This document shows, piece after piece, positions 1 through 64,000 of a stretch of 64,000 bases of DNA (its first letter is position 1; every line of letters starts with the position of its first letter). Below the pieces are notes generated by a model. That model did no database searches and had not been told where the DNA came from. It was given only the letters and a program-made list of their open reading frames with translations. The position numbers and the translations under genes are program-made. Origin of the DNA: Aphanizomenon flos-aquae FACHB-1287 (lineage in GTDB: Bacteria > Cyanobacteriota > Cyanobacteriia > Cyanobacteriales > Nostocaceae); the NCBI RefSeq assembly GCF_014698755.1, contig NZ_JACJTO010000002.1:1-64000 (forward strand), in the 5' to 3' direction.

Positions 1-280
1 AGTTAAATTACCCCCCTTAATCCCCCCTTGGAAATGGGGGAAACTGGAAAAATTACCCTATGTATCTATAGTTAAATTACCCCCCTTAATCCCCCCTTGG
101 AAATGGGGGAAACCGGAAAAATTACCCTATGTATCTATAGTTAAATTACCCCCCTTAATCCCCCCTTGGAAATGGGAAACTGGAAAAATTACCCTATGTA
201 TCTATAGTTAAATTACCCCCCTTAATCCCCCCTTGGAAATGGGGGAAACTGGAAAAATTATTTCCCTATGTATCCATAGG
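1..280. repeat. Four tandem copies of a ~69-bp repeat
   Basis: Copies begin at 1, 70, 139 and 206. Periods are 69, 69 and 67 bp; the third copy lacks two G in its G-run. Each unit has a C-rich block (taccccccttaatcccccc), a G-run that could pair with it, and the tail ccctatgtatctat. The fourth copy is diverged at its 3' end. The array may continue left of the window. A related single copy lies on the other strand at 16321-16378. The units abut one another without spacers, so this is not a CRISPR. Function unknown. Confidence 0.9.
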
Positions 281-347
281 GGTAGGAAATAAATTAAAAA
301 TTTCGATATCTTGAATATGGAAAATACTATAATCTTAAGAGGTAAAT

Positions 348-941
348 ATGGCCAATCTTCCTGACTTTGATATTGTGGCTTTGGCAGCTTCTGCGGGTGG
401 TTTAACGGCGTTAATTGAAGTGCTTTCAGATTTACCGATAAATTTCCGGGTTCCAATTGTTGTAGTTCAACATTTAGATCCTCGTCATCCATCTCTCATG
501 GCAGAAATTCTCGGTCGTCGGACTCCGCTAAAAGTAATACAGGCAAAACAAGGAGATAAACTTATTCCCGGAGTTGTTTATATTGCTCCTCCTAATAATC
601 ATTTGTTGGTAAATAGTGATGGTACGGCTTCTTTGTCTCAGTCAGAAATGGTACATTTTCTCCGTCCTTCGGCGGATTTATTGTTTGAATCTGTAGCAGC
701 AAGTTATAAAGAAAGAACTATCGCTGTTGTCCTCACAGGAACTGGTAGTGATGGGGCAATGGGAGTGGAAGCAATCAAAAAAATGGGTGGTACGGTCATT
801 GTCCAAGATGACAAAAGCGCTGAATTTGCAGGAATGCCATCTTCAGCAATTAAAACAGGGGATGTAGATTTTGTCCTACCCTTGGCAGAAATTTCTTCAG
901 CTTTGATCACTTTGGTCATGTCTCATGCTAGTTCGCTATAA
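348..941 (+). CDS. CheB-type protein-glutamate methylesterase, catalytic domain only
   Basis: This 197-residue protein is the C-terminal catalytic half of CheB without the receiver domain. The catalytic triad is visible: Ser15 in AASAGG, His42 in QHLDP and Asp135 in GTGSDGAMG. Family members hydrolyse methyl-glutamate (or deamidate Gln) on chemoreceptors. With no receiver domain, activity cannot be gated by direct CheA phosphorylation. The next gene, 424 bp downstream on the same strand, is a CheR methyltransferase fused to PAS domains, so the two form a methylation/demethylation pair. No cheA, cheW or receptor gene is in the window, so the target is unknown. The ATG start lies 6 nt after an AAGAGG-like site. 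Confidence 0.9.
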   Translation: MANLPDFDIVALAASAGGLTALIEVLSDLPINFRVPIVVVQHLDPRHPSLMAEILGRRTPLKVIQAKQGDKLIPGVVYIAPPNNHLLVNSDGTASLSQSEMVHFLRPSADLLFESVAASYKERTIAVVLTGTGSDGAMGVEAIKKMGGTVIVQDDKSAEFAGMPSSAIKTGDVDFVLPLAEISSALITLVMSHASSL

Positions 942-1012
942 ATTATCACAGATTGAGCCATTATGGAGGACTGACTATCTATAAAAAATGGTTTTGCAAA
1001 TTTCATATTTTT

Positions 1013-1104
1013 AGGACTTACGCAAAATATTCCTCAAACCCTCATTTCTCTGTGTTCTCTGTGCCTGGAGCGGTTCGTTATTCCATAACTTGTGCGTAAG
1101 TCCT
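1013..1104. mobile_element. 92-bp MITE-like element with perfect 12-bp inverted termini
   Basis: The ends are AGGACTTACGCA (1013-1024) and TGCGTAAGTCCT (1093-1104), exact reverse complements. The interior carries a ctctgtgttctctgtg-type stretch; a related stretch without these termini lies at about 56260-56293. There is no coding capacity. It sits in the 424-bp cheB-cheR gap; the rest of that gap (942-1012, 1105-1365) shows nothing I can name. It is probably a non-autonomous element mobilised in trans. Confidence 0.75.
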
Positions 1105-1365
1105 GATTTTAAATAATGGAAAATGCACAGGTTTATATCAGAAGTGTTGAATGTTAAGATTTTGAGGATTGTGTCCAAGTTGTGCATTGGTATTGGTGAT
1201 ACCAAATTTGGTCAATTAATGACTCTATTCTCAATAGACAATGGATTTTACCTGGGTAAAACGCAAAGATTGTAAAGTTTTATTGCAGGATTCAACACTT
1301 GTGGGTTTATATTTAGTCTATAATCATCTTTAGTATGTATCTATATCTAGTAAAATTCTGATGCT

Positions 1366-3345
1366 ATGAATGCTCCACATAAAGACCTTGATTTTGAAAA
1401 TCTCCTGCAATATTTGAGAATTAATCGAGGGTTTGATTTCACAGGTTACAAACGTTCAACCTTAATGCGTCGTGTTACTAAACAGATGGAGACTTTAAAT
1501 ATAGATAGTTTTGGGAATTATCAAGATTATTTAGAAGTTCATCCAGATGAGTTTAAAAATTTATTTAATACTATTTTAATTAACGTGACGGCTTTTTTTA
1601 GAGATAGTTCAGCTTGGGATTATTTAGCCAAAGAAATTATCCCTAATATCATCAAAAATAAACCAAAAGATGGACTAATTAGGTTCTGGAGTGCTGGTTG
1701 TGCTTCTGGTCAAGAGGCTTATACTTTAGCAATAATTGTAGCGGAAATTTTGGGAGTAGAAGAGTTTCGTCAGCGGGTAAAAATCTACGCGACAGATGTA
1801 GATGAAGAAGCCCTCACCCAAGCTCGTCAAGCTAGTTATTCAGCAATTGTAGCGGAAATTTTGGGAGTAGAAGAGTTTCGTCAGCGGGTAAAAATCTACG
1901 CGACAGATGTAGATGAAGAAGCCCTCACCCAAGCTCGTCAAGCTAGTTATTCAGCTAAAAATATTATTGAAATCCCATTAGGACTGCGGGATAAATATTT
2001 TGATATAGTCAATAAAAATTATATTTTTCGCCGAGATCTCCGTCGTTGTGTAATTTTTGGTCGTCATGATTTACTACAAGACGCGCCAATTTCTCGGTTA
2101 GATTTATTGATTTGTCGCAATACTTTAATGTATTTCAATTCAGAAATCCAAGGTAAGATTATTAATCGCTTTCATTTTGCTCTTAATGATCATGGCTATT
2201 TGTTTTTAGGAAAAGCAGAAATGTTAGTCATGCACTCTAATTTATTTGTGCCTATAGATTTAAAAAATCGGATATTTAGTAAGGTATCTTTGGGTAATAT
2301 CCACAATCGTCAATTAGTTATGAAAAGTTCAGAAGGTAAGGAATCCGCTGATAATGTTACTCTTGAAGGACTGCGGATTAGAGAATTGGCTTTTGATACA
2401 GCATCTAGCGCCCAAGTGGTAATTGATAATCATGGTACATTAATTATGATCAATGAACAAGCACGAAATTTATTTAATCTGACAGTTAAAGATCTAAATC
2501 GCCCCTTTCAGGATTTAGAATTATCCTATAGACCTGTAGAATTACGCTCATTAATTGAGCAAGTATATAGTGAACGTCATCCGATTACACTCACAAATGT
2601 TAAACGTTATCAGACTAATTCAGAAGTTCAATATTTAGATTTGCGAGTTATTCCTTTACAAGATAATGATCAAACTATTCTTGGTGTGACAATTTCTTTT
2701 AATGATATCACCCATCAGATAAAACTTCAGACAGCATTACAACGTTCTCGACAGGAATTAGAAACGACAAATGAGGAATTACAATCCACAAATGAAGAAT
2801 TAGAAACAACAAATGAGGAATTACAATCTACAAATGAAGAAATGGAGACAATGAATGAAGAACTGCAATCTGCTAATGAAGAATTGCAAACAATAAATCA
2901 TGAATTAAGCGACCGCACTTGTGAGCTTGACCAAACTAATATTTTTCTTACTTCTATTTTAGGCTCTTTGCAAATGGGTATGGTAGTCTTAGATAGTAGT
3001 TTTAATATTTTAATCTGGAATCAAACAGTTGAAGATATGTGGGGTTTACGCACTGATGAAGTAATGAATAAATCTTGGTTTAGTTTGGATATTGGTTTAC
3101 CTGTAGAACAACTGCGAAATCCCATTCGTGATATTATGTCTTGTAAGAAGAAATTCCAGGAAATAATCATTAATGCCACTAATCGTCGCGGTAAAAAAAT
3201 CCAATGTTATCTGGCCTGTAGTCCTCTGATGAATGGAACAGTAGAAGGTGTTATTATTACGATGACAGATATTGAGAAAATCAAGAGTATGATTTCTCCT
3301 ATAGACATTGAAGAAAGACAACGGGAAAAACCAGAGAATATTTAA
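1366..3345 (+). CDS. CheR-type methyltransferase fused to coiled coil and two PAS domains
   Basis: The order is a CheR all-alpha N-domain (about residues 7-80), an SAM-dependent methyltransferase domain (about 95-310; motif I AGCASGQEAYT), PAS 1 (about 338-450), a coiled coil of repeated TNEELQS/TNEELET heptads (about 458-525) and PAS 2 (about 527-640). CheR-PAS proteins of this type are usual in bacteria that lack classical chemotaxis clusters and probably methylate unknown sensor proteins in response to PAS ligands. The upstream cheB-like gene supplies the reverse reaction. A perfect 111-bp tandem duplication (1734-1955) repeats 37 residues across the SAM-binding strand KIYATDVDEEAL, so the enzyme is longer than usual and may be misfolded or inactive. 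The ATG at 1366 precedes the conserved N-domain directly. Confidence 0.88.
   Translation: MNAPHKDLDFENLLQYLRINRGFDFTGYKRSTLMRRVTKQMETLNIDSFGNYQDYLEVHPDEFKNLFNTILINVTAFFRDSSAWDYLAKEIIPNIIKNKPKDGLIRFWSAGCASGQEAYTLAIIVAEILGVEEFRQRVKIYATDVDEEALTQARQASYSAIVAEILGVEEFRQRVKIYATDVDEEALTQARQASYSAKNIIEIPLGLRDKYFDIVNKNYIFRRDLRRCVIFGRHDLLQDAPISRLDLLICRNTLMYFNSEIQGKIINRFHFALNDHGYLFLGKAEMLVMHSNLFVPIDLKNRIFSKVSLGNIHNRQLVMKSSEGKESADNVTLEGLRIRELAFDTASSAQVVIDNHGTLIMINEQARNLFNLTVKDLNRPFQDLELSYRPVELRSLIEQVYSERHPITLTNVKRYQTNSEVQYLDLRVIPLQDNDQTILGVTISFNDITHQIKLQTALQRSRQELETTNEELQSTNEELETTNEELQSTNEEMETMNEELQSANEELQTINHELSDRTCELDQTNIFLTSILGSLQMGMVVLDSSFNILIWNQTVEDMWGLRTDEVMNKSWFSLDIGLPVEQLRNPIRDIMSCKKKFQEIIINATNRRGKKIQCYLACSPLMNGTVEGVIITMTDIEKIKSMISPIDIEERQREKPENI
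1734..1955 (+). repeat. Exact in-frame tandem duplication (2 x 111 bp) inside cheR
   Basis: Bases 1734-1844 and 1845-1955 are identical by direct comparison. The length is a multiple of three, so the frame is kept and 37 residues (about 124-160 and 161-197) are duplicated. The duplicated segment includes the acidic SAM-ribose-binding motif ATDVDEEAL. Identity without a single difference means a very recent event or an assembly artefact. Confidence 0.95.
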
Positions 3346-3423
3346 ACAACATTACAAACACTCTCCTTAATTCCCAAAAAAGGAGGGTTAGGGGTGGGTT
3401 ATTTAATTTTTAATTGCTAAATT

Positions 3424-4797
3424 ATGTCTATAATTATTGCTGGAGAACGGAGCGGAGTCGGAAAAACAACAGTTACAATAACACTGTTAGCATCTTTACG
3501 TCGTCGTGGTGTGAAAGTCCAATCTTTCAAAGTAGGACCTGATTATATTGATCCAATGTTTCATCAATATGTAACTGGTCTTCCTTGTCGAAATTTAGAC
3601 CCTGTGCTAACTTCAGAAACTTATGTTCAGCAATGTTTTAATCATCATTCTCCCAAATCTGAATATACTTTAGTTGAAGGTGTAATGGGTTTATTTGATG
3701 GTATTAGTCACTTGTCAAACACAAATGAAAAAACCGACTTTGCTAGTACAGCACATATTGCTAGATTATTAGATATACCGATAATATTAGTAATAGATTG
3801 TAGTCGGTTATCGGGTTCAGTAGCTGCAATTGCTCACGGTTATTGTTCTTTGGATAAAAGAATTAAAATTGCTGGTTTAGTATTAAATAGAGTGGGAAGT
3901 GATCGACATTTATCATTATTAAAAGATGCTCTTGTACCTCTACAATTACCCATTCTTGGGGTTCTACGACGACAGGATAATATTACCATTCCTGACCGTC
4001 ATCTAGGCTTAATTCCCACTACAGAATTACCAGAGTTAGATCAGATAATTAATAGTTTAGCAGATTTAGGTGATATTTACTTTGATTGGGATAAACTTCT
4101 ACCACTTTTAAAATCAGCATCTTTATCAAGTCCTAATTCCCAGTTTCCAATTCCTAATTCCGCAGTTAAAATTGCTGTAGCGCGAGATCAAGCTTTTAAT
4201 TTCTACTATCAAGATAACTTAGACTTATTAGAAAAATTAGGAGCAGAATTAGTATTTTGGAGTCCTTTAAATGATACTCAATTACCAAAAGATATCCAGG
4301 GAATGTATTTTGGAGGTGGTTTTCCTGAAGTATTTGCACCACAATTATCTGCAAATATTAACCTAATTCAAGCAGTCAAAAACTCAATTTTAGCAGGAAT
4401 ACCCACAATTGCTGAATGTGGAGGATTAATGTATTTATGTGAGCAAATTATTGACTTTGACGGTAAATCCTGGCCAATGGTAGGAATATTACCCACTGAG
4501 GCAAAAATGGATAAAAGATTAACTTTAGGATATCGTCGCGCAGTAGTTTTAGAAAATACTTTTTTAGTTGATAGCAATAAAAATATTTTTGGACATGAAT
4601 TTCATCGTTCTCATTTAATTACTAATTCTCCACAACCATTATTTAATACCTATCGTTATGATTGTGATGAAAATACAGGTTTTGAAGGTTGGTATTTACC
4701 TAATGTTCATGCTTCTTATATTCATCAACATTGGGGAGAAAGTGGAGATATTCCTAACAGATTTATTCAAGAATGTTTGAAAAATCAAAAAATTTAG
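3424..4797 (+). CDS. cbiA: Cobyrinic acid a,c-diamide synthase (CbiA/CobB)
   Basis: The 457-residue protein amidates the a and c side chains of (cobalt-)cobyrinic acid with glutamine and ATP, a middle step of cobalamin (pseudocobalamin in many cyanobacteria) synthesis in the cytoplasm. The N-terminal half is a dethiobiotin-synthetase-like ATPase with P-loop GERSGVGKTT (residues 7-16). The C-terminal half is a class I glutamine amidotransferase with YFGGGFPE and the Cys-bearing AECGGLMYLCE. The triad-type His falls in the HASYIHQHWG end motif. Length is normal. A CobE/CbiG-like gene lies 56 kb downstream, so the pathway genes are scattered. The start is the ATG at 3424. Confidence 0.95.
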   Translation: MSIIIAGERSGVGKTTVTITLLASLRRRGVKVQSFKVGPDYIDPMFHQYVTGLPCRNLDPVLTSETYVQQCFNHHSPKSEYTLVEGVMGLFDGISHLSNTNEKTDFASTAHIARLLDIPIILVIDCSRLSGSVAAIAHGYCSLDKRIKIAGLVLNRVGSDRHLSLLKDALVPLQLPILGVLRRQDNITIPDRHLGLIPTTELPELDQIINSLADLGDIYFDWDKLLPLLKSASLSSPNSQFPIPNSAVKIAVARDQAFNFYYQDNLDLLEKLGAELVFWSPLNDTQLPKDIQGMYFGGGFPEVFAPQLSANINLIQAVKNSILAGIPTIAECGGLMYLCEQIIDFDGKSWPMVGILPTEAKMDKRLTLGYRRAVVLENTFLVDSNKNIFGHEFHRSHLITNSPQPLFNTYRYDCDENTGFEGWYLPNVHASYIHQHWGESGDIPNRFIQECLKNQKI

Positions 4798-4840
4798 ATC
4801 TCTGACTTCTTATAAATTTATATCAGAAATCGGAGATTTT
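4798..4840 (+). terminator. Hairpin terminator after cbiA
   Basis: An imperfect inverted repeat starts right after the stop codon: the left arm ATCTCTGACTTCT (4798-4810) pairs with AGAAATCGGAGAT (4825-4837), and TTTT follows. The same 'gatc-cccgacttc' style of hairpin recurs at 29269-29301. It ends 12 nt before the next ATG. Confidence 0.6.
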
Positions 4841-4851
4841 GTCAAGAAGAT

Positions 4852-7833
4852 ATGTTTTTAGAAAGTAATATTTTAAATATGAGAGCTATGAGAGTTTTTA
4901 TAGTATGTCTGGGTTTGTGGCTATTTTTAGATATAGCTGCTCATTTGGGTGCGGAAATTTTTTGGTTTCAGGAAGTTGGTTACATAGAAATATTTTGGCA
5001 AAGACTTTTAACTCAGGGTAGTTTATGGCTATTTATTGTCAGCTTGAGTGCTATTTATTTGTTAGGAAATCTAAATTTAGCCCAAAGACTCAAATATACC
5101 CAATTTCCTAATTCTAGTCCCGTGCGGGAAATAAACATTAGTCAAAAATTAACCACTTTTCTTAGTCCTCAATATTCCACAAATAATCAAACTTCTCAAT
5201 GGCCTAACTATACCAATAAAATCAAATTACAATGGCTTTTACCTCTTATATTAGGATCAATCTTTTTAGTATGTTTAATATTAGCACAATATGGAGAAAT
5301 TGCTATCTATTATTGGAGAGAGAAAGTTAATCAATCCAGTTTATCAGTACCGCTGCTATTTCGACCAGAGATAATTTTACAGTTGGGAAAAAAGATCATT
5401 TCTCAACCTTGGTATTTAGGATTATTTGGGGGATTATCTATGGCTATATTAATTTATAGCAAATTTTTTCTCAGAGCGATCGCTATTATTTTTAGTCTGA
5501 GTTTCGGCTGGATATTATCTCAACATTGGTCAAAAATTCTCTTATCTTTCCATGCTGTTGATTTTCATAAATCTGAACCATTATTTAATAAAGATATCAG
5601 TTTTTATATTTTCCATCTCCCTATCTGGGAACTTTTAGATTTTTGGTTAATTGGATTATCTTTATATGGCTTTCTTAGCGTAATTATCACCTATTTATTA
5701 TCAGCAGATAGTCTTATTAAAGCTATTTTCCCAGGATTTTCCTCTCCACAAATACGCCATTTATCAGGTTTAGTAAGCTGTTTAATGTTAGTAACATCTT
5801 TACATTATTGGCTCAGTCGCTATCAACTCCTTTATTCAGTGCGTGGTGTCAGTTATGGGGCTAGTTATACCGATGTTCAAGCCCAATTACCAGCAGATAC
5901 AATTTTATGTATTTTATCCTTAGCTATAGCCTTATATTTATTATGGTTAACTATATTTTGGCAACCAAAATCTTCACATTATCGCTGGATATTTTATAGT
6001 TTAGGAATTTATATAACTTTTATCGTTATAGGTAATTTTATTTTACCTATGGCTGTACAAAATTTAATCGTTGAGCCCAATGAATTACAACGAGAACAAC
6101 CTTATATAATGCGAAATATTGCTCTTACCCGTCAAGCATTTAATTTAGATGTCATTGATTCCCAAACATTTAACCCACAAGGAAAACTCACAGAAGCAAA
6201 TATCAAAGCTAATCAATTAACAATTCGGAATATTCGGCTTTGGGATCAAGAACCATTATTAAAAACCAACCGCCAATTACAACAAATTCGCCCCTATTAT
6301 CAATTTCCTGATGCTGATATTGATAGATATTTAATAAAAAGTAACATAGAAAAAGATAAAAAAGAAAAACAACAGGTACTAATTGCTGCGCGGGAATTAA
6401 ATTACAATAATGTCCCCCCACAAGCACAAACATGGGTAAACCAAAATATGATTTATACTCATGGTTATGGCTTTACTATGAGTCCAGTTAATACCGTTGC
6501 TGCTGGTGGATTACCAGAATATTTTGTTAAAGATATTAACCAAAATGGTAGCGTTTTAAATACTTACAGTCTAGATATTCGTGAAAGTATTCCCATCGGA
6601 CAACCTCGAATTTATTATGGAGAAATTAGTAATACTCACGTCATGACTGGAACAAAAGTCAAAGAATTAGATTATCCTAGTGGTAGTGATAATGTTTATA
6701 ATAGTTATGATGGATTAGGTGGTATTCAGATTAACTCACTCTGGAAAAGATGGTTATTTTCTATATATTTAAAAGACTGGAGAATGGTATTTACTAAGAA
6801 TTTTCTACCAGAGACAAAAGTATTATTTCGTCGAAATATTAACCAACGGATTCGCACTATTGCCCCTTTTTTAAAATTTGATAGTGATCCTTATTTAGTT
6901 GTCGCAGATGCCCATATAGACAATCAAAATCAACAATTTCCCGGTAAAGAAAATCATCTTTATTGGATAGTTGATGGTTACACAACAAGCGATCGCTATC
7001 CCTATTCTGACGCGGGTAAAGACAATATTAATTATATCCGCAACTCCGTCAAAGTCGTGATTGATGCTTATAACGGCACAGTTAAATTTTACATTGCTGA
7101 TCCTCTAGATCCATTAATTACTGCTTGGTCAAAAATATTCCCCCAAATGTTCCAACCCCTGGCCAATTTACCTCCTAATTTCCGCAATCATCTCCGCTAT
7201 CCAGTAGACTTTTTTAAAATTCAATCTGAACGCTTAATGATCTATCACATGACAGATCCCCAAGTATTTTATAACCGCGAAGATCAATGGCAAATTCCTA
7301 ATGAAATCTATGGTAATGAAAGCCGAAAAGTTGAACCTTATTATTTAATTACCAGTCTTCCCAATGTTCCCTTTGCAGAATTTATCCTCTTACTTCCCTA
7401 CACACCCAAAGAACGCACAAATTTAATCGCTTGGTTAGCAGCACGTTCCGATGGCCAAAATTATGGTAAATTACTATTATATAACTTTCCCAAAGAACGA
7501 TTAATTTATGGACCAGAACAAATTGAAGCCCGAATTAATCAAGATCCAATTATTTCTCAACAAATTTCTCTGTGGAATCGGCAAGGTTCTAGAGTAATTC
7601 AAGGTAATCTTTTAATAGTTCCCATTGAGCAATCTTTACTATATGTTGAACCAATTTATTTAGAAGCTACCCAAAATAGTTTACCCACCTTAGTTAGAGT
7701 AGTTGTAGCCTATGAAAATCGCATCATCATGGCACAAACATTAGAACAAGCACTACAAGGAATTTTTCAACCAGAACTCGCACCAGCATCACCCATTATT
7801 CGTCCCCTAGAAGACGAAATACCCGCTGGTTAA
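4852..7833 (+). CDS. UPF0182 family large integral membrane protein
   Basis: The 993-residue protein has about eight or nine predicted membrane spans in its first ~410 residues (for example 14-32, 125-145, 185-225, 255-285, 345-410). A long soluble part with the conserved UPF0182 segments [20 protein letters not shown] and [16 protein letters not shown] follows. The family is widespread in cyanobacteria and actinobacteria; its molecular role is unknown. Length is typical. The start may be Met1, Met10 or Met13; AAGAAG just before 4852 favours the first. It follows cbiA by 54 bp but a hairpin separates them, so cotranscription is uncertain. Confidence 0.9.
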
Positions 7834-7930
7834 ATACAGCGGTTTCCGCTCTTATTAGGTACAAAGTTGAATCATCAAACTTTTGTGGTGCGGGCATCTT
7901 ACCCGCTAGATATGTACCTCATAACACGGG
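7833..7930. repeat. Dispersed hairpin repeat, copy 1 (GCGGG...CCCGC family)
   Basis: The segment from atacagcggtttccgctc through tgtggtgcgggcatcttacccgc has a near-identical inverted counterpart at 49190-49258 and shorter relatives at 25458-25504 and 55811-55845. It contains two small hairpins: agcggtttccgct, and GCGGG-catctta-CCCGC. The remaining gap to 8292 (about 360 bp) is AT-rich and shows only a weak AAAAGTTT/AAACTTTT hairpin near 8200-8223 ahead of the next gene. Confidence 0.75.
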
Positions 7931-8292
7931 GAAGTGCTGTAGCTGATATTTCAACTCAGAATTATACTGATTTTAGTTTAAGCTAATGACGCAATTAAGG
8001 TATCGGTGTTCTAGAAATTCAAAAATTTAAAAATTTAAAAAACTATTACCAACTGTATTTTTAATATCCACGTACTACTTCAGATATATTTTCATATAAA
8101 AAAATCAAAACTATTGACAGAGATAACCAAGCTTTACTTTTGCTAAACCTATAATTGGAAGCTGGATTCAGCTTTATCCAGACTACATCCTCTTAAATAA
8201 AAAGTTTTTAATTAAACTTTTCTCAGGGGTTTGCACCTGGTTCTGTCACTTTTTTCAACTAAGAACCACTATCAATAACTAAGGGAAATAAG

Positions 8293-8688
8293 ATGTATAT
8301 AGAGCAGGTATTAGGAAATATACTCATAGCTGATAATACCGACTTGTCCATTACTCAAAATGCAGTTCAAACAGAAAAAGTACAAGTACAATATCACAAC
8401 ATCCAAATACCAGATTTAGCACTATCTTTAGCTCCTTTGGGGTTTATTTTTATTTGGGCTATCTTTCTCTTACTTTTTCATAAAATACGCAACAATAATC
8501 ATGATAAGACATACTTGCAAAGTAAAATTTTACAAAAAGTTCCCTGTAAAAAATGTCAATTTTTTGCCAATAACCATTATTTGAAATGTGCTGTCAAACC
8601 TGATAATGTTATGACCGAAAAAGCTATAGACTGTTCTGAATACACTCCGAAAAAAGGTAGCTTTTCCCATAAAAATTTATTTCACTAA
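8293..8688 (+). CDS. Small membrane-anchored protein with C-terminal four-cysteine motif
   Basis: This 131-residue protein has one clear membrane span (about 38-61, LALSLAPLGFIFIWAIFLLLF). After it comes a basic stretch and a C-terminal domain with four cysteines in the pattern PCKKC...LKC...DCSEY (about residues 91-118). The arrangement resembles a short cyanobacterial domain of unknown function and could bind metal or form disulphides. By the positive-inside rule the Cys domain should be cytoplasmic. It starts at ATG 8293 after AAGGGAAATAAG. It stands alone between two long gaps. No function is assigned. Confidence 0.7.
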   Translation: MYIEQVLGNILIADNTDLSITQNAVQTEKVQVQYHNIQIPDLALSLAPLGFIFIWAIFLLLFHKIRNNNHDKTYLQSKILQKVPCKKCQFFANNHYLKCAVKPDNVMTEKAIDCSEYTPKKGSFSHKNLFH

Positions 8689-9439
8689 GAATTACCTGAG
8701 AGAAGTTAGGGATATAGTCTTTTCTTCTCTAGTGAGATACAAAATTATCCCTCCCTAAGGTATAGGGGACGGTGCAGCGTAGGTAGGGTATATTCTTCAG
8801 CTTGGGAATTGCTATGATATAATTGATTTTAATTATTTTTAATTAATAATTATTTTTATTAATTGCTAAAAAATTAACTCAAAACCAACTATAAATGACA
8901 TAAAAAATACAGAAAATAATATCTCAGAGAGTTTTACATGGGTGTTATAAAAGAGAAAAACGAGGAAAAGCTTGCTATTGCTTACTTTTCCTCTCTGCCG
9001 ATACTTTATAGAGAAAACACTTGATAGTAATATAGCCTTAATTAAGAATATATGTCAAGTAGTAATAAAAATATTTCTCAATAAGTCTTTTTTGATAAAT
9101 TTTTGTAACGTTATTAACTACTTAATCTTGACACCGTAGAGACACTTGGGTATTATTTTGTCATAATTAATCAAAATCACCAAAATTAATTTTCTCCATC
9201 TGTGGATAGTCTAAACTGCTAAAGTACATATTTACACTGATTTATGCAAGTATTGAAAGTATGGCAATATACAGACAATCTCCATAACATAATCTACCTG
9301 ATAGGAGGACAAAATTCATATTCCAACCCTACAGCAATAAATTCTTAACTTTTAACTTGTGCTATAAAATTCATAGCGTCGGTTTTGTAACTCGTACTAC
9401 TGTATTTCATAAACCTACAATTTACTATAATCAGCAATC
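8689..9439. other. 751-bp AT-rich gene-free region with one strong hairpin
   Basis: No open frame here is convincing. The clearest structure is a perfect 9-bp stem GAGGAAAAG (8962-8970) / CTTTTCCTC (8985-8993) around a 14-nt loop, without a following T-run, so a transcript or processing element is as likely as a terminator. The stretch 8820-8870 is almost pure A/T. The promoter of the gene at 9440 presumably lies in the last 100 bp; I cannot place it. Confidence 0.45.
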
Positions 9440-10858
9440 ATGAGTAAATTAAAAATTTCCCCGCAAAAGAACCTATGGTTTGAAAGAGCCATGGCGATTA
9501 CCGCCACTATCAATCTAGTATTAGTTTTCTTTGATTTAAGTTACGTACCTTGGCGGGATTTTTACTTCCGCAGAGTTCCTGCAATAACTCAATTGTACGA
9601 TCCAATTAAAGGTATTGAACCACATCGTGACACAAAAAAATATTTAGAATCCGTAGCTGAATTAGAAAACCAGGTAATTCAAACCGGTTTAATCTCACCT
9701 CAAGTCAAAACTAAATTGGCAGACCTTCGCTTTCTCAGCAAAGAAATGATTGAAACTAATCCTTTTGCAGGTGCTGGGAAGAGTGGAACCCTGGAAAAAA
9801 TTAAAAATCGGATGCGGAAACATATTAAACAAGAATCTGCAAAAAGTGCATTTAATACTTTTTGGAGTCAGGAGTATTTATCTAAAAGGGGTTGGAAGCA
9901 GGAAATAGATTTTTTCAACCAAGCAATTCGTCCGGGAATTGCCAAAAACTATTACCGTAAAATTGATGAAAATGGAAATTTTTCAGATAATTTTTGGATA
10001 ATTGATTTACCTTTTGTGATTATATTTGCCACAGAATTACTAGGACGGACTTTCTTAATCAAACGTAGACATAGTCATTTAAATTGGTTAGAAGCAGTTC
10101 TCTGGCGTTGGTATGACCTATTATTACTAATACCAATTTGGCAATGGTTACGAGTCATAACAGTTACAATTAGACTTGATCAAGCAAAGTTAGTTGATTT
10201 TTATATCATTAGACGACAGATTCATCAAGGTATTCTTGCTAATTTTGCGGAAGAAATTACAGAAATTGTCGTAGTCCAAGTAATTAACCAACTTCAAGGT
10301 TCAATTCAACGAGGGGAAATTACCCGTTGGCTATTAGAATCAGATCGTGTGCGTTCTTATATAGACATTAATAATATCAATGAAGTCGAAGCAATTACTG
10401 GATTGTTAATTAAAACTTTGGTTAATCAAGTATTACCAAAAATCCAACCAGAAGTAAATGCAATTTTGTGCCATAGTATTGCTGTGGCTTGTCAACAATT
10501 ACCAGGATATAGTAACATTCTCATGTTACCAGGATTAAGTAAAGCCCAAACACAAATTAGTGAACAATTAGCTACCCAAATTACTAATAATATCTATAGT
10601 GCTTTAGCTAGTAGTATTAAAGACCCTATTGCAGCAAAACTTTCCACTCAATTAATGGAAAAATTCACAACTGCATTCACTTCAGAAATTCAGCAAAAAC
10701 AAGTTTTGGTAGAAATTCAAAGTTTGCTAAATGACTTTTTAGAAGAAGTTAAAATTAACTATATTCAACGGTTATCCCAAGAGGATATAGATAAGATTTT
10801 GGAAGAAACTAGAAAAATGCGAACGGAATCATCCAGTAGTTTATCTATTCGCAAATAA
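9440..10858 (+). CDS. Conserved cyanobacterial-type membrane protein, function unknown
   Basis: I do not recognise this 472-residue protein. It has a membrane span near residues 14-33, then a charged helical stretch (40-185). Two or three further spans follow around 190-250, where FVIIFATELLGRTF, WRWYDLLLLIPIW and LRVITVTIRL loosely recall S2-S4 segments of voltage-sensor-like proteins. The remaining ~220 residues are amphipathic and helix-rich (repeated IxxQLxxxI patterns) without a domain I can name. Coding is supported by length and uniform composition. It starts at ATG 9440. The peptide gene at 10941 follows on the same strand after 82 bp. Confidence 0.75.
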   Translation: MSKLKISPQKNLWFERAMAITATINLVLVFFDLSYVPWRDFYFRRVPAITQLYDPIKGIEPHRDTKKYLESVAELENQVIQTGLISPQVKTKLADLRFLSKEMIETNPFAGAGKSGTLEKIKNRMRKHIKQESAKSAFNTFWSQEYLSKRGWKQEIDFFNQAIRPGIAKNYYRKIDENGNFSDNFWIIDLPFVIIFATELLGRTFLIKRRHSHLNWLEAVLWRWYDLLLLIPIWQWLRVITVTIRLDQAKLVDFYIIRRQIHQGILANFAEEITEIVVVQVINQLQGSIQRGEITRWLLESDRVRSYIDINNINEVEAITGLLIKTLVNQVLPKIQPEVNAILCHSIAVACQQLPGYSNILMLPGLSKAQTQISEQLATQITNNIYSALASSIKDPIAAKLSTQLMEKFTTAFTSEIQQKQVLVEIQSLLNDFLEEVKINYIQRLSQEDIDKILEETRKMRTESSSSLSIRK

Positions 10859-10940
10859 AACATTATTCCATAAGATAGATGAAAATTATCAAAGTTTTTG
10901 CCACCCTGAGATATAGACCTGTTTATCATTAAGAAAAACC

Positions 10941-11237
10941 ATGAATAAAATCATAGATACGAATATTCATCAAATTGATAAGCAACTATTTTTGGAAGAA
11001 ATGACCCCTGTACAAGCAGAAAATTTATGTGCTGGTTATTGTCAATCATTACAGAGTTATCCAGATACCTACACAAATGATATTTCTGAGATTATCAATC
11101 AGTCCAAAAAACAAACCCAAGGTGTAGATAACAAACACAGTAATCAGAAGATTAACACCATAGATAATTCAAAAAAGACCTACCTGAATGGAGTAGAGAT
11201 ACCCCGCACAGGAAAAACCGTATTTATATCTTTTTAA
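10941..11237 (+). CDS. Small protein with leader-peptide-like N-terminus (hypothetical)
   Basis: This 98-residue protein is of unknown function. Residues 16-32 (LFLEEMTPVQAENLCAG) resemble the end of double-glycine-type leaders, whose family pattern is hydrophobic-EEL-x-x-QAE-x-xxGG. Here the cleavage pair would be Ala31-Gly32. The 66 residues after it are hydrophilic, rich in Asn, Gln, Lys and Ser, and contain Cys34. No C39 peptidase/ABC exporter or modification enzyme is nearby, so secretion is inference. The last 14 bases overlap the 3' end of the convergent fibrillin gene. It starts at ATG 10941. Confidence 0.55.
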   Translation: MNKIIDTNIHQIDKQLFLEEMTPVQAENLCAGYCQSLQSYPDTYTNDISEIINQSKKQTQGVDNKHSNQKINTIDNSKKTYLNGVEIPRTGKTVFISF

Positions 11238-11874
11238 AGTCAAACTGAGGTAAATTATTGGCTTTATTAAGAATAAATAAACTTTCATCTCCCCCACGGC
11301 CAATTCTTAAAGTTTCATCTAAATAGGTAATATCAAGAGTGGCAATTCTTCCTTGAGGATTATTAGCTGCTACAACTCTAAATGGATTTAATTTAGGGGT
11401 ATTAATACCCACAATTTTTTCAATCGCTAAATAACGTTTATCAAAATCAACATTGATACGTTTATCTATTGTATTTTCTATATCCATAGCAGGTTCAAAA
11501 CTAGCTGTTACTTTCACATATCCTGATATTAAACCCAGAGGATGTCGAACTTGAGCTATATTAAAAAATAGTTTATCGGCAATATTAATTACTTGATAAA
11601 CTTTACCTATTTGTAACCCCAATGGTAGAGAATCTAAAGAACGAATTTCTCTAGCTGTAGAGTATTGTAATTGCCAAGCACCCTCTAATAAAGCTGTAGC
11701 ATGGAGGAGAGGTTGAGGGTGAGGATTAAGGCTTTCTAGTTCTGTTGTCAACTGTTCAATTTCTACAACTAAACTTTGATCAAGTTTTAAATTAGTAATA
11801 GGAGAACCGTCATTTTTAGGTTTAATTTTCTTGATTGTTGCTTGTAATTTTTCTTTCAAAATTTGATTGTTCAT
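11224..11874 (-). CDS. PAP/fibrillin family protein
   Basis: The 216-residue protein has the plastid-lipid-associated/fibrillin lipocalin-like fold. LLEGAWQLQYSTAREIRSL near residues 63-81, GLQIGKVYQVI, and the C-terminal LDITYLDETLRIGRGGDESLFIL are the family signatures. In cyanobacteria and plastids fibrillins associate with thylakoid membranes and lipid bodies and affect photoprotection. No signal peptide or membrane span is seen, so it is probably a soluble or peripheral cytoplasmic protein. The neighbouring Hlip gene, transcribed in the same direction upstream, fits a photoprotection context. ATG 11874 is the start. Confidence 0.9.
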   Translation of the reverse strand: MNNQILKEKLQATIKKIKPKNDGSPITNLKLDQSLVVEIEQLTTELESLNPHPQPLLHATALLEGAWQLQYSTAREIRSLDSLPLGLQIGKVYQVINIADKLFFNIAQVRHPLGLISGYVKVTASFEPAMDIENTIDKRINVDFDKRYLAIEKIVGINTPKLNPFRVVAANNPQGRIATLDITYLDETLRIGRGGDESLFILNKANNLPQFDFKKI

Positions 11875-11998
11875 GGGATAATTATTTTTAATAATTAGAA
11901 AAATTTCACCTAAAATCGTTATATTTCCAAATAAATAACCTGGTAGTTGTTATCAACTAACAGGCTTTCAGTTAATCAAAAATTATGTTATCAACAAA

Positions 11999-12181
11999 TT
12001 AAAGAATACCCCAGAAGTGAAGAAAGCCTTGACCAGAAAATAGTTCAATCAAAGCTGCTGCTGAAAAACCAATCATTGCTAAACGACCATTCCAGATTTC
12101 TGCTCCCGGTGTAAAACCCCATTGCCAAGCGTTGCGGTCAGTTGCTACGGGTGCGTTAGATGTTTTTGTTGCATTAGTCAT
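11999..12181 (-). CDS. High-light-inducible protein (Hlip/SCP)
   Basis: This single-span chlorophyll a/b-binding-like protein has the LHC signature [15 protein letters not shown] (E-x-x-N-G-R-x-A-M-x-G) in its only membrane helix. Hlips bind chlorophyll and carotenoid in the thylakoid, quench excess energy and assist photosystem II and chlorophyll biosynthesis complexes. A longer frame opens at GTG 12190, but GGAG at 12192-12189 is spaced 8 nt from ATG 12181, so I start there (60 residues). Hli genes are usually stress- and high-light-induced; no regulatory motif was identified here. Confidence 0.92.
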
Positions 12182-12280
12182 GATCAGCACTCCAGTTAGG
12201 ATTTACTAAGCTTTGTTGTCTTATGTAAATAAATATAACAATTTTTTCGCTAAAAAACAATATTTATTTACAATTTTTTG

Positions 12281-12480
12281 ACCGAAAAGACGGGACACAA
12301 GCCCCGTCCTTCTAGGACGGCTTTATGTTAAAATTTGGTCATAGTCGCCATAGGGCATTGGGAGACTTTAAACGGACATGGAGGGACGATAAGACCACTT
12401 GTGGCGTGTTTCATTGAAGTGTCAAGAATCACCGCACCTTCAGTTCGGTGAGTATGTCAAAACTATGTGTATACGAGTCC
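12281..12480 (+). mobile_element. TnpB-less IS200/IS605-type remnant with omega-RNA-like right end
   Basis: The element has a hairpin CCGTCC-ttcta-GGACGG (12304-12320) flanked by aagcc/ggctt. It is followed by about 140 nt ending in gtcaagaatcaccgc...cggtgagtatgtcaa, with the stem TCACCG/CGGTGA, at 12460. This hairpin plus 'gagtatgtcaa' terminus matches my recollection of right ends of cyanobacterial IS605/IS1341 (tnpB) elements, where it forms the 3' scaffold of the omega-RNA; bases just after 12460 would be the guide. No tnpA or tnpB reading frame remains. It occupies the 306-bp gap between the Hlip and CDF genes. Confidence 0.55.
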
Positions 12481-12496
12481 AGGGTATGAGGTTTTT

Positions 12497-13435
12497 TCAA
12501 ACAACATGATCCGGTTCTAAAGCACAAGGATAAGCTGAATCTCCCATTTCCACCTGAATAGTAGCGTGTTTGATACCAAAATGGTGTTCAAGTTCGTGAC
12601 AAACTTCCCATAAAAAAGCATCACCAGGATAACCTTCTGGTATGACTAAATGAACTGTGAGTGCGGTTTCTGTCGTACTCATAGCCCAAATGTGAAGATC
12701 ATGGATTTTTGACACCCCAGGACATTCAATTAAGTAATTTTTCACAGCCCGCAGTTCAATTCCTGCTGGTACACCGTCAAGTGCTAAATTTACGGAGTCT
12801 CTAAGTAAATGCCACGTTCCGGCGACGACAACAGCCACCAGCACTAAGCTAACTAATGGGTCAAGCCACAGCCAATGGGTAAATAAAATCGCAATTCCAG
12901 CTACCACCACCCCCAAGGATACCAAAGCATCCGCAGCCATGTGTAAAAATGCTCCCCGAATGTTTAAATCACTTTTGCGCCCTGACATAAACATGAGTGC
13001 AGTAATAGTATTAATGATAATACCGACCAGGGCAACACCAATTATAGTTTCTCCTGATACTGGTGCAGAATCATGAAAACGACGAAGGGCCTCCCAAGCG
13101 ATCGCACCCATAGACAAAAGCAAGACCACAGCATTGATTAAAGCAGCTAAAATCGAAGAAGCACGCAATCCATAGGTATAGCGGTGGCTGGGAGGACGAC
13201 GGGAGAGGGAACTTGCACCCCACGCTAGGAGGAGTCCCAAGACATCACTTAGGTTATGACCCGCGTCAGCAAACAAAGCCAAGGAGTGTGCTAAGTAGCC
13301 ATAAGTGGCTTCAATAATCACAAATCCTACATTCAGCGCTGTTCCAATGGCAAAAGCCCGGCTAAATGTGGCTGGGGCGTGACTGTGATGGTGTCCAGGT
13401 TCGTGGTGATGATGGTGGTCGTGGTCCTGTGTCAT
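12497..13435 (-). CDS. Cation diffusion facilitator (CzcD/ZnT-like metal exporter)
   Basis: The 312-residue inner-membrane antiporter probably exports Zn2+, Co2+ or Cd2+. The N-terminus is a His-rich metal-binding stretch (DHDHHHHHEPGHHHSH). Six spans follow, with metal-site motifs LFADAGHNLSD in TM2 and LHMAADALVS in TM5. The cytoplasmic C-terminal domain begins near VKNYLIECPGV and includes HDLHIWAMS. Length is normal for the family. Sampled 60-bp stretches are 43-55% GC against about 30-37% in neighbours, and the gene sits beside an IS605-type remnant, which suggests recent transfer. The start ATG 13435 leads straight into the His-rich tail. Confidence 0.93.
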   Translation of the reverse strand: MTQDHDHHHHHEPGHHHSHAPATFSRAFAIGTALNVGFVIIEATYGYLAHSLALFADAGHNLSDVLGLLLAWGASSLSRRPPSHRYTYGLRASSILAALINAVVLLLSMGAIAWEALRRFHDSAPVSGETIIGVALVGIIINTITALMFMSGRKSDLNIRGAFLHMAADALVSLGVVVAGIAILFTHWLWLDPLVSLVLVAVVVAGTWHLLRDSVNLALDGVPAGIELRAVKNYLIECPGVSKIHDLHIWAMSTTETALTVHLVIPEGYPGDAFLWEVCHELEHHFGIKHATIQVEMGDSAYPCALEPDHVV

Positions 13436-13662
13436 AGTGATGAGTTGGGAGTAAAGAACTAGATAAATACTATGGTTGCTACATTACTATTGAACCTGAT
13501 AGCGGTATTTTAGTGTGTTCTACTTAATATCACCGCAAATACTGTACTTCCCAATGTTCAGATATATTCAAAAAAAAGAACTCATATAAAGCTAAAATTT
13601 AGAATACACTATATTATAAATTCATAATTAATAAAATTCAGTATATGCCTATTATACCTAAT

Positions 13663-14718
13663 TTATTTAATCAATTCTTGAAAACGTTCATCTTCCCGAA
13701 TAGCATCAAAATCTGAATCGGTTTTTGCCAATTCTCTAACTTCAGGATGCAAATTAATTGCTGTTTTTAGGTTTTCAATTGCTTGTTCAATATTATTTTG
13801 CAGGGAATAACTACAAGCTTTATTGTACCAAGCTTCGTGATAATCAGGTTTAAATTCCACAGCTTTGTCGTAGGAAGATATGGCTTCTTCATACCTGCCT
13901 AAATTGTCTAGGGAATTGCCCCGGTTGTACCAAGCTTCGTGTTTATCAGGTTTAAATTCCACAGCTTTGTCGTAGGAAGATATGGCTTCTTCATAATTTT
14001 TTCTAACTCTTTGCAAATAACCTAATTCAAAAAATAATTCAGCTTTTTGTTCATTATTTATTTCATGTTCAATAATATCTATAATTTCTAAGATTTTCTG
14101 ATTTGTTTCTTCATTGGTTAAATTTGCATATTTCTCATAAGTTCCTTCTTGAATAATCCGTGTAGCTTCTTGTTCTAGAGTTTTTGAATCTAAAGGAAAA
14201 TCAAATAAACCAGAACGCCAATCAAAGAAATCGGGGGCGCGGTGAATAAAATATTTAATTGCAAACTGCGGTAATAAAAATATAAAACAAATATTAAAAC
14301 TATCTCTAAACCGTTCTCGTTGTTGGTTGATATTAATTAAAAACGGTGGTACACTTTCCCAACTATAATGATGAGTTTGTCGACTATTCCAACCTACTAA
14401 AGTTTTGGCTTCTTCGTATTTATAGAATGAAGACTCTAAGCCTGTAATAAATAATATATTGATATTGTTTTTGTTAGGTAATTTATCAACTATTGCATAT
14501 AAATTAGTCACATCTTTATCTAATTTGATAACTTCTATATTTTGATTATGAATATCTACTTTCACTTGACTAATTAATTGTTCACCTTCAGCCGGAGAAC
14601 AACGCACAAATAATATACTAAAGCCGTCTGTAAACTGAAGTGTACGAATAAAGGCTTGATATTCTTCATCTTTTTCTATTGGTAAATCTTGATCCCAATT
14701 AGTGAGTTTAAGAGGCAT
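13663..14718 (-). CDS. TPR protein with conserved N-terminal domain, partner of upstream ATPase
   Basis: The 351-residue protein has two parts. Residues 1-~205 form a P-loop-NTPase-like but Walker-less domain: SILFVRCSPAEGEQL stands where a P-loop would be, and NILFITGLESS where a Walker B strand would be. Conserved QQRERFRD and APDFFDWRSGLF segments follow. Residues ~215-335 are tetratricopeptide repeats, two of them nearly identical (YEEAISSYDKAVEFKPD, 34 residues apart; about 102-bp DNA repeat at 13835-14000). The gene lies 158 bp downstream of an ATPase on the same strand. I infer a regulatory or conflict-type module, with the TPRs as recognition scaffold; no experimental function is known to me. 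Confidence 0.7.
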   Translation of the reverse strand: MPLKLTNWDQDLPIEKDEEYQAFIRTLQFTDGFSILFVRCSPAEGEQLISQVKVDIHNQNIEVIKLDKDVTNLYAIVDKLPNKNNINILFITGLESSFYKYEEAKTLVGWNSRQTHHYSWESVPPFLININQQRERFRDSFNICFIFLLPQFAIKYFIHRAPDFFDWRSGLFDFPLDSKTLEQEATRIIQEGTYEKYANLTNEETNQKILEIIDIIEHEINNEQKAELFFELGYLQRVRKNYEEAISSYDKAVEFKPDKHEAWYNRGNSLDNLGRYEEAISSYDKAVEFKPDYHEAWYNKACSYSLQNNIEQAIENLKTAINLHPEVRELAKTDSDFDAIREDERFQELIK

Positions 14719-14876
14719 TGTTTTAAATAGATGATAATAAACTTTACGTAAAAACCTCTCTCCAAACCTCTCTCCTGCAAGGAGAAAGGCTTTAAAATAA
14801 CCATTTTAACAACTTTCAAGTTATGTTTATTGTTTTTCCTGTCCCCTCTCTTGTTAGGAGAAGGTTAGGGAGAGGT

Positions 14877-16229
14877 CTAACTATCAGGATATAATTGATT
14901 ATAGGCATCCTGAAATGTTGTTATTCCTTTAATTAGAGGATGAATATCATACCAAACGTTACTTCCTCCCTCTGATTCGAGATAGCGATATTCTAAAATA
15001 CAACGATTAAATAATAAACCCCGATGTAACTGATCATTAACTATTTCTTTGGAATAATGAACATTTACCAGATCTTTCCATTCATTCGCATAAATGGTAT
15101 CTTTATATGTCTTTCGCAATTCGCTAATTGAACGCTGCAAGGTTTTGTCAGTAATAGGTAAAGACGTTGTATATTTGAGTGCTTCCTTCATTAATAATAA
15201 TAAATTCCGCGCATGACCGCCACTCATTAAACATAACATTTCTAAAGATGATCTGCTTTCAAATAAATCAACAATAGATTTATTAGGATCTACTTTCTTT
15301 AGTCGTTTTTGGAGAATTTCAATAACTTTATCAAGTCCTGGTGAAAAAGGCTCATTTCCAGGAGTTTTTACCATAATCATTGGTAAAACTTGGGGAAGTC
15401 CATAAATCTCTGTTAATGATGCTGCGCGGTCAGAATAAAGTAAAGAAATTGGGATAGTATAAACTAAATGACAATCTAAATTTTTGAGTTGTTCATTACG
15501 GTCTATAAAAATTTCGTCATGATTGCTGCGGTTATCTGCTTTAGTTACAGGGACAATTCTATCTAGGTTATCAGCAATTAATACTAATTCGTGATATCCT
15601 GAAGGAAGATTTTTTTTAGCATCTCGAATAAATTCATTTAATGCCGTAGTTAAAGTGGTAGTATGGGGATTAATTAAATCACGAATTTTTCGGCGTTCAC
15701 TGGGTTCACTTCGGATTTTAGTGGTAATTTTGGCAAATTGTGAAACCTGTGCTTCAATTGATAATTCATCTATAGAAATCTTTGTTTGTAATAAATCTTT
15801 TAGATCTTCACATCGTTCTTTTAACCAATTCAATACAGCTTGAGAATCAGTTCTATCTTTAAATGCTGTTAAAATATTGCGTGTGCAAGCTAAAAGAATA
15901 TCTGTATATTGAACATCCTCTGGATCAATATCTTGTTCATCAGCCGCAAAGTAGACGACAAAAAAACCGTTTTCATCTAAATATTTTTGTAGTCTTAGTA
16001 ATTCTGTAGATTTACCTGCACCACGATGACCTGCATACAGTTGACAGGTTTTTCTGTCAGAATATAATATCTCTCTCCCTACCGCTTCCAATATATCCCC
16101 ATCTCCCCGTACATCGGTACAATCCACATAAGCAGGATCTCCAGCAGGTAAAGGTCGGAATGGGTCAAAAGCGTTATATAACTGTTTTAAGAAGGCAAAA
16201 TTTGAGGCCATAGTCGTAAATTTCAGCAT
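14877..16229 (-). CDS. AAA/STAND-like P-loop ATPase
   Basis: The 450-residue cytoplasmic ATPase has Walker A AGHRGAGKSTELL (about residues 67-79) and Walker B LVLIADNLDRI (about 215-225), followed by an arginine-bearing sensor region and a helical C-terminal half. The N-terminal FDPFRPLPAGDPAYVDCTDVRG is a recognisable lead-in in cyanobacterial relatives. No enzymatic effector domain is fused. It is followed by the TPR gene in the same orientation, implying a two-component NTPase/TPR complex. Met1 (16229) and Met7 (16211) are both possible starts; neither has a clear Shine-Dalgarno. Function is unknown; a biological-conflict or signalling role is inference. Confidence 0.72.
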   Translation of the reverse strand: MLKFTTMASNFAFLKQLYNAFDPFRPLPAGDPAYVDCTDVRGDGDILEAVGREILYSDRKTCQLYAGHRGAGKSTELLRLQKYLDENGFFVVYFAADEQDIDPEDVQYTDILLACTRNILTAFKDRTDSQAVLNWLKERCEDLKDLLQTKISIDELSIEAQVSQFAKITTKIRSEPSERRKIRDLINPHTTTLTTALNEFIRDAKKNLPSGYHELVLIADNLDRIVPVTKADNRSNHDEIFIDRNEQLKNLDCHLVYTIPISLLYSDRAASLTEIYGLPQVLPMIMVKTPGNEPFSPGLDKVIEILQKRLKKVDPNKSIVDLFESRSSLEMLCLMSGGHARNLLLLMKEALKYTTSLPITDKTLQRSISELRKTYKDTIYANEWKDLVNVHYSKEIVNDQLHRGLLFNRCILEYRYLESEGGSNVWYDIHPLIKGITTFQDAYNQLYPDS

Positions 16230-16320
16230 CTAGAGTTATATTAACTCAAAAATACGCCTTTTTATTTTCTGATACATTAAATTACCCCACCCTAACCCTC
16301 CTCTTGTAAAGGGAGGTAAC

Positions 16321-16378
16321 TAATTTTTCCAGTTTCCCCCCAAAACATCAGGTGGATTAAGGGGGGTAATTTAACTTG
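16321..16378 (-). repeat. Dispersed copy of the 69-bp repeat found at 1-280
   Basis: Read on the minus strand, the segment starts gttaaattaccccccttaat and ends in a cagtttcc-complement tail plus gaaaaatta, matching the unit tandemly repeated at 1-280 apart from a replaced middle. It lies in the 199-bp gap upstream of the ATPase gene and downstream of gyrA. The same gap also has a 'cctaaccctcctcttgtaaagggagg' type repeat. Confidence 0.7.
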
Positions 16379-16428
16379 TGTGTACACTATAGCCTCCCTT
16401 GCGGGTTGGGAGTGGAGTTATTATAACC

Positions 16429-18918
16429 CTACTCTACCTCCACCACACTGATAATCCTCTCATCCCTGTTAAGTTGACAAATACTTTCACCCTTACTATC
16501 TTTGTTGAGATTAGGAACTGCATCTACTGATACGCGAATTACTCGCTCCTTATTTGTCAATAATGCGACCTCTGAACCTGGTTTTGCGGGAACCATAGCC
16601 GCTAAATTGTCGGTTTTATTATTAAATTTCAAAACTTGTATGCCTAAATCCCCCCGATTAGCCGCCCGCAACTGATTTGCAGCTATAATTTTGCCATATC
16701 CCTCTTCCGTCACCAGCAATAATTGGTGATCTTTGCTGACATTAACACAGCCAACCATTTGCTGATTTTTCAAAAGGCGGAAAGCTTGTAACCCCATTGC
16801 AGCCCGACCCATAATTGGTAATTGTTCATCATTACCCGGAAACCTTAACAAACGACCGTTAGAACTGGCTAAAATCAAATGTTCTCCACTGCTCATAAAT
16901 CGAGTAAAGGCTAATTCATCATCATCTTTAAGTTTCAAAATTGTAATTCCTCGCCGTGAGAGATTCACCAATTCTGATAAAGATAAGCGTTTAATCCTTC
17001 CTTTCTTAGTTAATAGAACCATTTCCGACGTTTCGGGTTTTTCTGGTAACAAGAACCGAGTAATAATACCTTCCGTATTCCCCTGAGCCGTACTGGTAAG
17101 CATCGTAATCAATGGCGTTCCTCTGGCTGAACGTCCCGTAATTAAGGGAATATCCCCCACCGCAATTGGATAAACTTTACCACCGCTGGTGAGAATTAAC
17201 AGGTCTTTATGGGTATTAGTTAATGCGGTTTGAATCAGGAAATCATGATCTAGTAGTCCGTTTTCCCCCTTCGGTTTTTTACTGTGGGGAGAAATGCGTC
17301 GTACATAACCCCGTTGAGTAACTTCAACAATAGTTTCCTCCAGGGGTTGTTCCGGTTTGGGAGTAAGAATTTCCTCAGTTTTTACTGTTTTTTTAGTCTT
17401 ATCTTCATCCTGTGAATCTGTATAAACTATTTTTGTACGTCGTGGGTCACCGTATTTCCGTTTAAGATTTCGCAAATCTTTTTTCAAGACCTTGAGTAAT
17501 TCCCGTCTATCTTCCAGTAATGTCCGCAATAGACTAATTTCCTGGTTAAGTTTATCAAATTCCTGTTGTAAGTTTTGCTGCTCCAAACCAGTAAGACGAC
17601 GTAATGGCATAGCCAGAATTGCATCTGCTTGTACATCAGTGATATCCAAGCGACTACAAAGTGTCATCTTGGCTGTACTACCATCAGCAGCTTGCCGTAA
17701 AATAGCAATAACATCATCTAAATTCAATAGGGCTTTTAACAATCCTGCCAGAATATTTAGCCGATTTTCGGCCTTTCCCAACTCATAACTGTAGCGACGG
17801 TTGAGGGTATGTTCTCGGAATTTGAGAAATTCCTCTAAGAGTTGTCGTAAAGTTAATTGGCGGGGTTGTCCCTCAACTATAGCTAAGAGAATCGCCCCAA
17901 AAGTCGTTTGTAAAGCCGTTTGGTGATATAAATGCTGGAGCAGTTCCTGGGGGTTGGTATCGCGTTTGAGTTCAATAACCACCCGCATTCCCTCCCTGTC
18001 ACTCTCATCTCGAATGTCAGAAATTCCCTGTAAACGACCTTGATTAACTAAATCAGCGATTTTTTCAATCCATCCAGCTTTATTGACTTGAAAGGGCAGT
18101 TCTGTGACTATTAATGCCGTTCGGCGTTTAGTTCCCCTAGTGGCAGGAATTTCCTCCATTGTGACTATACCTCGCAGGACAATCCCCCCTTTACCAGTGG
18201 TATAAGCCTCTTTAATGCCCCCACGATCAACTATTTCCCCACCTGTGGGAAAATCCGGACCAGGAATTAATTGAAATAATTTTTCATCCTTTAAATCTGG
18301 GTTGTCAATCAAGGCAATTAAACCATCAACGATTTCTCCCAAATTATGGGGGGGAACATTTGTAGCCATACCTACGGCAATTCCCGCACAACCATTTAGT
18401 AACAAAAATGGTAATTGAGCCGGTAATACCGTTGGTTCTTGTTGAGAATTGTCAAAATTGCCCGTAAAATCCACCGTCTCTTCGGCAATTTCCGCCAACA
18501 TTCCCTCATGTCCCACAGGTGCAAGACGGGTTTCTGTATAACGCATGGCCGCCGGTGGGTCATTATCTACGCTACCAAAGTTACCATGTCCCCCCAGTAA
18601 GGGATAACGGCTAGAAAAGTTTTGTACTAATCGAACTAACGCATCATAAACCGATTGATCACCGTGAGGATGATATTTACCGAGAACATCTCCCACCACA
18701 CGGGCGCATTTTCGATAAGGTCTATCTGGAGTTAAACCTAGTTCGTGCATAGCATATAAAATGCGCCTGTGTACTGGTTTTAAGCCATCGCGGACATCTG
18801 GTAAGGCTCGCCCCACAATCACACTCATGGCGTATTCTAGGTATGACCGTTGCATCTCGGTATGCAGGGCGGTGGTGATGACCTGTCCCTTAGAGAGAAG
18901 GTTTAACTGTTTTGCCAT
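16429..18918 (-). CDS. gyrA: DNA gyrase/topoisomerase IV subunit A
   Basis: The 829-residue type IIA topoisomerase A subunit cleaves and passes double-stranded DNA. The breakage-reunion core is complete, with catalytic Tyr127 in AAMRYTE. The C-terminal beta-pinwheel repeats follow from about residue 500 (for example [33 protein letters not shown]). The classical GyrA box QRRGGKG is not visible; the nearest segments are [10 protein letters not shown] and SRRGITIL, so a ParC-like role is possible. The residue aligned with E. coli Ser83 is Gln. A TTG-initiated frame opens 30 bp upstream, but ATG 18918 gives the usual N-terminus. The gene stands alone. Confidence 0.9.
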
Positions 18919-19132
18919 GAGGTTTTTCTCTGAATTTTCACTACACAACAGCCGCTAGAAAATAACACGCTCTGAAATCACAGCATAACGGATCACAGAA
19001 AAATACTCACACAATCTTGATACTCATGAAGATAAAAAGCAGTAGTATTAATCTTGATGTGATCTAAGCTTATGGATTATTAAAAATACAATATGTATTG
19101 CTTAAATGTTAGCCCTCTTAATGTAAAATCTC

Positions 19133-19531
19133 ATGAAAATTGTTCTAATTGTCGAAGATGATTTAATTAATGCTCGCGTTTTTGCCAAAATTCTGAGTAA
19201 ACGCGGGGGTTTGGGGGTAAGACACACGGAAAATGTGGAAGAGGTAATGAAAATTGTCCAATCTCATGAAATTGATCTGATTTTAATGGATGTTTCCCTG
19301 TCTCGTAGTGTATATCAAGGTAAGTCTGTTGATGGTATCAAAATTACACAAATGTTAAAATCTGACCCACAAACAGCTTACTTACCAATCATTTTAGTGA
19401 CAGCACACGCTATGGAAGGTGATCGGGAGAATTTTTTGAACCAAAGTGGCGCTGATGGCTATATTTCTAAGCCTGTAGTTGATCATCAACTGTTTATTGA
19501 CCAAATTACAGCACTTTTACCATCAGGGTAA
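19133..19531 (+). CDS. Single-domain response regulator (CheY/DivK-like receiver)
   Basis: The 132-residue receiver domain has no output domain. The acidic pair is Glu-Asp-Asp at residues 8-10, the phospho-acceptor Asp lies in LILMDVSLS (about 53), the switch Thr in LVTAHA and the conserved Lys in YISKPV. Such proteins relay phosphate or bind partners directly. The insertion SRSVYQGKSVDG after the acceptor Asp is typical of DivK-like receivers in multi-step relays. No histidine kinase is adjacent on this strand; the kinase at 20609-22036 is separated by a TPR gene on the opposite strand. ATG 19133 is the start. Confidence 0.9.
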   Translation: MKIVLIVEDDLINARVFAKILSKRGGLGVRHTENVEEVMKIVQSHEIDLILMDVSLSRSVYQGKSVDGIKITQMLKSDPQTAYLPIILVTAHAMEGDRENFLNQSGADGYISKPVVDHQLFIDQITALLPSG

Positions 19532-19591
19532 GTGGTAGTAATGGCTAATATCTACCCTTGGCAATCTGCTCTCTACCTCCTGCTTTTTTTG

Positions 19592-20458
19592 TTAAGGTGT
19601 TGGTATTTCCTCCTGTGGCTGTAAGGCTAATTTAATTTCCGGTAATTCTAAGAATTTTTTAGTGTCTGCAAGTAAGCGATCGCCCCACAGGTTTTCTTTG
19701 AGAAAATCTAAGTTGCCATAACGGGAATCTATACGCAGGGCCGATACTCCCATTTCTAAACTTTTTTGTTTATCCCCGTGATTATAGAATGCTACGGCTA
19801 AAGCTAATAAAGGTTCTGCAGCTTTTTTATCAATACTCACTGCTGTTTGCCATTGCTGAATTGCTTCCGTGACATTACCTTGTTCGTATTTGATTAAACC
19901 AACATTGTTAATTGCTGGCCAAAACTTTCCATCTTGTTTAACTGCTAAATTGAATTGTGCGATCGCATCTGGGAATTTCTGTAACATCAGGTAAGCATTG
20001 CCCAAGTCAAACAACCCGTTAGAATAATTGGGTTTTAATTTCAAACCCTCTTGATAATGGGTAATGGCTGCTTGGTAATCTTTTTTTTGAAATTTGGCTG
20101 AACCCAATGCAAATAGCACTTCAGAATTTTTCGGGTTGAGGGTATTGGCTTTGTTCAAGGAGGTAACAGCATCATCAAATTCTTGATTTTGTAAGTATAA
20201 ACTCCCCAGCAACCACCAAATTTTATCATTTTTTGGCGCTAGTTTGGCAGCTAACCGCGCTCTGAGCAAAGCTGGTTCAACGTGCTGAAACTGAGCTAAT
20301 TGAGCCGCTTCCTGTGCTAAACCCAAGCCCTGTTTCTCTAACTGAGCATGATCAATTTGCACTATATGGGTAATGAATGCTTGAGCATGAACAGTTTTCG
20401 GAATACTCCATAAACTACAGGCAACTAAAAGAGAAATTAACTGAATGTGTTTTGACAC
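19592..20458 (-). CDS. Secreted TPR-repeat protein
   Basis: The 288-residue protein has a signal peptide (SKHIQLISLLVACSLWSIPKTVHAQA) and about six tetratricopeptide repeats covering residues ~75-255, for example VLFALGSAKFQKKDYQAAITHY and GLFDLGNAYLMLQKFPDAIAQF. It is probably a periplasmic or membrane-associated scaffold; the partner is unknown. A longer frame starts at ATG 20488, but a strong AGGAGGT lies 6 nt before GTG 20458 and this start places the signal peptide at the N-terminus, so GTG is chosen. Convergent with the response-regulator gene, with 60 bp between stops. Confidence 0.85.
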   Translation of the reverse strand: MSKHIQLISLLVACSLWSIPKTVHAQAFITHIVQIDHAQLEKQGLGLAQEAAQLAQFQHVEPALLRARLAAKLAPKNDKIWWLLGSLYLQNQEFDDAVTSLNKANTLNPKNSEVLFALGSAKFQKKDYQAAITHYQEGLKLKPNYSNGLFDLGNAYLMLQKFPDAIAQFNLAVKQDGKFWPAINNVGLIKYEQGNVTEAIQQWQTAVSIDKKAAEPLLALAVAFYNHGDKQKSLEMGVSALRIDSRYGNLDFLKENLWGDRLLADTKKFLELPEIKLALQPQEEIPTP

Positions 20459-20530
20459 ACTACCACCTCCTAGTCTAAATATTGGCATCTTATCGCTAAC
20501 CCCACGTTATCAGATAGCTTAACAAAATCA

Positions 20531-20580
20531 TGAGCATTGGTCATTGTCATTGGTCATTGGTCATTGGTCAGTTGTCAGTG
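20531..20580. repeat. STRR array (tcattgg heptamers)
   Basis: Seven-base units tcattgg / tcattgt repeat in tandem in the gap between the TPR gene and the histidine kinase. Short tandemly repeated repetitive sequences of this kind are a known feature of heterocystous cyanobacteria. No function is evident. Confidence 0.8.
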
Positions 20581-20608
20581 AGTAATTTTCTTTTCCCCCC
20601 GACTCCTG

Positions 20609-22036
20609 TTATCCCTCGGAGGTGGGTGGTAAAATAGGTAGGGTGACTGTGAAAGTAGTACCTTCACCCACCTTGCTGGTTACTTGAATTTGTCCTTGAT
20701 GGTGTTCTATAATAGCTTGAGCGATCGCTAATCCTAATCCTGAACCACTAGTTGTGGCCTTAGTCATTTTTCCAGTTTTATAGGTTCTTGCTGAATCAAC
20801 TCGATAAAAGCGGTCAAACAATTTTGGTAGCGCGTCCGCAGGAATACCAATTCCTGTATCAGTAATTTTTATTTGTAAATGAGAATTGGTATAACGCATT
20901 CCTGTAACTCGATTTATTCCCTCTATTCTTTCTAATTCCACTTTTATTACTCCCTGTACCGGAGTATATTGCAAAGCATTACCAATCAAATTTGTAAATA
21001 ATCTCACTAATTGCTCCCAATTACCCATGAGAGTAAACCAGTTTTCTAATAATTCACAGTCAACTACTGTTATGGGAGAATCAACTAAGTTTAAAACCAG
21101 ATTAATTTGTTTTTCTTTAGCTATAATCTGTTGTTCTTCTACCACTTCCATCAATAAAGCATCAAGAGGACAAGATGACAATAAATTTATGCTAATGCCA
21201 CTATCTTGTCTAGCCAAGAATAGTAAATCATCAACTAATTTTCCTAGTCTTTGGGCAAGTCTTTCTACTACTTTTAATTGTTGTTTATATTGAACTGTAT
21301 TTTTTTCTTCTGGGACTAAATCTAAATCAGCTAAGGCAATTTGGACATTAGTTTGAATTAAAGCAATGGGACTTCTTAATTCATGGGAAGCATCAGCAGT
21401 AAATTGTTTTAAACGTTGGTAAGATTCTCTTATAGGTTCCATTGCCTTACCAGATAAAAACCAACCACTGGCCGCTACTGACAATATCATCAAACTAGTC
21501 CATGAAGCCAAATCAAAAATTAATTCATGGCTAGGTTTTGTTACCTCAAACCAAGGATGACTAACTCGTAAATAGCCTAAAACCTGTTTTCTTTTTTTTA
21601 TCCTTTTCGTAACTTGTCTCAATAACTGTGCAGGTTCTCCCCATCCTTTCATTCCCTCTATTTGCACAGTTTCGCCTGTAAAATTATGATGAACAGGAAT
21701 ATTTAATTTTTCCGAAAATGTTGACCACAATAATTCACCATCACGACCAAACCACTCTAAATCAATGCGATCATCTTCGGTATTTTCAGAATTATTAGGA
21801 AAACTAGCTTCTACATTTACTCGCAGTTGATTCGGTTGAGATTTGATTGGTTCAATTACTAAGGAACGCTCGACAATTTCTGCCACATGATCTAATGTAT
21901 CGTCAATTCTTTCAATTAATGTATTGTGAACATATAAATACATTCCACTGGCAAATAATAATAGTAAAATCGCCGTTATAGCCGTGTACCAAATCGCTAA
22001 ACGGCGACGAGTGGCTTGAAATAGATAAGTAGACAT
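20609..22036 (-). CDS. Two-component sensor histidine kinase
   Basis: The 475-residue membrane kinase has TM1 about 13-33, a periplasmic sensor region of about 140 residues, TM2 about 178-198 and then a short linker. The HisKA box FTADASHELRSPI follows with the phospho-accepting His at about residue 220. The ATPase has N box NLIGNALQYTP, G1 ITDTGIGIP and G2 GSGLGLAIAQ. The domain order resembles the RppB/NrsS type of cyanobacterial kinases, which pair with OmpR-type regulators; no such regulator is adjacent, so the partner is unknown. ATG 22036 is the start. Confidence 0.92.
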   Translation of the reverse strand: MSTYLFQATRRRLAIWYTAITAILLLLFASGMYLYVHNTLIERIDDTLDHVAEIVERSLVIEPIKSQPNQLRVNVEASFPNNSENTEDDRIDLEWFGRDGELLWSTFSEKLNIPVHHNFTGETVQIEGMKGWGEPAQLLRQVTKRIKKRKQVLGYLRVSHPWFEVTKPSHELIFDLASWTSLMILSVAASGWFLSGKAMEPIRESYQRLKQFTADASHELRSPIALIQTNVQIALADLDLVPEEKNTVQYKQQLKVVERLAQRLGKLVDDLLFLARQDSGISINLLSSCPLDALLMEVVEEQQIIAKEKQINLVLNLVDSPITVVDCELLENWFTLMGNWEQLVRLFTNLIGNALQYTPVQGVIKVELERIEGINRVTGMRYTNSHLQIKITDTGIGIPADALPKLFDRFYRVDSARTYKTGKMTKATTSGSGLGLAIAQAIIEHHQGQIQVTSKVGEGTTFTVTLPILPPTSEG

Positions 22037-22273
22037 AAAATTAATAGGTAATTATTTATAATTTCAGAAAATGAGAGAATATTTAGGGGCAATTGATTCC
22101 TGAATTTATTTACCTGGGAAGGAACCAGAGAATGAGGATACTCATCTTTACAAAAATTACACAGAATAGGTACTATCTTACTCTGGCTTGTGCTACATTA
22201 AAATCTTCCCGACAGACAAAATAAGCTGATAGCGAAGCGTGGCATTAGCTATGTATGATTTCATGCTTCGGAT

Positions 22274-24478
22274 ATGAGGAAACAGCGGACATTGAATCAA
22301 TTAAGTATGATCATGCCGAAACCAAAAAAGAATGCTCCTTCTATTAATCTCAATGATCCACAATACTACATTAACCGTGAATTAAGTTGGCTAGAATTTA
22401 ATAACCGGGTATTATATGAAGCTTGTGACCCCAGAACTCCCCTATTGGAAAGGTTAAAATTTTTAGCCATTTTCAGTTCCAATCTGGATGAGTTCTTTAT
22501 GGTGCGAGTAGCAGGTTTAAAGCAACAAGTAGAAGCTACTGTCAATTTATTAACAACCGATGGCCGGACACCACAAAAACAGTTAGATGATATTCGTCTG
22601 CATTTACACCCCCAACTCAAAAAACAGAATACAGAATTTCAGGAAGTTCTTCAACCGCTGTTAAGACAACAGGGAATCTGTATTCTTGATTACATAGAAC
22701 TAAATCAACAACAGCGAAATTATTTAGATAACTATTTTCAAGAGCAGATTTTTCCGGTACTGACTCCTCTGGCTGTTGATCCTAGTCATCCCTTTCCCCA
22801 CATTTCTAATCTCAGTTTAAATTTAGCAGTAGTGGTCAAAAATCCCGATACCGAAGAGGAGTTTTTTGCCAGGGTGAAAGTTCCCCAAGTCTTACCCAGA
22901 TTTTTGCCCTTACCCCCAGAGTTGAGAACTGAAGACAATGGGAAAACTGCTAACTGGTCAGGGATTCCCTTAGAACAAGCGATCGCTCATAACCTAGAAT
23001 CCCTCTTTCCAGGGATGAGTATCCAAGAATATCACCCCTTCCGAATTACCCGCGATGCTGATTTGGAATTAGAAGAAGACGAAGCAGAAGATTTACTACT
23101 AGCTATTGAACAGGAACTTCGCAAACGTCGCATGGGTGGAACGCCTGTCAGATTAGAAATTCGCTCCCAAACCCCTGAATCAATTCGTTCTCGTCTCTTG
23201 CAGGATTTAGGATTAACGGAAAATGATATTTATGAAGTTGATGGTCTGTTGGGACTGCGGGATTTAATGTATTTTCTGTTACTGCCATTACCAGACCTCA
23301 AAGACCCCCCACGTCAATCTGTTGTTCCTTCCCGCTTGCAACGGTTGAAGGAATCCTGTATTAATCCTGATGTTCCTGAACCGGAAGATGGTAAAGATTT
23401 CTTTTCTGTCATTCGAGAAAAAGATTTACTAGTTCATCATCCTTATCAATCCTTTTCTGGTACAGTGGTGCGCTTCATTACTAGTGCTGCCCATGATCCC
23501 AATGTCCTGGCCATGAAAATGACTCTTTACCGAACTTCTGGAGACTCACCCATAGTTAATGCTTTAATTGCAGCCGCGGAAAATGGTAAACAAGTTTCCG
23601 TATTAGTTGAATTAAAAGCCCGGTTTGATGAAGAGAATAACATTTATTGGGCAAGACGTTTAGAAAGAGTTGGTGTTCATGTTGTCTATGGTTTAGTTGG
23701 CTTGAAAACCCATAGCAAAATTGTCTTAGTAGTACGACGGGAAAAAGACAAAATGCGCCGCTATGTACATATTGGCACTGGCAATTATAACCCTAAAACA
23801 GCACGACTTTATACAGATTTAGGCTTATTTAGTTGTCGGGAAGAACTAGGTGCAGATTTAACAGATGTGTTTAATTTCTTAACAGGTTACTCTCGCCAAA
23901 AATCCTATCGAGAAATCATTGTAGCACCTGTGAATATGCGCGATCGCTTTCTGGAATTAATTAAGCGGGAAATTGAAAATGTCCAAAATGGATTTTCTGG
24001 TCGGATTGTTGCTAAAATGAACGCTCTAGTAGACCCACAAATAATTTCCGCACTATACGAAGCCTCCCGCGCGGGAGTACAAATTGACCTAATTATTCGG
24101 GGAATCTGTTGTTTGCGACCCGGACTGCTCAATCTCAGTCATAACATTCGAGTTATCAGCATTATTGGCCGTTTTTTAGAACACTCCCGCATATATTACT
24201 TCTACAACAATAATCAAGAAGAAATATACATTGGTAGTGCTGATTGGATGCGTCGCAATTTAGATCGTCGTGTTGAAGTAATTACCCCCATTAAAGACCA
24301 AGAAATTGCCAAAGATCTACAAGAGATATTAGGAATCATGTTAGCAGATAATCGTCATGCTTGGGAATTACAGCCTGATGGTAATTATATCCAAAGATGT
24401 CCTGGTGATAACTGTCCAGAAGCCAATTCTCAAAAAACTATTCTCTCTATGGCTTTACGCACTGCTGGCATTAATTAA
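22274..24478 (+). CDS. ppk: Polyphosphate kinase 1
   Basis: The ~720-734-residue enzyme reversibly polymerises ATP gamma-phosphate into polyphosphate. All four PPK1 regions are present: N domain (INRELSWLEFNNRVL), head domain, and the two phospholipase-D-like C domains. These hold the phospho-His candidate in LKTHSKIVL (about 487-495), HIGTGNYNPKTARLYTDLGL and the RRNLDRRVEV end motif. Polyphosphate granules store phosphate in cyanobacteria. The frame opens at ATG 22274 without a clear ribosome site; Met12 (22307) or Met14 (22313, MPKPKKN) is an equally plausible start. No phosphate-regulon (Pho) box was identified in the 237-bp upstream gap. Confidence 0.96.
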   Translation: MRKQRTLNQLSMIMPKPKKNAPSINLNDPQYYINRELSWLEFNNRVLYEACDPRTPLLERLKFLAIFSSNLDEFFMVRVAGLKQQVEATVNLLTTDGRTPQKQLDDIRLHLHPQLKKQNTEFQEVLQPLLRQQGICILDYIELNQQQRNYLDNYFQEQIFPVLTPLAVDPSHPFPHISNLSLNLAVVVKNPDTEEEFFARVKVPQVLPRFLPLPPELRTEDNGKTANWSGIPLEQAIAHNLESLFPGMSIQEYHPFRITRDADLELEEDEAEDLLLAIEQELRKRRMGGTPVRLEIRSQTPESIRSRLLQDLGLTENDIYEVDGLLGLRDLMYFLLLPLPDLKDPPRQSVVPSRLQRLKESCINPDVPEPEDGKDFFSVIREKDLLVHHPYQSFSGTVVRFITSAAHDPNVLAMKMTLYRTSGDSPIVNALIAAAENGKQVSVLVELKARFDEENNIYWARRLERVGVHVVYGLVGLKTHSKIVLVVRREKDKMRRYVHIGTGNYNPKTARLYTDLGLFSCREELGADLTDVFNFLTGYSRQKSYREIIVAPVNMRDRFLELIKREIENVQNGFSGRIVAKMNALVDPQIISALYEASRAGVQIDLIIRGICCLRPGLLNLSHNIRVISIIGRFLEHSRIYYFYNNNQEEIYIGSADWMRRNLDRRVEVITPIKDQEIAKDLQEILGIMLADNRHAWELQPDGNYIQRCPGDNCPEANSQKTILSMALRTAGIN

Positions 24479-24864
24479 ACTATTATTAGTTGCAGCAAAG
24501 GTGAATAATCATCTCTTTCAATATCCCTGACTTCTTTGATTAATTTTCCCACACAAATCATTAATACTAGAAGTTGGGGAGTTAAACCATAGCTGAATTA
24601 ACATATTTTGGAGATTATCCACCATAATAATATGCCAGTTTTCTAAGTTGTTTATCCCTTAAACCAGTATTATGCAAAAATATATTTTTTTAATGCTTTT
24701 TTTGCATAAAAATCAGCTTTTAATGCCTAAAATTAACCCATAAGATAGAGTGAATTCTTTTACTTCTACTTATAAAATATAAGATATCATACAATTGTGG
24801 ATTTTATAATTTTCCATCCATCATCATTTTGCAAGTCAGTAAAAACTCCAATTATTTTCCTGGA
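24479..24864. other. 386-bp AT-rich gap between ppk and the next regulator
   Basis: There is no convincing gene. A TGCAAAAA...TTTTTTGCA inverted repeat (about 24673-24708) around an A/T-only loop is the only structure seen and may act as the terminator for ppk. A minus-strand frame of about 46 codons near 24520-24660 has no ribosome site or family resemblance and is not called. Confidence 0.4.
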
Positions 24865-25281
24865 ATGTTAATGTTGTCCCAAGAATCCTGTAAATTGCGT
24901 GTTCTTGTAGTTGATGATCATGAACTCACTCGATTAAGCCTACAATTAGTTTTTTCTGTCCAGGAAAATATTCACGTTGTCGGTTTAGCTAGTAATGGTC
25001 AAGAAGCTATAGAAATGGTTCAATTGTATCAACCTGATGTGATCATTCTTGATTTACAAATGCCAGTAATGAATGGCTGGTCAGCATCTAATTATATTAA
25101 AGCTATATCTCCAAATACTCAGATTTTAGCTTATTCCTCGGTAGATGAATCATCTTTCCAGAACAACAAAAATAAGCATCACTTTGATGAATTTTGCAGA
25201 AAAGATATTCCCACAAAAGAACTCATTGCTTTGGTCAAACAGTTAGGGAATACATCTGGATATTCTTCGATACAAATTTAA
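24865..25281 (+). CDS. Receiver-only response regulator (NarL/LuxR-class receiver)
   Basis: The ~138-residue protein holds one receiver domain of the NarL type: acidic VVDDHE, phospho-acceptor Asp in VIILDLQMPVMNGW, switch Ser/Thr region LAYSS and Lys in FCRKDIPTKEL. The DNA-binding HTH that normally follows is absent, and the gene ends at the domain boundary. A TTG-initiated frame begins at 24829, but ATG 24865 or 24871 just before the domain is more likely; no good Shine-Dalgarno separates the two. The cognate kinase is not evident. It is followed by a good terminator. Confidence 0.85.
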   Translation: MLMLSQESCKLRVLVVDDHELTRLSLQLVFSVQENIHVVGLASNGQEAIEMVQLYQPDVIILDLQMPVMNGWSASNYIKAISPNTQILAYSSVDESSFQNNKNKHHFDEFCRKDIPTKELIALVKQLGNTSGYSSIQI

Positions 25282-25366
25282 TTAGGTTGGAGTTTTCCAT
25301 TTTGGGGGAAATGGAACACAATCTAACATCATCAATAATCAAAAAAAATCACAAATTACATCAGAT

Positions 25367-25400
25367 AAAAGGCAATTGACAATTATCAATTACCTTTTTT
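25367..25400 (+). terminator. Rho-independent terminator
   Basis: AAAAGG-C-AATTGA-caatta-TCAATT-A-CCTTTTTT: a two-part stem with a run of six T, 86 bp after the response-regulator stop codon. Confidence 0.8.
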
Positions 25401-25457
25401 CGTGTCTAAATTAAGATACAGCAGTTCCCAGTATGATGAAGTACAGATATTAATAAT

Positions 25458-25504
25458 AAAACTTTTGTGGTGCGGGTAAGATGCCCGCACAAAGTGTACC
25501 TCAC
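25458..25504. repeat. Dispersed hairpin repeat, copy 2
   Basis: acttttgtggtgcggg-taagatg-cccgcac forms a TGCGGG/CCCGCA hairpin and matches the core of the elements at 7833-7930 and 49190-49258. Confidence 0.7.
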
Positions 25505-25537
25505 TCAAACTGAAGTTACTGTAATTAACAACTTAGG

Positions 25538-25720
25538 TTAATTATTTTCTGTTTGGGGAATGGTCCGTTTAAATTCATCAAGTAAATCATCTAATTCTTC
25601 CAAAGCTTGATTAACATCAACTCTCAAGGTCCCTAAGTTAGGTTGTTCTAATAAACTCAGCAACCGCTCACGTTGACCTTGAACAGTGCTAATTCGGTCT
25701 TTAATTGTCTGAATATCCAT
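25538..25720 (-). CDS. Small helical protein, function unknown
   Basis: The 60-residue soluble protein begins MDIQTIKDRISTVQGQRERLL and is almost entirely predicted helix with heptad-like Leu/Ile spacing and an acidic stretch (LEELDDLLDEF). A longer frame reaches 25807, but GGAAG 7 nt before ATG 25720 and the unlikely composition of the extension fix the start here. It diverges from the DUF2854 gene at 25860. I recognise no family with confidence. Confidence 0.7.
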   Translation of the reverse strand: MDIQTIKDRISTVQGQRERLLSLLEQPNLGTLRVDVNQALEELDDLLDEFKRTIPQTENN

Positions 25721-25859
25721 TTTTTTGCTTCCAGTTTTGAAACACTTCAAATCTAAAGTTAACGCAAAAAGGAAAAATCTTAATATCCTTTCCCAATCTG
25801 CCACCAATCAGGGATGATAATAAAAGATGAAAATAAATTAATTATACTAATCTCAAATT

Positions 25860-26402
25860 ATGCTGGGCGGAATTTCTTTAGGAACAGTTGGTTTAACAAT
25901 CGGTAGTATACTGACTATCACGGGTTTTATTGCCTATTTTGCGGATAATGCTACCCTCAATCTAGTAGGGTTTTTCTATGGTTTTCCCCTGTTATTGGGA
26001 GGTTTAGCCCTCAAAGCTAATGAACTCAAACCCATACCCTTTAGCCAAACTACCACACCCTCAATTTTAGCACTCAGAAAGCAACAAGCAACTGTCACAC
26101 AGACGAAAATCCGTAAAGATATCACACGCTACTGTTATGGACAAAAATCCCATTTAGACGAAGCTCTAGCTTATCTAGGTTTAAGTCCTGCGGACGAGTC
26201 TAGACCAGTAGTGACTGGTTTACGAGAAATTGAAATTAATGGGGCTTATACCCTTATCTTAGAATTTGATTCGCCATTTATTAACTTTGATACTTGGCAA
26301 CAAAAACAAGAAAAAATGACCAAGTATTTTGGACCTAATGTAGAGATTAGCATGACACAGCCCAGGGAGGATTATATTGAACTCTCTTTGATGAAAACCT
26401 AA
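25860..26402 (+). CDS. DUF2854 family membrane protein
   Basis: The 180-residue protein has two N-terminal membrane spans (about 7-29 and 33-52: SLGTVGLTIGSILTITGFIAY, LVGFFYGFPLLLGGLAL) and a soluble alpha/beta domain that ends VEISMTQPREDYIELSL. The family is restricted to cyanobacteria and plastid-bearing eukaryotes; the biochemical role is unknown. The ATG 25860 start places the first span at the N-terminus. No operon partner is seen. Confidence 0.85.
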   Translation: MLGGISLGTVGLTIGSILTITGFIAYFADNATLNLVGFFYGFPLLLGGLALKANELKPIPFSQTTTPSILALRKQQATVTQTKIRKDITRYCYGQKSHLDEALAYLGLSPADESRPVVTGLREIEINGAYTLILEFDSPFINFDTWQQKQEKMTKYFGPNVEISMTQPREDYIELSLMKT

Positions 26403-26436
26403 CCTTAAACCCCAGTGAACTCTATACTCTGTATGG

Positions 26437-26610
26437 GAACGATAGAAGGCCCCGCCTTGATGATATCATTCCCAGTCGGAGACTAGAAGATATTGGACTA
26501 ACACAAAATTAAGGTTTTCAAACCCACCTGCGTGGGTTTCACCTGTGTAGACGCGGTTTCTAACCACCCATATATGTATGAATTTAGAGTTTTCAACCAA
26601 CCTGTTAGTA
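26437..26610. repeat. Two dispersed repeats upstream of the kinase gene
   Basis: The first half (26437-26490, tatgggaacgatag...attcccagtc) is a degenerate relative of the MITE at 30042-30149. The second half (26517-26610) starts with the hairpin AACCCAC-ctgc-GTGGGTT and continues gtgtagacgcggtt...tatatgtatgaattta. It aligns along about 90 bp with 56426-56510, which lies just upstream of the M16 peptidase genes. Both copies lie within about 40-75 bp of a start codon. Confidence 0.65.
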
Positions 26611-26646
26611 TAGTATAAGCATCCCTAGAAATACCCAACAGCTACC

Positions 26647-28395
26647 ATGAGTCAATGTCTTAATCCCACCTGTCTTCATCAAAATTCCCAGGGTACTAGC
26701 TTTTGTGAAAAGTGTGGCGGTAAAATCCTTTTAGATAATCGTTATCGTCCCATTAAATTTCTTGGAGAAGGTGGTTTTGGTAGAACATTTCAAGCAATAG
26801 ATGAAAAAAGATTAAATACACCCTGCGTTATTAAGCAATTTTTACCCCAACAAGTAGGAAGTGCTGCATTAGCCAAAGCTACAGAATTATTTCAACAAGA
26901 AGCCCAAAGACTTCAAGAACTAGGAAAACATCCCCAAATACCAGACTTAGAAGCCTTCTTTTCTCAAGATAATCGGCTTTATTTAGTCCAGGAATTTATT
27001 GATGGTCAAAACCTTTTTGAAGAATTTCAAACTCAAGGTAAATTAAATGAACCACAAATCAGAACTATCTTAACAGAATTATTGCCAGTTTTACAATTTG
27101 TCCATGACAATCAAGTTATTCATCGAGATATAAAACCAGAAAATATTATTAGAAGCAAAATCGGTAAATTATTTTTAATTGATTTTGGCGTTTCTAAAGA
27201 AACAAGTAAAACTATTTTAACTAGAGTGGGGACTGTTACAGGTACTCCTGGATACACTCCTCCGGAACAGTTGCGCGGCATAGTTTATCATAGTAGTGAT
27301 CTCTATAGTTTAGCTGTTACCTGTGTTAGATTATTGACAGGGCATTTTCAAAAAAATGATAGTTCAGACGAATTATTTGATACTAATAAAATGCAGTGGC
27401 AATGGCAAAAGTATGTTTCTTTAAGTCAGGAATTAACAACGATATTAGAAAAGATGTTGCAGGATATTCCTGCTCATCGTTATGATTCAGCCAAGGAAGT
27501 TTTAGCAGCATTAGCAAATGCAAAAACAAGAGTTATTCCTACTTCACAAATACAAACTTCTCAAAATCCCTTAAAACAAATTTTCCAGTTTATTTCCCTA
27601 CCAACAAACCCACCGAAACCACCAACAAATATTAACGTAAATATCAATCCTCAATCATCATTTACAGAAGACTTAGGAAATGGTGTCAAATTAGAAATGA
27701 TAGCCATATCTGGAGGAACTTTTCTCATGGGTTCACCAGAAAATGAATCAGAAAGACGTGATGATGAAAGTCCCCAACATCAAGTTACAGTTCCCAGCTT
27801 TTTTATGGGAAAATACCCCTTGACACAGGCACAATATCAGGCTATAATGGGCAGTAATCCCTCTTACTTCAAAGGTAACAACCGCCCGGTCGAACGAGTC
27901 ATTTGGGATGACGCGGTTACATTCTGTCAAAAGTTGAATCAAAAAACGGGAAAAAACTACAGATTGTCCAGTGAAGCAGAATGGGAGTATGCTTGTAGAG
28001 CAGGGACAGAAACGCCATTTTCCTTTGGTGAAAACATCAACCCAGATTTAGTCAATTACGATGGCAATTATCCCTACAAATCCGCCCCAAAAGGTAAATA
28101 TCGAAAACAAACCACAGATGTAGGAACTTTTCCCCCTAACGCTTTTGGTTTGTACGATATGCACGGGAATGTGTGGGAGTGGTGTCAAGATGACTGGCAC
28201 AAAAATTATACAAACGCGCCTACAGACGGTAGTGCTTGGAATAATCAAATCGGTAGTAGTTACAAGCTGCTTCGTGGCGGTTCTTGGTACAGCGGTGCTG
28301 GTTATTGTCGGTCCGCGGATCGCTTTAGTAATTCCCGCGGCTATCGTTACGAAGACTGCGGTTTTCGGGTCGTGTCTTCGTTCAGGACTTGGTAG
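26647..28395 (+). CDS. Ser/Thr protein kinase fused to FGE-sulfatase (C-type-lectin-like) domain
   Basis: The 582-residue protein begins with a zinc ribbon CLNPTC...CEKC (residues 4-23). A Hanks-type kinase follows at about 33-290: GEGGFGRTF glycine loop, IKQF Lys, HRDIKPEN catalytic loop, DFGVSKE, and TPGYTPPEQLRG. After a Pro/Thr linker comes a formylglycine-generating-enzyme-like domain (about 340-578): FLMGSPENESERRDDESPQHQVTV, YRLSSEAEWEYACRAG and FGLYDMHGNVWEWCQDDW. The C-terminal LLRGGSWYSG...CGFRVV has the sequence style of diversity-generating-retroelement targets and is 55% GC over 120 bases. Such kinases often act in signalling or surface recognition; the substrate is unknown. ATG 26647. 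Confidence 0.92.
   Translation: MSQCLNPTCLHQNSQGTSFCEKCGGKILLDNRYRPIKFLGEGGFGRTFQAIDEKRLNTPCVIKQFLPQQVGSAALAKATELFQQEAQRLQELGKHPQIPDLEAFFSQDNRLYLVQEFIDGQNLFEEFQTQGKLNEPQIRTILTELLPVLQFVHDNQVIHRDIKPENIIRSKIGKLFLIDFGVSKETSKTILTRVGTVTGTPGYTPPEQLRGIVYHSSDLYSLAVTCVRLLTGHFQKNDSSDELFDTNKMQWQWQKYVSLSQELTTILEKMLQDIPAHRYDSAKEVLAALANAKTRVIPTSQIQTSQNPLKQIFQFISLPTNPPKPPTNINVNINPQSSFTEDLGNGVKLEMIAISGGTFLMGSPENESERRDDESPQHQVTVPSFFMGKYPLTQAQYQAIMGSNPSYFKGNNRPVERVIWDDAVTFCQKLNQKTGKNYRLSSEAEWEYACRAGTETPFSFGENINPDLVNYDGNYPYKSAPKGKYRKQTTDVGTFPPNAFGLYDMHGNVWEWCQDDWHKNYTNAPTDGSAWNNQIGSSYKLLRGGSWYSGAGYCRSADRFSNSRGYRYEDCGFRVVSSFRTW
28262..28395 (+). other. Probable DGR variable region at the 3' end of the kinase-FGE gene
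   Basis: The last ~130 bases encode the lectin-fold end. Conserved islands (cttcgtggcggttcttgg, tgtcggtccgcg, ggttttcgggtcgtg) alternate with codons that would all be one or two adenine substitutions from AAC/AAT (tac, agc, ggt, gct, gat, ttt, agt, cgt). This is the pattern of adenine-mutagenised VR sequence. No reverse transcriptase, template repeat or Avd gene is visible in this window, so the retroelement would have to lie elsewhere. Confidence 0.55.
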
Positions 28396-28680
28396 CCCTT
28401 TATACTCTTATTCTTTTACCCTCTGCCCTTCTTTTTCTTTTCCCTTCTTAATTCCTCCGCCTCTAGCGGAACAATTTTGCAGAAATAACATAGGGCTACT
28501 TCACGAATATAGCACACAGATTGTACAAATGGCAATAAGAAGAGAATTATTAAAATACTAATGTAGGGTGTGTTAGCGACAGCATAACGCACTATAATTG
28601 CGAGATAGTTAAATCATCTTTATGAGTCAGAGATATATTTATATTATAATTAATTTAGTCTAATCATAATATTTAAAATC

Positions 28681-28917
28681 ATGAATAACCTGGTATTAGA
28701 GAGAATAACAATTAACCATGATATTTGTCATGGTAAACCCTGTATTCGTGGATTACGCTATCCTGTAGAAATGATCTTAGAACTTTTGAGTTCAGGAATG
28801 AGTATTGATGATATTTTAGGAGATTATGATGATTTAGAATACGAAGATATTTTAGCAGTTCTCACCTTTGCTACTCAACTCACTCAAGTTAAAAGTATTC
28901 GACAATTAGTTTCATGA
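28681..28917 (+). CDS. DUF433 antitoxin
   Basis: The 78-residue DUF433 protein is the usual antitoxin partner of DUF5615 PIN-like toxins. It shows the family opening ITINHDICHGKPCIRGLRYPV and the winged-helix-like LSSGMSIDDILGDYDDLEYEDILAVLTFA. It probably binds the operon promoter and neutralises the toxin. The downstream toxin gene overlaps by 4 bp (ATGA), so the two are translationally coupled. ATG 28681 is 285 bp after the kinase gene; that gap holds pyrimidine-rich sequence and a gcgacagcataacgc repeat-like segment but no gene. Confidence 0.9.
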   Translation: MNNLVLERITINHDICHGKPCIRGLRYPVEMILELLSSGMSIDDILGDYDDLEYEDILAVLTFATQLTQVKSIRQLVS

Positions 28918-29264
28918 AATTCTTAATTGATGCTCAATTACCAGAACGTATTGCAAATTTATTGAAAAAATTAGGTTATGATGTTGTACACACCAAAAAT
29001 CTACCTTTACAAAATGCAACTCCAGATTCAGAAATTAACAAATTATCAATCATAGAACAGAGAATTGTTATTACTAAAGATAAAGATTTTTTAGATTCTT
29101 TTTTAATCAAAAAAGAGCCTTACAAACTACTATTAATAACAACAGGTAATATTAGTAATAAACAAATTGAGCAAATTTTTATCCAAAATATTTCCCAAAT
29201 GGTTGAGTTATTTATGAATTATGATTTTTTAGAACTGACTAAAGATAGTTTGATTATTCATTAA
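28914..29264 (+). CDS. DUF5615 PIN-like toxin
   Basis: The 116-residue PIN-fold protein is a probable ribonuclease toxin. Acidic metal-site candidates are Asp6 (FLIDAQLP), Glu/Asp near residue 39-41 (PDSEI) and Asp in the ITKDKDF motif (about 58-62), which is the family hallmark. It overlaps the DUF433 antitoxin gene by 4 bp. The pair is a typical accessory module and lies between a DGR-like target gene and a Uma2 gene. Confidence 0.88.
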   Translation: MKFLIDAQLPERIANLLKKLGYDVVHTKNLPLQNATPDSEINKLSIIEQRIVITKDKDFLDSFLIKKEPYKLLLITTGNISNKQIEQIFIQNISQMVELFMNYDFLELTKDSLIIH

Positions 29265-29268
29265 GCTT

Positions 29269-29301
29269 AGATCCCAGACTTGTTTAAGAAGTCGGGGATC
29301 T
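29269..29301 (+). terminator. Strong hairpin after the toxin gene
   Basis: AGATCCC-a-GACTT-gtttaag-AAGTC-g-GGGATCT is a 12-bp two-part stem 4 nt after the stop codon, with gaaaa but no T-run following. It belongs to the common cyanobacterial gatccccgacttc hairpin type and probably terminates or stabilises the toxin-antitoxin transcript. Confidence 0.6.
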
Positions 29302-29308
29302 GAAAATT

Positions 29309-29365
29309 ATCAACCACCATCAACAGCGTACTCAATTAATAGAGATAACCGTTGACGCAGAGTTT
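29309..29365 (-). pseudogene. Detached copy of the hflX 3' end
   Basis: On the minus strand this segment translates to TLRQRLSLLIEYAVDGG followed by TGA, the same as the C-terminus of the complete hflX at 30188 except Gln to Glu. The DNA matches 48 of 57 positions (30187-30243), and nearly all differences are synonymous. No hflX sequence continues beyond about 29366. It is therefore a fragment of a diverged hflX allele, left by recombination or by insertion of the Uma2 block, and is not a gene. Confidence 0.75.
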
Positions 29366-29416
29366 TTCTTTTCCCTTCTTAAGGGTGAATTATCAGGTTA
29401 TTATTCCTGATTCAGA

Positions 29417-29989
29417 TTACCCAAAAACAACACCGCGATAAATTTCCGATATCGGTAAATCAACCCCAACAGACTCCAAAGAAATGGATTTTTCTAAATC
29501 ATTAAAATCACTCAATAACCAACCTTGAGACTGTTTACTATATTTTTCTATAAAAATTTCATCTTGTTCAACTAATAAATATTCACAAAAACTGCTAATT
29601 GAACGATACATCCGAAACTTGCTTTGTCGGTCATAATCTGCGGTTGAAGGTGATAATACTTCTACAATTAAAATGGGATTTAAAACTTCATCATTGCGGT
29701 TTTCATTTAGTTGCGGTTGATTTGCAAAAACCATTACATCTGGATATACTCCGCGTTGATATTCAGGAATCCATAACCTCAAATCACTATTAATTGGCTC
29801 ACATTTACTATCGCGCAAAATAAATTTGAGAAATGCAAAAATATTGCCACCTATACGGCTATGATTGATTGATCCTCCTGACATGGGAACAATTTCTCCA
29901 TGACGATATTCACTGCGTTCTTCAGCTTTTTCTTCAATGGCGCGATATTCATCTAAACTATAACGACGCTCAACAGTAGTAATCATCAT
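29417..29989 (-). CDS. Uma2 family (DUF820) putative endonuclease
   Basis: The 190-residue protein belongs to the Uma2/DUF820 family of PD-(D/E)XK-fold nucleases that is highly expanded in cyanobacteria. Visible signatures are YSLDEYRAIEEKAEERSEYRHGEIV, the catalytic-type PDVMVF (Asp) and ILIVEVLSPSTADYDRQSKF (Glu...Lys). The biological role of the family is not settled; many copies are mobile or linked with repeats. This copy lies between the hflX fragment (29309-29365) and a MITE (30042-30149), consistent with an inserted block. ATG 29989 is preceded by a second ATG codon; either could start. Confidence 0.88.
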   Translation of the reverse strand: MMITTVERRYSLDEYRAIEEKAEERSEYRHGEIVPMSGGSINHSRIGGNIFAFLKFILRDSKCEPINSDLRLWIPEYQRGVYPDVMVFANQPQLNENRNDEVLNPILIVEVLSPSTADYDRQSKFRMYRSISSFCEYLLVEQDEIFIEKYSKQSQGWLLSDFNDLEKSISLESVGVDLPISEIYRGVVFG

Positions 29990-30041
29990 CTTATCACCAA
30001 TTACATTGAAGTCATCATGATTCTAGCAAAACTGGATTATA

Positions 30042-30149
30042 TCTCGTTCCCAGTCTTTGACTGGGAATGCCCCCAAGAGGCTCTGCTTCTGCTATCATTG
30101 AGGGCAGAGCCTTCTAAAATTCATTCCCATAGAGAGTATGGGAACGAGA
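30042..30149. mobile_element. 108-bp MITE with 11-bp inverted termini
   Basis: TCTCGTTCCCA (30042-30052) and TGGGAACGAGA (30139-30149) are perfect inverted repeats. Inside lie further inverted pieces (actgggaatgcc, gaggctctgc/gcagagcc). It has no coding capacity; the open frame across it is incidental. A degenerate relative is at 26437-26490. Confidence 0.75.
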
Positions 30150-30187
30150 ACGGGGACGGGGTAGGCACGGGGGCGCTACCCCTACAA

Positions 30188-31924
30188 TCAACCACCATCA
30201 ACAGCGTACTGAATAAGCAGTGATAGACGTTGACGTAAAGTTTCCATTCCTAAACGCTGACTAGCAGAAATAAAAATCGCCAAAGGAAACTCCTCCCTCG
30301 CTAAAGCCAGGGTTTCGCTACTAACCTGATCAATTTTATTAAAAGCCACTAAAGCAGGTCCCGGTGTAATAGGCATTTGTGCGAGTATGTCCCGAACTGA
30401 GCGAATATGACTTAACCAAGCAGGATGAGATAAATCTACTAAATGCAATAAAGCGTCTGCCTCTGTTACCTCCTCCAGAGTAGCACGAAAGGCATCCATT
30501 AAAGAAGATGGTAATTCATGAATAAACCCTACAGTATCCGTCATTAAAGTTTCCTGAATCACACCCGTTTCAGCGTGGGGAAGCATTAACCGTCTAGTAG
30601 TTGGGTCAAGTGTAGCAAATAATTGATCAGCCGTGTATACTTCCGAGTTGGTAAGGGCATTAAGTAAAGTAGATTTACCAGCATTAGTATAACCTACTAA
30701 AGCCACAGAGGGAACTTCTCGGTGTTGTCGCCGTTGACGTAATCTACAACGATGTGCTTGTAATTGATTAACTTCCTGTTGAAGTCGAGAAATGCGTTTT
30801 TGAATAGCCCGACGTTCCGTTTCTAGCTTGGTTTCACCAGGTCCCCTAGTACCGATACCACCTCCCAATCTGGACATGGCTTGACCTCTACCAGTGAGTC
30901 GTGGTAACATATACTCTAACTGCGCTAATTCTACCTGTAATTTACCAGCACCAGATTGAGCGCGTTGAGCAAAAATATCTAAAATTACTTCGGTACGGTC
31001 AACGACTCTCACACCAATTTGCGCTTCTAAATTGCGGACTTGGGAAGGTGAAAGATCACGATCAAATACTACCAAATTAGCACCCAGAGTTTGCGCTGTG
31101 AGAGCAACTTCTTGGACTTTACCTTCACCAATCACTGTTTGGGGATGAATACGCGATCGCTTTTGTTGTAAAGTCTGTAATACATCACCCCCCGCCGTAT
31201 CTACCAACCGTGCCAATTCTGCTATAATATCCTGGAATTGTTGAGGGCTGGTATTATCCGTTAATACTCCTACAATTACCACCCGATCATGATCAGCGTC
31301 TACTTCCTGAGCTACATATTCCCGACTAAATTCCGCTTCTAGACTTTCCACCAATTCCAGAAAACCCTGGTCAGCCAAAGCATCTAAACTTAGAGGCGGT
31401 GATATATGGGAATATGTATCAGTATTGGGGATACTGGTACTAGCGGATTGAGTCACAACCAATTGTCTGTTATTAGCCACCAGATGTGCTAGATAAGCTT
31501 CTTTTACGTATCCAGTGGCACCACCACCACGCTTAGTAAATCCGCCTCCAGTTATATTAAAAACTACTAAAGCATCTAACCTTTGTAAAGCCATTGCTGT
31601 CAAGTCCGCTTCATTCGGTGGTTCTGACTTGAGATTAGTAGATAAACAACGAATACCGCTCAAACGTTCAGCACCGTAACGTGGCAGTTCTAGGGGCGGG
31701 ATTTGGGTTTGACGCGGACTACCTACACCAACACGAATTACTTGGCCGCGACGGTTGATATAAGTACAAATAGGTTGATTAATTTCCGTACTAACTGCTG
31801 CAAGACGTTGTGCAAACTCAGATGTAGTAATACAATCCCCTGATATCCGCTGATGGTACAGCCGCTGGAGTTGTTTTAGCTGGCTGGACTTTAAACCTTG
31901 AATATTGCCAAAAATAGTCTCTAT
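30188..31924 (-). CDS. hflX: GTPase HflX; conserved N-terminus lacks a canonical start codon
   Basis: This ribosome-associated GTPase splits or rescues stalled 70S ribosomes. The order is an N-terminal nucleotide-binding/HflX domain, a coiled coil (TKLETERRAIQKRISRLQQE) and a G domain with G1 GYTNAGKSTLL, G3 DTVGF and G4 FNKID. A frame starting at TTG 31663 gives 491 residues, but translation continues upstream without a stop for 87 more codons of good family-like sequence (ETIFGNIQGLKSSQLKQLQR... to RYGAERL). That extension begins ACG-CCT-ATA-GAG right after an in-frame TAA, with no ATG, GTG or TTG. I give the ATA (31924-31922) as the possible start; a mutated start or an infC-like rare start are the options. 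Confidence 0.85.
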   Translation of the reverse strand: METIFGNIQGLKSSQLKQLQRLYHQRISGDCITTSEFAQRLAAVSTEINQPICTYINRRGQVIRVGVGSPRQTQIPPLELPRYGAERLSGIRCLSTNLKSEPPNEADLTAMALQRLDALVVFNITGGGFTKRGGGATGYVKEAYLAHLVANNRQLVVTQSASTSIPNTDTYSHISPPLSLDALADQGFLELVESLEAEFSREYVAQEVDADHDRVVIVGVLTDNTSPQQFQDIIAELARLVDTAGGDVLQTLQQKRSRIHPQTVIGEGKVQEVALTAQTLGANLVVFDRDLSPSQVRNLEAQIGVRVVDRTEVILDIFAQRAQSGAGKLQVELAQLEYMLPRLTGRGQAMSRLGGGIGTRGPGETKLETERRAIQKRISRLQQEVNQLQAHRCRLRQRRQHREVPSVALVGYTNAGKSTLLNALTNSEVYTADQLFATLDPTTRRLMLPHAETGVIQETLMTDTVGFIHELPSSLMDAFRATLEEVTEADALLHLVDLSHPAWLSHIRSVRDILAQMPITPGPALVAFNKIDQVSSETLALAREEFPLAIFISASQRLGMETLRQRLSLLIQYAVDGG

Positions 31925-32124
31925 AGGCGTTTATGACCAGTTACCTGGCTCCCCCTGAATCCTGATACTGTTTATTTTACAACAGGGAACAGGGAAGAGT
32001 TTTTTATTCTTAATTTTTAATTTGTTAGGAGTTATCATTGATAATGATTGAAATTTCTAGACTCTCAGGCAATTATAGATTTATAATTAACGATTGTGAG
32101 TTTTTTCAAAAAACATAAAAAGTA

Positions 32125-32487
32125 ATGAACGCCCAAGAGATTATTCGCTCAATTGAAGCGGAACAGATGAAATCCAACCTACCCGATATCTATGTCGGGG
32201 ATACAGTCAAAGTCGGAGTCAAAATCCAAGAAGGTAATAAATTCCGTGTTCAACCTTACGAAGGTGTAGTGATAGCCATGCGGAATGGTGGTATTAACGA
32301 AACCATTACAGTTCGTAAAGTTTTCCAAGGTGTGGGTGTAGAAAGAGTATTTTTACTCCATTCTCCCCTGATTGAGACAATTAAAGTTTTACGTCGTGGT
32401 AAAGTGAGACGTGCTAAACTCTACTATTTACGCGCCCTAGTTGGTAAAGCGACCCGTATTAAACAAAGATTTGACCGCCCTTTGTGA
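32125..32487 (+). CDS. rplS: 50S ribosomal protein L19
   Basis: The 120-residue protein sits at the 30S-50S interface near the 16S/23S bridge. Signatures are [49 protein letters not shown] and the basic tail [14 protein letters not shown]. Full length. It starts at ATG 32125 and is the first gene of the translation cluster that runs through tRNA-Trp to rplL. A hairpin follows it. Confidence 0.98.
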
Positions 32488-32525
32488 TTCTCAATGGTGA
32501 ATTAATAGACAAAACCCAGTCTGTA

Positions 32526-32541
32526 AGCGGCATCTGCCGCT
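32526..32541 (+). terminator. Short hairpin after rplS
   Basis: AGCGGC-atct-GCCGCT, a perfect 6-bp GC-rich stem 38 bp after the rplS stop codon; an A-rich stretch rather than a T-run follows, so it may terminate weakly or process the transcript. Confidence 0.5.
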
Positions 32542-32636
32542 AACTTGCCAAAAGAAAAAAAATAAGTTACAATCAGAATCGAATTGTGTTAAACTGAAAA
32601 AAGTTCAACACAATGACTGTAACGAGAAAAGCTTGT

Positions 32637-32709
32637 GCGCTCTTAGTTCAGTTGGTAGAACGCAGGTCTCCAAAACCTGATGTCGGGGGTTCAAGTCCTC
32701 CAGGGCGCG
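32637..32709 (+). tRNA. trnW: tRNA-Trp (CCA)
   Basis: A 73-nt cloverleaf: acceptor GCGCTCT pairs with AGGGCGC (one U-G pair), D arm around GTTCAGTTGGTAGAAC, anticodon stem CAGGT/ACCTG with loop ctCCAaa, T arm GGGGGTTCAAGTCCTCC and discriminator G. CCA is not encoded. Its position just before secE-nusG is the usual cyanobacterial and bacterial arrangement. Confidence 0.98.
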
Positions 32710-32890
32710 CTCAAAAAGAAAAATATTGCCCGAAGCAATAACGTCACTGCCAAAACGGCAAAAAACGTGAATTATTTCGGGTATAATTTTTTTAAAAGTA
32801 GCTTTCCTATTGCCAGTTAATTGAAGCCAAAGCTGTAAACTTGGAAAAATCACAAGGTTAGGCCATTTAATAAACGGGGGTATAACGACT

Positions 32891-33112
32891 GTGGCCAAAA
32901 AAAATGAAGCAGAAATGCCAGAAACCGAAAATGGGTTTAACTTAAACAATTTTTTCCAAGGGACAAAGGAAGAACTTGAGAAAGTCATTTGGCCCAGTCG
33001 GAAACAGTTGGTAAGTGAATCAGCCGCTGTGCTATTAATGGTTACACTCTCCGCATCTTTAATATATTTGGTAGATGGATTGTTCGCTTGGGCAGCAAAA
33101 CAGGTGTTCTGA
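32891..33112 (+). CDS. secE: Preprotein translocase subunit SecE
   Basis: The 73-residue essential subunit clamps SecY in the plasma and thylakoid membranes. It has the amphipathic helix FFQGTKEELEKVIWPSRKQLVSES followed by a single membrane span (about 47-66). The start is GTG 32891 (GTG-GCC-AAA). The stop codon TGA shares its A with the ATG of nusG (TGATG), so the two are translationally coupled. Confidence 0.96.
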   Translation: MAKKNEAEMPETENGFNLNNFFQGTKEELEKVIWPSRKQLVSESAAVLLMVTLSASLIYLVDGLFAWAAKQVF

Positions 33113-33744
33113 TGACTTATGCAACAGACGAACCACGCAACTCCGAGTTACAGTTAGAGGAAACACTGTTAACAGCGATAAAAGAAGCACGCTGGTATGC
33201 AGTGCAAGTAGCCTCTGGCTGTGAGAAACGGGTGAAGACAAACTTAGAGCAACGTATCCAAACTTTTGATGTTGCTGACAAAATCATCCAAGTGGAAATT
33301 CCCCACACCCCAACGGTGAAAATCCGTAAGGATGGTAAACGGCTACCTTCAGAAGAAAAGGTTTTCCCTGGTTATGTGCTAGTCCGAATGGTAATGAGTG
33401 ATGATGCTTGGCAGGTGGTAAGAAACACCTCCCACGTAATTAACTTTGTGGGTGCGGAGCAGAAACGTGGAAGCGGTAGAGGCCGTGGTCACGTGAAGCC
33501 AGTTCCCCTGAATCCTTCGGAAGTTGAACGCATATTCAAACAAGCCTTGGAACAAGAGCCAGTAGTCAAAATTGATATGACTACAGGTGATAAGATAGTT
33601 GTGCTTTCTGGTCCATTTAAGGATTTTGAAGGCGAAGTGATTGAAGTTTCCCCAGAACGGAGTAAACTGAAGGCTCTACTTTCAATCTTTGGACGAGATA
33701 CACCAGTAGAATTGGAATTTAATCAGGTTAAAAAACAGAGTTAA
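33112..33744 (+). CDS. nusG: Transcription termination/antitermination factor NusG
   Basis: The 210-residue protein binds RNA polymerase and couples transcription to translation or Rho. The NGN domain begins ARWYAVQVASGCEKRVKTNLEQR and includes VFPGYVLVRMVMSDDAWQVVRNT; the KOW domain is near GDKIVVLSGPFKDFEGEVIEVSPERSKLKALLSIFGRDTPVELEF. A longer frame begins at 33088, but ATG 33112 overlapping the secE stop is the natural start. Confidence 0.97.
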   Translation: MTYATDEPRNSELQLEETLLTAIKEARWYAVQVASGCEKRVKTNLEQRIQTFDVADKIIQVEIPHTPTVKIRKDGKRLPSEEKVFPGYVLVRMVMSDDAWQVVRNTSHVINFVGAEQKRGSGRGRGHVKPVPLNPSEVERIFKQALEQEPVVKIDMTTGDKIVVLSGPFKDFEGEVIEVSPERSKLKALLSIFGRDTPVELEFNQVKKQS

Positions 33745-33750
33745 ATACAA

Positions 33751-34176
33751 ATGGCGAAGAAAGTAGTAGCGGTCATTAAGTTGGCCCTGAATGCTGGGAA
33801 AGCCAACCCTGCACCGCCAGTTGGTCCGGCTTTGGGTCAACATGGTGTTAACATCATGATGTTCTGCAAAGAGTACAATGCCAAAACAGCAGACCAAGCT
33901 GGGATGGTCATACCTGTAGAAATTTCTGTTTATGAAGATAGAAGTTTTACATTTGTCCTCAAAACCCCACCAGCATCAGTTTTGATTCGCAAGGCAGCGA
34001 AGATTGAAAGAGGCTCAAATGAACCTAACAAAAAGAAAGTTGGTAGCATTAGTAGAACGCAATTACGTGAAATTGCTCAAACTAAGCTTCCTGACCTCAA
34101 CGCCAATGATATTGATGCAGCCATGAATATCGTGGAAGGAACTGCTAAAAATATGGGCGTAACTGTCACAGATTAG
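33751..34176 (+). CDS. rplK: 50S ribosomal protein L11
   Basis: The 141-residue L11 binds the GTPase-associated centre of 23S rRNA. Signatures are [27 protein letters not shown] (proline-rich N domain) and the C-terminal rRNA-binding [26 protein letters not shown]. It starts 6 bp after nusG, so the two are one transcript. STRR-type gacaggtgacag repeats follow the stop codon. Confidence 0.98.
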
Positions 34177-34245
34177 GTGACAGGGAACAGGTGACAGGTG
34201 ACAGTAAATAACAACTGACAACTGAACCATTAACAAAATTTTATC

Positions 34246-34280
34246 GGGGGAGAAGCACGACTTCGAGATGACCCCAGGAG
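34246..34280 (+). promoter_or_regulatory. Hairpin abutting the rplA ribosome site, possible L1 operator
   Basis: GGGG (34247-34250) can pair with CCCC (34272-34275), and GAAG (34252-34255) with CTTC (34261-34264) around cacga. The unpaired GAGATGA next to CCCC recalls the bulged GAUGA element of ribosomal protein L1 binding sites. AGGAG (34276-34280) follows directly, so binding could block translation. Structure seen; L1 binding inferred. Confidence 0.4.
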
Positions 34281-34286
34281 TAAAAA

Positions 34287-35003
34287 ATGGCAAAAAAAGT
34301 ATCACGCCGCTTACAGGCGTTGCTAGACAAAGTAGAAGATAGGGATTATGCACCCTTAGAAGCATTGGCTCTGTTAAAAGAAACAGCAACCGCTAAATTT
34401 AGTGAGGCGGCCGAAGCTCATGTTCGTTTAGGAATTGATCCTAAATATACAGATCAACAGTTGCGGACAACGGTAGCACTACCTAAAGGGACAGGGCAGA
34501 TAATTCGGGTAGCAGTTATCGCTAGAGGCGAAAAAGTCACAGAAGCAACTAATGCTGGTGCTGATATAGCTGGTTCAGAAGAACTAATTGACCAGATTCA
34601 GAAAGGCTTCATGGAATTTGATAAGCTGATTGCGACACCAGATGTGATGCCACAGGTAGCAAAGCTTGGTAAATTACTGGGGCCTCGTGGTTTGATGCCA
34701 TCACCTAAGGGTGGAACAGTGACATTTGATATTGCTAGTGCCATTGCTGAATTTAAAGCTGGTAAATTAGAATATCGGGCTGATCGGACTGGGATTGTTC
34801 ATGTTATGTTTGGTAAGGCTGCTTTTTCTCCTGAAGATTTATTAATAAACCTGAAGGCCTTACAAGAGTCAATTGATCGTAACCGTCCTTCAGGTGCTAA
34901 GGGTCGTTATTGGCGGTCATTGTATATATCCTCTACAATGGGTCCATCAATTGCTATTGACATTAGCGCACTACGGGATTTAAAACTCACTGAAGCTGCA
35001 TAA
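34287..35003 (+). CDS. rplA: 50S ribosomal protein L1
   Basis: The 238-residue L1 forms the mobile stalk at the E site. Family segments include [57 protein letters not shown] (signature) and [19 protein letters not shown]. Full length. It starts at ATG 34287 after AGGAG. It is separated from rplK by 110 bp of STRR-like repeats and the hairpin above, so it may be separately controlled. Confidence 0.98.
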
Positions 35004-35098
35004 TTTGGCAATGGGTAATTGGTGATAGATGAATATAATCAGCAATGATCAGTAATAATCAATAACTAATCACTAATGACCAAAATTAAATAGATAAA

Positions 35099-35245
35099 GC
35101 CGGAGACAGCAGGTGCTAATAGCTTAATATCCTGCCGAGGTTGTAATTTTAACTACCTAAAGTTTAAGCTGCACAAGCGAAATAACTACGGGATTAAAAA
35201 TACCACTTTGAAACCCTGGCTAGGTTAGCTAGGGTTAATTGTTTT
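35099..35245 (+). ncRNA. Ribosomal protein L10 leader RNA with attenuator hairpin
   Basis: gccggagacagcaggtgctaatag...cctgccgagg carries the L10-leader hallmark: stem GCAGG (35109-35113)/CCTGC (35131-35135) flanked by the conserved cggagacagc and gccgagg. Downstream an AACCCTGGCTA...TAGCTAGGGTT stem (35212-35236) followed by aattgtttt resembles an attenuator. Known L10 leaders are bound by the L10-L12 complex to repress rplJ-rplL. Confidence 0.8.
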
Positions 35246-35267
35246 CGGTAAGTCAGTAAAAAGGTAA

Positions 35268-35397
35268 CTAGTGATAGGTGGTAGGTAACAGACGACAGGT
35301 GATAGGTGACAGGAAATAGAGTAAAAACTGACAACTAACCACTGACAACTGACAACTAACCACTGACCACTGACCACTGACCACTAACAACTGACAT
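35268..35397. repeat. STRR-type repeats between L10 leader and rplJ
   Basis: Degenerate units gataggtgacagg and actgacaac / ccactga repeat over about 130 bp (including ccactgaccactgaccactga). The two halves are partly complementary. They lie in the rplJ leader downstream of the attenuator. Confidence 0.75.
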
Positions 35398-35413
35398 TGG
35401 AGGTGAGACAAGT

Positions 35414-35983
35414 ATGGGAAGAACGTTAGAAAACAAGAAAGAGATAGTAGCTGATCTCAAAGAAAGCTTGAGTAAGTCAACTTTGGCACTGGTAATTGAT
35501 TATCAGGGGCTAACAGTTGCTGAAATTACAGATTTACGTCGGCAACTCCGTCCTAGTGGTGCTATCTGTAAGGTGACAAAAAACACCTTCATGGGCATTG
35601 CAATTAAGGATCAGGAACAATGGCAGCCAATGTCAGAATTACTAAATGGTTCTTCTGCATTTTTGCTAGTTAAAGAAGATTTATCTGCGATTAAAGCTTA
35701 TCAAGCATTCCAAAAAGCCACCAAGAAAACAGAAATTCGCGGTGGTGTCATGGAAGGTCGTGTCCTGAGTGAAGCTGATGTTAAGGCTCTAGGAGACTTA
35801 CCATCTAAGGAACAACTCATGGGTCAAATTGCTGGTGCTATCAACGCTGTGGCTACCAAGCTGGCCGTTGGTATCAACGAAGTTCCCAGTTCCTTGGCTC
35901 GCGCTTTGCAAGCTATCGCTGAAAAAGAAAATAGCGTTAGTTCTGAAAGTGCTGCTGAGTTAGCGGTAGTCAGTGAAGATTAA
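35414..35983 (+). CDS. rplJ: 50S ribosomal protein L10
   Basis: The 189-residue stalk base protein anchors L7/L12 dimers to the ribosome. The N-terminal domain ([44 protein letters not shown]) binds rRNA, and the C-terminal helix binds L12. ATG 35414 follows GGAGGTGAGACAAGT. An acceptable full length. Regulation by the upstream leader RNA is expected. Confidence 0.98.
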
Positions 35984-36057
35984 TCACTGACAAATAACAA
36001 CTAACCCTCACGGGTTCTTTCAACTGACAAATCAAAAATTCTTTAGGAGTTATATCC

Positions 36058-36447
36058 ATGTCTGCTGCAACCGAACAAATTTTAGAACAATTGAAATCTT
36101 TGACTTTATTAGAAGCTTCTGAATTGGTAAAACAAATCGAAGAGGCTTTTGGTGTTAGTGCTGCTGCTCCTGCTGGTGGTATGATGATGATGGCTCCTGG
36201 CGCTGGTGCTGCTGCTGAAGAAGTAGTAGAAAAGACCGAATTTGATGCAATTTTGGATTCTGTACCAGCAGATAAGAAGATTGCTGTTCTGAAAATCGTC
36301 CGCGAAATCACAGGTTTAGGTCTAAAAGAAGCTAAAGACTTGGTAGAAGCTGCTCCTAAAGCTGTTAAAGAAGCTGTAACCAAGGAAGCTGCTGAGGATA
36401 TCAAGAAGCGGATTGAAGAAGCTGGTGGTAAGGTAACAGTTAAGTAA
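36058..36447 (+). CDS. rplL: 50S ribosomal protein L7/L12
   Basis: The 129-residue stalk protein recruits translational GTPases. It has an N-terminal dimerisation helix ([26 protein letters not shown]), an Ala/Gly-rich hinge with a run of Met (about 36-58) and a conserved C-terminal domain ([28 protein letters not shown]). TAGGAG precedes ATG 36058. A small AACCC-tcac-GGGTT hairpin (36003-36016) lies in the 74-bp gap after rplJ. Confidence 0.99.
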
Positions 36448-36454
36448 TTGTTCT

Positions 36455-36487
36455 TTGGTGATTGGTGATTGGTGATTGGTGATTGGA
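36455..36487. repeat. STRR array (ggtgatt heptamers)
   Basis: At least four perfect tandem copies of ggtgatt immediately after rplL, in the short gap between convergent rplL and the NAD(P)HX repair gene. Confidence 0.85.
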
Positions 36488-36519
36488 AAGAATTTTTACC
36501 CAGTCCCCAGTCCCCATTA

Positions 36520-38064
36520 TCATCGCTTTAAAACCGGAAGTAAATATTGTGTGAGTGTAAAAGCATCAACTCCCAATTCTGTTCTTGTTTCTGCTGCTAA
36601 AATTCCGGCTTGGGAATGCCACCAAGTCGCAGTTGCTACTATATCTTCTATAACAGTTTCTTTATTGATAATTTGCGCTAATAGTCCACTTAATAAACCA
36701 GTTAATACATCACCACTGCCTCCACGGGCTAAGGCTGGGGTACTTTCGGGATTTATCCAAACACCACCTTGAGGATTAGATATGGCTGTTCTTGCCCCTT
36801 TTAATAGGACTACAGCCCCACTTTCTTGGGCTGCTATTTGCACGGCTTTGATTCTATTTGTGTAAGAAATATTCGGAAATAACCGCTGAAATTCTCCTGT
36901 GTGGGGTGTGAGAACGGTGGCTGATTTTCGTGGTTTTAAGGTGGGGATTGTGCCTAATTGTGCCAAAATATTTAAAGCATCAGCATCAAGAATTAGAGGA
37001 CATTCACATTTAATTATTTCGGGAATAAGGGAAATACTATCTTTAGTTAAACCAGGTCCGCAAGCAATTGTCGTAAATGAATTTAAATCTATAAGGTGCA
37101 TTTCGCTGTCGCTACCACACCCTACAAATGGTAAATTAGCGATTGCTCCTGTTTCGGTTTCAGGACAACCGATAATTAAAGCTTCTGGTAAATGGGAAAC
37201 TAACAACATTTTCAGAGATTCTGGTACAGCAATTGATAACATTCCCACACCAGAAGCTCGTGCACCTAAACCCGTTAAAATTGCTCCACCTGCGTAACGT
37301 TTAGAACCACAAATTAATAATAAATGTCCTTGTTTATATTTGTGGGTAATGAGGGGACGAGGTAAGGGTAAAGTAGATAATGCTGTTGTTTTAGTAATGC
37401 GTTTGATTTGGGGATTATTGCCTAAAACAGCATGAATATCTGCTAAGGAAATATCAAAATCAATTAATTCGGCTTTACCAACATAAGGTAATGCTTGTTC
37501 TTGTAATAAACCTTGTTTCCATAAACCTAAGCAAAATGTATAATTTGCCTGAATAGCTGTTCCTAAAACTTCCCCTGTATCTGTATGTAAACCCGAAGGG
37601 ATATCAATACTAATAATGGGCTGATTTTTGCTATTAAAATAATTAATTGCAGTAGCAATAGAATCAGTAATTTTTCTTTCTAGTCCAAACCCAAATAAAC
37701 CATCAATTAAAAAATCACAATTTGGTATTTGGGAAATTTCTTGATAACAGGTAATTCCTAAATTTTGTGCATATTGAAAATGTTGAGAAGTTAATTCTTT
37801 CAACTGGGAAAAAGGTTGATAAATCCAAACTTGATACCCGCGAAAATGCAATTCACGAGCTACTACTAAGGCATCTCCTCCATTATGACCCGGTCCTGCT
37901 AGAATTCCTACACATTGTCCTGGGGAAATAATAGCCTGTAAGCGTTGGGAAATTAATCCCGCTACTTTTTCCATTAAAGCAGCTACAGGCATTCCCGCTG
38001 CAAATATCCTGGTTTCAATATCCCGCATTTGGGCTGCGGTAACAACAAATTGTTCTTTAGTCAT
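36520..38064 (-). CDS. nnr: Bifunctional NAD(P)HX epimerase/dehydratase
   Basis: The 514-residue enzyme repairs hydrated NADH/NADPH. The N-terminal YjeF_N epimerase (about 1-215) has AGPGHNGGDALVVARELHFRGY and IDGLFGFGLERK. The C-terminal ADP/ATP-dependent dehydratase (about 235-510) has LLICGSKRYAGGAIL, CGPGLTKD, ADALN and the signature ARGGSGDVLTGLLSGLLAQ. Fusion of both activities in one protein is normal in bacteria. Convergent with rplL; upstream gap has gttagttgttag STRR units. Start ATG 38064. Confidence 0.95.
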   Translation of the reverse strand: MTKEQFVVTAAQMRDIETRIFAAGMPVAALMEKVAGLISQRLQAIISPGQCVGILAGPGHNGGDALVVARELHFRGYQVWIYQPFSQLKELTSQHFQYAQNLGITCYQEISQIPNCDFLIDGLFGFGLERKITDSIATAINYFNSKNQPIISIDIPSGLHTDTGEVLGTAIQANYTFCLGLWKQGLLQEQALPYVGKAELIDFDISLADIHAVLGNNPQIKRITKTTALSTLPLPRPLITHKYKQGHLLLICGSKRYAGGAILTGLGARASGVGMLSIAVPESLKMLLVSHLPEALIIGCPETETGAIANLPFVGCGSDSEMHLIDLNSFTTIACGPGLTKDSISLIPEIIKCECPLILDADALNILAQLGTIPTLKPRKSATVLTPHTGEFQRLFPNISYTNRIKAVQIAAQESGAVVLLKGARTAISNPQGGVWINPESTPALARGGSGDVLTGLLSGLLAQIINKETVIEDIVATATWWHSQAGILAAETRTELGVDAFTLTQYLLPVLKR

Positions 38065-38090
38065 TTGTTAGTTGTTAGTTGTCAATTACC

Positions 38091-38762
38091 TTATTTTCCA
38101 TAGTAAACTCTAGCATTACCGTAACCTGAATCTTTCAAATAGCCATTCCATTGTTCTGCTTCTAAGCGATCTCTAAAGGGTCCTACAGCTATGTGTGTTC
38201 CTATTGGTTGAGTTCTCCTAATGACATTAATACTTGTGCCGACTTTTTGGCGAATATCTGTAGCGAAAGAAGATAAATTATTAGCACTACTAGGAATAAC
38301 TACATAATAAAAATCTGTTTTTTCCTGATTATTATAGGAACGCTGATCAGATGTTACATCTACATTTGCAGAATTGACAATGCGAGCACCGGGAATACCA
38401 TGCAATTCTAATTCCTTAATCCGTAGTTGGGCATTATATAGTTCATTAAAAACCCCAGATTGGATAATATTACGTCCGTTATAATTGCGGATATAGGCAT
38501 CAGGTTCAATTTGGCGAACTTCGTATAAAATTTGGTTATTACTACTATCAATGTAAACAAAATACCGCTCAAATTTTTGGTTATGTTGACTATATTTTTT
38601 ACCTGAAAATTGATTAAATTCTCCTTGTTGTAACTGCGGTAATTGTTGCTGATTGATAGATATTTGAGCCTGAACAGGAATATATTCACACGCGAGAGTC
38701 CAACTTACCAGCAAGGAAAATATGGGTAAATATGTCAAGCAACTGACTTTTAAAGTAGGCAT
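38091..38762 (-). CDS. Exported SPOR-like domain protein
   Basis: The ~223-residue protein has an N-terminal signal peptide (LKVSCLTYLPIFSLLVSWTLA). The rest is variable with a duplicated SPOR-like pattern: QSGVFNELYNAQLRIKELELHGIPGARIV and AVGPFRDRLEAEQWNGYLKDSGYGNARVYYG. SPOR domains bind denuded peptidoglycan glycans at division sites. Location is probably periplasm or cell wall. A TTG-initiated frame opens at 38783, but ATG 38762 (MPTLKVS) is preferred because it is a canonical codon; neither has a clear Shine-Dalgarno. Lies 27 bp after the nnr start, on the same strand. Confidence 0.75.
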   Translation of the reverse strand: MPTLKVSCLTYLPIFSLLVSWTLACEYIPVQAQISINQQQLPQLQQGEFNQFSGKKYSQHNQKFERYFVYIDSSNNQILYEVRQIEPDAYIRNYNGRNIIQSGVFNELYNAQLRIKELELHGIPGARIVNSANVDVTSDQRSYNNQEKTDFYYVVIPSSANNLSSFATDIRQKVGTSINVIRRTQPIGTHIAVGPFRDRLEAEQWNGYLKDSGYGNARVYYGK

Positions 38763-38873
38763 ATTTTTTAACAGTTTTTGCAAAGGTTTTTAGGTTAATT
38801 TTCATGGGATGAAATAATTAAAAATATCATTTAAATGACAAGATTAATTAATCATCCAAATTTACTACCGATT

Positions 38874-39863
38874 TTAGTAAATTGTGCCGTCAGGCATTAC
38901 CGCTTCATATAAATTTGCACCTATTAGATTAGCCGTACTAATTTCCGCTCTGAGCAGGTTTACCTGAGTTAAATTAGCATTAGTTAAGTCTGTCATGGCA
39001 AGACAAGCATCTATTAAGTTTGCTTCAGTTAAATTAGCTTCGCGTAAATTAGCCCGACTCAAATTAACTTTACTTAGTCTAGCAAAACTAAGATCGACTC
39101 GATTCATTTTGGCTTTAATCAGTATAGCTTCTGGCATAATTGCACCGTGCAAATTTGCACCTATTAATTCAGCTTCACTCAAATTTGATTCTTTTAGTTT
39201 AGCATTTATCAGGTTAGCACCATTCAAATTAGCACCTTGTAAATTAGTCTGGGTTAAAGTAGCACCTTCTAAAATTGCTCCACTTAGATCTGCACCACTT
39301 AGATCTGCACCACGCAGCATACTCTCACTTAAGTTAGCACCACTCAGATTCACCCTAGCTAAATCTGCACCTGTCAAATTAGCACCGCGTAAGTCCGCTT
39401 TATACAGGTTAGCAGCCCGGAGAGTAGTAGAATGGAATCCCTGTTCTTTTCGCAGATTAGCACCACGTAGGCACGAACCTGTTAAGTTAGCACCAGATAA
39501 ATCAGCACCACGCAGATCAGCACCCATTAAGTTAGTATCCAGCAGATCTGCCCAAGTTAAATCAGCATTTCGCAAATTAGCATTCTGTAAGGTTGCACCG
39601 TGTAAATTAGCATTATTTAAGTTGGCACTTTCCAAACTAGCTTGTGTTAGGTTCGCACCAGAGAGATTCGCACGAGTTAAATTTGCATGATTGAGAATAG
39701 CCTGACTTAGATAGGTAAAAGCTAGAATAGCATAAGACAAATTTGCTTTATTTAAACCTATACCAATTAAATCTGCATTTAATAGATTTACTCCATTTAA
39801 ATTGGCATTAATAAGTTTCGTCTCACCATTTGCATATCTTGTTAGAATTTCTTTAGCATCCAT
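38874..39863 (-). CDS. Pentapeptide-repeat protein
   Basis: The 329-residue protein consists almost wholly of A(D/N)LxX pentapeptides (ANLNGVNLLNADLIGIGLNKANL and onward), about 55-60 repeats forming a right-handed quadrilateral beta-helix. One interruption (RKEQGFHSTT, about residue 140) breaks the coil. The N-terminal MDAKEILTRYANGETK is the usual cap. No effector domain or signal peptide is present. Members are numerous in cyanobacteria; functions are mostly unknown, some mimic DNA. ATG 39863. Confidence 0.93.
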   Translation of the reverse strand: MDAKEILTRYANGETKLINANLNGVNLLNADLIGIGLNKANLSYAILAFTYLSQAILNHANLTRANLSGANLTQASLESANLNNANLHGATLQNANLRNADLTWADLLDTNLMGADLRGADLSGANLTGSCLRGANLRKEQGFHSTTLRAANLYKADLRGANLTGADLARVNLSGANLSESMLRGADLSGADLSGAILEGATLTQTNLQGANLNGANLINAKLKESNLSEAELIGANLHGAIMPEAILIKAKMNRVDLSFARLSKVNLSRANLREANLTEANLIDACLAMTDLTNANLTQVNLLRAEISTANLIGANLYEAVMPDGTIY

Positions 39864-40028
39864 GATTTTTTCTTAAGTGAATAACTGTTAAGTAGTTTAA
39901 GTAGGTCGGCATTAAAAATTGTCGTTATGACAAGGAAACAGGGAAGAGGTTTTAGGTTACTTTTTGTTACATATGACTCTTCGAGAAGCCGCTTCGCGTC
40001 TACGGTTTTTTCCGTTCACCTACTTATG

Positions 40029-40754
40029 TTAATTATTTTTAACTGATATCTCATTATACAAGCCTCGCATAACTCGGATAATTGCAGTGGCTGCTGGAGA
40101 ATTTTTATCTGGGTTATCTAAGGAGATAACAGCATTGTTGATTCTAGATTCAAGCTCTACAATTGTGGAGCAAGAATCAAATAATAGCTGCAATAAACTA
40201 TCAAGGTCTTCTTCTCTCAGTTGTAACCAGTCTTTTTCATTAAAGGTAAATTTCCCATGAAGCGCGGAAAATAAAATTATTTTAACCCTCAGAGGGTTAG
40301 CATATCTCATCAGATTTTGTCGTAAATCAAATTGATTATATTGAGATTTTTTGGAACTTATGGGCGTTGTGGTAGCGGGATTTGATAATCTCTGTTTAGA
40401 ACTATCAATTATAGGGATATTCTGGTTAGATGGAGTTGATATTATTTCTGTTGGCTGATCACGGGTTAGATATAATCTTCCTATCTCCTTGATAATAATT
40501 CCGGCAATTATGGTGTATTCTTTTGGTTTACTAAGATTTTCAACAGTAATAGATAAACGTGAAGTTAAGTGATCTATCGTTGGATTTAAACTAGATAATT
40601 CTTCAATTAATTCTTTTAATTGAACCCTATCTAGGGCATCTTGATCATTTTCCCACACATTTTTACAAGTGAAGAATATTAGTTTTTTAATTCTTTGTGA
40701 GCTTTCATGCTCTTCTAAATATTTGCTAATTTGATCAAGGCTAGATAAAGTCAT
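40029..40754 (-). CDS. Protein with two copies of an unrecognised ~75-residue helical domain
   Basis: I do not recognise this 241-residue protein. Its halves match each other: RIKKLIFFTCKNVWENDQ...QLKELIEELSS...IKEIGRLY (about 21-95) and RVKIILFSALHGKFTFNE...DLDSLLQLLFD...IRVMRGLY (about 154-233). A Ser/Thr/Pro-rich linker (about 97-145) joins them. Both copies are all-helical with no catalytic residues evident; a scaffold or regulatory protein is possible. GGAGG is well spaced before ATG 40754. It is monocistronic. Confidence 0.72.
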   Translation of the reverse strand: MTLSSLDQISKYLEEHESSQRIKKLIFFTCKNVWENDQDALDRVQLKELIEELSSLNPTIDHLTSRLSITVENLSKPKEYTIIAGIIIKEIGRLYLTRDQPTEIISTPSNQNIPIIDSSKQRLSNPATTTPISSKKSQYNQFDLRQNLMRYANPLRVKIILFSALHGKFTFNEKDWLQLREEDLDSLLQLLFDSCSTIVELESRINNAVISLDNPDKNSPAATAIIRVMRGLYNEISVKNN

Positions 40755-41289
40755 GATTAGTGTGCCTCCGTTACAAATATCCGATAGTGTGATAGTAATA
40801 AATTATAGCTGAACTAGTACACTATTGGGTAGTGGCTTTTTTGTATCATACTCCGAAAATACTTATTATTTGTCAATTCTAGAGCTTTTATCCACCCAGC
40901 AACATGATTTTTTCTAATAGGATAGACAAACCACTGATAGAATAGGGTAAACAAGAGGGTAGATGAGATAAATAGTTGTGCAAAATTTTACGGTTAGGAG
41001 AGGGAACAGGGAACTAGTAAGAAATACAGATATTCTTGTTTTCAATTATGATGTACAATTAATTATAATTGGGTACTTAACACACCATTACAGATTAATT
41101 AACCTGTAGCCTCCTATCCCTAGTTTACCAGCAAGGGGTTTACACACCCTATAAGCTTTTTCTATAAACTCTGAAGGTACATTTTTATATATACTAAGGT
41201 TCAGAACTTTGTATAAATAACACTTAAAATTACTTAGTGTTGTAAAATACCAAGATATCATTACAAATTGTTATCAGAGGAGAATAACC
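40755..41289. other. 535-bp gap with divergent promoters
   Basis: Two divergent genes start at its ends. No gene is visible. Close to the LysR-type gene an AACACT (41219-41224)/AGTGTT (41236-41241) inverted repeat with an 11-bp spacer could be an operator, since LysR proteins bind T-N11-A dyads and often regulate themselves; this is inference. AGGAG at 41278-41282 is the ribosome site for the TTG start at 41290. Confidence 0.4.
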
Positions 41290-42231
41290 TTGAACCAAGC
41301 GACATTGCACCAGTTGAAGGTGTTCGAGGCCGCTGCCCGACATGGTAGTTTTACACGCGCTGCGGAAGAGTTGTTTTTGACTCAGCCTACCATATCCATG
41401 CAAATCAAACAACTAACTAGATCAGTTGGTTTACCATTATTTGAGCAGGTAGGAAAGCGCTTATACTTGACGCAAGCGGGACGAGAATTATTTGCTACTT
41501 GTCGGCAAATTTTTGAGACTATGGATAAGTTTCAAATGACTATCGCTAATTTAAAAGGATTAAAACAAGGACAATTAAGACTGGGTGTAATTACCACTGC
41601 TAAGTATATTATTCCCAGATTGTTGGGTCCTTTTTGTCAGCTTTACCCTGGAATTGATATTTCTCTTCAAGTCACCAATCATGAACTAATTTTAGATCGA
41701 ATGATGAATAATTTGGATGACTTGTATATTATGAGTCAAATTCCTGATCATTTTGATGTCAATTTCGAGCCATTTTTAGAAAACCCCTTAGTAGTTTTTG
41801 CACCAGCTAATCATCCCTTAAAGAAGGAAAAAAATATTCCTATTGAACGTTTGGGAGAAGAACCGTTTATTATGCGTGAACCAGGTTCAGGAACTCGCAG
41901 TGCTGTCCAAAGTCTATTAGAGGAACATGGGATCAAAGTGAAGGTAAAATTGGAGTTGGGAAGTAATGAAGCAATTAAGCAAGCGATCGCAGGAGGCTTA
42001 GGTATTTCTGTGTTATCCCGTCATACAATGTTAAGTGACGCTGCGGAATTTAGCATTTTAGATGTTCAACACTTTCCCATTAAACGCAATTGGTATATTA
42101 TTCATCCCGCTGGTAAGCAGTTATCCATTATTGCTTATACTTACTATGAATATCTTTTAGATGCTGCGAAAAAAATTACCCAGCAAGGTGGTTTAATCTT
42201 AGATCATAATTTCATGAATACCAATTCTTAA
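41290..42231 (+). CDS. cmpR: LysR-type regulator, CmpR-like
   Basis: The 313-residue LysR-family regulator has a winged HTH at about 5-62 (LHQLKVFEAAARHGSFTRAAEELFLTQPTISMQIKQL) and a periplasmic-binding-like effector domain (about 92-300). The sequence LKGLKQGQLRLGVITTAKYIIPRLLGPFCQ and SNEAIKQAIAGGLGISVLSRHT matches what I recall of the CmpR group, which activates the bicarbonate transporter operon in low CO2. No cmp or other carbon genes are nearby, so paralogue assignment is uncertain. The TTG start is supported by AGGAG 7 nt upstream. Confidence 0.8.
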   Translation: MNQATLHQLKVFEAAARHGSFTRAAEELFLTQPTISMQIKQLTRSVGLPLFEQVGKRLYLTQAGRELFATCRQIFETMDKFQMTIANLKGLKQGQLRLGVITTAKYIIPRLLGPFCQLYPGIDISLQVTNHELILDRMMNNLDDLYIMSQIPDHFDVNFEPFLENPLVVFAPANHPLKKEKNIPIERLGEEPFIMREPGSGTRSAVQSLLEEHGIKVKVKLELGSNEAIKQAIAGGLGISVLSRHTMLSDAAEFSILDVQHFPIKRNWYIIHPAGKQLSIIAYTYYEYLLDAAKKITQQGGLILDHNFMNTNS

Positions 42232-42481
42232 ATTAAGCTGTAGTTACAGCAGAAATCAGGGGACTGGTTTTGAAGTGAGAGTCTCTACCTAATTTATCTG
42301 CAATCTACTGTATCTAGGGTTTAATAATGAATAAAAAGTGAAATTAAAGCCCAAAATTGAGACTTAGGAACAATATTTTGGGCTTGATTTTCAAAATTAC
42401 CAGTTCAGATCAGTTACATCTGTGAAATGTAGGTAGTAGAATAGGTTACAGACAAAGCTGTACAGAAGAGAGGAAGGTAAA

Positions 42482-43324
42482 TTGGAAGAACTCAGGGACG
42501 TATTGGAACTGGCGACAGAAAGGGAACTACAGGACTTGACAGCTATTCTATTTAGTCGCAAGTTTAACCCCTTAGATTATGTTCACACACCCGAACCTAT
42601 TGCAGTGCAAAGCCAAGAGCGTCAAGCTTGGTTAGATGCTATCGAAGATCGCTTTCGTTTTTTAGCGGCTGACGGAATCACAGTATTACGAGGACGTACT
42701 GATCAAGTAACTTACCGACAAGCCCTAATTCAAGTATGTAAATATTTGAAAATCCATTATTATCAAGACCTAACAACAATTGATTTAGAAGCAGAAGTAT
42801 TTTTACATCTGTTGGGAAAAGTTTGGAAAAAGTTACCCAAACAAGAAAAGCAACAATTAACTACTAATGTCCAAAGTCAATTATCACAATCAAAATTTAA
42901 ACAACCATTACCATTATCATTACAACGTGATCCTTTAGGATTAATATTTAAAGGTGGTAGTGCCTTAGCTATAACTTCTGTAATTCAACCTTTTATTCTT
43001 CAACAAATCGCCCGTCAATTTGCTATTCATTTTGCTACCTATCAAGTAGCTAAGGAAGCTGCAATTACAGGTGCAGGATTAGCAACCAAGCAGTTTCAAA
43101 ACTATGTAACTTTACAAATGTCCCGCCGCGGTATGACCATGAGTGCAGCCCGTTATGGTGCTGTTCGTAGTGCGTTTGCTTTTGTCGGTCCTGTAATGTG
43201 GGCTTGGTTTTTTGCTGATTTGGGTTGGAGAGCAATCTCCACAAACTATGGCAGAATTATTCCTACTATCTTCACCCTCGCACAAATTCGTCTTACCCGT
43301 ACAGAATGTTGGGAAATCGCCTAA
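42482..43324 (+). CDS. YaaW-like (UPF0174/DUF3944-type) protein
   Basis: The 280-residue protein begins with a short helical domain ELRDVLELATERELQDLTAILF, like the DUF3944 N-terminal module. It continues with a region similar in layout to E. coli YaaW: hydrophobic stretches around 165-200 and 215-250 (GRGMTMSAARYGAVRSAFAFVGPVMWAWFFADLG). It may be membrane-associated. Function unknown. The start TTG 42482 is preceded by AGGAAGG. The last 19 bases overlap the next gene, implying cotranscription with the O-antigen-ligase-like gene. Confidence 0.65.
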   Translation: MEELRDVLELATERELQDLTAILFSRKFNPLDYVHTPEPIAVQSQERQAWLDAIEDRFRFLAADGITVLRGRTDQVTYRQALIQVCKYLKIHYYQDLTTIDLEAEVFLHLLGKVWKKLPKQEKQQLTTNVQSQLSQSKFKQPLPLSLQRDPLGLIFKGGSALAITSVIQPFILQQIARQFAIHFATYQVAKEAAITGAGLATKQFQNYVTLQMSRRGMTMSAARYGAVRSAFAFVGPVMWAWFFADLGWRAISTNYGRIIPTIFTLAQIRLTRTECWEIA

Positions 43325-44622
43325 ATAAAACTTTTTATCATCCAAATTCCCGCTTACAAACCCCATGGAATTGGCTACAATTTGGACTACTATCTTTTCC
43401 CCTGAGTCCATTTCTGGGTGGTATTTCTATAGTTGTGGCATCATTGCTAACTTGGCGCAAACAACATCAGATTATTAGCCAGAATCCAATTCACAAGGGA
43501 TTTGCTATTTTGAGTATATTATTGCTCATTAGTACCGGATTTGCCCCTCACAAATTAGATGCTTTTTTGGGTTTATTTAACTTATTACCTTTCTTTTTCT
43601 TTTTTACTGGACTCACTCCCCTGATTCAAACACCTGCACAATTACGACAAATTTCTTGGATCATGGTGTTTGGTTCTGTACCTATTTTAATCATAGGTTT
43701 TGGGCAATTATTTCTGGGTTGGAATTTCCAATTTCAGTTTTTATGGATTGTTTTTGATTGGATAGTTGCACCAGAAAAATCATTATCAGGACGCATGGCT
43801 TCTAATTTCATGCACCCTAATACTTTAGCCGCATATTTAGTAACTATTTTTATTTTAGGTTTAGGTTTATGGTTAGAAAACTATCACAAACTTAAACAAA
43901 AAAATCCCCTAATTATCTTTTTAACAATTACGGTATTTGCTAACTTTATCGCCTTGATTTTAACTAATTCTCGGAATGGTTGGGGTATAACTATTTTTAC
44001 CTGTTTAGCTTATGCTTTATATCGAGGTTGGCGATTAATTGTTACTGTTGTTGTTAGTATTACCAGTTGTTTTTTCTTAGCAGCTTTTGCACCTTCACCT
44101 ATTGCCCAATTTTTCCGCCTTTTTGTTCCCTACGGTATTTGGGCGCGGTTAAATGATGATATGTTTCCTGATAGACCAGTGGGATTAATGCGGAAAACCC
44201 AATGGGAATTTGCCTGGAATCTAACTCAACAACATCCTTTGACTGGTTCAGGTTTACGCAGTTTTGGAGGACTTTATAAAAACCAGATACAAATTGATGT
44301 CAATCATCCCCATAACTTATTTTTAATGCTGTCTGCGGAAACTGGGTTAATTACTACTTTACTATTTTGTGGGTTACTAATTTGGATATTAATTACAGCT
44401 AGTCAACTTTTATGGAAATCTAAATCTATAGAACCAGAAAATAGATTAATTTTCTTTAGTTATCTGATCACTTTTATCGGGTGGATACTATTTAATATTG
44501 TTGATGTTACCACTTTTGATATCCGGTTGAATACTCTTTCTTGGGTTTTTGTAGCGTCCTTGTGTGGGGTTATGTATCAATATGCACTTTCTCTACAGGG
44601 TAAAAACGCTATGAAAAATTAA
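43306..44622 (+). CDS. O-antigen ligase/polymerase-like membrane protein
   Basis: The ~438-residue polytopic protein has about 10-12 spans and the Wzy_C/O-antigen-ligase features: NSRNGWG in a loop after a span, the large loop with FAWNLTQQHPLTGSGLRSFGG, and VNHPHNLFLMLSAETGL (His of the ligase loop). It probably acts in polymerising or attaching surface polysaccharide at the outer face of the plasma membrane. A longer frame begins at 43225 inside the previous gene; ATG 43306 (MLGNRLNK) is the more likely start and gives a 19-bp overlap. Confidence 0.85.
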   Translation: MLGNRLNKTFYHPNSRLQTPWNWLQFGLLSFPLSPFLGGISIVVASLLTWRKQHQIISQNPIHKGFAILSILLLISTGFAPHKLDAFLGLFNLLPFFFFFTGLTPLIQTPAQLRQISWIMVFGSVPILIIGFGQLFLGWNFQFQFLWIVFDWIVAPEKSLSGRMASNFMHPNTLAAYLVTIFILGLGLWLENYHKLKQKNPLIIFLTITVFANFIALILTNSRNGWGITIFTCLAYALYRGWRLIVTVVVSITSCFFLAAFAPSPIAQFFRLFVPYGIWARLNDDMFPDRPVGLMRKTQWEFAWNLTQQHPLTGSGLRSFGGLYKNQIQIDVNHPHNLFLMLSAETGLITTLLFCGLLIWILITASQLLWKSKSIEPENRLIFFSYLITFIGWILFNIVDVTTFDIRLNTLSWVFVASLCGVMYQYALSLQGKNAMKN

Positions 44623-44623
44623 A

Positions 44624-44659
44624 ATAAGCAGACTGAGAATAAATTCCCAGTATGCTTAT
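44624..44659. terminator. Bidirectional hairpin between convergent genes
   Basis: ATAAGCA (44624-44630) pairs with TGCTTAT (44653-44659), with ACTG/CAGT and GAA/TTC inside; located between the stops of the ligase-like gene and hemA. Confidence 0.65.
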
Positions 44660-44684
44660 AGGTTTCGCTTGATTGTTGTTGATT

Positions 44685-45965
44685 TCAGCTAAACTCTGTC
44701 TCTAAGTTAAATAACATTTGCAGAGTTTGCATACATCGTCTTCTCGCTTCTACATCTTGCTGGGCGCGTAGTTGCACCATCGGATCATGGAGAATCTTAT
44801 TAACTATTCCCCGCGTCAAAGCTTCAATTACCTCTTGATGCTTTTCGCCAAATTCCGAACCTAAGCGAGATAAAGCTTTTTCTAATTCTTGTTCCCGGAT
44901 GGCTTCTATTTTATTGCGTAGAGAACTAATTGTAGATACTGTCTCTAAACTTCGCCACCACACATCAAAAGCTTCCACTTCTTCATCTAATATCTTCTCA
45001 GCTTCTTGCGCCATTTGTCGCCGACTTTCATAATTTTGGGCTACAACTGCCTTCAAATCATCAACATTAAAGGCTTTGACGTTGGCTAAATCATTCACAT
45101 CTGCATCCACATTGCGCGGGACAGAAATATCAAATAACATTAATTTTTGATTGGGTTCTAACACCGTTTCCAATTTCGCCCGATCTAGAATGGGTTCGGT
45201 TGATGAGGTGCTAGTAAATACTATATCACTTTCGGCAATTATTGACATTGTTGCCGACAATAAATGAATTTGTATAGGTTGTTCTGGGAACAACTTCACC
45301 AATTCTTCAGCCCTGCCCCGGGAACGATTAACAATACTTATGTGATTTGCACCTTTAGAAATTAAGTGTTGTACCAACAATCGGGACATTTTCCCCGCAC
45401 CGAGAATAGATATCCGATAAGTAGATAAATTTCCTACTTTCATCTGTGCTAATTCTACGGCTGCCGAACTGATAGAAACAGCACCAGTACCAATACTAGT
45501 TTCTGTGCGAACTCGTTTACCCGCTGTTAAAGCTTGTTTAAATAACCGATTTAAAATGGTTTTAATGCCATTAAATTGCTGTCCAAGTTTATGAGTATGT
45601 TTAACTTGAGCTAAGATTTGCCCCTCACCTAGCACTAAACTATCTAAACCTGCTGAAACTCGTAATACATGAGTAACAGCATCAGTGTGAAGTAGCATAA
45701 ATAGATGATGTCGTAAAGAGATAATTGGTAGTTTGCTATGTTCAGAAAGAAACTGAGTAACCTCATTAATTCCCTGAGTAGTTTCGCTGCTAACGATATA
45801 AATCTCTAAGCGGTTACAAGTGCTGAGAATAGTAACTTCATCAACATGAGGATAACTGAGAAGATGAGCAATTGCTCCTTCGATTTGCGCTTCAGGAATA
45901 CTTAATTTTTCTCTAACTTCTATTGGGGCTGTTTTATGGCTTAACCCCACCACGGCAATATTCAT
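44685..45965 (-). CDS. hemA: Glutamyl-tRNA reductase
   Basis: The 426-residue enzyme reduces glutamyl-tRNA-Glu to glutamate-1-semialdehyde with NADPH, the first committed step of heme, chlorophyll and bilin synthesis. The N-terminal catalytic domain has nucleophile Cys50 in [10 protein letters not shown] and [15 protein letters not shown]. The NADPH domain shows [15 protein letters not shown]; the spinal helix and dimerisation domain close the protein. Length is normal. ATG 45965. The upstream gap to glpX is packed with STRR units. Confidence 0.97.
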
Positions 45966-45969
45966 TTCT

Positions 45970-46082
45970 TAAATTGGTAATAGGTAATGGGTAATGGGTA
46001 ATGGGTAATGGGTAATAGGTAATAGGTAATTGGTAATAGTTTTTTCTTCCCCAATCACCAATTACCTATCACAAATCACCAG
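45970..46082. repeat. STRR array (ggtaatg/ggtaata heptamers) with inverted right arm
   Basis: About ten tandem ggtaatg/a/t units (45972-46040) are followed, after ttttttcttccccaatc, by attacc/atcac units that are complementary to them. The whole 110-bp gap between hemA and glpX is repeat and could fold as a long imperfect hairpin. Confidence 0.85.
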
Positions 46083-46085
46083 TGA

Positions 46086-47123
46086 TTACCGTAGTTGGAT
46101 CATCTTGGGTTCTTGCCACAAGTGAACTGTATCGACAAAGCGAGCGGTTTTAGATTGGCTGGAAATAACCAAGCTTTGGGTTCTAGCACCACCGGAGAAG
46201 TAACGCACACCATCCATGAGAGTTCCAGGGGTGATACCGCAACCGGCAAATAGCACTGTTTCACCAGATGCTAACTCATTAGCGTTATAAACCTTGTCAC
46301 CATCAGTAATACCCATTTCATGTAACCGGGCTAGATTACCTTCTCTGCTTTCACCAATTAAACCAGTTTGCACAACTGCTGGATCATAGATCAATTGTCC
46401 TTGAAAGTGTCCACCCAAGCAACGTAAAGCCGCAGCAGAAATTACACCTTCGGGAGCAGCACCGATACCCATTAAGGCATGAATATGAGTACCAGAGAAC
46501 GCGCAACAAATAGCAGCAGAAACGTCACCATCGCTAATTAGTCTAACTCTTGCGCCGGCGGTACGGATTTCTTTAATGAGGTCATTGTGACGGGGACGAT
46601 CCATCACGACTACTACCAATTCTTCTACAGCACGGTTTAAGCACTCAGAGAGAATTTTTAGGTTTTCTGTAGCAGATTTGTTGATATCAACATGACCTCT
46701 AGCGGCTGCGGGCGCTGCGAGTTTCTTCATGTAGAAATCAGGAGCAGCAAATAAACCGCCCTTTTCAGAAATTGCTAAAACGGCCATTGAGCCATTTTGA
46801 CCATAAGCAACTAGGTTAGTACCTTCGCAAGGATCAACAGCAATGTCAATTTCTACAAGCTCATTAACATTACAGAAATCGGCGGCATCTGGTTGAGTAC
46901 AGATACCAACTTCTTCACCAATGTACAGCATAGGAGCTTCGTCCCGTTCGCCTTCACCGATAACGATGCGACCACGCATATGGATTTTATTCATCCGTTC
47001 GCGCATAGCTTCTACTGCTACTTGGTCAGCAATGTTTTTTTCGCCCTTACCCATCCACTTGGAAGAAGCGATCGCTGCTTGCTCAACTACTTCTATAATC
47101 TCTAACCCAAGAGTATTTTCCAC
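46086..47123 (-). CDS. glpX: Class II fructose-1,6-/sedoheptulose-1,7-bisphosphatase
   Basis: The 345-residue GlpX-type phosphatase provides the dual F/SBPase activity of the cyanobacterial Calvin cycle. Metal and substrate residues are in [21 protein letters not shown] and [16 protein letters not shown]; the C-terminal half shows [20 protein letters not shown]. Full length. The start is GTG 47123 (GTG-GAA-AAT) with AGAGGG upstream. It is separated from hemA by STRR. Confidence 0.97.
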
Positions 47124-47400
47124 GGAGTCTGCCCTCTAAATTACTTGTCTTAGCGTTTTTTTCTTAGCTATTTCAGTTTTCAAGTCTACCAAAGTACGGA
47201 TACATATTGGCAAAAAGTCTGAAATAGCAACTATATTAAGTTTTGCAAATAATGGTCCAGTCAACAATGAGATTTTAGGGGTAGGGTGCGGGGAAAATAT
47301 TTTGGCTATTTTTAAGGCATATTTTTAGATCAACAGGGTTTACTATTTAGCGCGCATTATAAGTTATGTGTTGTGATGTAAATTATAAATATATAAATGG

Positions 47401-47679
47401 TTAAGTGTTGCTAAGGTGATTTTTTGCATAGTCACCTAACATTTTTTCCAATCGTTCAACACTTAAACGGGGAGAAGGACGAGGTATCATTTTTTCTGTA
47501 CCGTTGCTGGTGACTAAATGCAGTACAGGTACTTCATATTGATATGCTGCAAACCAAGGGTCATGGGTGGTAATATCTCGAATTTCTAATTCAAAACTGA
47601 GATTTTTAATTTGTTCTAGTTTTTCCTGTAACCCTTCGCAAAGATGACAACCGGGTTTACTGTAAAGAATTAATTGCAT
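47401..47679 (-). CDS. Glutaredoxin-like (DUF836) protein
   Basis: The 92-residue thioredoxin-fold protein has the redox motif CHLC at residues 10-13 (YSKPGCHLCEGL), the cis-Pro in YEVPVLHLV and a C-terminal helix. DUF836 glutaredoxin-like proteins are common in cyanobacteria and have no established substrate. Cytoplasmic. ATG 47679. The divergent debris of ggt begins 14 bp upstream, so its original promoter neighbourhood may have been disturbed. The 277-bp gap to glpX holds nothing I can name. Confidence 0.85.
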   Translation of the reverse strand: MQLILYSKPGCHLCEGLQEKLEQIKNLSFELEIRDITTHDPWFAAYQYEVPVLHLVTSNGTEKMIPRPSPRLSVERLEKMLGDYAKNHLSNT

Positions 47680-47761
47680 AAGTTGAGATTAAATGATGAA
47701 AATGTGTTTTATGATTATTTTAACTAAAAATGCCGTTAAAAATGCCCCTAATCACCAAAAC

Positions 47762-47875
47762 AAAACACCTAATAATCTCCTTGGTGCGGGGATTGTCACA
47801 CCGGGAACAGGAATATTTTTAAATAACGAAATGGATGCTTTTGCGGCTGCTTCAGGGGTAGCAAATGCCTTTTGC
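47762..47875 (+). pseudogene. ggt: Fragment of gamma-glutamyltransferase
   Basis: About 38 codons translate to NNLLGAGIVTPGTGIFLNNEMDAFAAASGVANAF, the conserved segment of gamma-glutamyltranspeptidase (family form GTGIxLNNEMDDF...PGVPNAFG). Nothing else of the ~500-residue enzyme is present: the upstream reading is unrelated Asn/Lys-rich sequence and downstream it runs into transposase sequence. It is a decayed remnant, probably broken by the ISAs1-type insertion. Confidence 0.75.
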
Positions 47876-48316
47876 CATCATACAGCGCAATTCGGCGTGT
47901 ATTACTAGTAATGAAATTAAAGCCTTACCACCGATGCTTACACAAATAGCGGCAAAAGGAGTGATTTTTGCCTTTGATGCTATTAATACTCAAAAAAAAC
48001 TTGCCAGTTGATTGTGGATAGTGGTAATGACTACATCGGTGCATTGAAAGCTAATCAATCCGGGTTACTTAAAGATTTTGCTCAAAAGATTCGCAGCTAT
48101 TGGGATGTTGAAAATAAAGTGCATTATGTTCGAGATGTGACTCAAGGCGAAGATCATTCTCCCATTCGTACTAATGGATTAGTTCAAATTTTTGCCGTAG
48201 CTCGTAATTTAGCTCTAAATCTTTACCGTTCTCATGACTTTAAAAATATGGCTCAAGCACAAAGATTTGCCTGTTTTGGTCTTAGCACACTGAAGCAATT
48301 AGTTAGAATAAAATAG
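47876..48316 (+). pseudogene. Truncated, frameshifted ISAs1-family transposase
   Basis: The sequence reads NEIKALPPMLTQIAAKGVIFAFDAINTQKK in one frame and IVDSGNDYIGALKANQSGLL...DHSPIRTNGLVQIFAVARNLALNLYRSH...FACFGLSTLKQLV in another. This matches the catalytic core and C-terminus of ISAs1 (DDE_Tnp_ISAs1, H-repeat-associated) transposases. The frame shift coincides with a run of eight A at 47992-47999. The N-terminal ~200 residues are missing and no terminal inverted repeats were recognised, so the element is dead. Confidence 0.8.
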
Positions 48317-48321
48317 CCCTG

Positions 48322-48912
48322 CTATTGCTTGATTTCAATTATTTTTCTAGTCACAAAAAGCAAAGATAAACTAATAGATAAAATAACTGCAAAGGGAGTG
48401 AGATAACTCCAGTGTCCGAACATTTTATCTAAAATATGCCAGGGAAGTATAAACAAACATAGATAGGTTAAATTGTGTATTTTTTTCCAATTTGTTTTAA
48501 GTGTTCTAATACTTTCGTCATTAGATGTTATAGCTAGAATTGTGAAAATGATAATTAATGATAAACCTTGAAAGTATTGGAGGCAAGTATTGAAATCTAA
48601 GAAATTTAAAGATTTTTGCCAAATCAATAATCCAGCATGACTCCAAGCAAAACAAAAAGCAGTAACGCCTGTGTAACGTCGGTTTTTTAACAAGCTTTTC
48701 CAAATATATTGTTGCTTATAAAAATTCGGAAAAAGTGTTTTGATTATAGTAGGAATAATAGTCAGTGCATAATATATCAAAGACAAAACACCCATAATAT
48801 TCGCATAATCAATATATGGTATCAAAAAAAATAGCATAGCACTGAGAATGTAATTAATAAATACTAACGCGACAAAACCAAAACTGTCATTCAAGTTTTT
48901 ATGACTTTTCAT
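48322..48912 (-). CDS. Ferric-reductase-like/MsrQ-like membrane protein
   Basis: The 196-residue integral membrane protein has six predicted spans. RRYTGVTAFCFAWSHAGLLIW (His in a span after a basic loop) and TNWKKIHNLTYLCLFILPWHIL match the ferric-reductase-like transmembrane domain in which paired His bind heme b, as in MsrQ/YedZ. No soluble flavin domain is attached and no msrP neighbour is present. The electron partner is unknown. ATG 48912. Confidence 0.75.
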   Translation of the reverse strand: MKSHKNLNDSFGFVALVFINYILSAMLFFLIPYIDYANIMGVLSLIYYALTIIPTIIKTLFPNFYKQQYIWKSLLKNRRYTGVTAFCFAWSHAGLLIWQKSLNFLDFNTCLQYFQGLSLIIIFTILAITSNDESIRTLKTNWKKIHNLTYLCLFILPWHILDKMFGHWSYLTPFAVILSISLSLLFVTRKIIEIKQ

Positions 48913-49429
48913 AAGTTTTTATGAGTTTTTCTTAGATAGCAGCTATATTTTTAGATTCTTTAGATCGGATAATACGGTTGTATTTTACTACGATTAGTAA
49001 CAAATAATCATCTGTCTTAAGGTAGTTGAAAAAAATTTTTTAGTATGCTATGAGGCTGATTTATATAATTCCATCGGGTAGGATGTCCGCACCACAAGAT
49101 TTAGTCCGGGTATTTATTCTACATTGACCGTCAAAACTTGCTCATTGTCGCGTATATACAGCGGGCAAGACTTGTACTGAGCTTGTCGCATAGTATGCCC
49201 GCACCACAAGAGTTTGATGATTCAACTTTGTACTTCATAAGAGCGGAAACCGCTGTATGTGTAATTTGGGTTAATAAACAAAACCGAGCAAAATCTTAGA
49301 AATGTTGGGTTTCACTTTGTTCTAGCCAACCTACAATTATCTTTAACTGAACTATACTGGTTTTAAGTCAATTTACTTATTTTAACAAAACAAAAAAATG
49401 CAGTGTATTGGGGAATTTAGGATATAATA
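48913..49429. other. 517-bp gap with dispersed hairpin repeat copy 3
   Basis: 49190-49258 is the reverse complement of the repeat at 7833-7900 (gtatgcccgcaccacaag...gagcggaaaccgctgtat). Next to it lie a GCGGGCA (49161-49167)/TGCCCGC inverted pair and a further partial copy ggatgtccgcaccacaag at 49081-49098. No gene is seen; the last 60 bp contain aggatataataATG, the ribosome site of queD. Confidence 0.7.
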
Positions 49430-49855
49430 ATGACTTCAAAATCGGAATCGGAATCTTTTTTAGAAACTTGGATAATTGGTAAGGAATTCAGATTTGAAGC
49501 TGCTCACCAATTACCGAACCATGATGGTAAATGTTCTAGATTACATGGTCATTCTTGGCGCGGTGTTGTCTATGTTGCCGGGGATAAACTGATCAATTCA
49601 GGTGTTAAACAGGGGATGATTATGGATTATGGTGATATATCAAAATATATAAAACCACTGTTGGAAAATTATCTGGATCATTACCATTTAAATGAATCCA
49701 CAGGTTTAACTAATCCTACCAGTGAAGCGATCGCTAAATGGATTTATGAACAGCTTGAACCCCAAATTCCCGGACTTGTCGCAGTTAGAATTGATGAAAC
49801 TTGTACCAGTCAATGTATTTACTCAAAGGGAAAAGTTAATTTTTTGGGCTTTTAA
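49430..49855 (+). CDS. queD: 6-carboxy-5,6,7,8-tetrahydropterin synthase QueD
   Basis: The 141-residue pterin-fold enzyme converts dihydroneopterin triphosphate to 6-carboxytetrahydropterin for 7-deazaguanine (queuosine) synthesis. Zinc ligands are His in FEAAHQLPNHDG and HGHSW; catalytic Cys in GKCSRLHGH; the acid pair in the C-terminal RIDET. A short N-terminal extension (SKSESESFLETW) precedes the domain. The next enzyme in the pathway, QueE, is 11.4 kb downstream. folK and folB, also pterin enzymes, are the adjacent minus-strand genes. Confidence 0.93.
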   Translation: MTSKSESESFLETWIIGKEFRFEAAHQLPNHDGKCSRLHGHSWRGVVYVAGDKLINSGVKQGMIMDYGDISKYIKPLLENYLDHYHLNESTGLTNPTSEAIAKWIYEQLEPQIPGLVAVRIDETCTSQCIYSKGKVNFLGF

Positions 49856-49870
49856 ATTAATATGAAAAGC

Positions 49871-50398
49871 TTATAAATTGATAGACAAACTAACATTGGA
49901 ACAGTCTAATTTTTGCAGGAGTTGTGAAATAGGTTCTCTAGAAACTGGTTCTATCCAATCTGGGGCAATTTCCGCTAATGGAACTAAAACAAAGGCTCTC
50001 TGGGTCATTCGGGGATGGGGAATTTGTAAATCTGGTGTTTCTAAAATTAAGTCATCAAATAGTAGTATATCTAAATCTAGGGTTCTAGGTCCCCAATGTT
50101 TTTGACGAACTCGACCAAATTCTTGTTCAATATTGAGCAGAGTATCCAACAATTTCTGTGGACTGAGTTGCACTTCTAAAATAGCTGCACCGTTTAAATA
50201 ATCTGGTTGTGATGGTCCGCCTACGGGAGCGGTTCTGTACCAACTAGATTTGGCTTTTATGGTAATACCCAGAGTTTTTTCTAGGGTTTTAATTGCACCT
50301 TCTAAAATAGCCAGGGATTCCCCAATATTACTACCAAAAGCGATGGCGGAACGACTACCTGCGGTATTATACTTAATGAAGGTTTTATCGTTTTCCAT
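49871..50398 (-). CDS. folK: Hydroxymethyl-dihydropterin pyrophosphokinase
   Basis: The 175-residue enzyme transfers pyrophosphate from ATP to 6-hydroxymethyl-7,8-dihydropterin in folate synthesis. Signatures: AIAFGSNIGES, SSWYRTAPVGGPSQPDYLNGA, FGRVRQKHWGPRTLDLDILLFDD (active-site Asp-x-Asp) and IPHPRMTQRAFVLVPLAEIAP. Full length. It lies 38 bp downstream of folB, which performs the preceding step, so the two form an operon. ATG 50398. Confidence 0.96.
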   Translation of the reverse strand: MENDKTFIKYNTAGSRSAIAFGSNIGESLAILEGAIKTLEKTLGITIKAKSSWYRTAPVGGPSQPDYLNGAAILEVQLSPQKLLDTLLNIEQEFGRVRQKHWGPRTLDLDILLFDDLILETPDLQIPHPRMTQRAFVLVPLAEIAPDWIEPVSREPISQLLQKLDCSNVSLSINL

Positions 50399-50436
50399 TG
50401 ATCAGAGTTATCAATTATAAATTTTGTGATTTCCTT

Positions 50437-50805
50437 CTATAGATTGGATTTACTTCTAGTCAATTCAATGCGAATATTACCATCAAAATCAGGAATTGGT
50501 GCAGCAGGTTTAATGAGAATAACTTGTACTTGGGTGGTTAGACTACTTTCTTGAAGAATAGCATCAGCGATCGCACCTGCCAACCTTTCTAATAAATCAA
50601 ATTTAGATGTTTTTAGCAAGTTCTGGACTAAACTAATAATATTACGATAATCTACCGTATCTTTAATAGCATCAGTCTCCGTAGCTTGAGCAAGATCGAC
50701 CCATAATTTCAAATCCACCTCAAACCATTGTCCTAATATCTTTTCTTCCGGTAAATACCCAACATAGCCATAACCGCGAATCCCTGTTAAATGAATACAG
50801 TCCAT
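50437..50805 (-). CDS. folB: Dihydroneopterin aldolase
   Basis: The ~122-residue enzyme cleaves 7,8-dihydroneopterin to 6-hydroxymethyl-dihydropterin and glycolaldehyde. Family segments: HLTGIRGYGYVGYLPEEKILGQWFEVDL (active-site Glu and Tyr), VDYRNI and FDLLERLAGAIADAIL (Glu), ending in a conserved Lys/Pro stretch ILIKPAAPIPD. The frame opens at ATG 50826 but the second ATG at 50805 (MDCIHLTG) is where homologues begin. Upstream of folK in the same operon. Confidence 0.93.
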   Translation of the reverse strand: MDCIHLTGIRGYGYVGYLPEEKILGQWFEVDLKLWVDLAQATETDAIKDTVDYRNIISLVQNLLKTSKFDLLERLAGAIADAILQESSLTTQVQVILIKPAAPIPDFDGNIRIELTRSKSNL

Positions 50806-50958
50806 AAAACCCTGATTATAAATCATTACCCGACCATTTTAGATTTTAAATTGAATAGCCTACACAAAAATAAAATCGATAGGATTTAACCAAGATGTAA
50901 AAAACCGAATATTAAAAACAAACCCTGCCCATCTAGACAAGGTTCTGTTTTAGATTTA

Positions 50959-51783
50959 TTATTTTTGTAAAGCAACTGGTGGTAAAACCTGATTTAATTT
51001 ACCACTACGATAACCTTCTAAATCCAAAGTTATATAAATAAATCCCCAGTTTTGAAATACAGATACTAGACTTGGTAAATCTGTCATTGTCACAAAATCT
51101 TTAATTTTATCTGGTGATAATTCGATTTTAGCTGTATCACCCTCAGAACGGACTCGTAAATTTTGCCACCCTAGAGTTCGTAAATAAATTTCGGCTCTAC
51201 CTACCCGCTGTAATTTGGCTATAGTAATTTCTTCACCGTAGGGAAAGCGCGAACTTAAACAAGGTTGAGCGGGTTTATCCCACCAAGGTAAACCTAGTTT
51301 TTGGGAAATTTGCCTCACTTCGGCTTTAGTCACACCAATTTCTGCTAAAGGTGATCTTGCACCTCTTTCTTTTGCGGCTTGGATTCCTGGACGATAATCA
51401 TGTAAATCGTCTGCATTTACACCATCTACCACATAGGGATAACCTAGTTCTAAAGCCAAGGGTTTCAGGGTATCATGTAATTCACTTTTACAAAAATAAC
51501 AACGATTGACTGGATTAGATGTGTAATTAGGATTGTCCATTTCCTGTGTTTGGACAATTTTATGAGATATTCCGATGGTTGCGGCTTGAATTTTTGCGTC
51601 TTCTAATTCTTCTGGTAATAGAGAAGGAGAAACCGCAGTTACAGCCAATGCGCGATCGCCTAAAACATCATAAGCGATCTTAGCCACTAATGTGCTGTCA
51701 ACCCCCCCAGAATAGGCTATTAAAGCCTGTTCCATTTCTGTAAATAACTCTTTTAACTGCTCTAGTTTTTCTGTCCAACTCAT
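50959..51783 (-). CDS. larE: ATP-dependent sacrificial sulfur transferase LarE
   Basis: The 274-residue PP-loop ATPase belongs to the LarE family, which adenylates the P2CMN precursor and donates sulfur during synthesis of the nickel-pincer nucleotide cofactor. PP-loop SGGVDST lies at residues 25-31. Cys175 in DKPAQPCLSSRFPYG corresponds to the sacrificial Cys176 of the Lactobacillus enzyme. Two more Cys in NRCYFCKSEL suggest possible Fe-S chemistry as in some other LarE groups. larB, larC and larA are not in the window, so its role here is open. ATG 51783. Confidence 0.9.
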   Translation of the reverse strand: MSWTEKLEQLKELFTEMEQALIAYSGGVDSTLVAKIAYDVLGDRALAVTAVSPSLLPEELEDAKIQAATIGISHKIVQTQEMDNPNYTSNPVNRCYFCKSELHDTLKPLALELGYPYVVDGVNADDLHDYRPGIQAAKERGARSPLAEIGVTKAEVRQISQKLGLPWWDKPAQPCLSSRFPYGEEITIAKLQRVGRAEIYLRTLGWQNLRVRSEGDTAKIELSPDKIKDFVTMTDLPSLVSVFQNWGFIYITLDLEGYRSGKLNQVLPPVALQK

Positions 51784-51984
51784 TCTACTAAAACCCCGTA
51801 ATGCCTAACCACTTCTATTTTAATCATTAGTTATTATTAGATTACCAATATTTTCAATAATTTATTACCCAATATGTCAACTATGTATTATAATATTTTT
51901 CATAATCTATTATTTACTTACTATTGAGTGAATTACAAAGATGAGATAAAATATCATTAATTTCGCTAATTTTTCTTGAGAACT

Positions 51985-53238
51985 ATGAGAATTAAACAGT
52001 TAAAAATGCAATCTTTTCGCGGAATTGGTGATTTAACAATAGATTTTGATGAAAAAGAACCAACCGTTTTTATTGGTATTAATGGTGTAGGTAAATCAAG
52101 TATTCTTGATGCTCTTTCTTTATTACTTTCGCGTTATGTGCAATGGATAGGTGGTGTTGGTGATAGTGAAGAAAAAGTTAAAGTATTTAATGAATTTGAT
52201 ATAGCAAATAAAAGTAATGCTGCAAAATTAGATATTACAATATTGTCTCCAGGAGAAAATAGTTGGACAATCTTTAGAAATCGTAATGGAGTATCTGAAG
52301 AATCAGGACATGAAAAAATAAGAGCAGCTTGTAATGCTATTTGGAGACATTGGTATAGTAATTTCCTATATAATATACCTTTAATAATTTATTATCCTAC
52401 CAATAGAGCGGTTATTGATATTAATTTAGAAGTTCCTAGTAAGTCTGAATTTAAACAAATAGACGCTTATGATCAAGCCTTAGAAGGTGGCAAAATTAGC
52501 TTTTCTAGTTTTTTTCAATGGTTTAGAAATAGAGAAGATATAGAAAGTGAAACACTCCGAGATTTTAATTATTATAAAGATAAAGAATTAGAAGCAGTTA
52601 GACAAGCCATATCTTCCTTAATTCCCAATTTTAATAAATTGCGTGTCCGTCGTTCTCCTTTAAGAATGACATTACAAAAAAATGGAGAAGAATTAATAGT
52701 TAATCAATTATCAGATGGGGAAAAATGCTTATTAGCAATGGTAGGAGATTTAGCCAGAAGATTAGCTATTGCTAACCCAGGGCTAGAAAATCCTCTTGAT
52801 GGTTTTGGAGTAGTTTTAATTGATGAAATTGAATTACATTTACATCCAAAATGGCAAAGAGAAATTATCCCAGCTTTAACTAGAACATTTCCTCATTGTC
52901 AATTTATAGTTACTACTCATTCTCCTCAAGTGATTAGTCAAATTAAACCTCAAGGAATTTATATTCTAGAAAAAACAAATGATGGTATAATTGCTAAACG
53001 TCCTGAAAGTTCCTATGGTAGAGATAGTAATCAAATATTAGAAGATTTAATGGATGTTCCTGAACGTCCACAAGAAATCAAACAAGACCTTTTAAAATTA
53101 TTTCGTTTAATTGATGAAGGAAACTTAGAAGCTGCTAAAGAATTGAGAAAAGAGTTAGCTGAAATAATTGGTGAAGATGAAGCACAATTTGTAAAAGCGG
53201 ATATTTTAATTAGGAGAAAAGGACTTTTACGTAAATGA
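51985..53238 (+). CDS. ptuA: Septu-like defence ATPase (PtuA-type AAA protein)
   Basis: The 417-residue RecF/SMC-like ATPase has Walker A GINGVGKSSILDAL (about residues 31-44), ABC signature-like QLSDGEKCLLAMVGDLARRL, Walker B VVLIDEIELHLHPKWQ and switch His in FIVTTHSPQVISQI. It is followed with a 4-bp overlap by an HNH nuclease, the layout of Septu (ptuA-ptuB) and of retron-associated ATPase/HNH pairs. No reverse transcriptase is present, so Septu is the better fit. Role: sensing phage infection and licensing the nuclease (family knowledge). TTG 51976 opens the frame but ATG 51985 is the likely start. Confidence 0.8.
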   Translation: MRIKQLKMQSFRGIGDLTIDFDEKEPTVFIGINGVGKSSILDALSLLLSRYVQWIGGVGDSEEKVKVFNEFDIANKSNAAKLDITILSPGENSWTIFRNRNGVSEESGHEKIRAACNAIWRHWYSNFLYNIPLIIYYPTNRAVIDINLEVPSKSEFKQIDAYDQALEGGKISFSSFFQWFRNREDIESETLRDFNYYKDKELEAVRQAISSLIPNFNKLRVRRSPLRMTLQKNGEELIVNQLSDGEKCLLAMVGDLARRLAIANPGLENPLDGFGVVLIDEIELHLHPKWQREIIPALTRTFPHCQFIVTTHSPQVISQIKPQGIYILEKTNDGIIAKRPESSYGRDSNQILEDLMDVPERPQEIKQDLLKLFRLIDEGNLEAAKELRKELAEIIGEDEAQFVKADILIRRKGLLRK

Positions 53239-53912
53239 AATATATTCAAAAAAGTGCAGAACCAAATAGTTTATCTACATGGAAAATCAAGCAAGGTGCT
53301 AAAATTCCTACTTGGAAAAGTTTTGGAAGAACTGTAGTTAAAGGTCAGCTTTTAGAAATTTTATTAAAAGAACAAGGTTATATTTGTTGTTATTGTGGTG
53401 TTGCTATAGATAAAGGAAATTGTCATATTGAACATTTTAAACCTCAAGGTATAGATGAAACTGTGAGATTTGATTATTTTAATCTTATAGTTTCCTGTCA
53501 AGGAGAAGATGATAAACCCCGTGTTCCTGTACATTGTGGACATCAAAAAGATAAAGATAATTGGTATGATAAAAAACTATTAGTTTCACCATTAATAGCA
53601 AATTGTGGAGAGTTTTTTAAATATTCTGCTGCTGGTGAAATTTTACCGACAGAAGAAACTAGTAAAAAAGTTGCTGCTGAAACAACAATAGAAAAATTAG
53701 CTTTGAATATTCCCAAGTTACAAAGAATGCGTAAAGCTGCAATTGATGCAGAATTAGAATTATTAGTAGATGAGGATTTTAATGAAGAGGAAATCAGGAA
53801 TATTATTAAGGATTATTTAGAATTGAATGATGACGGAAAGTATCAACCATTTTGTGCTACCATTGTTTATATTTTAGAAAATTATTACTGTAATTCAATT
53901 AATCCAGGTTAA
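53235..53912 (+). CDS. ptuB: HNH endonuclease of the Septu/retron type (PtuB-like)
   Basis: The 225-residue protein has an HNH core: CCYCGVAIDKGNCHIEHFKPQ (about 53-73: zinc Cys pair then His-x-Glu-His), FNLIVSC, and a second zinc Cys/His set around VHCGHQKD, ending with the finger-fold NWYDKKLLVSPL. This is the retron/Septu HNH family. It overlaps the ATPase gene by ATGA, so the two are translated together. The C-terminal half is helical and acidic and may contact the ATPase. Nuclease action on tRNA or DNA is known for relatives; the target here is unknown. Confidence 0.8.
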   Translation: MKYIQKSAEPNSLSTWKIKQGAKIPTWKSFGRTVVKGQLLEILLKEQGYICCYCGVAIDKGNCHIEHFKPQGIDETVRFDYFNLIVSCQGEDDKPRVPVHCGHQKDKDNWYDKKLLVSPLIANCGEFFKYSAAGEILPTEETSKKVAAETTIEKLALNIPKLQRMRKAAIDAELELLVDEDFNEEEIRNIIKDYLELNDDGKYQPFCATIVYILENYYCNSINPG

Positions 53913-53975
53913 AACATATTTCGTGGATAATAAACAGTATAATAATATAAAGATATTCAGGAGTTTACATATTCT

Positions 53976-54206
53976 ATGCCAACTATTAAACAAAGATTTA
54001 CTGTAATTATTGAAAAAGAAGACAATGGGTATGTTTCCCTGTGTCCAGAATTAGATATTGCTAGTCAAGGAGATAGCATTGAGGAAGCAAAAGATAATTT
54101 AAAAGAAGCAATTGAATTATTTTTAGAGTTTGCTTCACCTTCAGAAATAAAAACTCGTCTCAAAAGCGAAATTTTTATTACTAATTTGGAGGTTTCTGTT
54201 GGGTAA
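53976..54206 (+). CDS. hicB: HicB-like antitoxin
   Basis: The 76-residue HicB-fold protein has IEKEDNGYVSLCPELDIASQGDSIEEAKDNLKEAIELFLEFA, the partial RNase-H-like domain of HicB antitoxins. It lacks a C-terminal DNA-binding domain, as in other short HicBs. It overlaps hicA by 8 bp and lies 63 bp after the HNH gene. The partner toxin gene is frameshifted, so the antitoxin may be left without a target. ATG 53976. Confidence 0.88.
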   Translation: MPTIKQRFTVIIEKEDNGYVSLCPELDIASQGDSIEEAKDNLKEAIELFLEFASPSEIKTRLKSEIFITNLEVSVG

Positions 54207-54418
54207 GTTACGCTTACTATCAGGTAAAGAAATCTGTAAAATTTTACAAGACAATGGCTTTACAGAAGTTAGACAAAAAGGAAGATCATATTGTTATGCA
54301 AAAAGCAATAGAAGACTCTACTTTGACTGCTATTGTACCTAATCACTCATCTGTTAAACTTGGTATATTAATGTCAATTATTCGACAATCTCAACTACCT
54401 CGTTCTCTATTTGAATAA
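54199..54418 (+). pseudogene. hicA: hicA toxin gene with a single-base frameshift
   Basis: From TTG 54199, supported by GGAGG 6-7 nt upstream, the frame reads GKLRLLSGKEICKILQDNGFTEVRQKG and then departs from the family. In the +1 frame it continues SHIVMQKAIEDSTLTAIVPNHSSVKLGILMSIIRQ...LFE to a stop at 54418. An extra base near 54285 (ggaagatcat instead of ggaagtcat) restores HicA, including the catalytic His of GSHIVM. So the toxin is either inactivated or this is a sequencing error. Confidence 0.8.
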
Positions 54419-54445
54419 TAATTTTATCTCAAATTTCAAATCACT

Positions 54446-55792
54446 ATGACACAACAACCGATACAAGTAATTGGCGGCGGACTTGCAGGAACAGAAGCAG
54501 CATGGCAAATAGCCCAAGCGGGTGTGCCTGTAATTCTTCATGAGATGCGCCCTAAACGCTTCAGCCCCGCCCATCATACCGAAAATTTAGCCGAATTGGT
54601 CTGTAGTAACTCCTTTGGGGCTATGGCCAGCGATCGCGCCGCCGGTCTATTACACGAAGAATTACGCCAACTCGGTTCTATTGTCATCTCTAAAGCAGAT
54701 GAACACGCAGTCCCCGCTGGTGGGGCTTTGGCGGTGGACAGAGGACAATTTGGGGAAGATTTGACCAAAACCCTAGCCAATCACCCTTTAATTGATTTTC
54801 GACGGGGGGAAGTTACAGCCATTCCCGAAGGTATTGTCGTTTTAGCTTCAGGACCCTTAACCAGCCCCGATTTAGCCGCAGATTTACAACGATTTACGGG
54901 GATGGAATATCTTAACTTTTTTGATGCTGCAAGTCCCATTATTACCGGAGATTCTATCAATAAAGATATTGCATTTATGGCTTCTCGTTATGACAAAGGT
55001 GAAGCAGCTTATCTAAATTGTCCCATGAATAAAGAGCAGTATTTACAATTTCGATCAGCACTTTGTCAAGCAGAACAAACAGAATTAAAAGACTTTGAAA
55101 GAGAAACAGCGAAATTTTTTGAAGCTTGTTTACCAATTGAAGAAATGGCAAAAAGAGGGGAAGATACCATGCGTTATGGACCACTAAAACCAGTGGGTTT
55201 ATCTGATCCTCGTACGGGAGAACGTAACTATGCGGTAATTCAATTACGACAAGAAGACAAAGCTGGTCAACTTTGGAATATGGTAGGATTTCAAACTAAT
55301 TTGCGCTGGGGTGAACAAAAACGAGTATTTCAAATGATACCTGGTTTAGAAACAGCCGAATTTGTCAGATTAGGAGTAATGCACCGCAATACTTTTTTAA
55401 ATGCACCCCAGTTAATGTTAGCAACTTTGCAATTTAAAGAACGTCCAACCTTATTAGCTGCGGGACAATTAATAGGAACAGAAGGTTATACTGCTGCATC
55501 TGCAGGAGGTTGGTTAGCGGGAACAAATGCTGCTAGATTAGCCTTAGGAAAAGAACCCCTAATTTTACCTATTACAACCATGATGGGGGCATTATTTGAG
55601 TTTATCAGATCCGCTGCACCAAAACATTTTCAACCCATGGCTCCTAACTTTGGAATTATCCCAGATTTGGGAGTAAAAATCAAGAGTAAACCAGAAAAAT
55701 ATGGACGTTACCGCGACAGATCCTTAGTAGATTTAGCAACTTGGAAAAAAGAAAATTTAGGCATTTTCATTGAAGAAGAAAAATACAGATAA
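54446..55792 (+). CDS. trmFO: Methylenetetrahydrofolate-tRNA-(uracil-5-)-methyltransferase TrmFO
   Basis: The 448-residue flavoprotein makes ribothymidine at tRNA position 54 using methylenetetrahydrofolate and FADH2. The FAD Rossmann motif [12 protein letters not shown] is at residues 8-19. Conserved [29 protein letters not shown] and [10 protein letters not shown] carry the functional cysteines, and the C-terminal [21 protein letters not shown] is the second FAD signature. Full length. It starts at ATG 54446, 28 bp after the hicA remnant; HIP1 site at 54629. Confidence 0.97.
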
Positions 55793-55810
55793 TTTGCATA
55801 TCTAAAATCC

Positions 55811-55845
55811 ATCAAACTCTTGTGGGGTGGGCTTCTAGCCCGCCA
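55811..55845. repeat. Dispersed hairpin repeat, copy 4 (short)
   Basis: atcaaactcttgtggggtGGGC-ttcta-GCCCgcc matches the core of the family at 7833, 25458 and 49190 and lies 20 bp after trmFO, where it may double as a terminator. Confidence 0.6.
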
Positions 55846-55888
55846 TAATCATACAATTAAAATATAGAAGATCCTCATAAAAAGTATT

Positions 55889-56182
55889 TTAATCCTTCTG
55901 TTTTAACATCACCAAACCATGAATACCTACCGCTGTAATCACACCTCCTAATAATCCCCAAGTAGCATCTGCAAAAACATTAATTCGATGAGCTAAAGCT
56001 CGATGATATGCAAATTGTAAAGTTCCTTTATCAAACTTTTTATCATTGGCAATTTTTTCTATGTAAGTTTCAGCTTTAATCAGCGCATTATAATCCACAG
56101 CAAAAAAATAAAGAGATATTAACACTACCAAAAAACCAGGAACAACTAAAGTAAATAGTAAAATTACTGGACGTATTTTCAT
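55889..56182 (-). CDS. Small two-span membrane protein, function unknown
   Basis: The 97-residue protein has an N-terminal span (PVILLFTLVVPGFLVVLISLYFFA, about 4-28), a charged loop of about 40 residues (AETYIEKIANDKKFDKGTLQFAYHRALAHRINVF) and a second span (about 72-92, ATWGLLGGVITAVGIHGLVML). It is a plausible real gene: ATG start, stop and membrane topology are coherent. I do not recognise a family. Convergent with trmFO. Confidence 0.65.
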   Translation of the reverse strand: MKIRPVILLFTLVVPGFLVVLISLYFFAVDYNALIKAETYIEKIANDKKFDKGTLQFAYHRALAHRINVFADATWGLLGGVITAVGIHGLVMLKQKD

Positions 56183-56584
56183 AAAAACTTAGTGATTTAC
56201 TGAATCTATATAATTTAACTTTATTTTTGTAAAATTTACAACTGACACAAAAACCTCCCAAACTCTCATTTCTCCGTGTCCTCCGTGGTTCGTTCTGACC
56301 AAGACCAAATTAAAATCAAATTATAGTAAAGTAAGCAATTTAATCATAATCAAACGCAGATAAACGCAGATAAACGCAGATAAATGATAATGATTATTCT
56401 GTACAGTCTCAGAAGATGTTTTTAAACCCAAGCAGGTAGGTTTCGCTTGTGTAGAGGCGGTTTATAACTGCTTGTATATGTATAAATTTAGACTTTTCAA
56501 ACACCCTATCAGATAAAATTTAGTAGAAGTCATGAAAATCAAGGTTAGAATAACTAAAATTAAATTGTATTAAGTTAAAAGAAA
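56183..56584. other. 402-bp gap with three kinds of repeat
   Basis: About 56260-56293 carries the ctctcatttctccgtgtcctccgtggttcgtt stretch shared with the MITE at 1013-1104. 56352-56383 holds three tandem 10-bp aaacgcagat units. 56426-56510 is the second copy of the repeat at 26517-26610 (aacccaagcaggtaggttt...gtgtagaggcggttt...tgtataaatttaga). No gene is seen. Confidence 0.65.
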
Positions 56585-57850
56585 TTGTCAAAACAACTCA
56601 CTCACAACCTGTTCCCCGGTTCAGTTATCAAATTAGATCATGGGTTAACATTAATTCACCAACAGATATCCACCACACCCATAGTGGTAGCTGACGTTTG
56701 GGTAGGTGCGGGAACTAACCTAGAACCAGAACCCTGGTTTGGAATGGCACATTTCCTAGAGCACATGATTTTTAAGGGGACTCCCAACCTACTTCCTGGG
56801 GAATTTGATTATCATATCGAAAAAATTGGCGGTGTCAGTAGTGCCGCAACAAGCCATGATTACGCCCATTATTCCATCACAACCGCTGCTAATTATTTAG
56901 AAGATACACTACCCTATTTAGGGGAATTACTCCTGAATGCAGCCATTCCTGACGACGAATTTATCAGAGAACGGGATGTGGTGTTAGAAGAAATCCGTAG
57001 TTATAATGATGATCCTGATTGGCTAGGTTTTCAATCTCTGGTTAAAAATGTTTACCAAAACCACCCTTACGGACGTTCTGTATTGGGTACTGAGCCAGAA
57101 TTGATGCAGCATTCCCCGGAAGCTATGCGTCGCTTTTATCGCAGTTATTACCAACCAGAAAATATGACTGTGGTAATTGTGGGGGGGATTGGTGAAAAAG
57201 CCGCTAGGGAATTGGTAAACCGTGTATTTGCAGATTTTCCTGAACGGGATAATTGTCTCCAATTTACCAAAGTTCCAGCACCGATAATTAAAGGCATTTG
57301 TCGTCATGAGTTAATATTACCAAGATTAGAGCAAGCGCGGTTAATGATGGCCTGGAAAGTACCGGGAGTAGAAGAATTTCGGGCTGTTCATGGGTTAGAA
57401 TTATTGTCGGCTGTGCTAGGAGAAGGGAGAATTTCTCGGTTAGTATCTGATTTGCGGGAAGAAAAGCAACTTGTTCAAGACATTCGCTGTGATTTTTCTC
57501 TACAACGAGAATCAAGTTTATTCACAATTACGGCTTGGTTAGAATCAGAATATTTGGAACTAGTGGAAAATTTGATTTGTTCCCATTTGGAAAAATTGCA
57601 AAATCAAGAAATTAGTCAGCAAGAATTAAATCGCATTCGGAGGTTTTTATGTAATGATTTTGCTTTTTCCACAGAAACACCAAATCAGCTAAGTAGTTTT
57701 TATGGTTTTTATCATACTATCGCTCAGGCTCAATTAGTTACCAACTATCCCCAAGAAATCCAATCTTTTAATCCTCAAGAACTGCAAAAAATAGCTCAAC
57801 AGTATCTTTCCCCGGCTAATTATGCTGTGACAATTCTCCAACCTTGTTAG
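56585..57850 (+). CDS. M16 family zinc peptidase, catalytic subunit
   Basis: The 421-residue pitrilysin/processing-peptidase-like enzyme has the inverted zinc motif HFLEH (residues 56-60, in FGMAHFLEHMIFKGT) with the distal Glu in RDVVLEEIRSYNDDP, so it is catalytically complete. The C-terminal half has the second M16 domain with VPGVEEFRAVHGLELLSAVLGEGRISRLVSDLREEKQLV. It starts at TTG 56585 (MSKQLTH); no strong ribosome site. The next gene, 19 bp downstream, is a degenerate M16 protein, the usual active/inactive heterodimer arrangement. Possibly periplasmic, but no signal peptide is seen. Confidence 0.9.
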   Translation: MSKQLTHNLFPGSVIKLDHGLTLIHQQISTTPIVVADVWVGAGTNLEPEPWFGMAHFLEHMIFKGTPNLLPGEFDYHIEKIGGVSSAATSHDYAHYSITTAANYLEDTLPYLGELLLNAAIPDDEFIRERDVVLEEIRSYNDDPDWLGFQSLVKNVYQNHPYGRSVLGTEPELMQHSPEAMRRFYRSYYQPENMTVVIVGGIGEKAARELVNRVFADFPERDNCLQFTKVPAPIIKGICRHELILPRLEQARLMMAWKVPGVEEFRAVHGLELLSAVLGEGRISRLVSDLREEKQLVQDIRCDFSLQRESSLFTITAWLESEYLELVENLICSHLEKLQNQEISQQELNRIRRFLCNDFAFSTETPNQLSSFYGFYHTIAQAQLVTNYPQEIQSFNPQELQKIAQQYLSPANYAVTILQPC

Positions 57851-57869
57851 TTATTAACTGAAATTTAAA

Positions 57870-59141
57870 ATGCAAACTATTAGTAGTCGATCTCTTATTC
57901 ATCGCACTGTGTTAAGTAATGGCATTATTTTATTAGTATCAGAAAATCAAGCTGCTGATATTATTGCTGGACGGATTTTTATCCGTGCTGGTAGTTGTCA
58001 TGAACAGCCAGAAAAAGCTGGTCTAGCTCATTTATTATCAACGGTAATGACCAAGGGCTGTGATGGTTTATCCAGCTTAGAAATTGCCGAAAAAGTCGAA
58101 TCTGTCGGAGCTAGTTTAGGCACAGACGCAGCTACAGATTATTTTTTGCTATCTTTAAAAACGGTAACTGCCGATTTTATTGACATTTTAGCATTAGCTG
58201 GACAATTATTGCGATCGCCTACTTTTCCCGAAAATCAAATAGAATTAGAAAAACGATTAGCAATTCAAGATATTCGTTCTCAAAAAGAGCAACCTTTTAG
58301 CGTCGCTTTTGAACAACTACGTCAAGCAATGTACCCAAATCATCCCTATTCTATGTCAGTTTTGGGTGATGAAACAACCATGAGTAGTATTACCCGTGCT
58401 GATTTATTAGAATATCATCAAACTCATTTCCGTCCTGATAATATTGTAATTAGCATTGCTGGACGCATTACAGCAGAACAAGCAGAAAAACTAATTACCA
58501 AGATTTTTGGTGATTGGCAAATACCCACTTTACCAAAACCTAATCTTAATTTACCACAAATTATCGCCTCACCCAAATCTTGTTTACAACCCCTAAATAC
58601 ACAACAATCAATTATTATGTTAGGTTATTTAGGACCATCAGTAAATAACCCAGAATATGCGGCACTCAAGTTACTTTCTAGCTATTTAGGTAATGGTCTT
58701 TCTAGTCGTTTATTTGTAGAATTGCGAGAAAAGCAAGGTTTAGCTTATGATGTATCTGCCATTTATTCTACCCGGCTATTTCCCGCTTCCTTCGTAGTTT
58801 ATATTGGCACTGCGCCAGAAAATACCACAATAGCCCTTAATGGACTTCAGCAAGAAGTAGAATTGTTATGTACCACCGAACTATCAGCAGCAGCATTACA
58901 AACTGCTAAAAATAAAATTATCGGTCAATATGCTTTAGGTAAACAAACTAATGGACATATTGCTCAGATATATGGCTGGTATGAAATTTTAGGCTTAGGG
59001 ATTGAATTTGACCAAAAATTCCCAGAATTAATTAATAATGTCACAGCAACGGAGGCAATTACAGTCGCTCGTAAATATTTACAAGCACCATATCTGTCTT
59101 TAGTGGGACAAGAGGAAGCTATTCAAACCGCTATTTCCTAA
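57870..59141 (+). CDS. M16 family peptidase homologue, degenerate (non-catalytic) subunit
   Basis: The 423-residue M16 fold has HLLST where the partner has HFLEH, so the catalytic Glu and second zinc His are missing. The rest of the fold is intact: FIRAGSCHEQPEKAGLAHLL, KEQPFSVAFEQLRQAMYPNHPYSMSVLGDE and LLSSYLGNGLSSRLFVELREKQGLAYDVSAIYS with the substrate-binding RxxxGLAY motif. It should pair with the preceding gene product as the binding subunit, as in two-chain M16B peptidases. ATG 57870, 19 bp after the catalytic gene: one operon. Confidence 0.92.
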   Translation: MQTISSRSLIHRTVLSNGIILLVSENQAADIIAGRIFIRAGSCHEQPEKAGLAHLLSTVMTKGCDGLSSLEIAEKVESVGASLGTDAATDYFLLSLKTVTADFIDILALAGQLLRSPTFPENQIELEKRLAIQDIRSQKEQPFSVAFEQLRQAMYPNHPYSMSVLGDETTMSSITRADLLEYHQTHFRPDNIVISIAGRITAEQAEKLITKIFGDWQIPTLPKPNLNLPQIIASPKSCLQPLNTQQSIIMLGYLGPSVNNPEYAALKLLSSYLGNGLSSRLFVELREKQGLAYDVSAIYSTRLFPASFVVYIGTAPENTTIALNGLQQEVELLCTTELSAAALQTAKNKIIGQYALGKQTNGHIAQIYGWYEILGLGIEFDQKFPELINNVTATEAITVARKYLQAPYLSLVGQEEAIQTAIS

Positions 59142-59295
59142 AACCTTAAATTGCGTAGGTTGGGTTAACGTATGTTACCCAACAAGCATTGAAAACAATT
59201 TGGGTGATATTTTATATTCATACCAAAAAAATAACAGTGAATAAAGTGATAGCAATAAGTGTAAGATTAGTATCAGAAAGTTCTATAAAATTTTT

Positions 59296-60045
59296 ATGAA
59301 AGTCAGTCTAACAGCAAATACTCCCAACTTGAGCGCGAATTCTTGGTATTGCTTACTTTTGTTAATCAGCACACCCCTATTAATTAGTTCTTCTGCTTTC
59401 ATATCCACAGCAGCACCAGTCAAAATTGCCCAAGTTAATACAGAAGTTAAAATTAATCGTCCCTCTCTCAACTTAGGTAGTCAAGGTGAACGAGTTACAG
59501 AACTTCAAGCCGCTTTAAAGCTTTTGGGCTTTTATTCGGGTGCTGTGGATGGTATATATCAACAAAGTACCATTATTGCCGTTGCCCAGTTTCAACAAGC
59601 TGCGGGCTTAAATCCCAGCGGTAATGTAGATAACATCACTTGGCAAAAACTGTTCCCCAACCCATTAAATATTACTTCCGCCCCTAACCCAGTCCGTAAT
59701 TTTACGACTTTTCCCACCCAACCCCCTAAAGCTAGAAACAGACCCACAACCCCCAAAAATCAAAGTAGTATTACCATTCAACCCACCCCTGTCAATCAAC
59801 GAACATCCGGTATTCAATATACCACAGAAGGATGGCCAATTTTGCGTTTACGCACAAGTGGAGTGGAAGTGATTAAATTGCAAAAACAACTTAAAAACTT
59901 GGGTTTTTTCAATGGTAAAATAGATGGAGATTTCGGCGTATCCACAGAAGCAGCAGTCAAAGCTGCTCAAACTCGTTATGGTTTAAAACCTGATGGTGTT
60001 GTCGGTGGTGATACATGGAAAGTCTTCTTAAAACGCACTTCCTAG
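59296..60045 (+). CDS. Exported protein with two peptidoglycan-binding domains
   Basis: The 249-residue protein has an N-terminal hydrophobic signal sequence (WYCLLLLISTPLLISSSAFISTAAP, about 15-39). PG_binding_1 domains lie at about 58-118 (LGSQGERVTELQAALKLLGFY...VAQFQQAAGL) and 188-247 (LRTSGVEVIKLQKQLKNLGFF...VKAAQTRYGLKPDGVVGGDTW). A Pro/Thr/Asn-rich linker joins them. No catalytic domain is attached; role in cell-wall anchoring or sensing is inferred. ATG 59296. Confidence 0.9.
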   Translation: MKVSLTANTPNLSANSWYCLLLLISTPLLISSSAFISTAAPVKIAQVNTEVKINRPSLNLGSQGERVTELQAALKLLGFYSGAVDGIYQQSTIIAVAQFQQAAGLNPSGNVDNITWQKLFPNPLNITSAPNPVRNFTTFPTQPPKARNRPTTPKNQSSITIQPTPVNQRTSGIQYTTEGWPILRLRTSGVEVIKLQKQLKNLGFFNGKIDGDFGVSTEAAVKAAQTRYGLKPDGVVGGDTWKVFLKRTS

Positions 60046-60075
60046 TAACATTAATCTTGTGATCATCATCAAACT

Positions 60076-60429
60076 ATGAAGCACTTTCTCTTAACTTGGC
60101 TCGGCGCTGCGGTCGCATTGTTAATTACATCTAAAATTGTCCCTGGGATTATTCTCACTAGTTTTACTGCGGCCTTGATTGCTGCTGTTATCATTGGTTT
60201 GGTAAATGCCATTGTCCGGCCAATTTTGCAGATTTTAACATTTCCCATTACCTTTATTACTTTAGGGTTATTTACTTTTGTAATTAATGCTCTAACTCTA
60301 TGGTTTGCTAGTACAATAACTCGCGGTTATGGTTTTGAAATTCAGGGTTTTATTCCTGCTTTTTTAGGTTCAATTGTTTTATCAATTGTTTCTGGTATTA
60401 TTAATCAAATTGTTAATGCAATTGATTAA
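60076..60429 (+). CDS. Phage-holin-family / DUF360-type four-span membrane protein
   Basis: The 117-residue protein has four membrane spans (about 5-22, 27-47, 55-79, 90-112), with NAIVRPILQILTFPITFITLGLFTFVINALTLW, the signature of the widespread 'phage holin family IV'/YvlD-like small membrane proteins. Despite the name it is probably a housekeeping or stress membrane protein rather than a prophage gene; no phage genes are nearby. Starts 31 bp after the peptidoglycan-binding gene, probably cotranscribed. Its stop overlaps the convergent cobE stop by 4 bp. Confidence 0.88.
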   Translation: MKHFLLTWLGAAVALLITSKIVPGIILTSFTAALIAAVIIGLVNAIVRPILQILTFPITFITLGLFTFVINALTLWFASTITRGYGFEIQGFIPAFLGSIVLSIVSGIINQIVNAID

Positions 60430-60848
60430 AATATCAGACTTTCACTTTTAGCAACAGCTACTGTTATCCCTACTCCTGATAATCGGAAAATCTGTTTAGG
60501 AACTAATAACATTATTTCTCCAAATGGGATTTCCGAAACTGCAAGAATTGCAGAAGCTTCAGCTACACTCAATGTTCCCACTAACTTACTAATAATATTA
60601 TTAGGATTGGGAACAAATACATTATTTAAAAGTTCAGCACTAAAAGTTTTTAAAGGTAGTTTTTCTAAGTTACAAAATTCTACCAAACCAATTTCTGAGG
60701 CTTTTTTATCAATAGTTGCAATTCCAGCTACTTCACTATATATAAGCTGATATTCTCCAAAAACTTTTTTAATTACTGTCTTAATTAATTGTGAGGAAAT
60801 TCCTTTTTGACAACCAATTCCTACCCATAATTTTTTTGTGTATATCAC
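60426..60848 (-). CDS. cobE: CobE/CbiG C-terminal-type cobalamin biosynthesis protein
   Basis: The 140-residue protein matches the CobE/GbiG_C fold: LWVGIGCQKGISSQLI at the N-terminus, then AGIATIDKKASEIGLVEFCNLEKLPLKTFSAELL, and SVAEASAILAV...VAVAKSE. In CbiG this domain accompanies opening of the precorrin ring; stand-alone CobE is found in the aerobic pathway. The start is GTG 60848. It is not adjacent to other cobalamin genes, though cbiA lies elsewhere in the window. Confidence 0.8.
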   Translation of the reverse strand: MIYTKKLWVGIGCQKGISSQLIKTVIKKVFGEYQLIYSEVAGIATIDKKASEIGLVEFCNLEKLPLKTFSAELLNNVFVPNPNNIISKLVGTLSVAEASAILAVSEIPFGEIMLLVPKQIFRLSGVGITVAVAKSESLIF

Positions 60849-60924
60849 AATATCTACCTTGTTTTTAAATATTCATTATATTGTTTCCCAGTCTTATTCC
60901 CTGTTCTTTCTCTCAACTTCTAAG

Positions 60925-61095
60925 TTAAGAGCTTAATTTTTTCTTTATCATTACCCAAAAATCCCATAAAATCTCACTCAAGGAGGATTTATTAGCATTT
61001 AAAGTAGTTATTATCACACAAAAACTGATAATTCCAATACTTCCAACCAAAACAAAACCATGTATATTGTTCATATCTAGCACAGTAGGAAACAT
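60925..61095 (-). CDS. Possible small single-span membrane protein
   Basis: An open frame of 56 codons from ATG 61095 (or 49 from ATG 61074) encodes a hydrophobic span (HGFVLVGSIGIISFCVIITTL) followed by a Ser/Lys-containing helix ending WVMIKKKLSS. It is on the same strand as cobE, 76 bp upstream of it. No Shine-Dalgarno is evident before either ATG. I do not recognise a family. The rest of the gap (61096-61271) shows no feature except AGGT before queE. Confidence 0.35.
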   Translation of the reverse strand: MFPTVLDMNNIHGFVLVGSIGIISFCVIITTLNANKSSLSEILWDFWVMIKKKLSS

Positions 61096-61271
61096 CAAGG
61101 CACAAATAAAAGTAAAAAGTTAATCTAATTTCTTTCTACTCTGATTGTGTAAAAAGTTTATCTTGATGTTTCTCTTTTTCTTAATCATTCAAACTTTGAT
61201 CAAAAATTTCCAAATATCCAGCTTTATATGGCAAACTAATAACTAAATAGATTATAAATTTTAGGTTGAAA

Positions 61272-61898
61272 ATGTCGCTTTTAAAAATTAAGCTCCCCAT
61301 TCATGAAACTTTTCAAAGTACAGTTCAGGGAGAAGGATACTGGACAGGTTCCTTAGTAGACTTTATTCGCTTATCAGGTTGTCCAGTCCGTTGTCCTTGG
61401 TGTGATACTGGTTACGCTGACGGAGGAGCAAATTTACCACGGTTAGAACGTTCAATTGGTGAACTTTTAGCAGAAATTAAATCTCCCAGAGTCGTAATAA
61501 CCGGTGGAGAACCATTTATTCACAAACATTTACCCGCATTAGTTCAAGTCTTGTCAACCGCAGATAAACAAGTTAATATAGAAACATCAGGCTCTTTTTG
61601 GCAAGAAATCTCCCCAGCAGCTTGGATTACTCTATCTCCTAAAGAACATATTAACTCTAAGTATCCCGTACAAAGTCAGTTTTGGAGTCGAGCTAATGAA
61701 GTTAAAATAGTCATAGAAACAGGTACAGAAATTGATTTTTACCAAAAATATTTATCTACACACCCTAATTTACTTGTTTACTTACAACCTGAATGGTACA
61801 GTTTTTCAAAATCGCTACCGCTGATTTTCCAGATATTACAAAAAAAACCTGACTATAAACTTTCCTTACAAACACATAAGTATATTGGAGTACAATAA
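61272..61898 (+). CDS. queE: 7-carboxy-7-deazaguanine synthase QueE
   Basis: The ~208-residue radical-SAM enzyme converts 6-carboxytetrahydropterin (product of QueD) to 7-carboxy-7-deazaguanine. The cluster motif is CPVRCPWC (Cys-x3-Cys-x2-Cys, with Trp before the last Cys) in FIRLSGCPVRCPWCDTGYAD. SAM-binding ITGGEP follows. The N-terminal ETFQSTVQGEGYWTG is the substrate-binding lead. A TTG-initiated frame opens at 61266; ATG 61272 with AGGT upstream is the likelier start. Partner queD is at 49430. Confidence 0.93.
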   Translation: MSLLKIKLPIHETFQSTVQGEGYWTGSLVDFIRLSGCPVRCPWCDTGYADGGANLPRLERSIGELLAEIKSPRVVITGGEPFIHKHLPALVQVLSTADKQVNIETSGSFWQEISPAAWITLSPKEHINSKYPVQSQFWSRANEVKIVIETGTEIDFYQKYLSTHPNLLVYLQPEWYSFSKSLPLIFQILQKKPDYKLSLQTHKYIGVQ

Positions 61899-62139
61899 CA
61901 AATTAGCAGCTACTAATCAAATCGTTGAACTTAACCTCTTATACTATTCTGGTCAAAGTTGAAATTTACTTCACTAAAATAAATCTTGAAGCCTCTTACT
62001 TTTGTTTAAAAATAACTTATATTTATAGTTTTCCTGCTTATGAAGTACAAAGTTTTTTAGTTTTAGGACACAGCGAATAGTAAATAAATTGGTATGTACT
62101 TCAATAGACCAGAAAACTATATAAATAATTCAATACCTA

Positions 62140-63423
62140 TCATTCCTTCGCTCCTCCTTGTCTTAACATTGTACCAATACCCCGATAATTATTAAGTTTA
62201 GCAATCATTAAAGCCGTATAACCACCCTGATTTTTTAAATTGACATCCGCACCAGCTTGTAGTAACATTGCCACAGCCTGACTATAACCCTCAGCTACAG
62301 CCCACATTAAAGCAGTGACCCCAGCCGAGTTTTGCAAATTCACATTTGCACCTTTTTCCAGTAAAATTTGGCATATTTCGGGATAATTTGCAGCTATGGC
62401 CTTGACTAAAGGAGTTTTACCATCATCTGCTAATTTATTAATATCTGCACCATAATCAAGCAATAGTTTCACGGTGTGGAAATGTCCTTGAGATACCGCT
62501 AAAGTAAGCGCGACTTCTCCAAAATTTTTCTTTTCCATATCCGCCCCCGCAGCCAACAAAACTGCTACTATATCACTATATCCTTGGAATGCTGCTATCA
62601 ATAAGGGTGTATCTCCCAAATGATTTCTAATTTGTACATCTGCCCCCCGTTGAAGTAATATTTTTACTATCTCAATATATTCTTCCACAACAGCAAGGTG
62701 TAAGGCTGTTTCCCCCTCTTTATCTTGATGATTAATTTCCGCACCTGCATCTAACAAAACCATTATTATATCACTATTTCCCGTTGCTGTAGCTGCTAAT
62801 AATGCTGTTACATGATCACAATTCTTAATATTAACATCAGCACCAGATGATAACAATGCTTGTACTATTTCTAAATAGCCTAAATCTATAGCAATCATTA
62901 GTCCTGTCTCACCTTCCGAATCTTGGCTATTGACAATATTGCTATTTTGTGATAAAGATCGAATAACCTCTGGATGTTTGTATTTTATTGCTAGTTTTAA
63001 TGCAGTATCATCATCCTTATCAGTGATTTTTATATCAGCACCAGCAGCTAACAAGACTTGTACAATCTCAATATGACCCTTTAATGCTGCTATCATTAAA
63101 GCGGTACTGCCGTCGTGATTAGTAGCATTGATATTTGCCCCTTGAGAGACTAATAGCTTGACAACATCTACTTGACAAGAATTAGCAGCAAGCATTAATG
63201 CTGTCAAACCATGGATTTTCCTAGTTAAGTTAATATTAGCGCCCGCAGCCAAAAGCGATCGCACAATTTCTGTATAACCTAAATTTGCGGCAAACATCAA
63301 TGCTGTGGTGCCATTGTCGTCGTCTGTGTCAACCTTAGCACCATGGGAGAGTAACGTCAAGACCCCCTGAATATTCCCAGCTTTGACAGTTTTTAACAAC
63401 GTGGGATCTTTTTTTTCTATCAT
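62140..63423 (-). CDS. Ankyrin-repeat protein
   Basis: The 427-residue protein is made of about 12 ankyrin repeats of 33 residues from residue 5 to the end (for example DNGTTALMFAANLGYTEIVRSLLAAGANI and NSAGVTALMWAVAEGYSQAVAMLLQAGADV). No signal peptide, enzyme domain or membrane span is seen; probably a cytoplasmic protein-binding scaffold. Repeat 5-6 (TDKDDDTALKLAIKYKHPEVIRSL then SQNSNIVNSQDSEG) is less regular. ATG 63423. Codon use is like the neighbours. The 241-bp gap upstream of 62140 shows nothing distinctive. Confidence 0.94.
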   Translation of the reverse strand: MIEKKDPTLLKTVKAGNIQGVLTLLSHGAKVDTDDDNGTTALMFAANLGYTEIVRSLLAAGANINLTRKIHGLTALMLAANSCQVDVVKLLVSQGANINATNHDGSTALMIAALKGHIEIVQVLLAAGADIKITDKDDDTALKLAIKYKHPEVIRSLSQNSNIVNSQDSEGETGLMIAIDLGYLEIVQALLSSGADVNIKNCDHVTALLAATATGNSDIIMVLLDAGAEINHQDKEGETALHLAVVEEYIEIVKILLQRGADVQIRNHLGDTPLLIAAFQGYSDIVAVLLAAGADMEKKNFGEVALTLAVSQGHFHTVKLLLDYGADINKLADDGKTPLVKAIAANYPEICQILLEKGANVNLQNSAGVTALMWAVAEGYSQAVAMLLQAGADVNLKNQGGYTALMIAKLNNYRGIGTMLRQGGAKE

Positions 63424-63558
63424 TGATTATATCCTGTTTGGATAGATGTTACTGATTTTAACTCAAGATCAAGATCATATCCTGGCGAAAAATTGCTGAG
63501 TAAGAAAAATAAATGTATGCTAAGTTTTATAAAGATTTAATTAACGGAAGTAAAAAAT

Positions 63559-64000
63559 ATGGCTTTTGAACTAACCCCAACAATAAGATTCTGGTTGAAC
63601 TTTGCTCACCCAGCTATAATGTGGGTATTATTAGCACTCTCCTTATATGCTGCGTATTTAGGGCTACAAGTACAGCGCACCAGAAATGCTCAAGGAGAAG
63701 AAAAGAAAGAACTGATTAAAGGACGTTTTACCATCAAACACCACCAAATTGGTTCTATTATGTTAGCTGTAATGGTAGCAGGTTCAATAGGTGGTATGGC
63801 TGTCACTTACATTAATAATGGTAAATTGTTTGTCGGACCCCATTTATTAACTGGATTAAGTATGACAGGTTTAATAGCTTTTTCGGCATCTTTAGTTCCT
63901 TTGATGCAAAAAGGCGCGAATTGGGCAAGAATGACACATATAATCCTCAATTTTACTATTTTAGGGCTTTTTGCATGGCAAGCCTTCTCTGGTGTCGAAA
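63559..64000 (+). CDS. DUF4079 family membrane protein (3' end outside the window)
   Basis: The open frame from ATG 63559, preceded by GGAAG, continues to the window end without a stop (147 codons). It has spans at about 15-35 (HPAIMWVLLALSLYAAYLGL), 65-88, 98-115 and 127-143, with KGRFTIKHHQIGSIMLAVMVAGSIGGMAVTY and GPHLLTGLSMTGLIAF. His pairs (KHHQ, GPHLL, MTHIIL) in or next to spans are characteristic of the cyanobacterial/plastid DUF4079 proteins. Function unknown; the gene is probably nearly complete here. Confidence 0.82.
   Translation, partial: MAFELTPTIRFWLNFAHPAIMWVLLALSLYAAYLGLQVQRTRNAQGEEKKELIKGRFTIKHHQIGSIMLAVMVAGSIGGMAVTYINNGKLFVGPHLLTGLSMTGLIAFSASLVPLMQKGANWARMTHIILNFTILGLFAWQAFSGVE

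Follow-up and report, generated by a model that had tools for sequence, protein, structure and literature searches.

The window analysed here is a 64,000-nucleotide stretch of Aphanizomenon flos-aquae FACHB-1287 (contig NZ_JACJTO010000002.1, positions 1 to 64,000 of the forward strand), whose genome, G000 below, is a draft assembly of 4.35 Mb in 85 contigs with 99.75% completeness. The genes at the locus run in the order ppk-like gene, response regulator, DUF2854, kinase-FGE gene (here called VP, for variable protein), DUF433/DUF5615, Uma2 and hflX, and the features discussed below are:

26647..28395, plus strand: VP gene, Ser/Thr kinase fused to an FGE/C-type-lectin-like domain, 582 aa (ORF; PF00069 and PF03781; PADLOC)
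about 28267..28389, plus strand: variable region (VR), the template-homologous stretch (mismatch to the G005 template, allele comparison)
28360..28389, plus strand: invariant 3' end of the VR, candidate IMH (comparison with the TIR copy and the G005 template)
28396..28455, plus strand: non-coding pyrimidine-rich tail after the stop codon (composition, comparison with the TIR copy, motif scan)
28456..28470, plus strand: GC hairpin TCCGC-CTCTA-GCGGA with a perfect 5-bp stem
28681..29264, plus strand: DUF433 and DUF5615 (PIN-like) pair (Pfam), between VP and Uma2, where G010 has Avd-RT; absent there in G003
29417..29989, minus strand: Uma2-family gene (PF05685)
30188..31663, minus strand: hflX-like GTPase, syntenic anchor (GTPase domains by Pfam), which we take to be hflX

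The reading frame of VP is intact, and Pfam places the kinase domain at residues 34-286 and the FGE-sulfatase domain (PF03781) at residues 350-576 of the 582. The top PADLOC model for residues 1-311 is PD-T4-6 (E=1.5e-115) and many PD-T4-6 kinase models match, which, as a profile match alone, is suggestive of a PD-T4-6-like defence kinase. The FGE domain matches variable protein 1 of Treponema denticola (PDB 2y3c, E=5.6e-28), presumably a target of a diversity-generating retroelement (DGR), whereas the kinase domain is a feature of the window protein. A preliminary description of this DNA, made from its letters, had seen a GC-rich gene end with conserved islands alternating with variable codons, and had read it as the VR of a DGR in a lectin-like fold fused to a kinase. 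Both the fold and the fusion are confirmed by the domain matches. Positions 28262-28395 have a GC content of 54.5%, while the kinase domain has 33.7% and the window 36.5%, and only 14 of 6387 134-bp stretches sampled from the window are as GC-rich or richer. Within the VR the islands LLRGGSW, CRSA and CGFRVVSSFRTW are kept, with variable codons between them, and the VR lies at the 3' end of the FGE/C-type-lectin-type gene.

In DGRs the RNA of a template repeat (TR) is reverse transcribed with errors at adenines and the cDNA replaces the VR (PMC7517822, PMC3240598). A complete DGR is found on one 5.7-Mb contig of Dolichospermum G005, with a kinase-FGE VP, TR (L036 6038-6160), Avd (PF22296) and reverse transcriptase (RT; PF00078, 66.5 bits). 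Against this template, which is the congener's and not G000's own, the mismatches of the window VR fall on 15 of 28 adenines and on 14 of the 95 remaining bases (p=7e-5), so that the differences are concentrated at template adenines and the assignment as a DGR variable region stands. The same bias is seen in all 12 VRs counted against the G005 TR (p<=0.0052; 12 of 13, G012 being left out for a 3-nt deletion). The cis VP of G005 differs from its TR at 17/28 adenines and 2/95 other bases, and three VRs of G005 itself have a mere 1-2 non-A differences. The earlier statement that the variable codons are each reachable from AAC/AAT by changing adenines was slightly overstated: at the 11 AAC/AAT codons of the G005 TR, ten window codons are adenine-reachable from AAY (all ten read NNY), but GAA at 28351 is not, and in two codons facing template AGG, GGT (28300) and AGT (28327), a base other than A has changed.

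Some of the non-A differences of the window VR are common to its relatives, which points to a clade-specific template. Relative to a consensus of six related VRs, built from the same six that were then compared with it and thus including the window VR, the window VR departs at 7/95 non-A positions and the TIR copy described next at 0. These seven departures fit decay after loss, and also a template outside the present sample.

An own-genome search returned one other close copy of the window VR in G000, at C8:9821-9950 (84%), in which a TIR-FGE gene (PF13676, PF03781) ends. The two VRs differ at 21 sites, 14 of 28 at template adenines and 7 of 95 elsewhere (p=2e-6); the even spread of mismatches between paralogues that the preliminary description had named as evidence against its reading is not what we observe. 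Comparison of the two genes gives 56-73% identity in bins of the FGE domain, 88/95 at non-A positions of the VR, 43/45 in the tail (28396-28440, outside the coding frame) and 24/80 beyond it. Such a rise in identity within the VR, save at the adenines, is the trace expected of retrohoming from a common template. Both VRs end in ACTTGG, while the other SSFRT-type VRs compared end in ACTTTG and that of G010 in AATTTG. A third kinase-FGE gene of G000 (C6, about 88550-90288; L103 1550-3289) is 80% identical to the window gene, and its VR-like end is diverged and followed by no pyrimidine tail.

The same codons stand out between strains. Among the six kinase-FGE alleles at the locus (G000, G003, G010, G039, G005 and G007), AAY codons differ in 150/165 comparisons, as against 523/4486 in the N-terminal/kinase part, 446/3000 in the FGE body and 150/450 at non-AAY VR codons, the last figure being raised partly because the VRs of G005 and G007 belong to other template types. 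Between the G000 and G003 alleles 9/11 AAY codons differ, and 3/30 of the other VR codons.

G000 has 12 FGE matches, of which the two template comparisons scored nine and ten, C10 being added later; the match on C59 covers the N-terminal part of the model only and has no VR end. In six VRs of G000 the non-A mismatch to the best template is 1-18% (window 14/95, TIR 11/95, C78 1/90, C6:36201 6/90, C48 16/89, C38 14/85), and in the FGE genes without a close template it is 28-49% of aligned bases. Adenine bias in the latter genes varies with the template: p=0.001-0.01 for C6:89590 (L159; best of three templates 0.001), 0.03-0.04 for C10 (L153), 0.07-0.1 for C52 (L156), 0.09-0.5 for C39 (L150) and 0.5-0.8 for C15 (L160), all p values spanning several templates being uncorrected. 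A weak bias can arise here because variation falls on the same positions of the fold. Therefore it is not diagnostic by itself, and what we count as evidence is the bias combined with low non-A mismatch.

The end of the VR and the DNA behind it are unusually constant. Positions 28360-28395 are identical to the TIR-FGE copy at 36/36 bases, and the invariant VR end shows one C/G difference from the G005 template (CAGCACT in the template, CAGGACT in the VRs); we name it a candidate IMH by analogy with Bordetella phage BPP-1 (PMC3240598). The tail after the stop codon is 89% pyrimidine over 55 nt, a value reached by only 0.009% of window 55-mers on both strands, and the runner-up among 44 long-frame 3' flanks has 71%. 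Tails beginning TAGCCCTTTAYACTCTT follow the stop codon of VR genes from different template families and genera, with further examples at L013 9769-9823, L151, L155 and others. In a scan of 865 kb (redundant), the motif CCCTTTAYACTYTY occurred at 26 distinct sites, 26/26 directly after an FGE VR end, which is not a genome-wide specificity because the loci were fetched for holding FGE genes and many overlap. A CCCTTTA-type pattern fits 29/55 distinct FGE ends, and 49/55 pass a 72% pyrimidine cut-off that was picked after the tails had been seen. In G000 a pyrimidine-rich tail (76-89%) follows 6/6 VR genes, and none was found after the five other FGE genes having an end (L150, L153, L156, L159 and L160; 45-60% pyrimidine). 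A search of G000 with the tail returned, besides the two VRs, only a 20-nt piece (29363-29382), the more diverged tails of C78 and C48 not being reported by it, and the downstream flank of the G005 template itself has no such tail.

A GC stem follows 22 of the 49 tailed FGE ends, as against 36 of 1000 random 120-mers from the window, and 21 of these 22 stems begin 46-64 nt after the stop codon; energy folding of the window 3' flank as single-stranded DNA was not significant (z -1.6). In BPP-1 a GC hairpin lies downstream of the VR and the IMH at the VR 3' end (Guo et al., 2011, PMC3240598), and both have possible counterparts in the window. The BPP-1 hairpin, however, sits close to the VR and combines a stem of 8 bp and a GRNA-type loop, while that of the window has a 5-bp stem and follows about 60 nt of pyrimidine-rich DNA after the stop codon; a function for it here would be hypothetical. 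By the same analogy, the tail might hypothetically serve as a homing address, like the BPP-1 hairpin.

None of the components of a complete, active DGR (RT, TR, Avd) was found in the draft assembly of G000. RVT_1 gave no match at E<=10, where the same model scores the G005 RT at 66.5 bits, two DGR RT proteins used as queries gave none either, and bAvd (PF22296) was not found at E<=0.001. The G005 TR as query led to three places, none of them a TR: the VRs on C8 and C12 and the diverged FGE-gene end at C6:90165. DNA of the G010 cassette gave 22 matches in G000, and the 10 listed of these are all one dispersed repeat of ~35 nt. The preliminary description had taken the gene for a remote (trans) target with RT and template elsewhere in the genome, and had proposed a search for them, the failure of which would count against that claim; neither was found in the assembled genome, nor was an Avd, and the claim is not upheld for this assembly.

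A DGR RT is present in 5/16 genus genomes, with bAvd over the cut-off in the same five, and a VR match (E<=1e-6, some partial) in 11/16, six of which have no RT (G000, G001, G003, G008, G009 and G015). The TR of G010 itself was not recovered in searches of that genome. We also observed a template-like repeat beside an FGE-type gene at L104 (G009:C1:1876370-1876507) and L105 (G005:C1:937441-937578), and saw no RT gene within the surrounding 8 kb; the two-contig genome of G009 gave no DGR RT match.

What may have happened at the locus is best seen by comparing strains around the hflX-like GTPase gene, which was found in 20/20 genomes searched. In G010 the gene order of the window is kept as far as VP, which stops about 140 bp short of a contig end, and another contig end carries Avd, RT, Uma2 and hflX in the same orientation. 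The adjacency of Avd-RT to VP in G010 rests on synteny, because contigs C142 (VP) and C495 (Avd-RT) are not physically joined. The block 29405-30037, which includes Uma2, is 96.8% identical in G010, where it starts 12 positions after the RT coding end. In G006 the RT is reduced to its final 135 bp (88%; L115, G006:C37, reverse-complement positions about 7879-8013), which stand at the same distance from Uma2 as in G010, with hflX beyond it; a fragment of a DDE transposase (PF01609) precedes this remnant. Elsewhere the order is VP-hflX (G003 and G007), VP-Uma2-hflX (G005) or VP-Uma2-DUF433/DUF5615-hflX (G039). VP is absent from the locus in G002, G004, G011, G013, G014 and the outgroup G048, other genes adjoin hflX in G008, G009, G012 and G015 (in G008 with Uma2 in between), and the G001 contig ends. 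The DUF433/DUF5615 pair, which in our reading resembles a toxin-antitoxin module, occupies in G000 the place where G010 has Avd-RT.

Two repeats were noted in this area: 57 nt of the hflX 3' end (84%; 29309-29365 and 30187-30243) and an exact 20-nt repeat of the VP tail (28432-28451 and 29363-29382). Since both bracket inserted modules and the module order varies by strain, this area has the look of a hot spot for recombination.

We consider it likely that the 3' end of the window gene is a DGR variable region that was rewritten in the past and whose machinery is absent from the assembly, leaving an orphaned, probably frozen and probably once-cis target. In this mechanism, adenine-mutagenic retrohoming would first have rewritten the VR from a template of the family that is intact in G005. 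The machinery (template RNA, Avd and RT) would once have stood between VP and Uma2/hflX and then been lost, and the former cassette stretch would now hold the DUF433/DUF5615 pair. The window gene looks like a formerly cis target because Avd-RT of G010 adjoins the same Uma2-hflX neighbours, and a common-ancestor cassette lost in G000 and G003 seems the simplest reading. The hflX tree places G000 as the sister of a clade made up of G001, G003, G006, G010 and G015 (support 99/100 for all six, 100/99 for the five), and so outside the clade of G010 and G006; the cassette could therefore have been gained after the split. That it stood in cis in G000's own ancestor and was then lost is a view towards which we lean only slightly. 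With neither RT nor TR, the VR should now change by ordinary mutation alone.

The first alternative is that the gene is still a trans target of a DGR that is in the cell but missing from the assembly, for example on a plasmid; a draft of 85 contigs leaves room for one, and the trans source might also have been a plasmid since lost. Plasmid-borne DGRs do exist: pANA02 of Anabaena sp. 90 (L187) carries FGE genes, avd, RT and a TR-like repeat, the DGR genes being flanked on one side by IS transposases in the stretch covered, and G002 is 95.5% identical to it over 2150 bases with avd, RT and TR. The chromosomal C78 VR of G000 (L151, C78:35885-36595) differs from the pANA02 TR at 15/35 adenines and at just 1/90 other bases, although the body of the C78 gene is only 66-67% identical to the two pANA02 FGE genes. 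Very probably, then, a pANA02-like template acted on the chromosome of G000's lineage, even though the assembly contains no such RT. The window VR, in contrast, fits the pANA02 TR poorly (non-A mismatch 23/78). The lack of any RT match in the assembly also speaks against a resident trans DGR, as does the failure of the window VR plus tail to match plasmid and phage collections at E<=1e-5 and of its exact 26-nt VR end to occur in IMG/VR. We regard this alternative as unlikely. With zero matches in these collections, a location of the window VR on a known phage or plasmid is not supported; a scan of IMG/VR with the DGR RT gave 20 distant relatives, with 30-48% identity in the best segment.

A second alternative is that the gene had been diversified before it was copied or acquired from a DGR-bearing strain, without homing in G000's lineage. 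Horizontal exchange at the locus is real, since strains resemble one another more in Uma2 (about 96-97% identical in five genomes) and DUF433/DUF5615 (96% in G039) than in hflX (84-92% across the genus). The kinase part of VP, however, shows 90% identity to that of G003 and G010, much as hflX does (91%), in keeping with vertical descent, and the ACTTGG ending common to both G000 VRs suggests a shared history within the lineage, so we judge acquisition improbable. An ordinary fast-evolving lectin-like C-terminus with no part played by a DGR can be rejected as highly implausible: RGGSW...CRSA...GFRVV is indeed common to most FGE genes of G000 and a weak adenine bias (p 0.001 to 0.8) extends to those without a close template, but genes whose bodies are quite unlike one another keep their non-A bases and vary at A positions, conservation extends past the coding frame into the tail, which is missing from the FGE genes without a close template, and the intact G005 DGR has VRs of its own with the same pattern.

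The probably orphaned target can be set beside described systems. The cyanobacterial DGRs of PMC7517822 (2020) include, like the window, kinases with a C-terminal CLec domain and the VR at the 3' end, as well as dispersed VP paralogues and TIR-like fusions. One paralogue, all3226, has remnant TR-VR homology and no RT nearby, much like the window gene, and a degraded cassette with transposases as well as a DGR on plasmid CP003287 were described in Anabaena sp. 90 (PMC7517822). Each of the 52 genomes of that study had a complete cassette, whereas the G000 assembly yielded no RT, Avd or TR and yet has six FGE genes with template-like VRs; a further difference is that the window locus can be compared with congeners having the cassette or a truncated RT.

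In Thiohalocapsa PB-PSB1, transposons and MITEs degrade DGR loci, and RT or TR is lost from some of them while the targets remain, as may have happened in the window; degraded versions occur there alongside intact ones (Dore et al., 2024, PMC10907252). Nine DGR loci are present in that genome (PMC10907252), while no RT was found in the G000 assembly, and by our reading the RT of another locus may serve the degraded ones. The DGR of Nostoc punctiforme, another filamentous cyanobacterium, has two target genes with RT, Avd, TR and VRs, and resequencing revealed low-level adenine mutation (PMC12691664). Its machinery is present and expressed (PMC12691664), in contrast to that of G000, which was not found in the assembly. 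A literature search, partial in its coverage and so saying little on novelty, found nothing on a DGR in connection with Dolichospermum or with a pyrimidine-rich tail.

As to function, the lectin-like domain may sense a variable ligand and gate the kinase, in line with hypotheses put forward in PMC7517822, and the IMH-like end, pyrimidine tail and hairpin may keep the VR receptive should a matching DGR return. If the downstream tail is a homing address, it would be a simple signature for remote and orphan DGR targets in cyanobacteria. The fit of a plasmid TR to a chromosomal VR of another strain (89/90 non-A bases) suggests that mutagenic templates move between strains. More tentatively, the Dolichospermum DGR could be an itinerant mutator, its cassettes coming and going on plasmids such as pANA02 among others, with kinase-, TIR- and caspase-FGE sensors keeping receptive 3' addresses and strains like G000 holding frozen receptor panels between bouts; we see this as a possibility with the odds against it. 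The appealing claim of the preliminary description, that of a kinase whose recognition surface is being diversified now, gives way to a better-supported one, that of a diversified kinase stranded without its mutator. With congeners that have the cassette, a truncated form of it or none around this gene, the loss of a DGR and its consequence become directly comparable.
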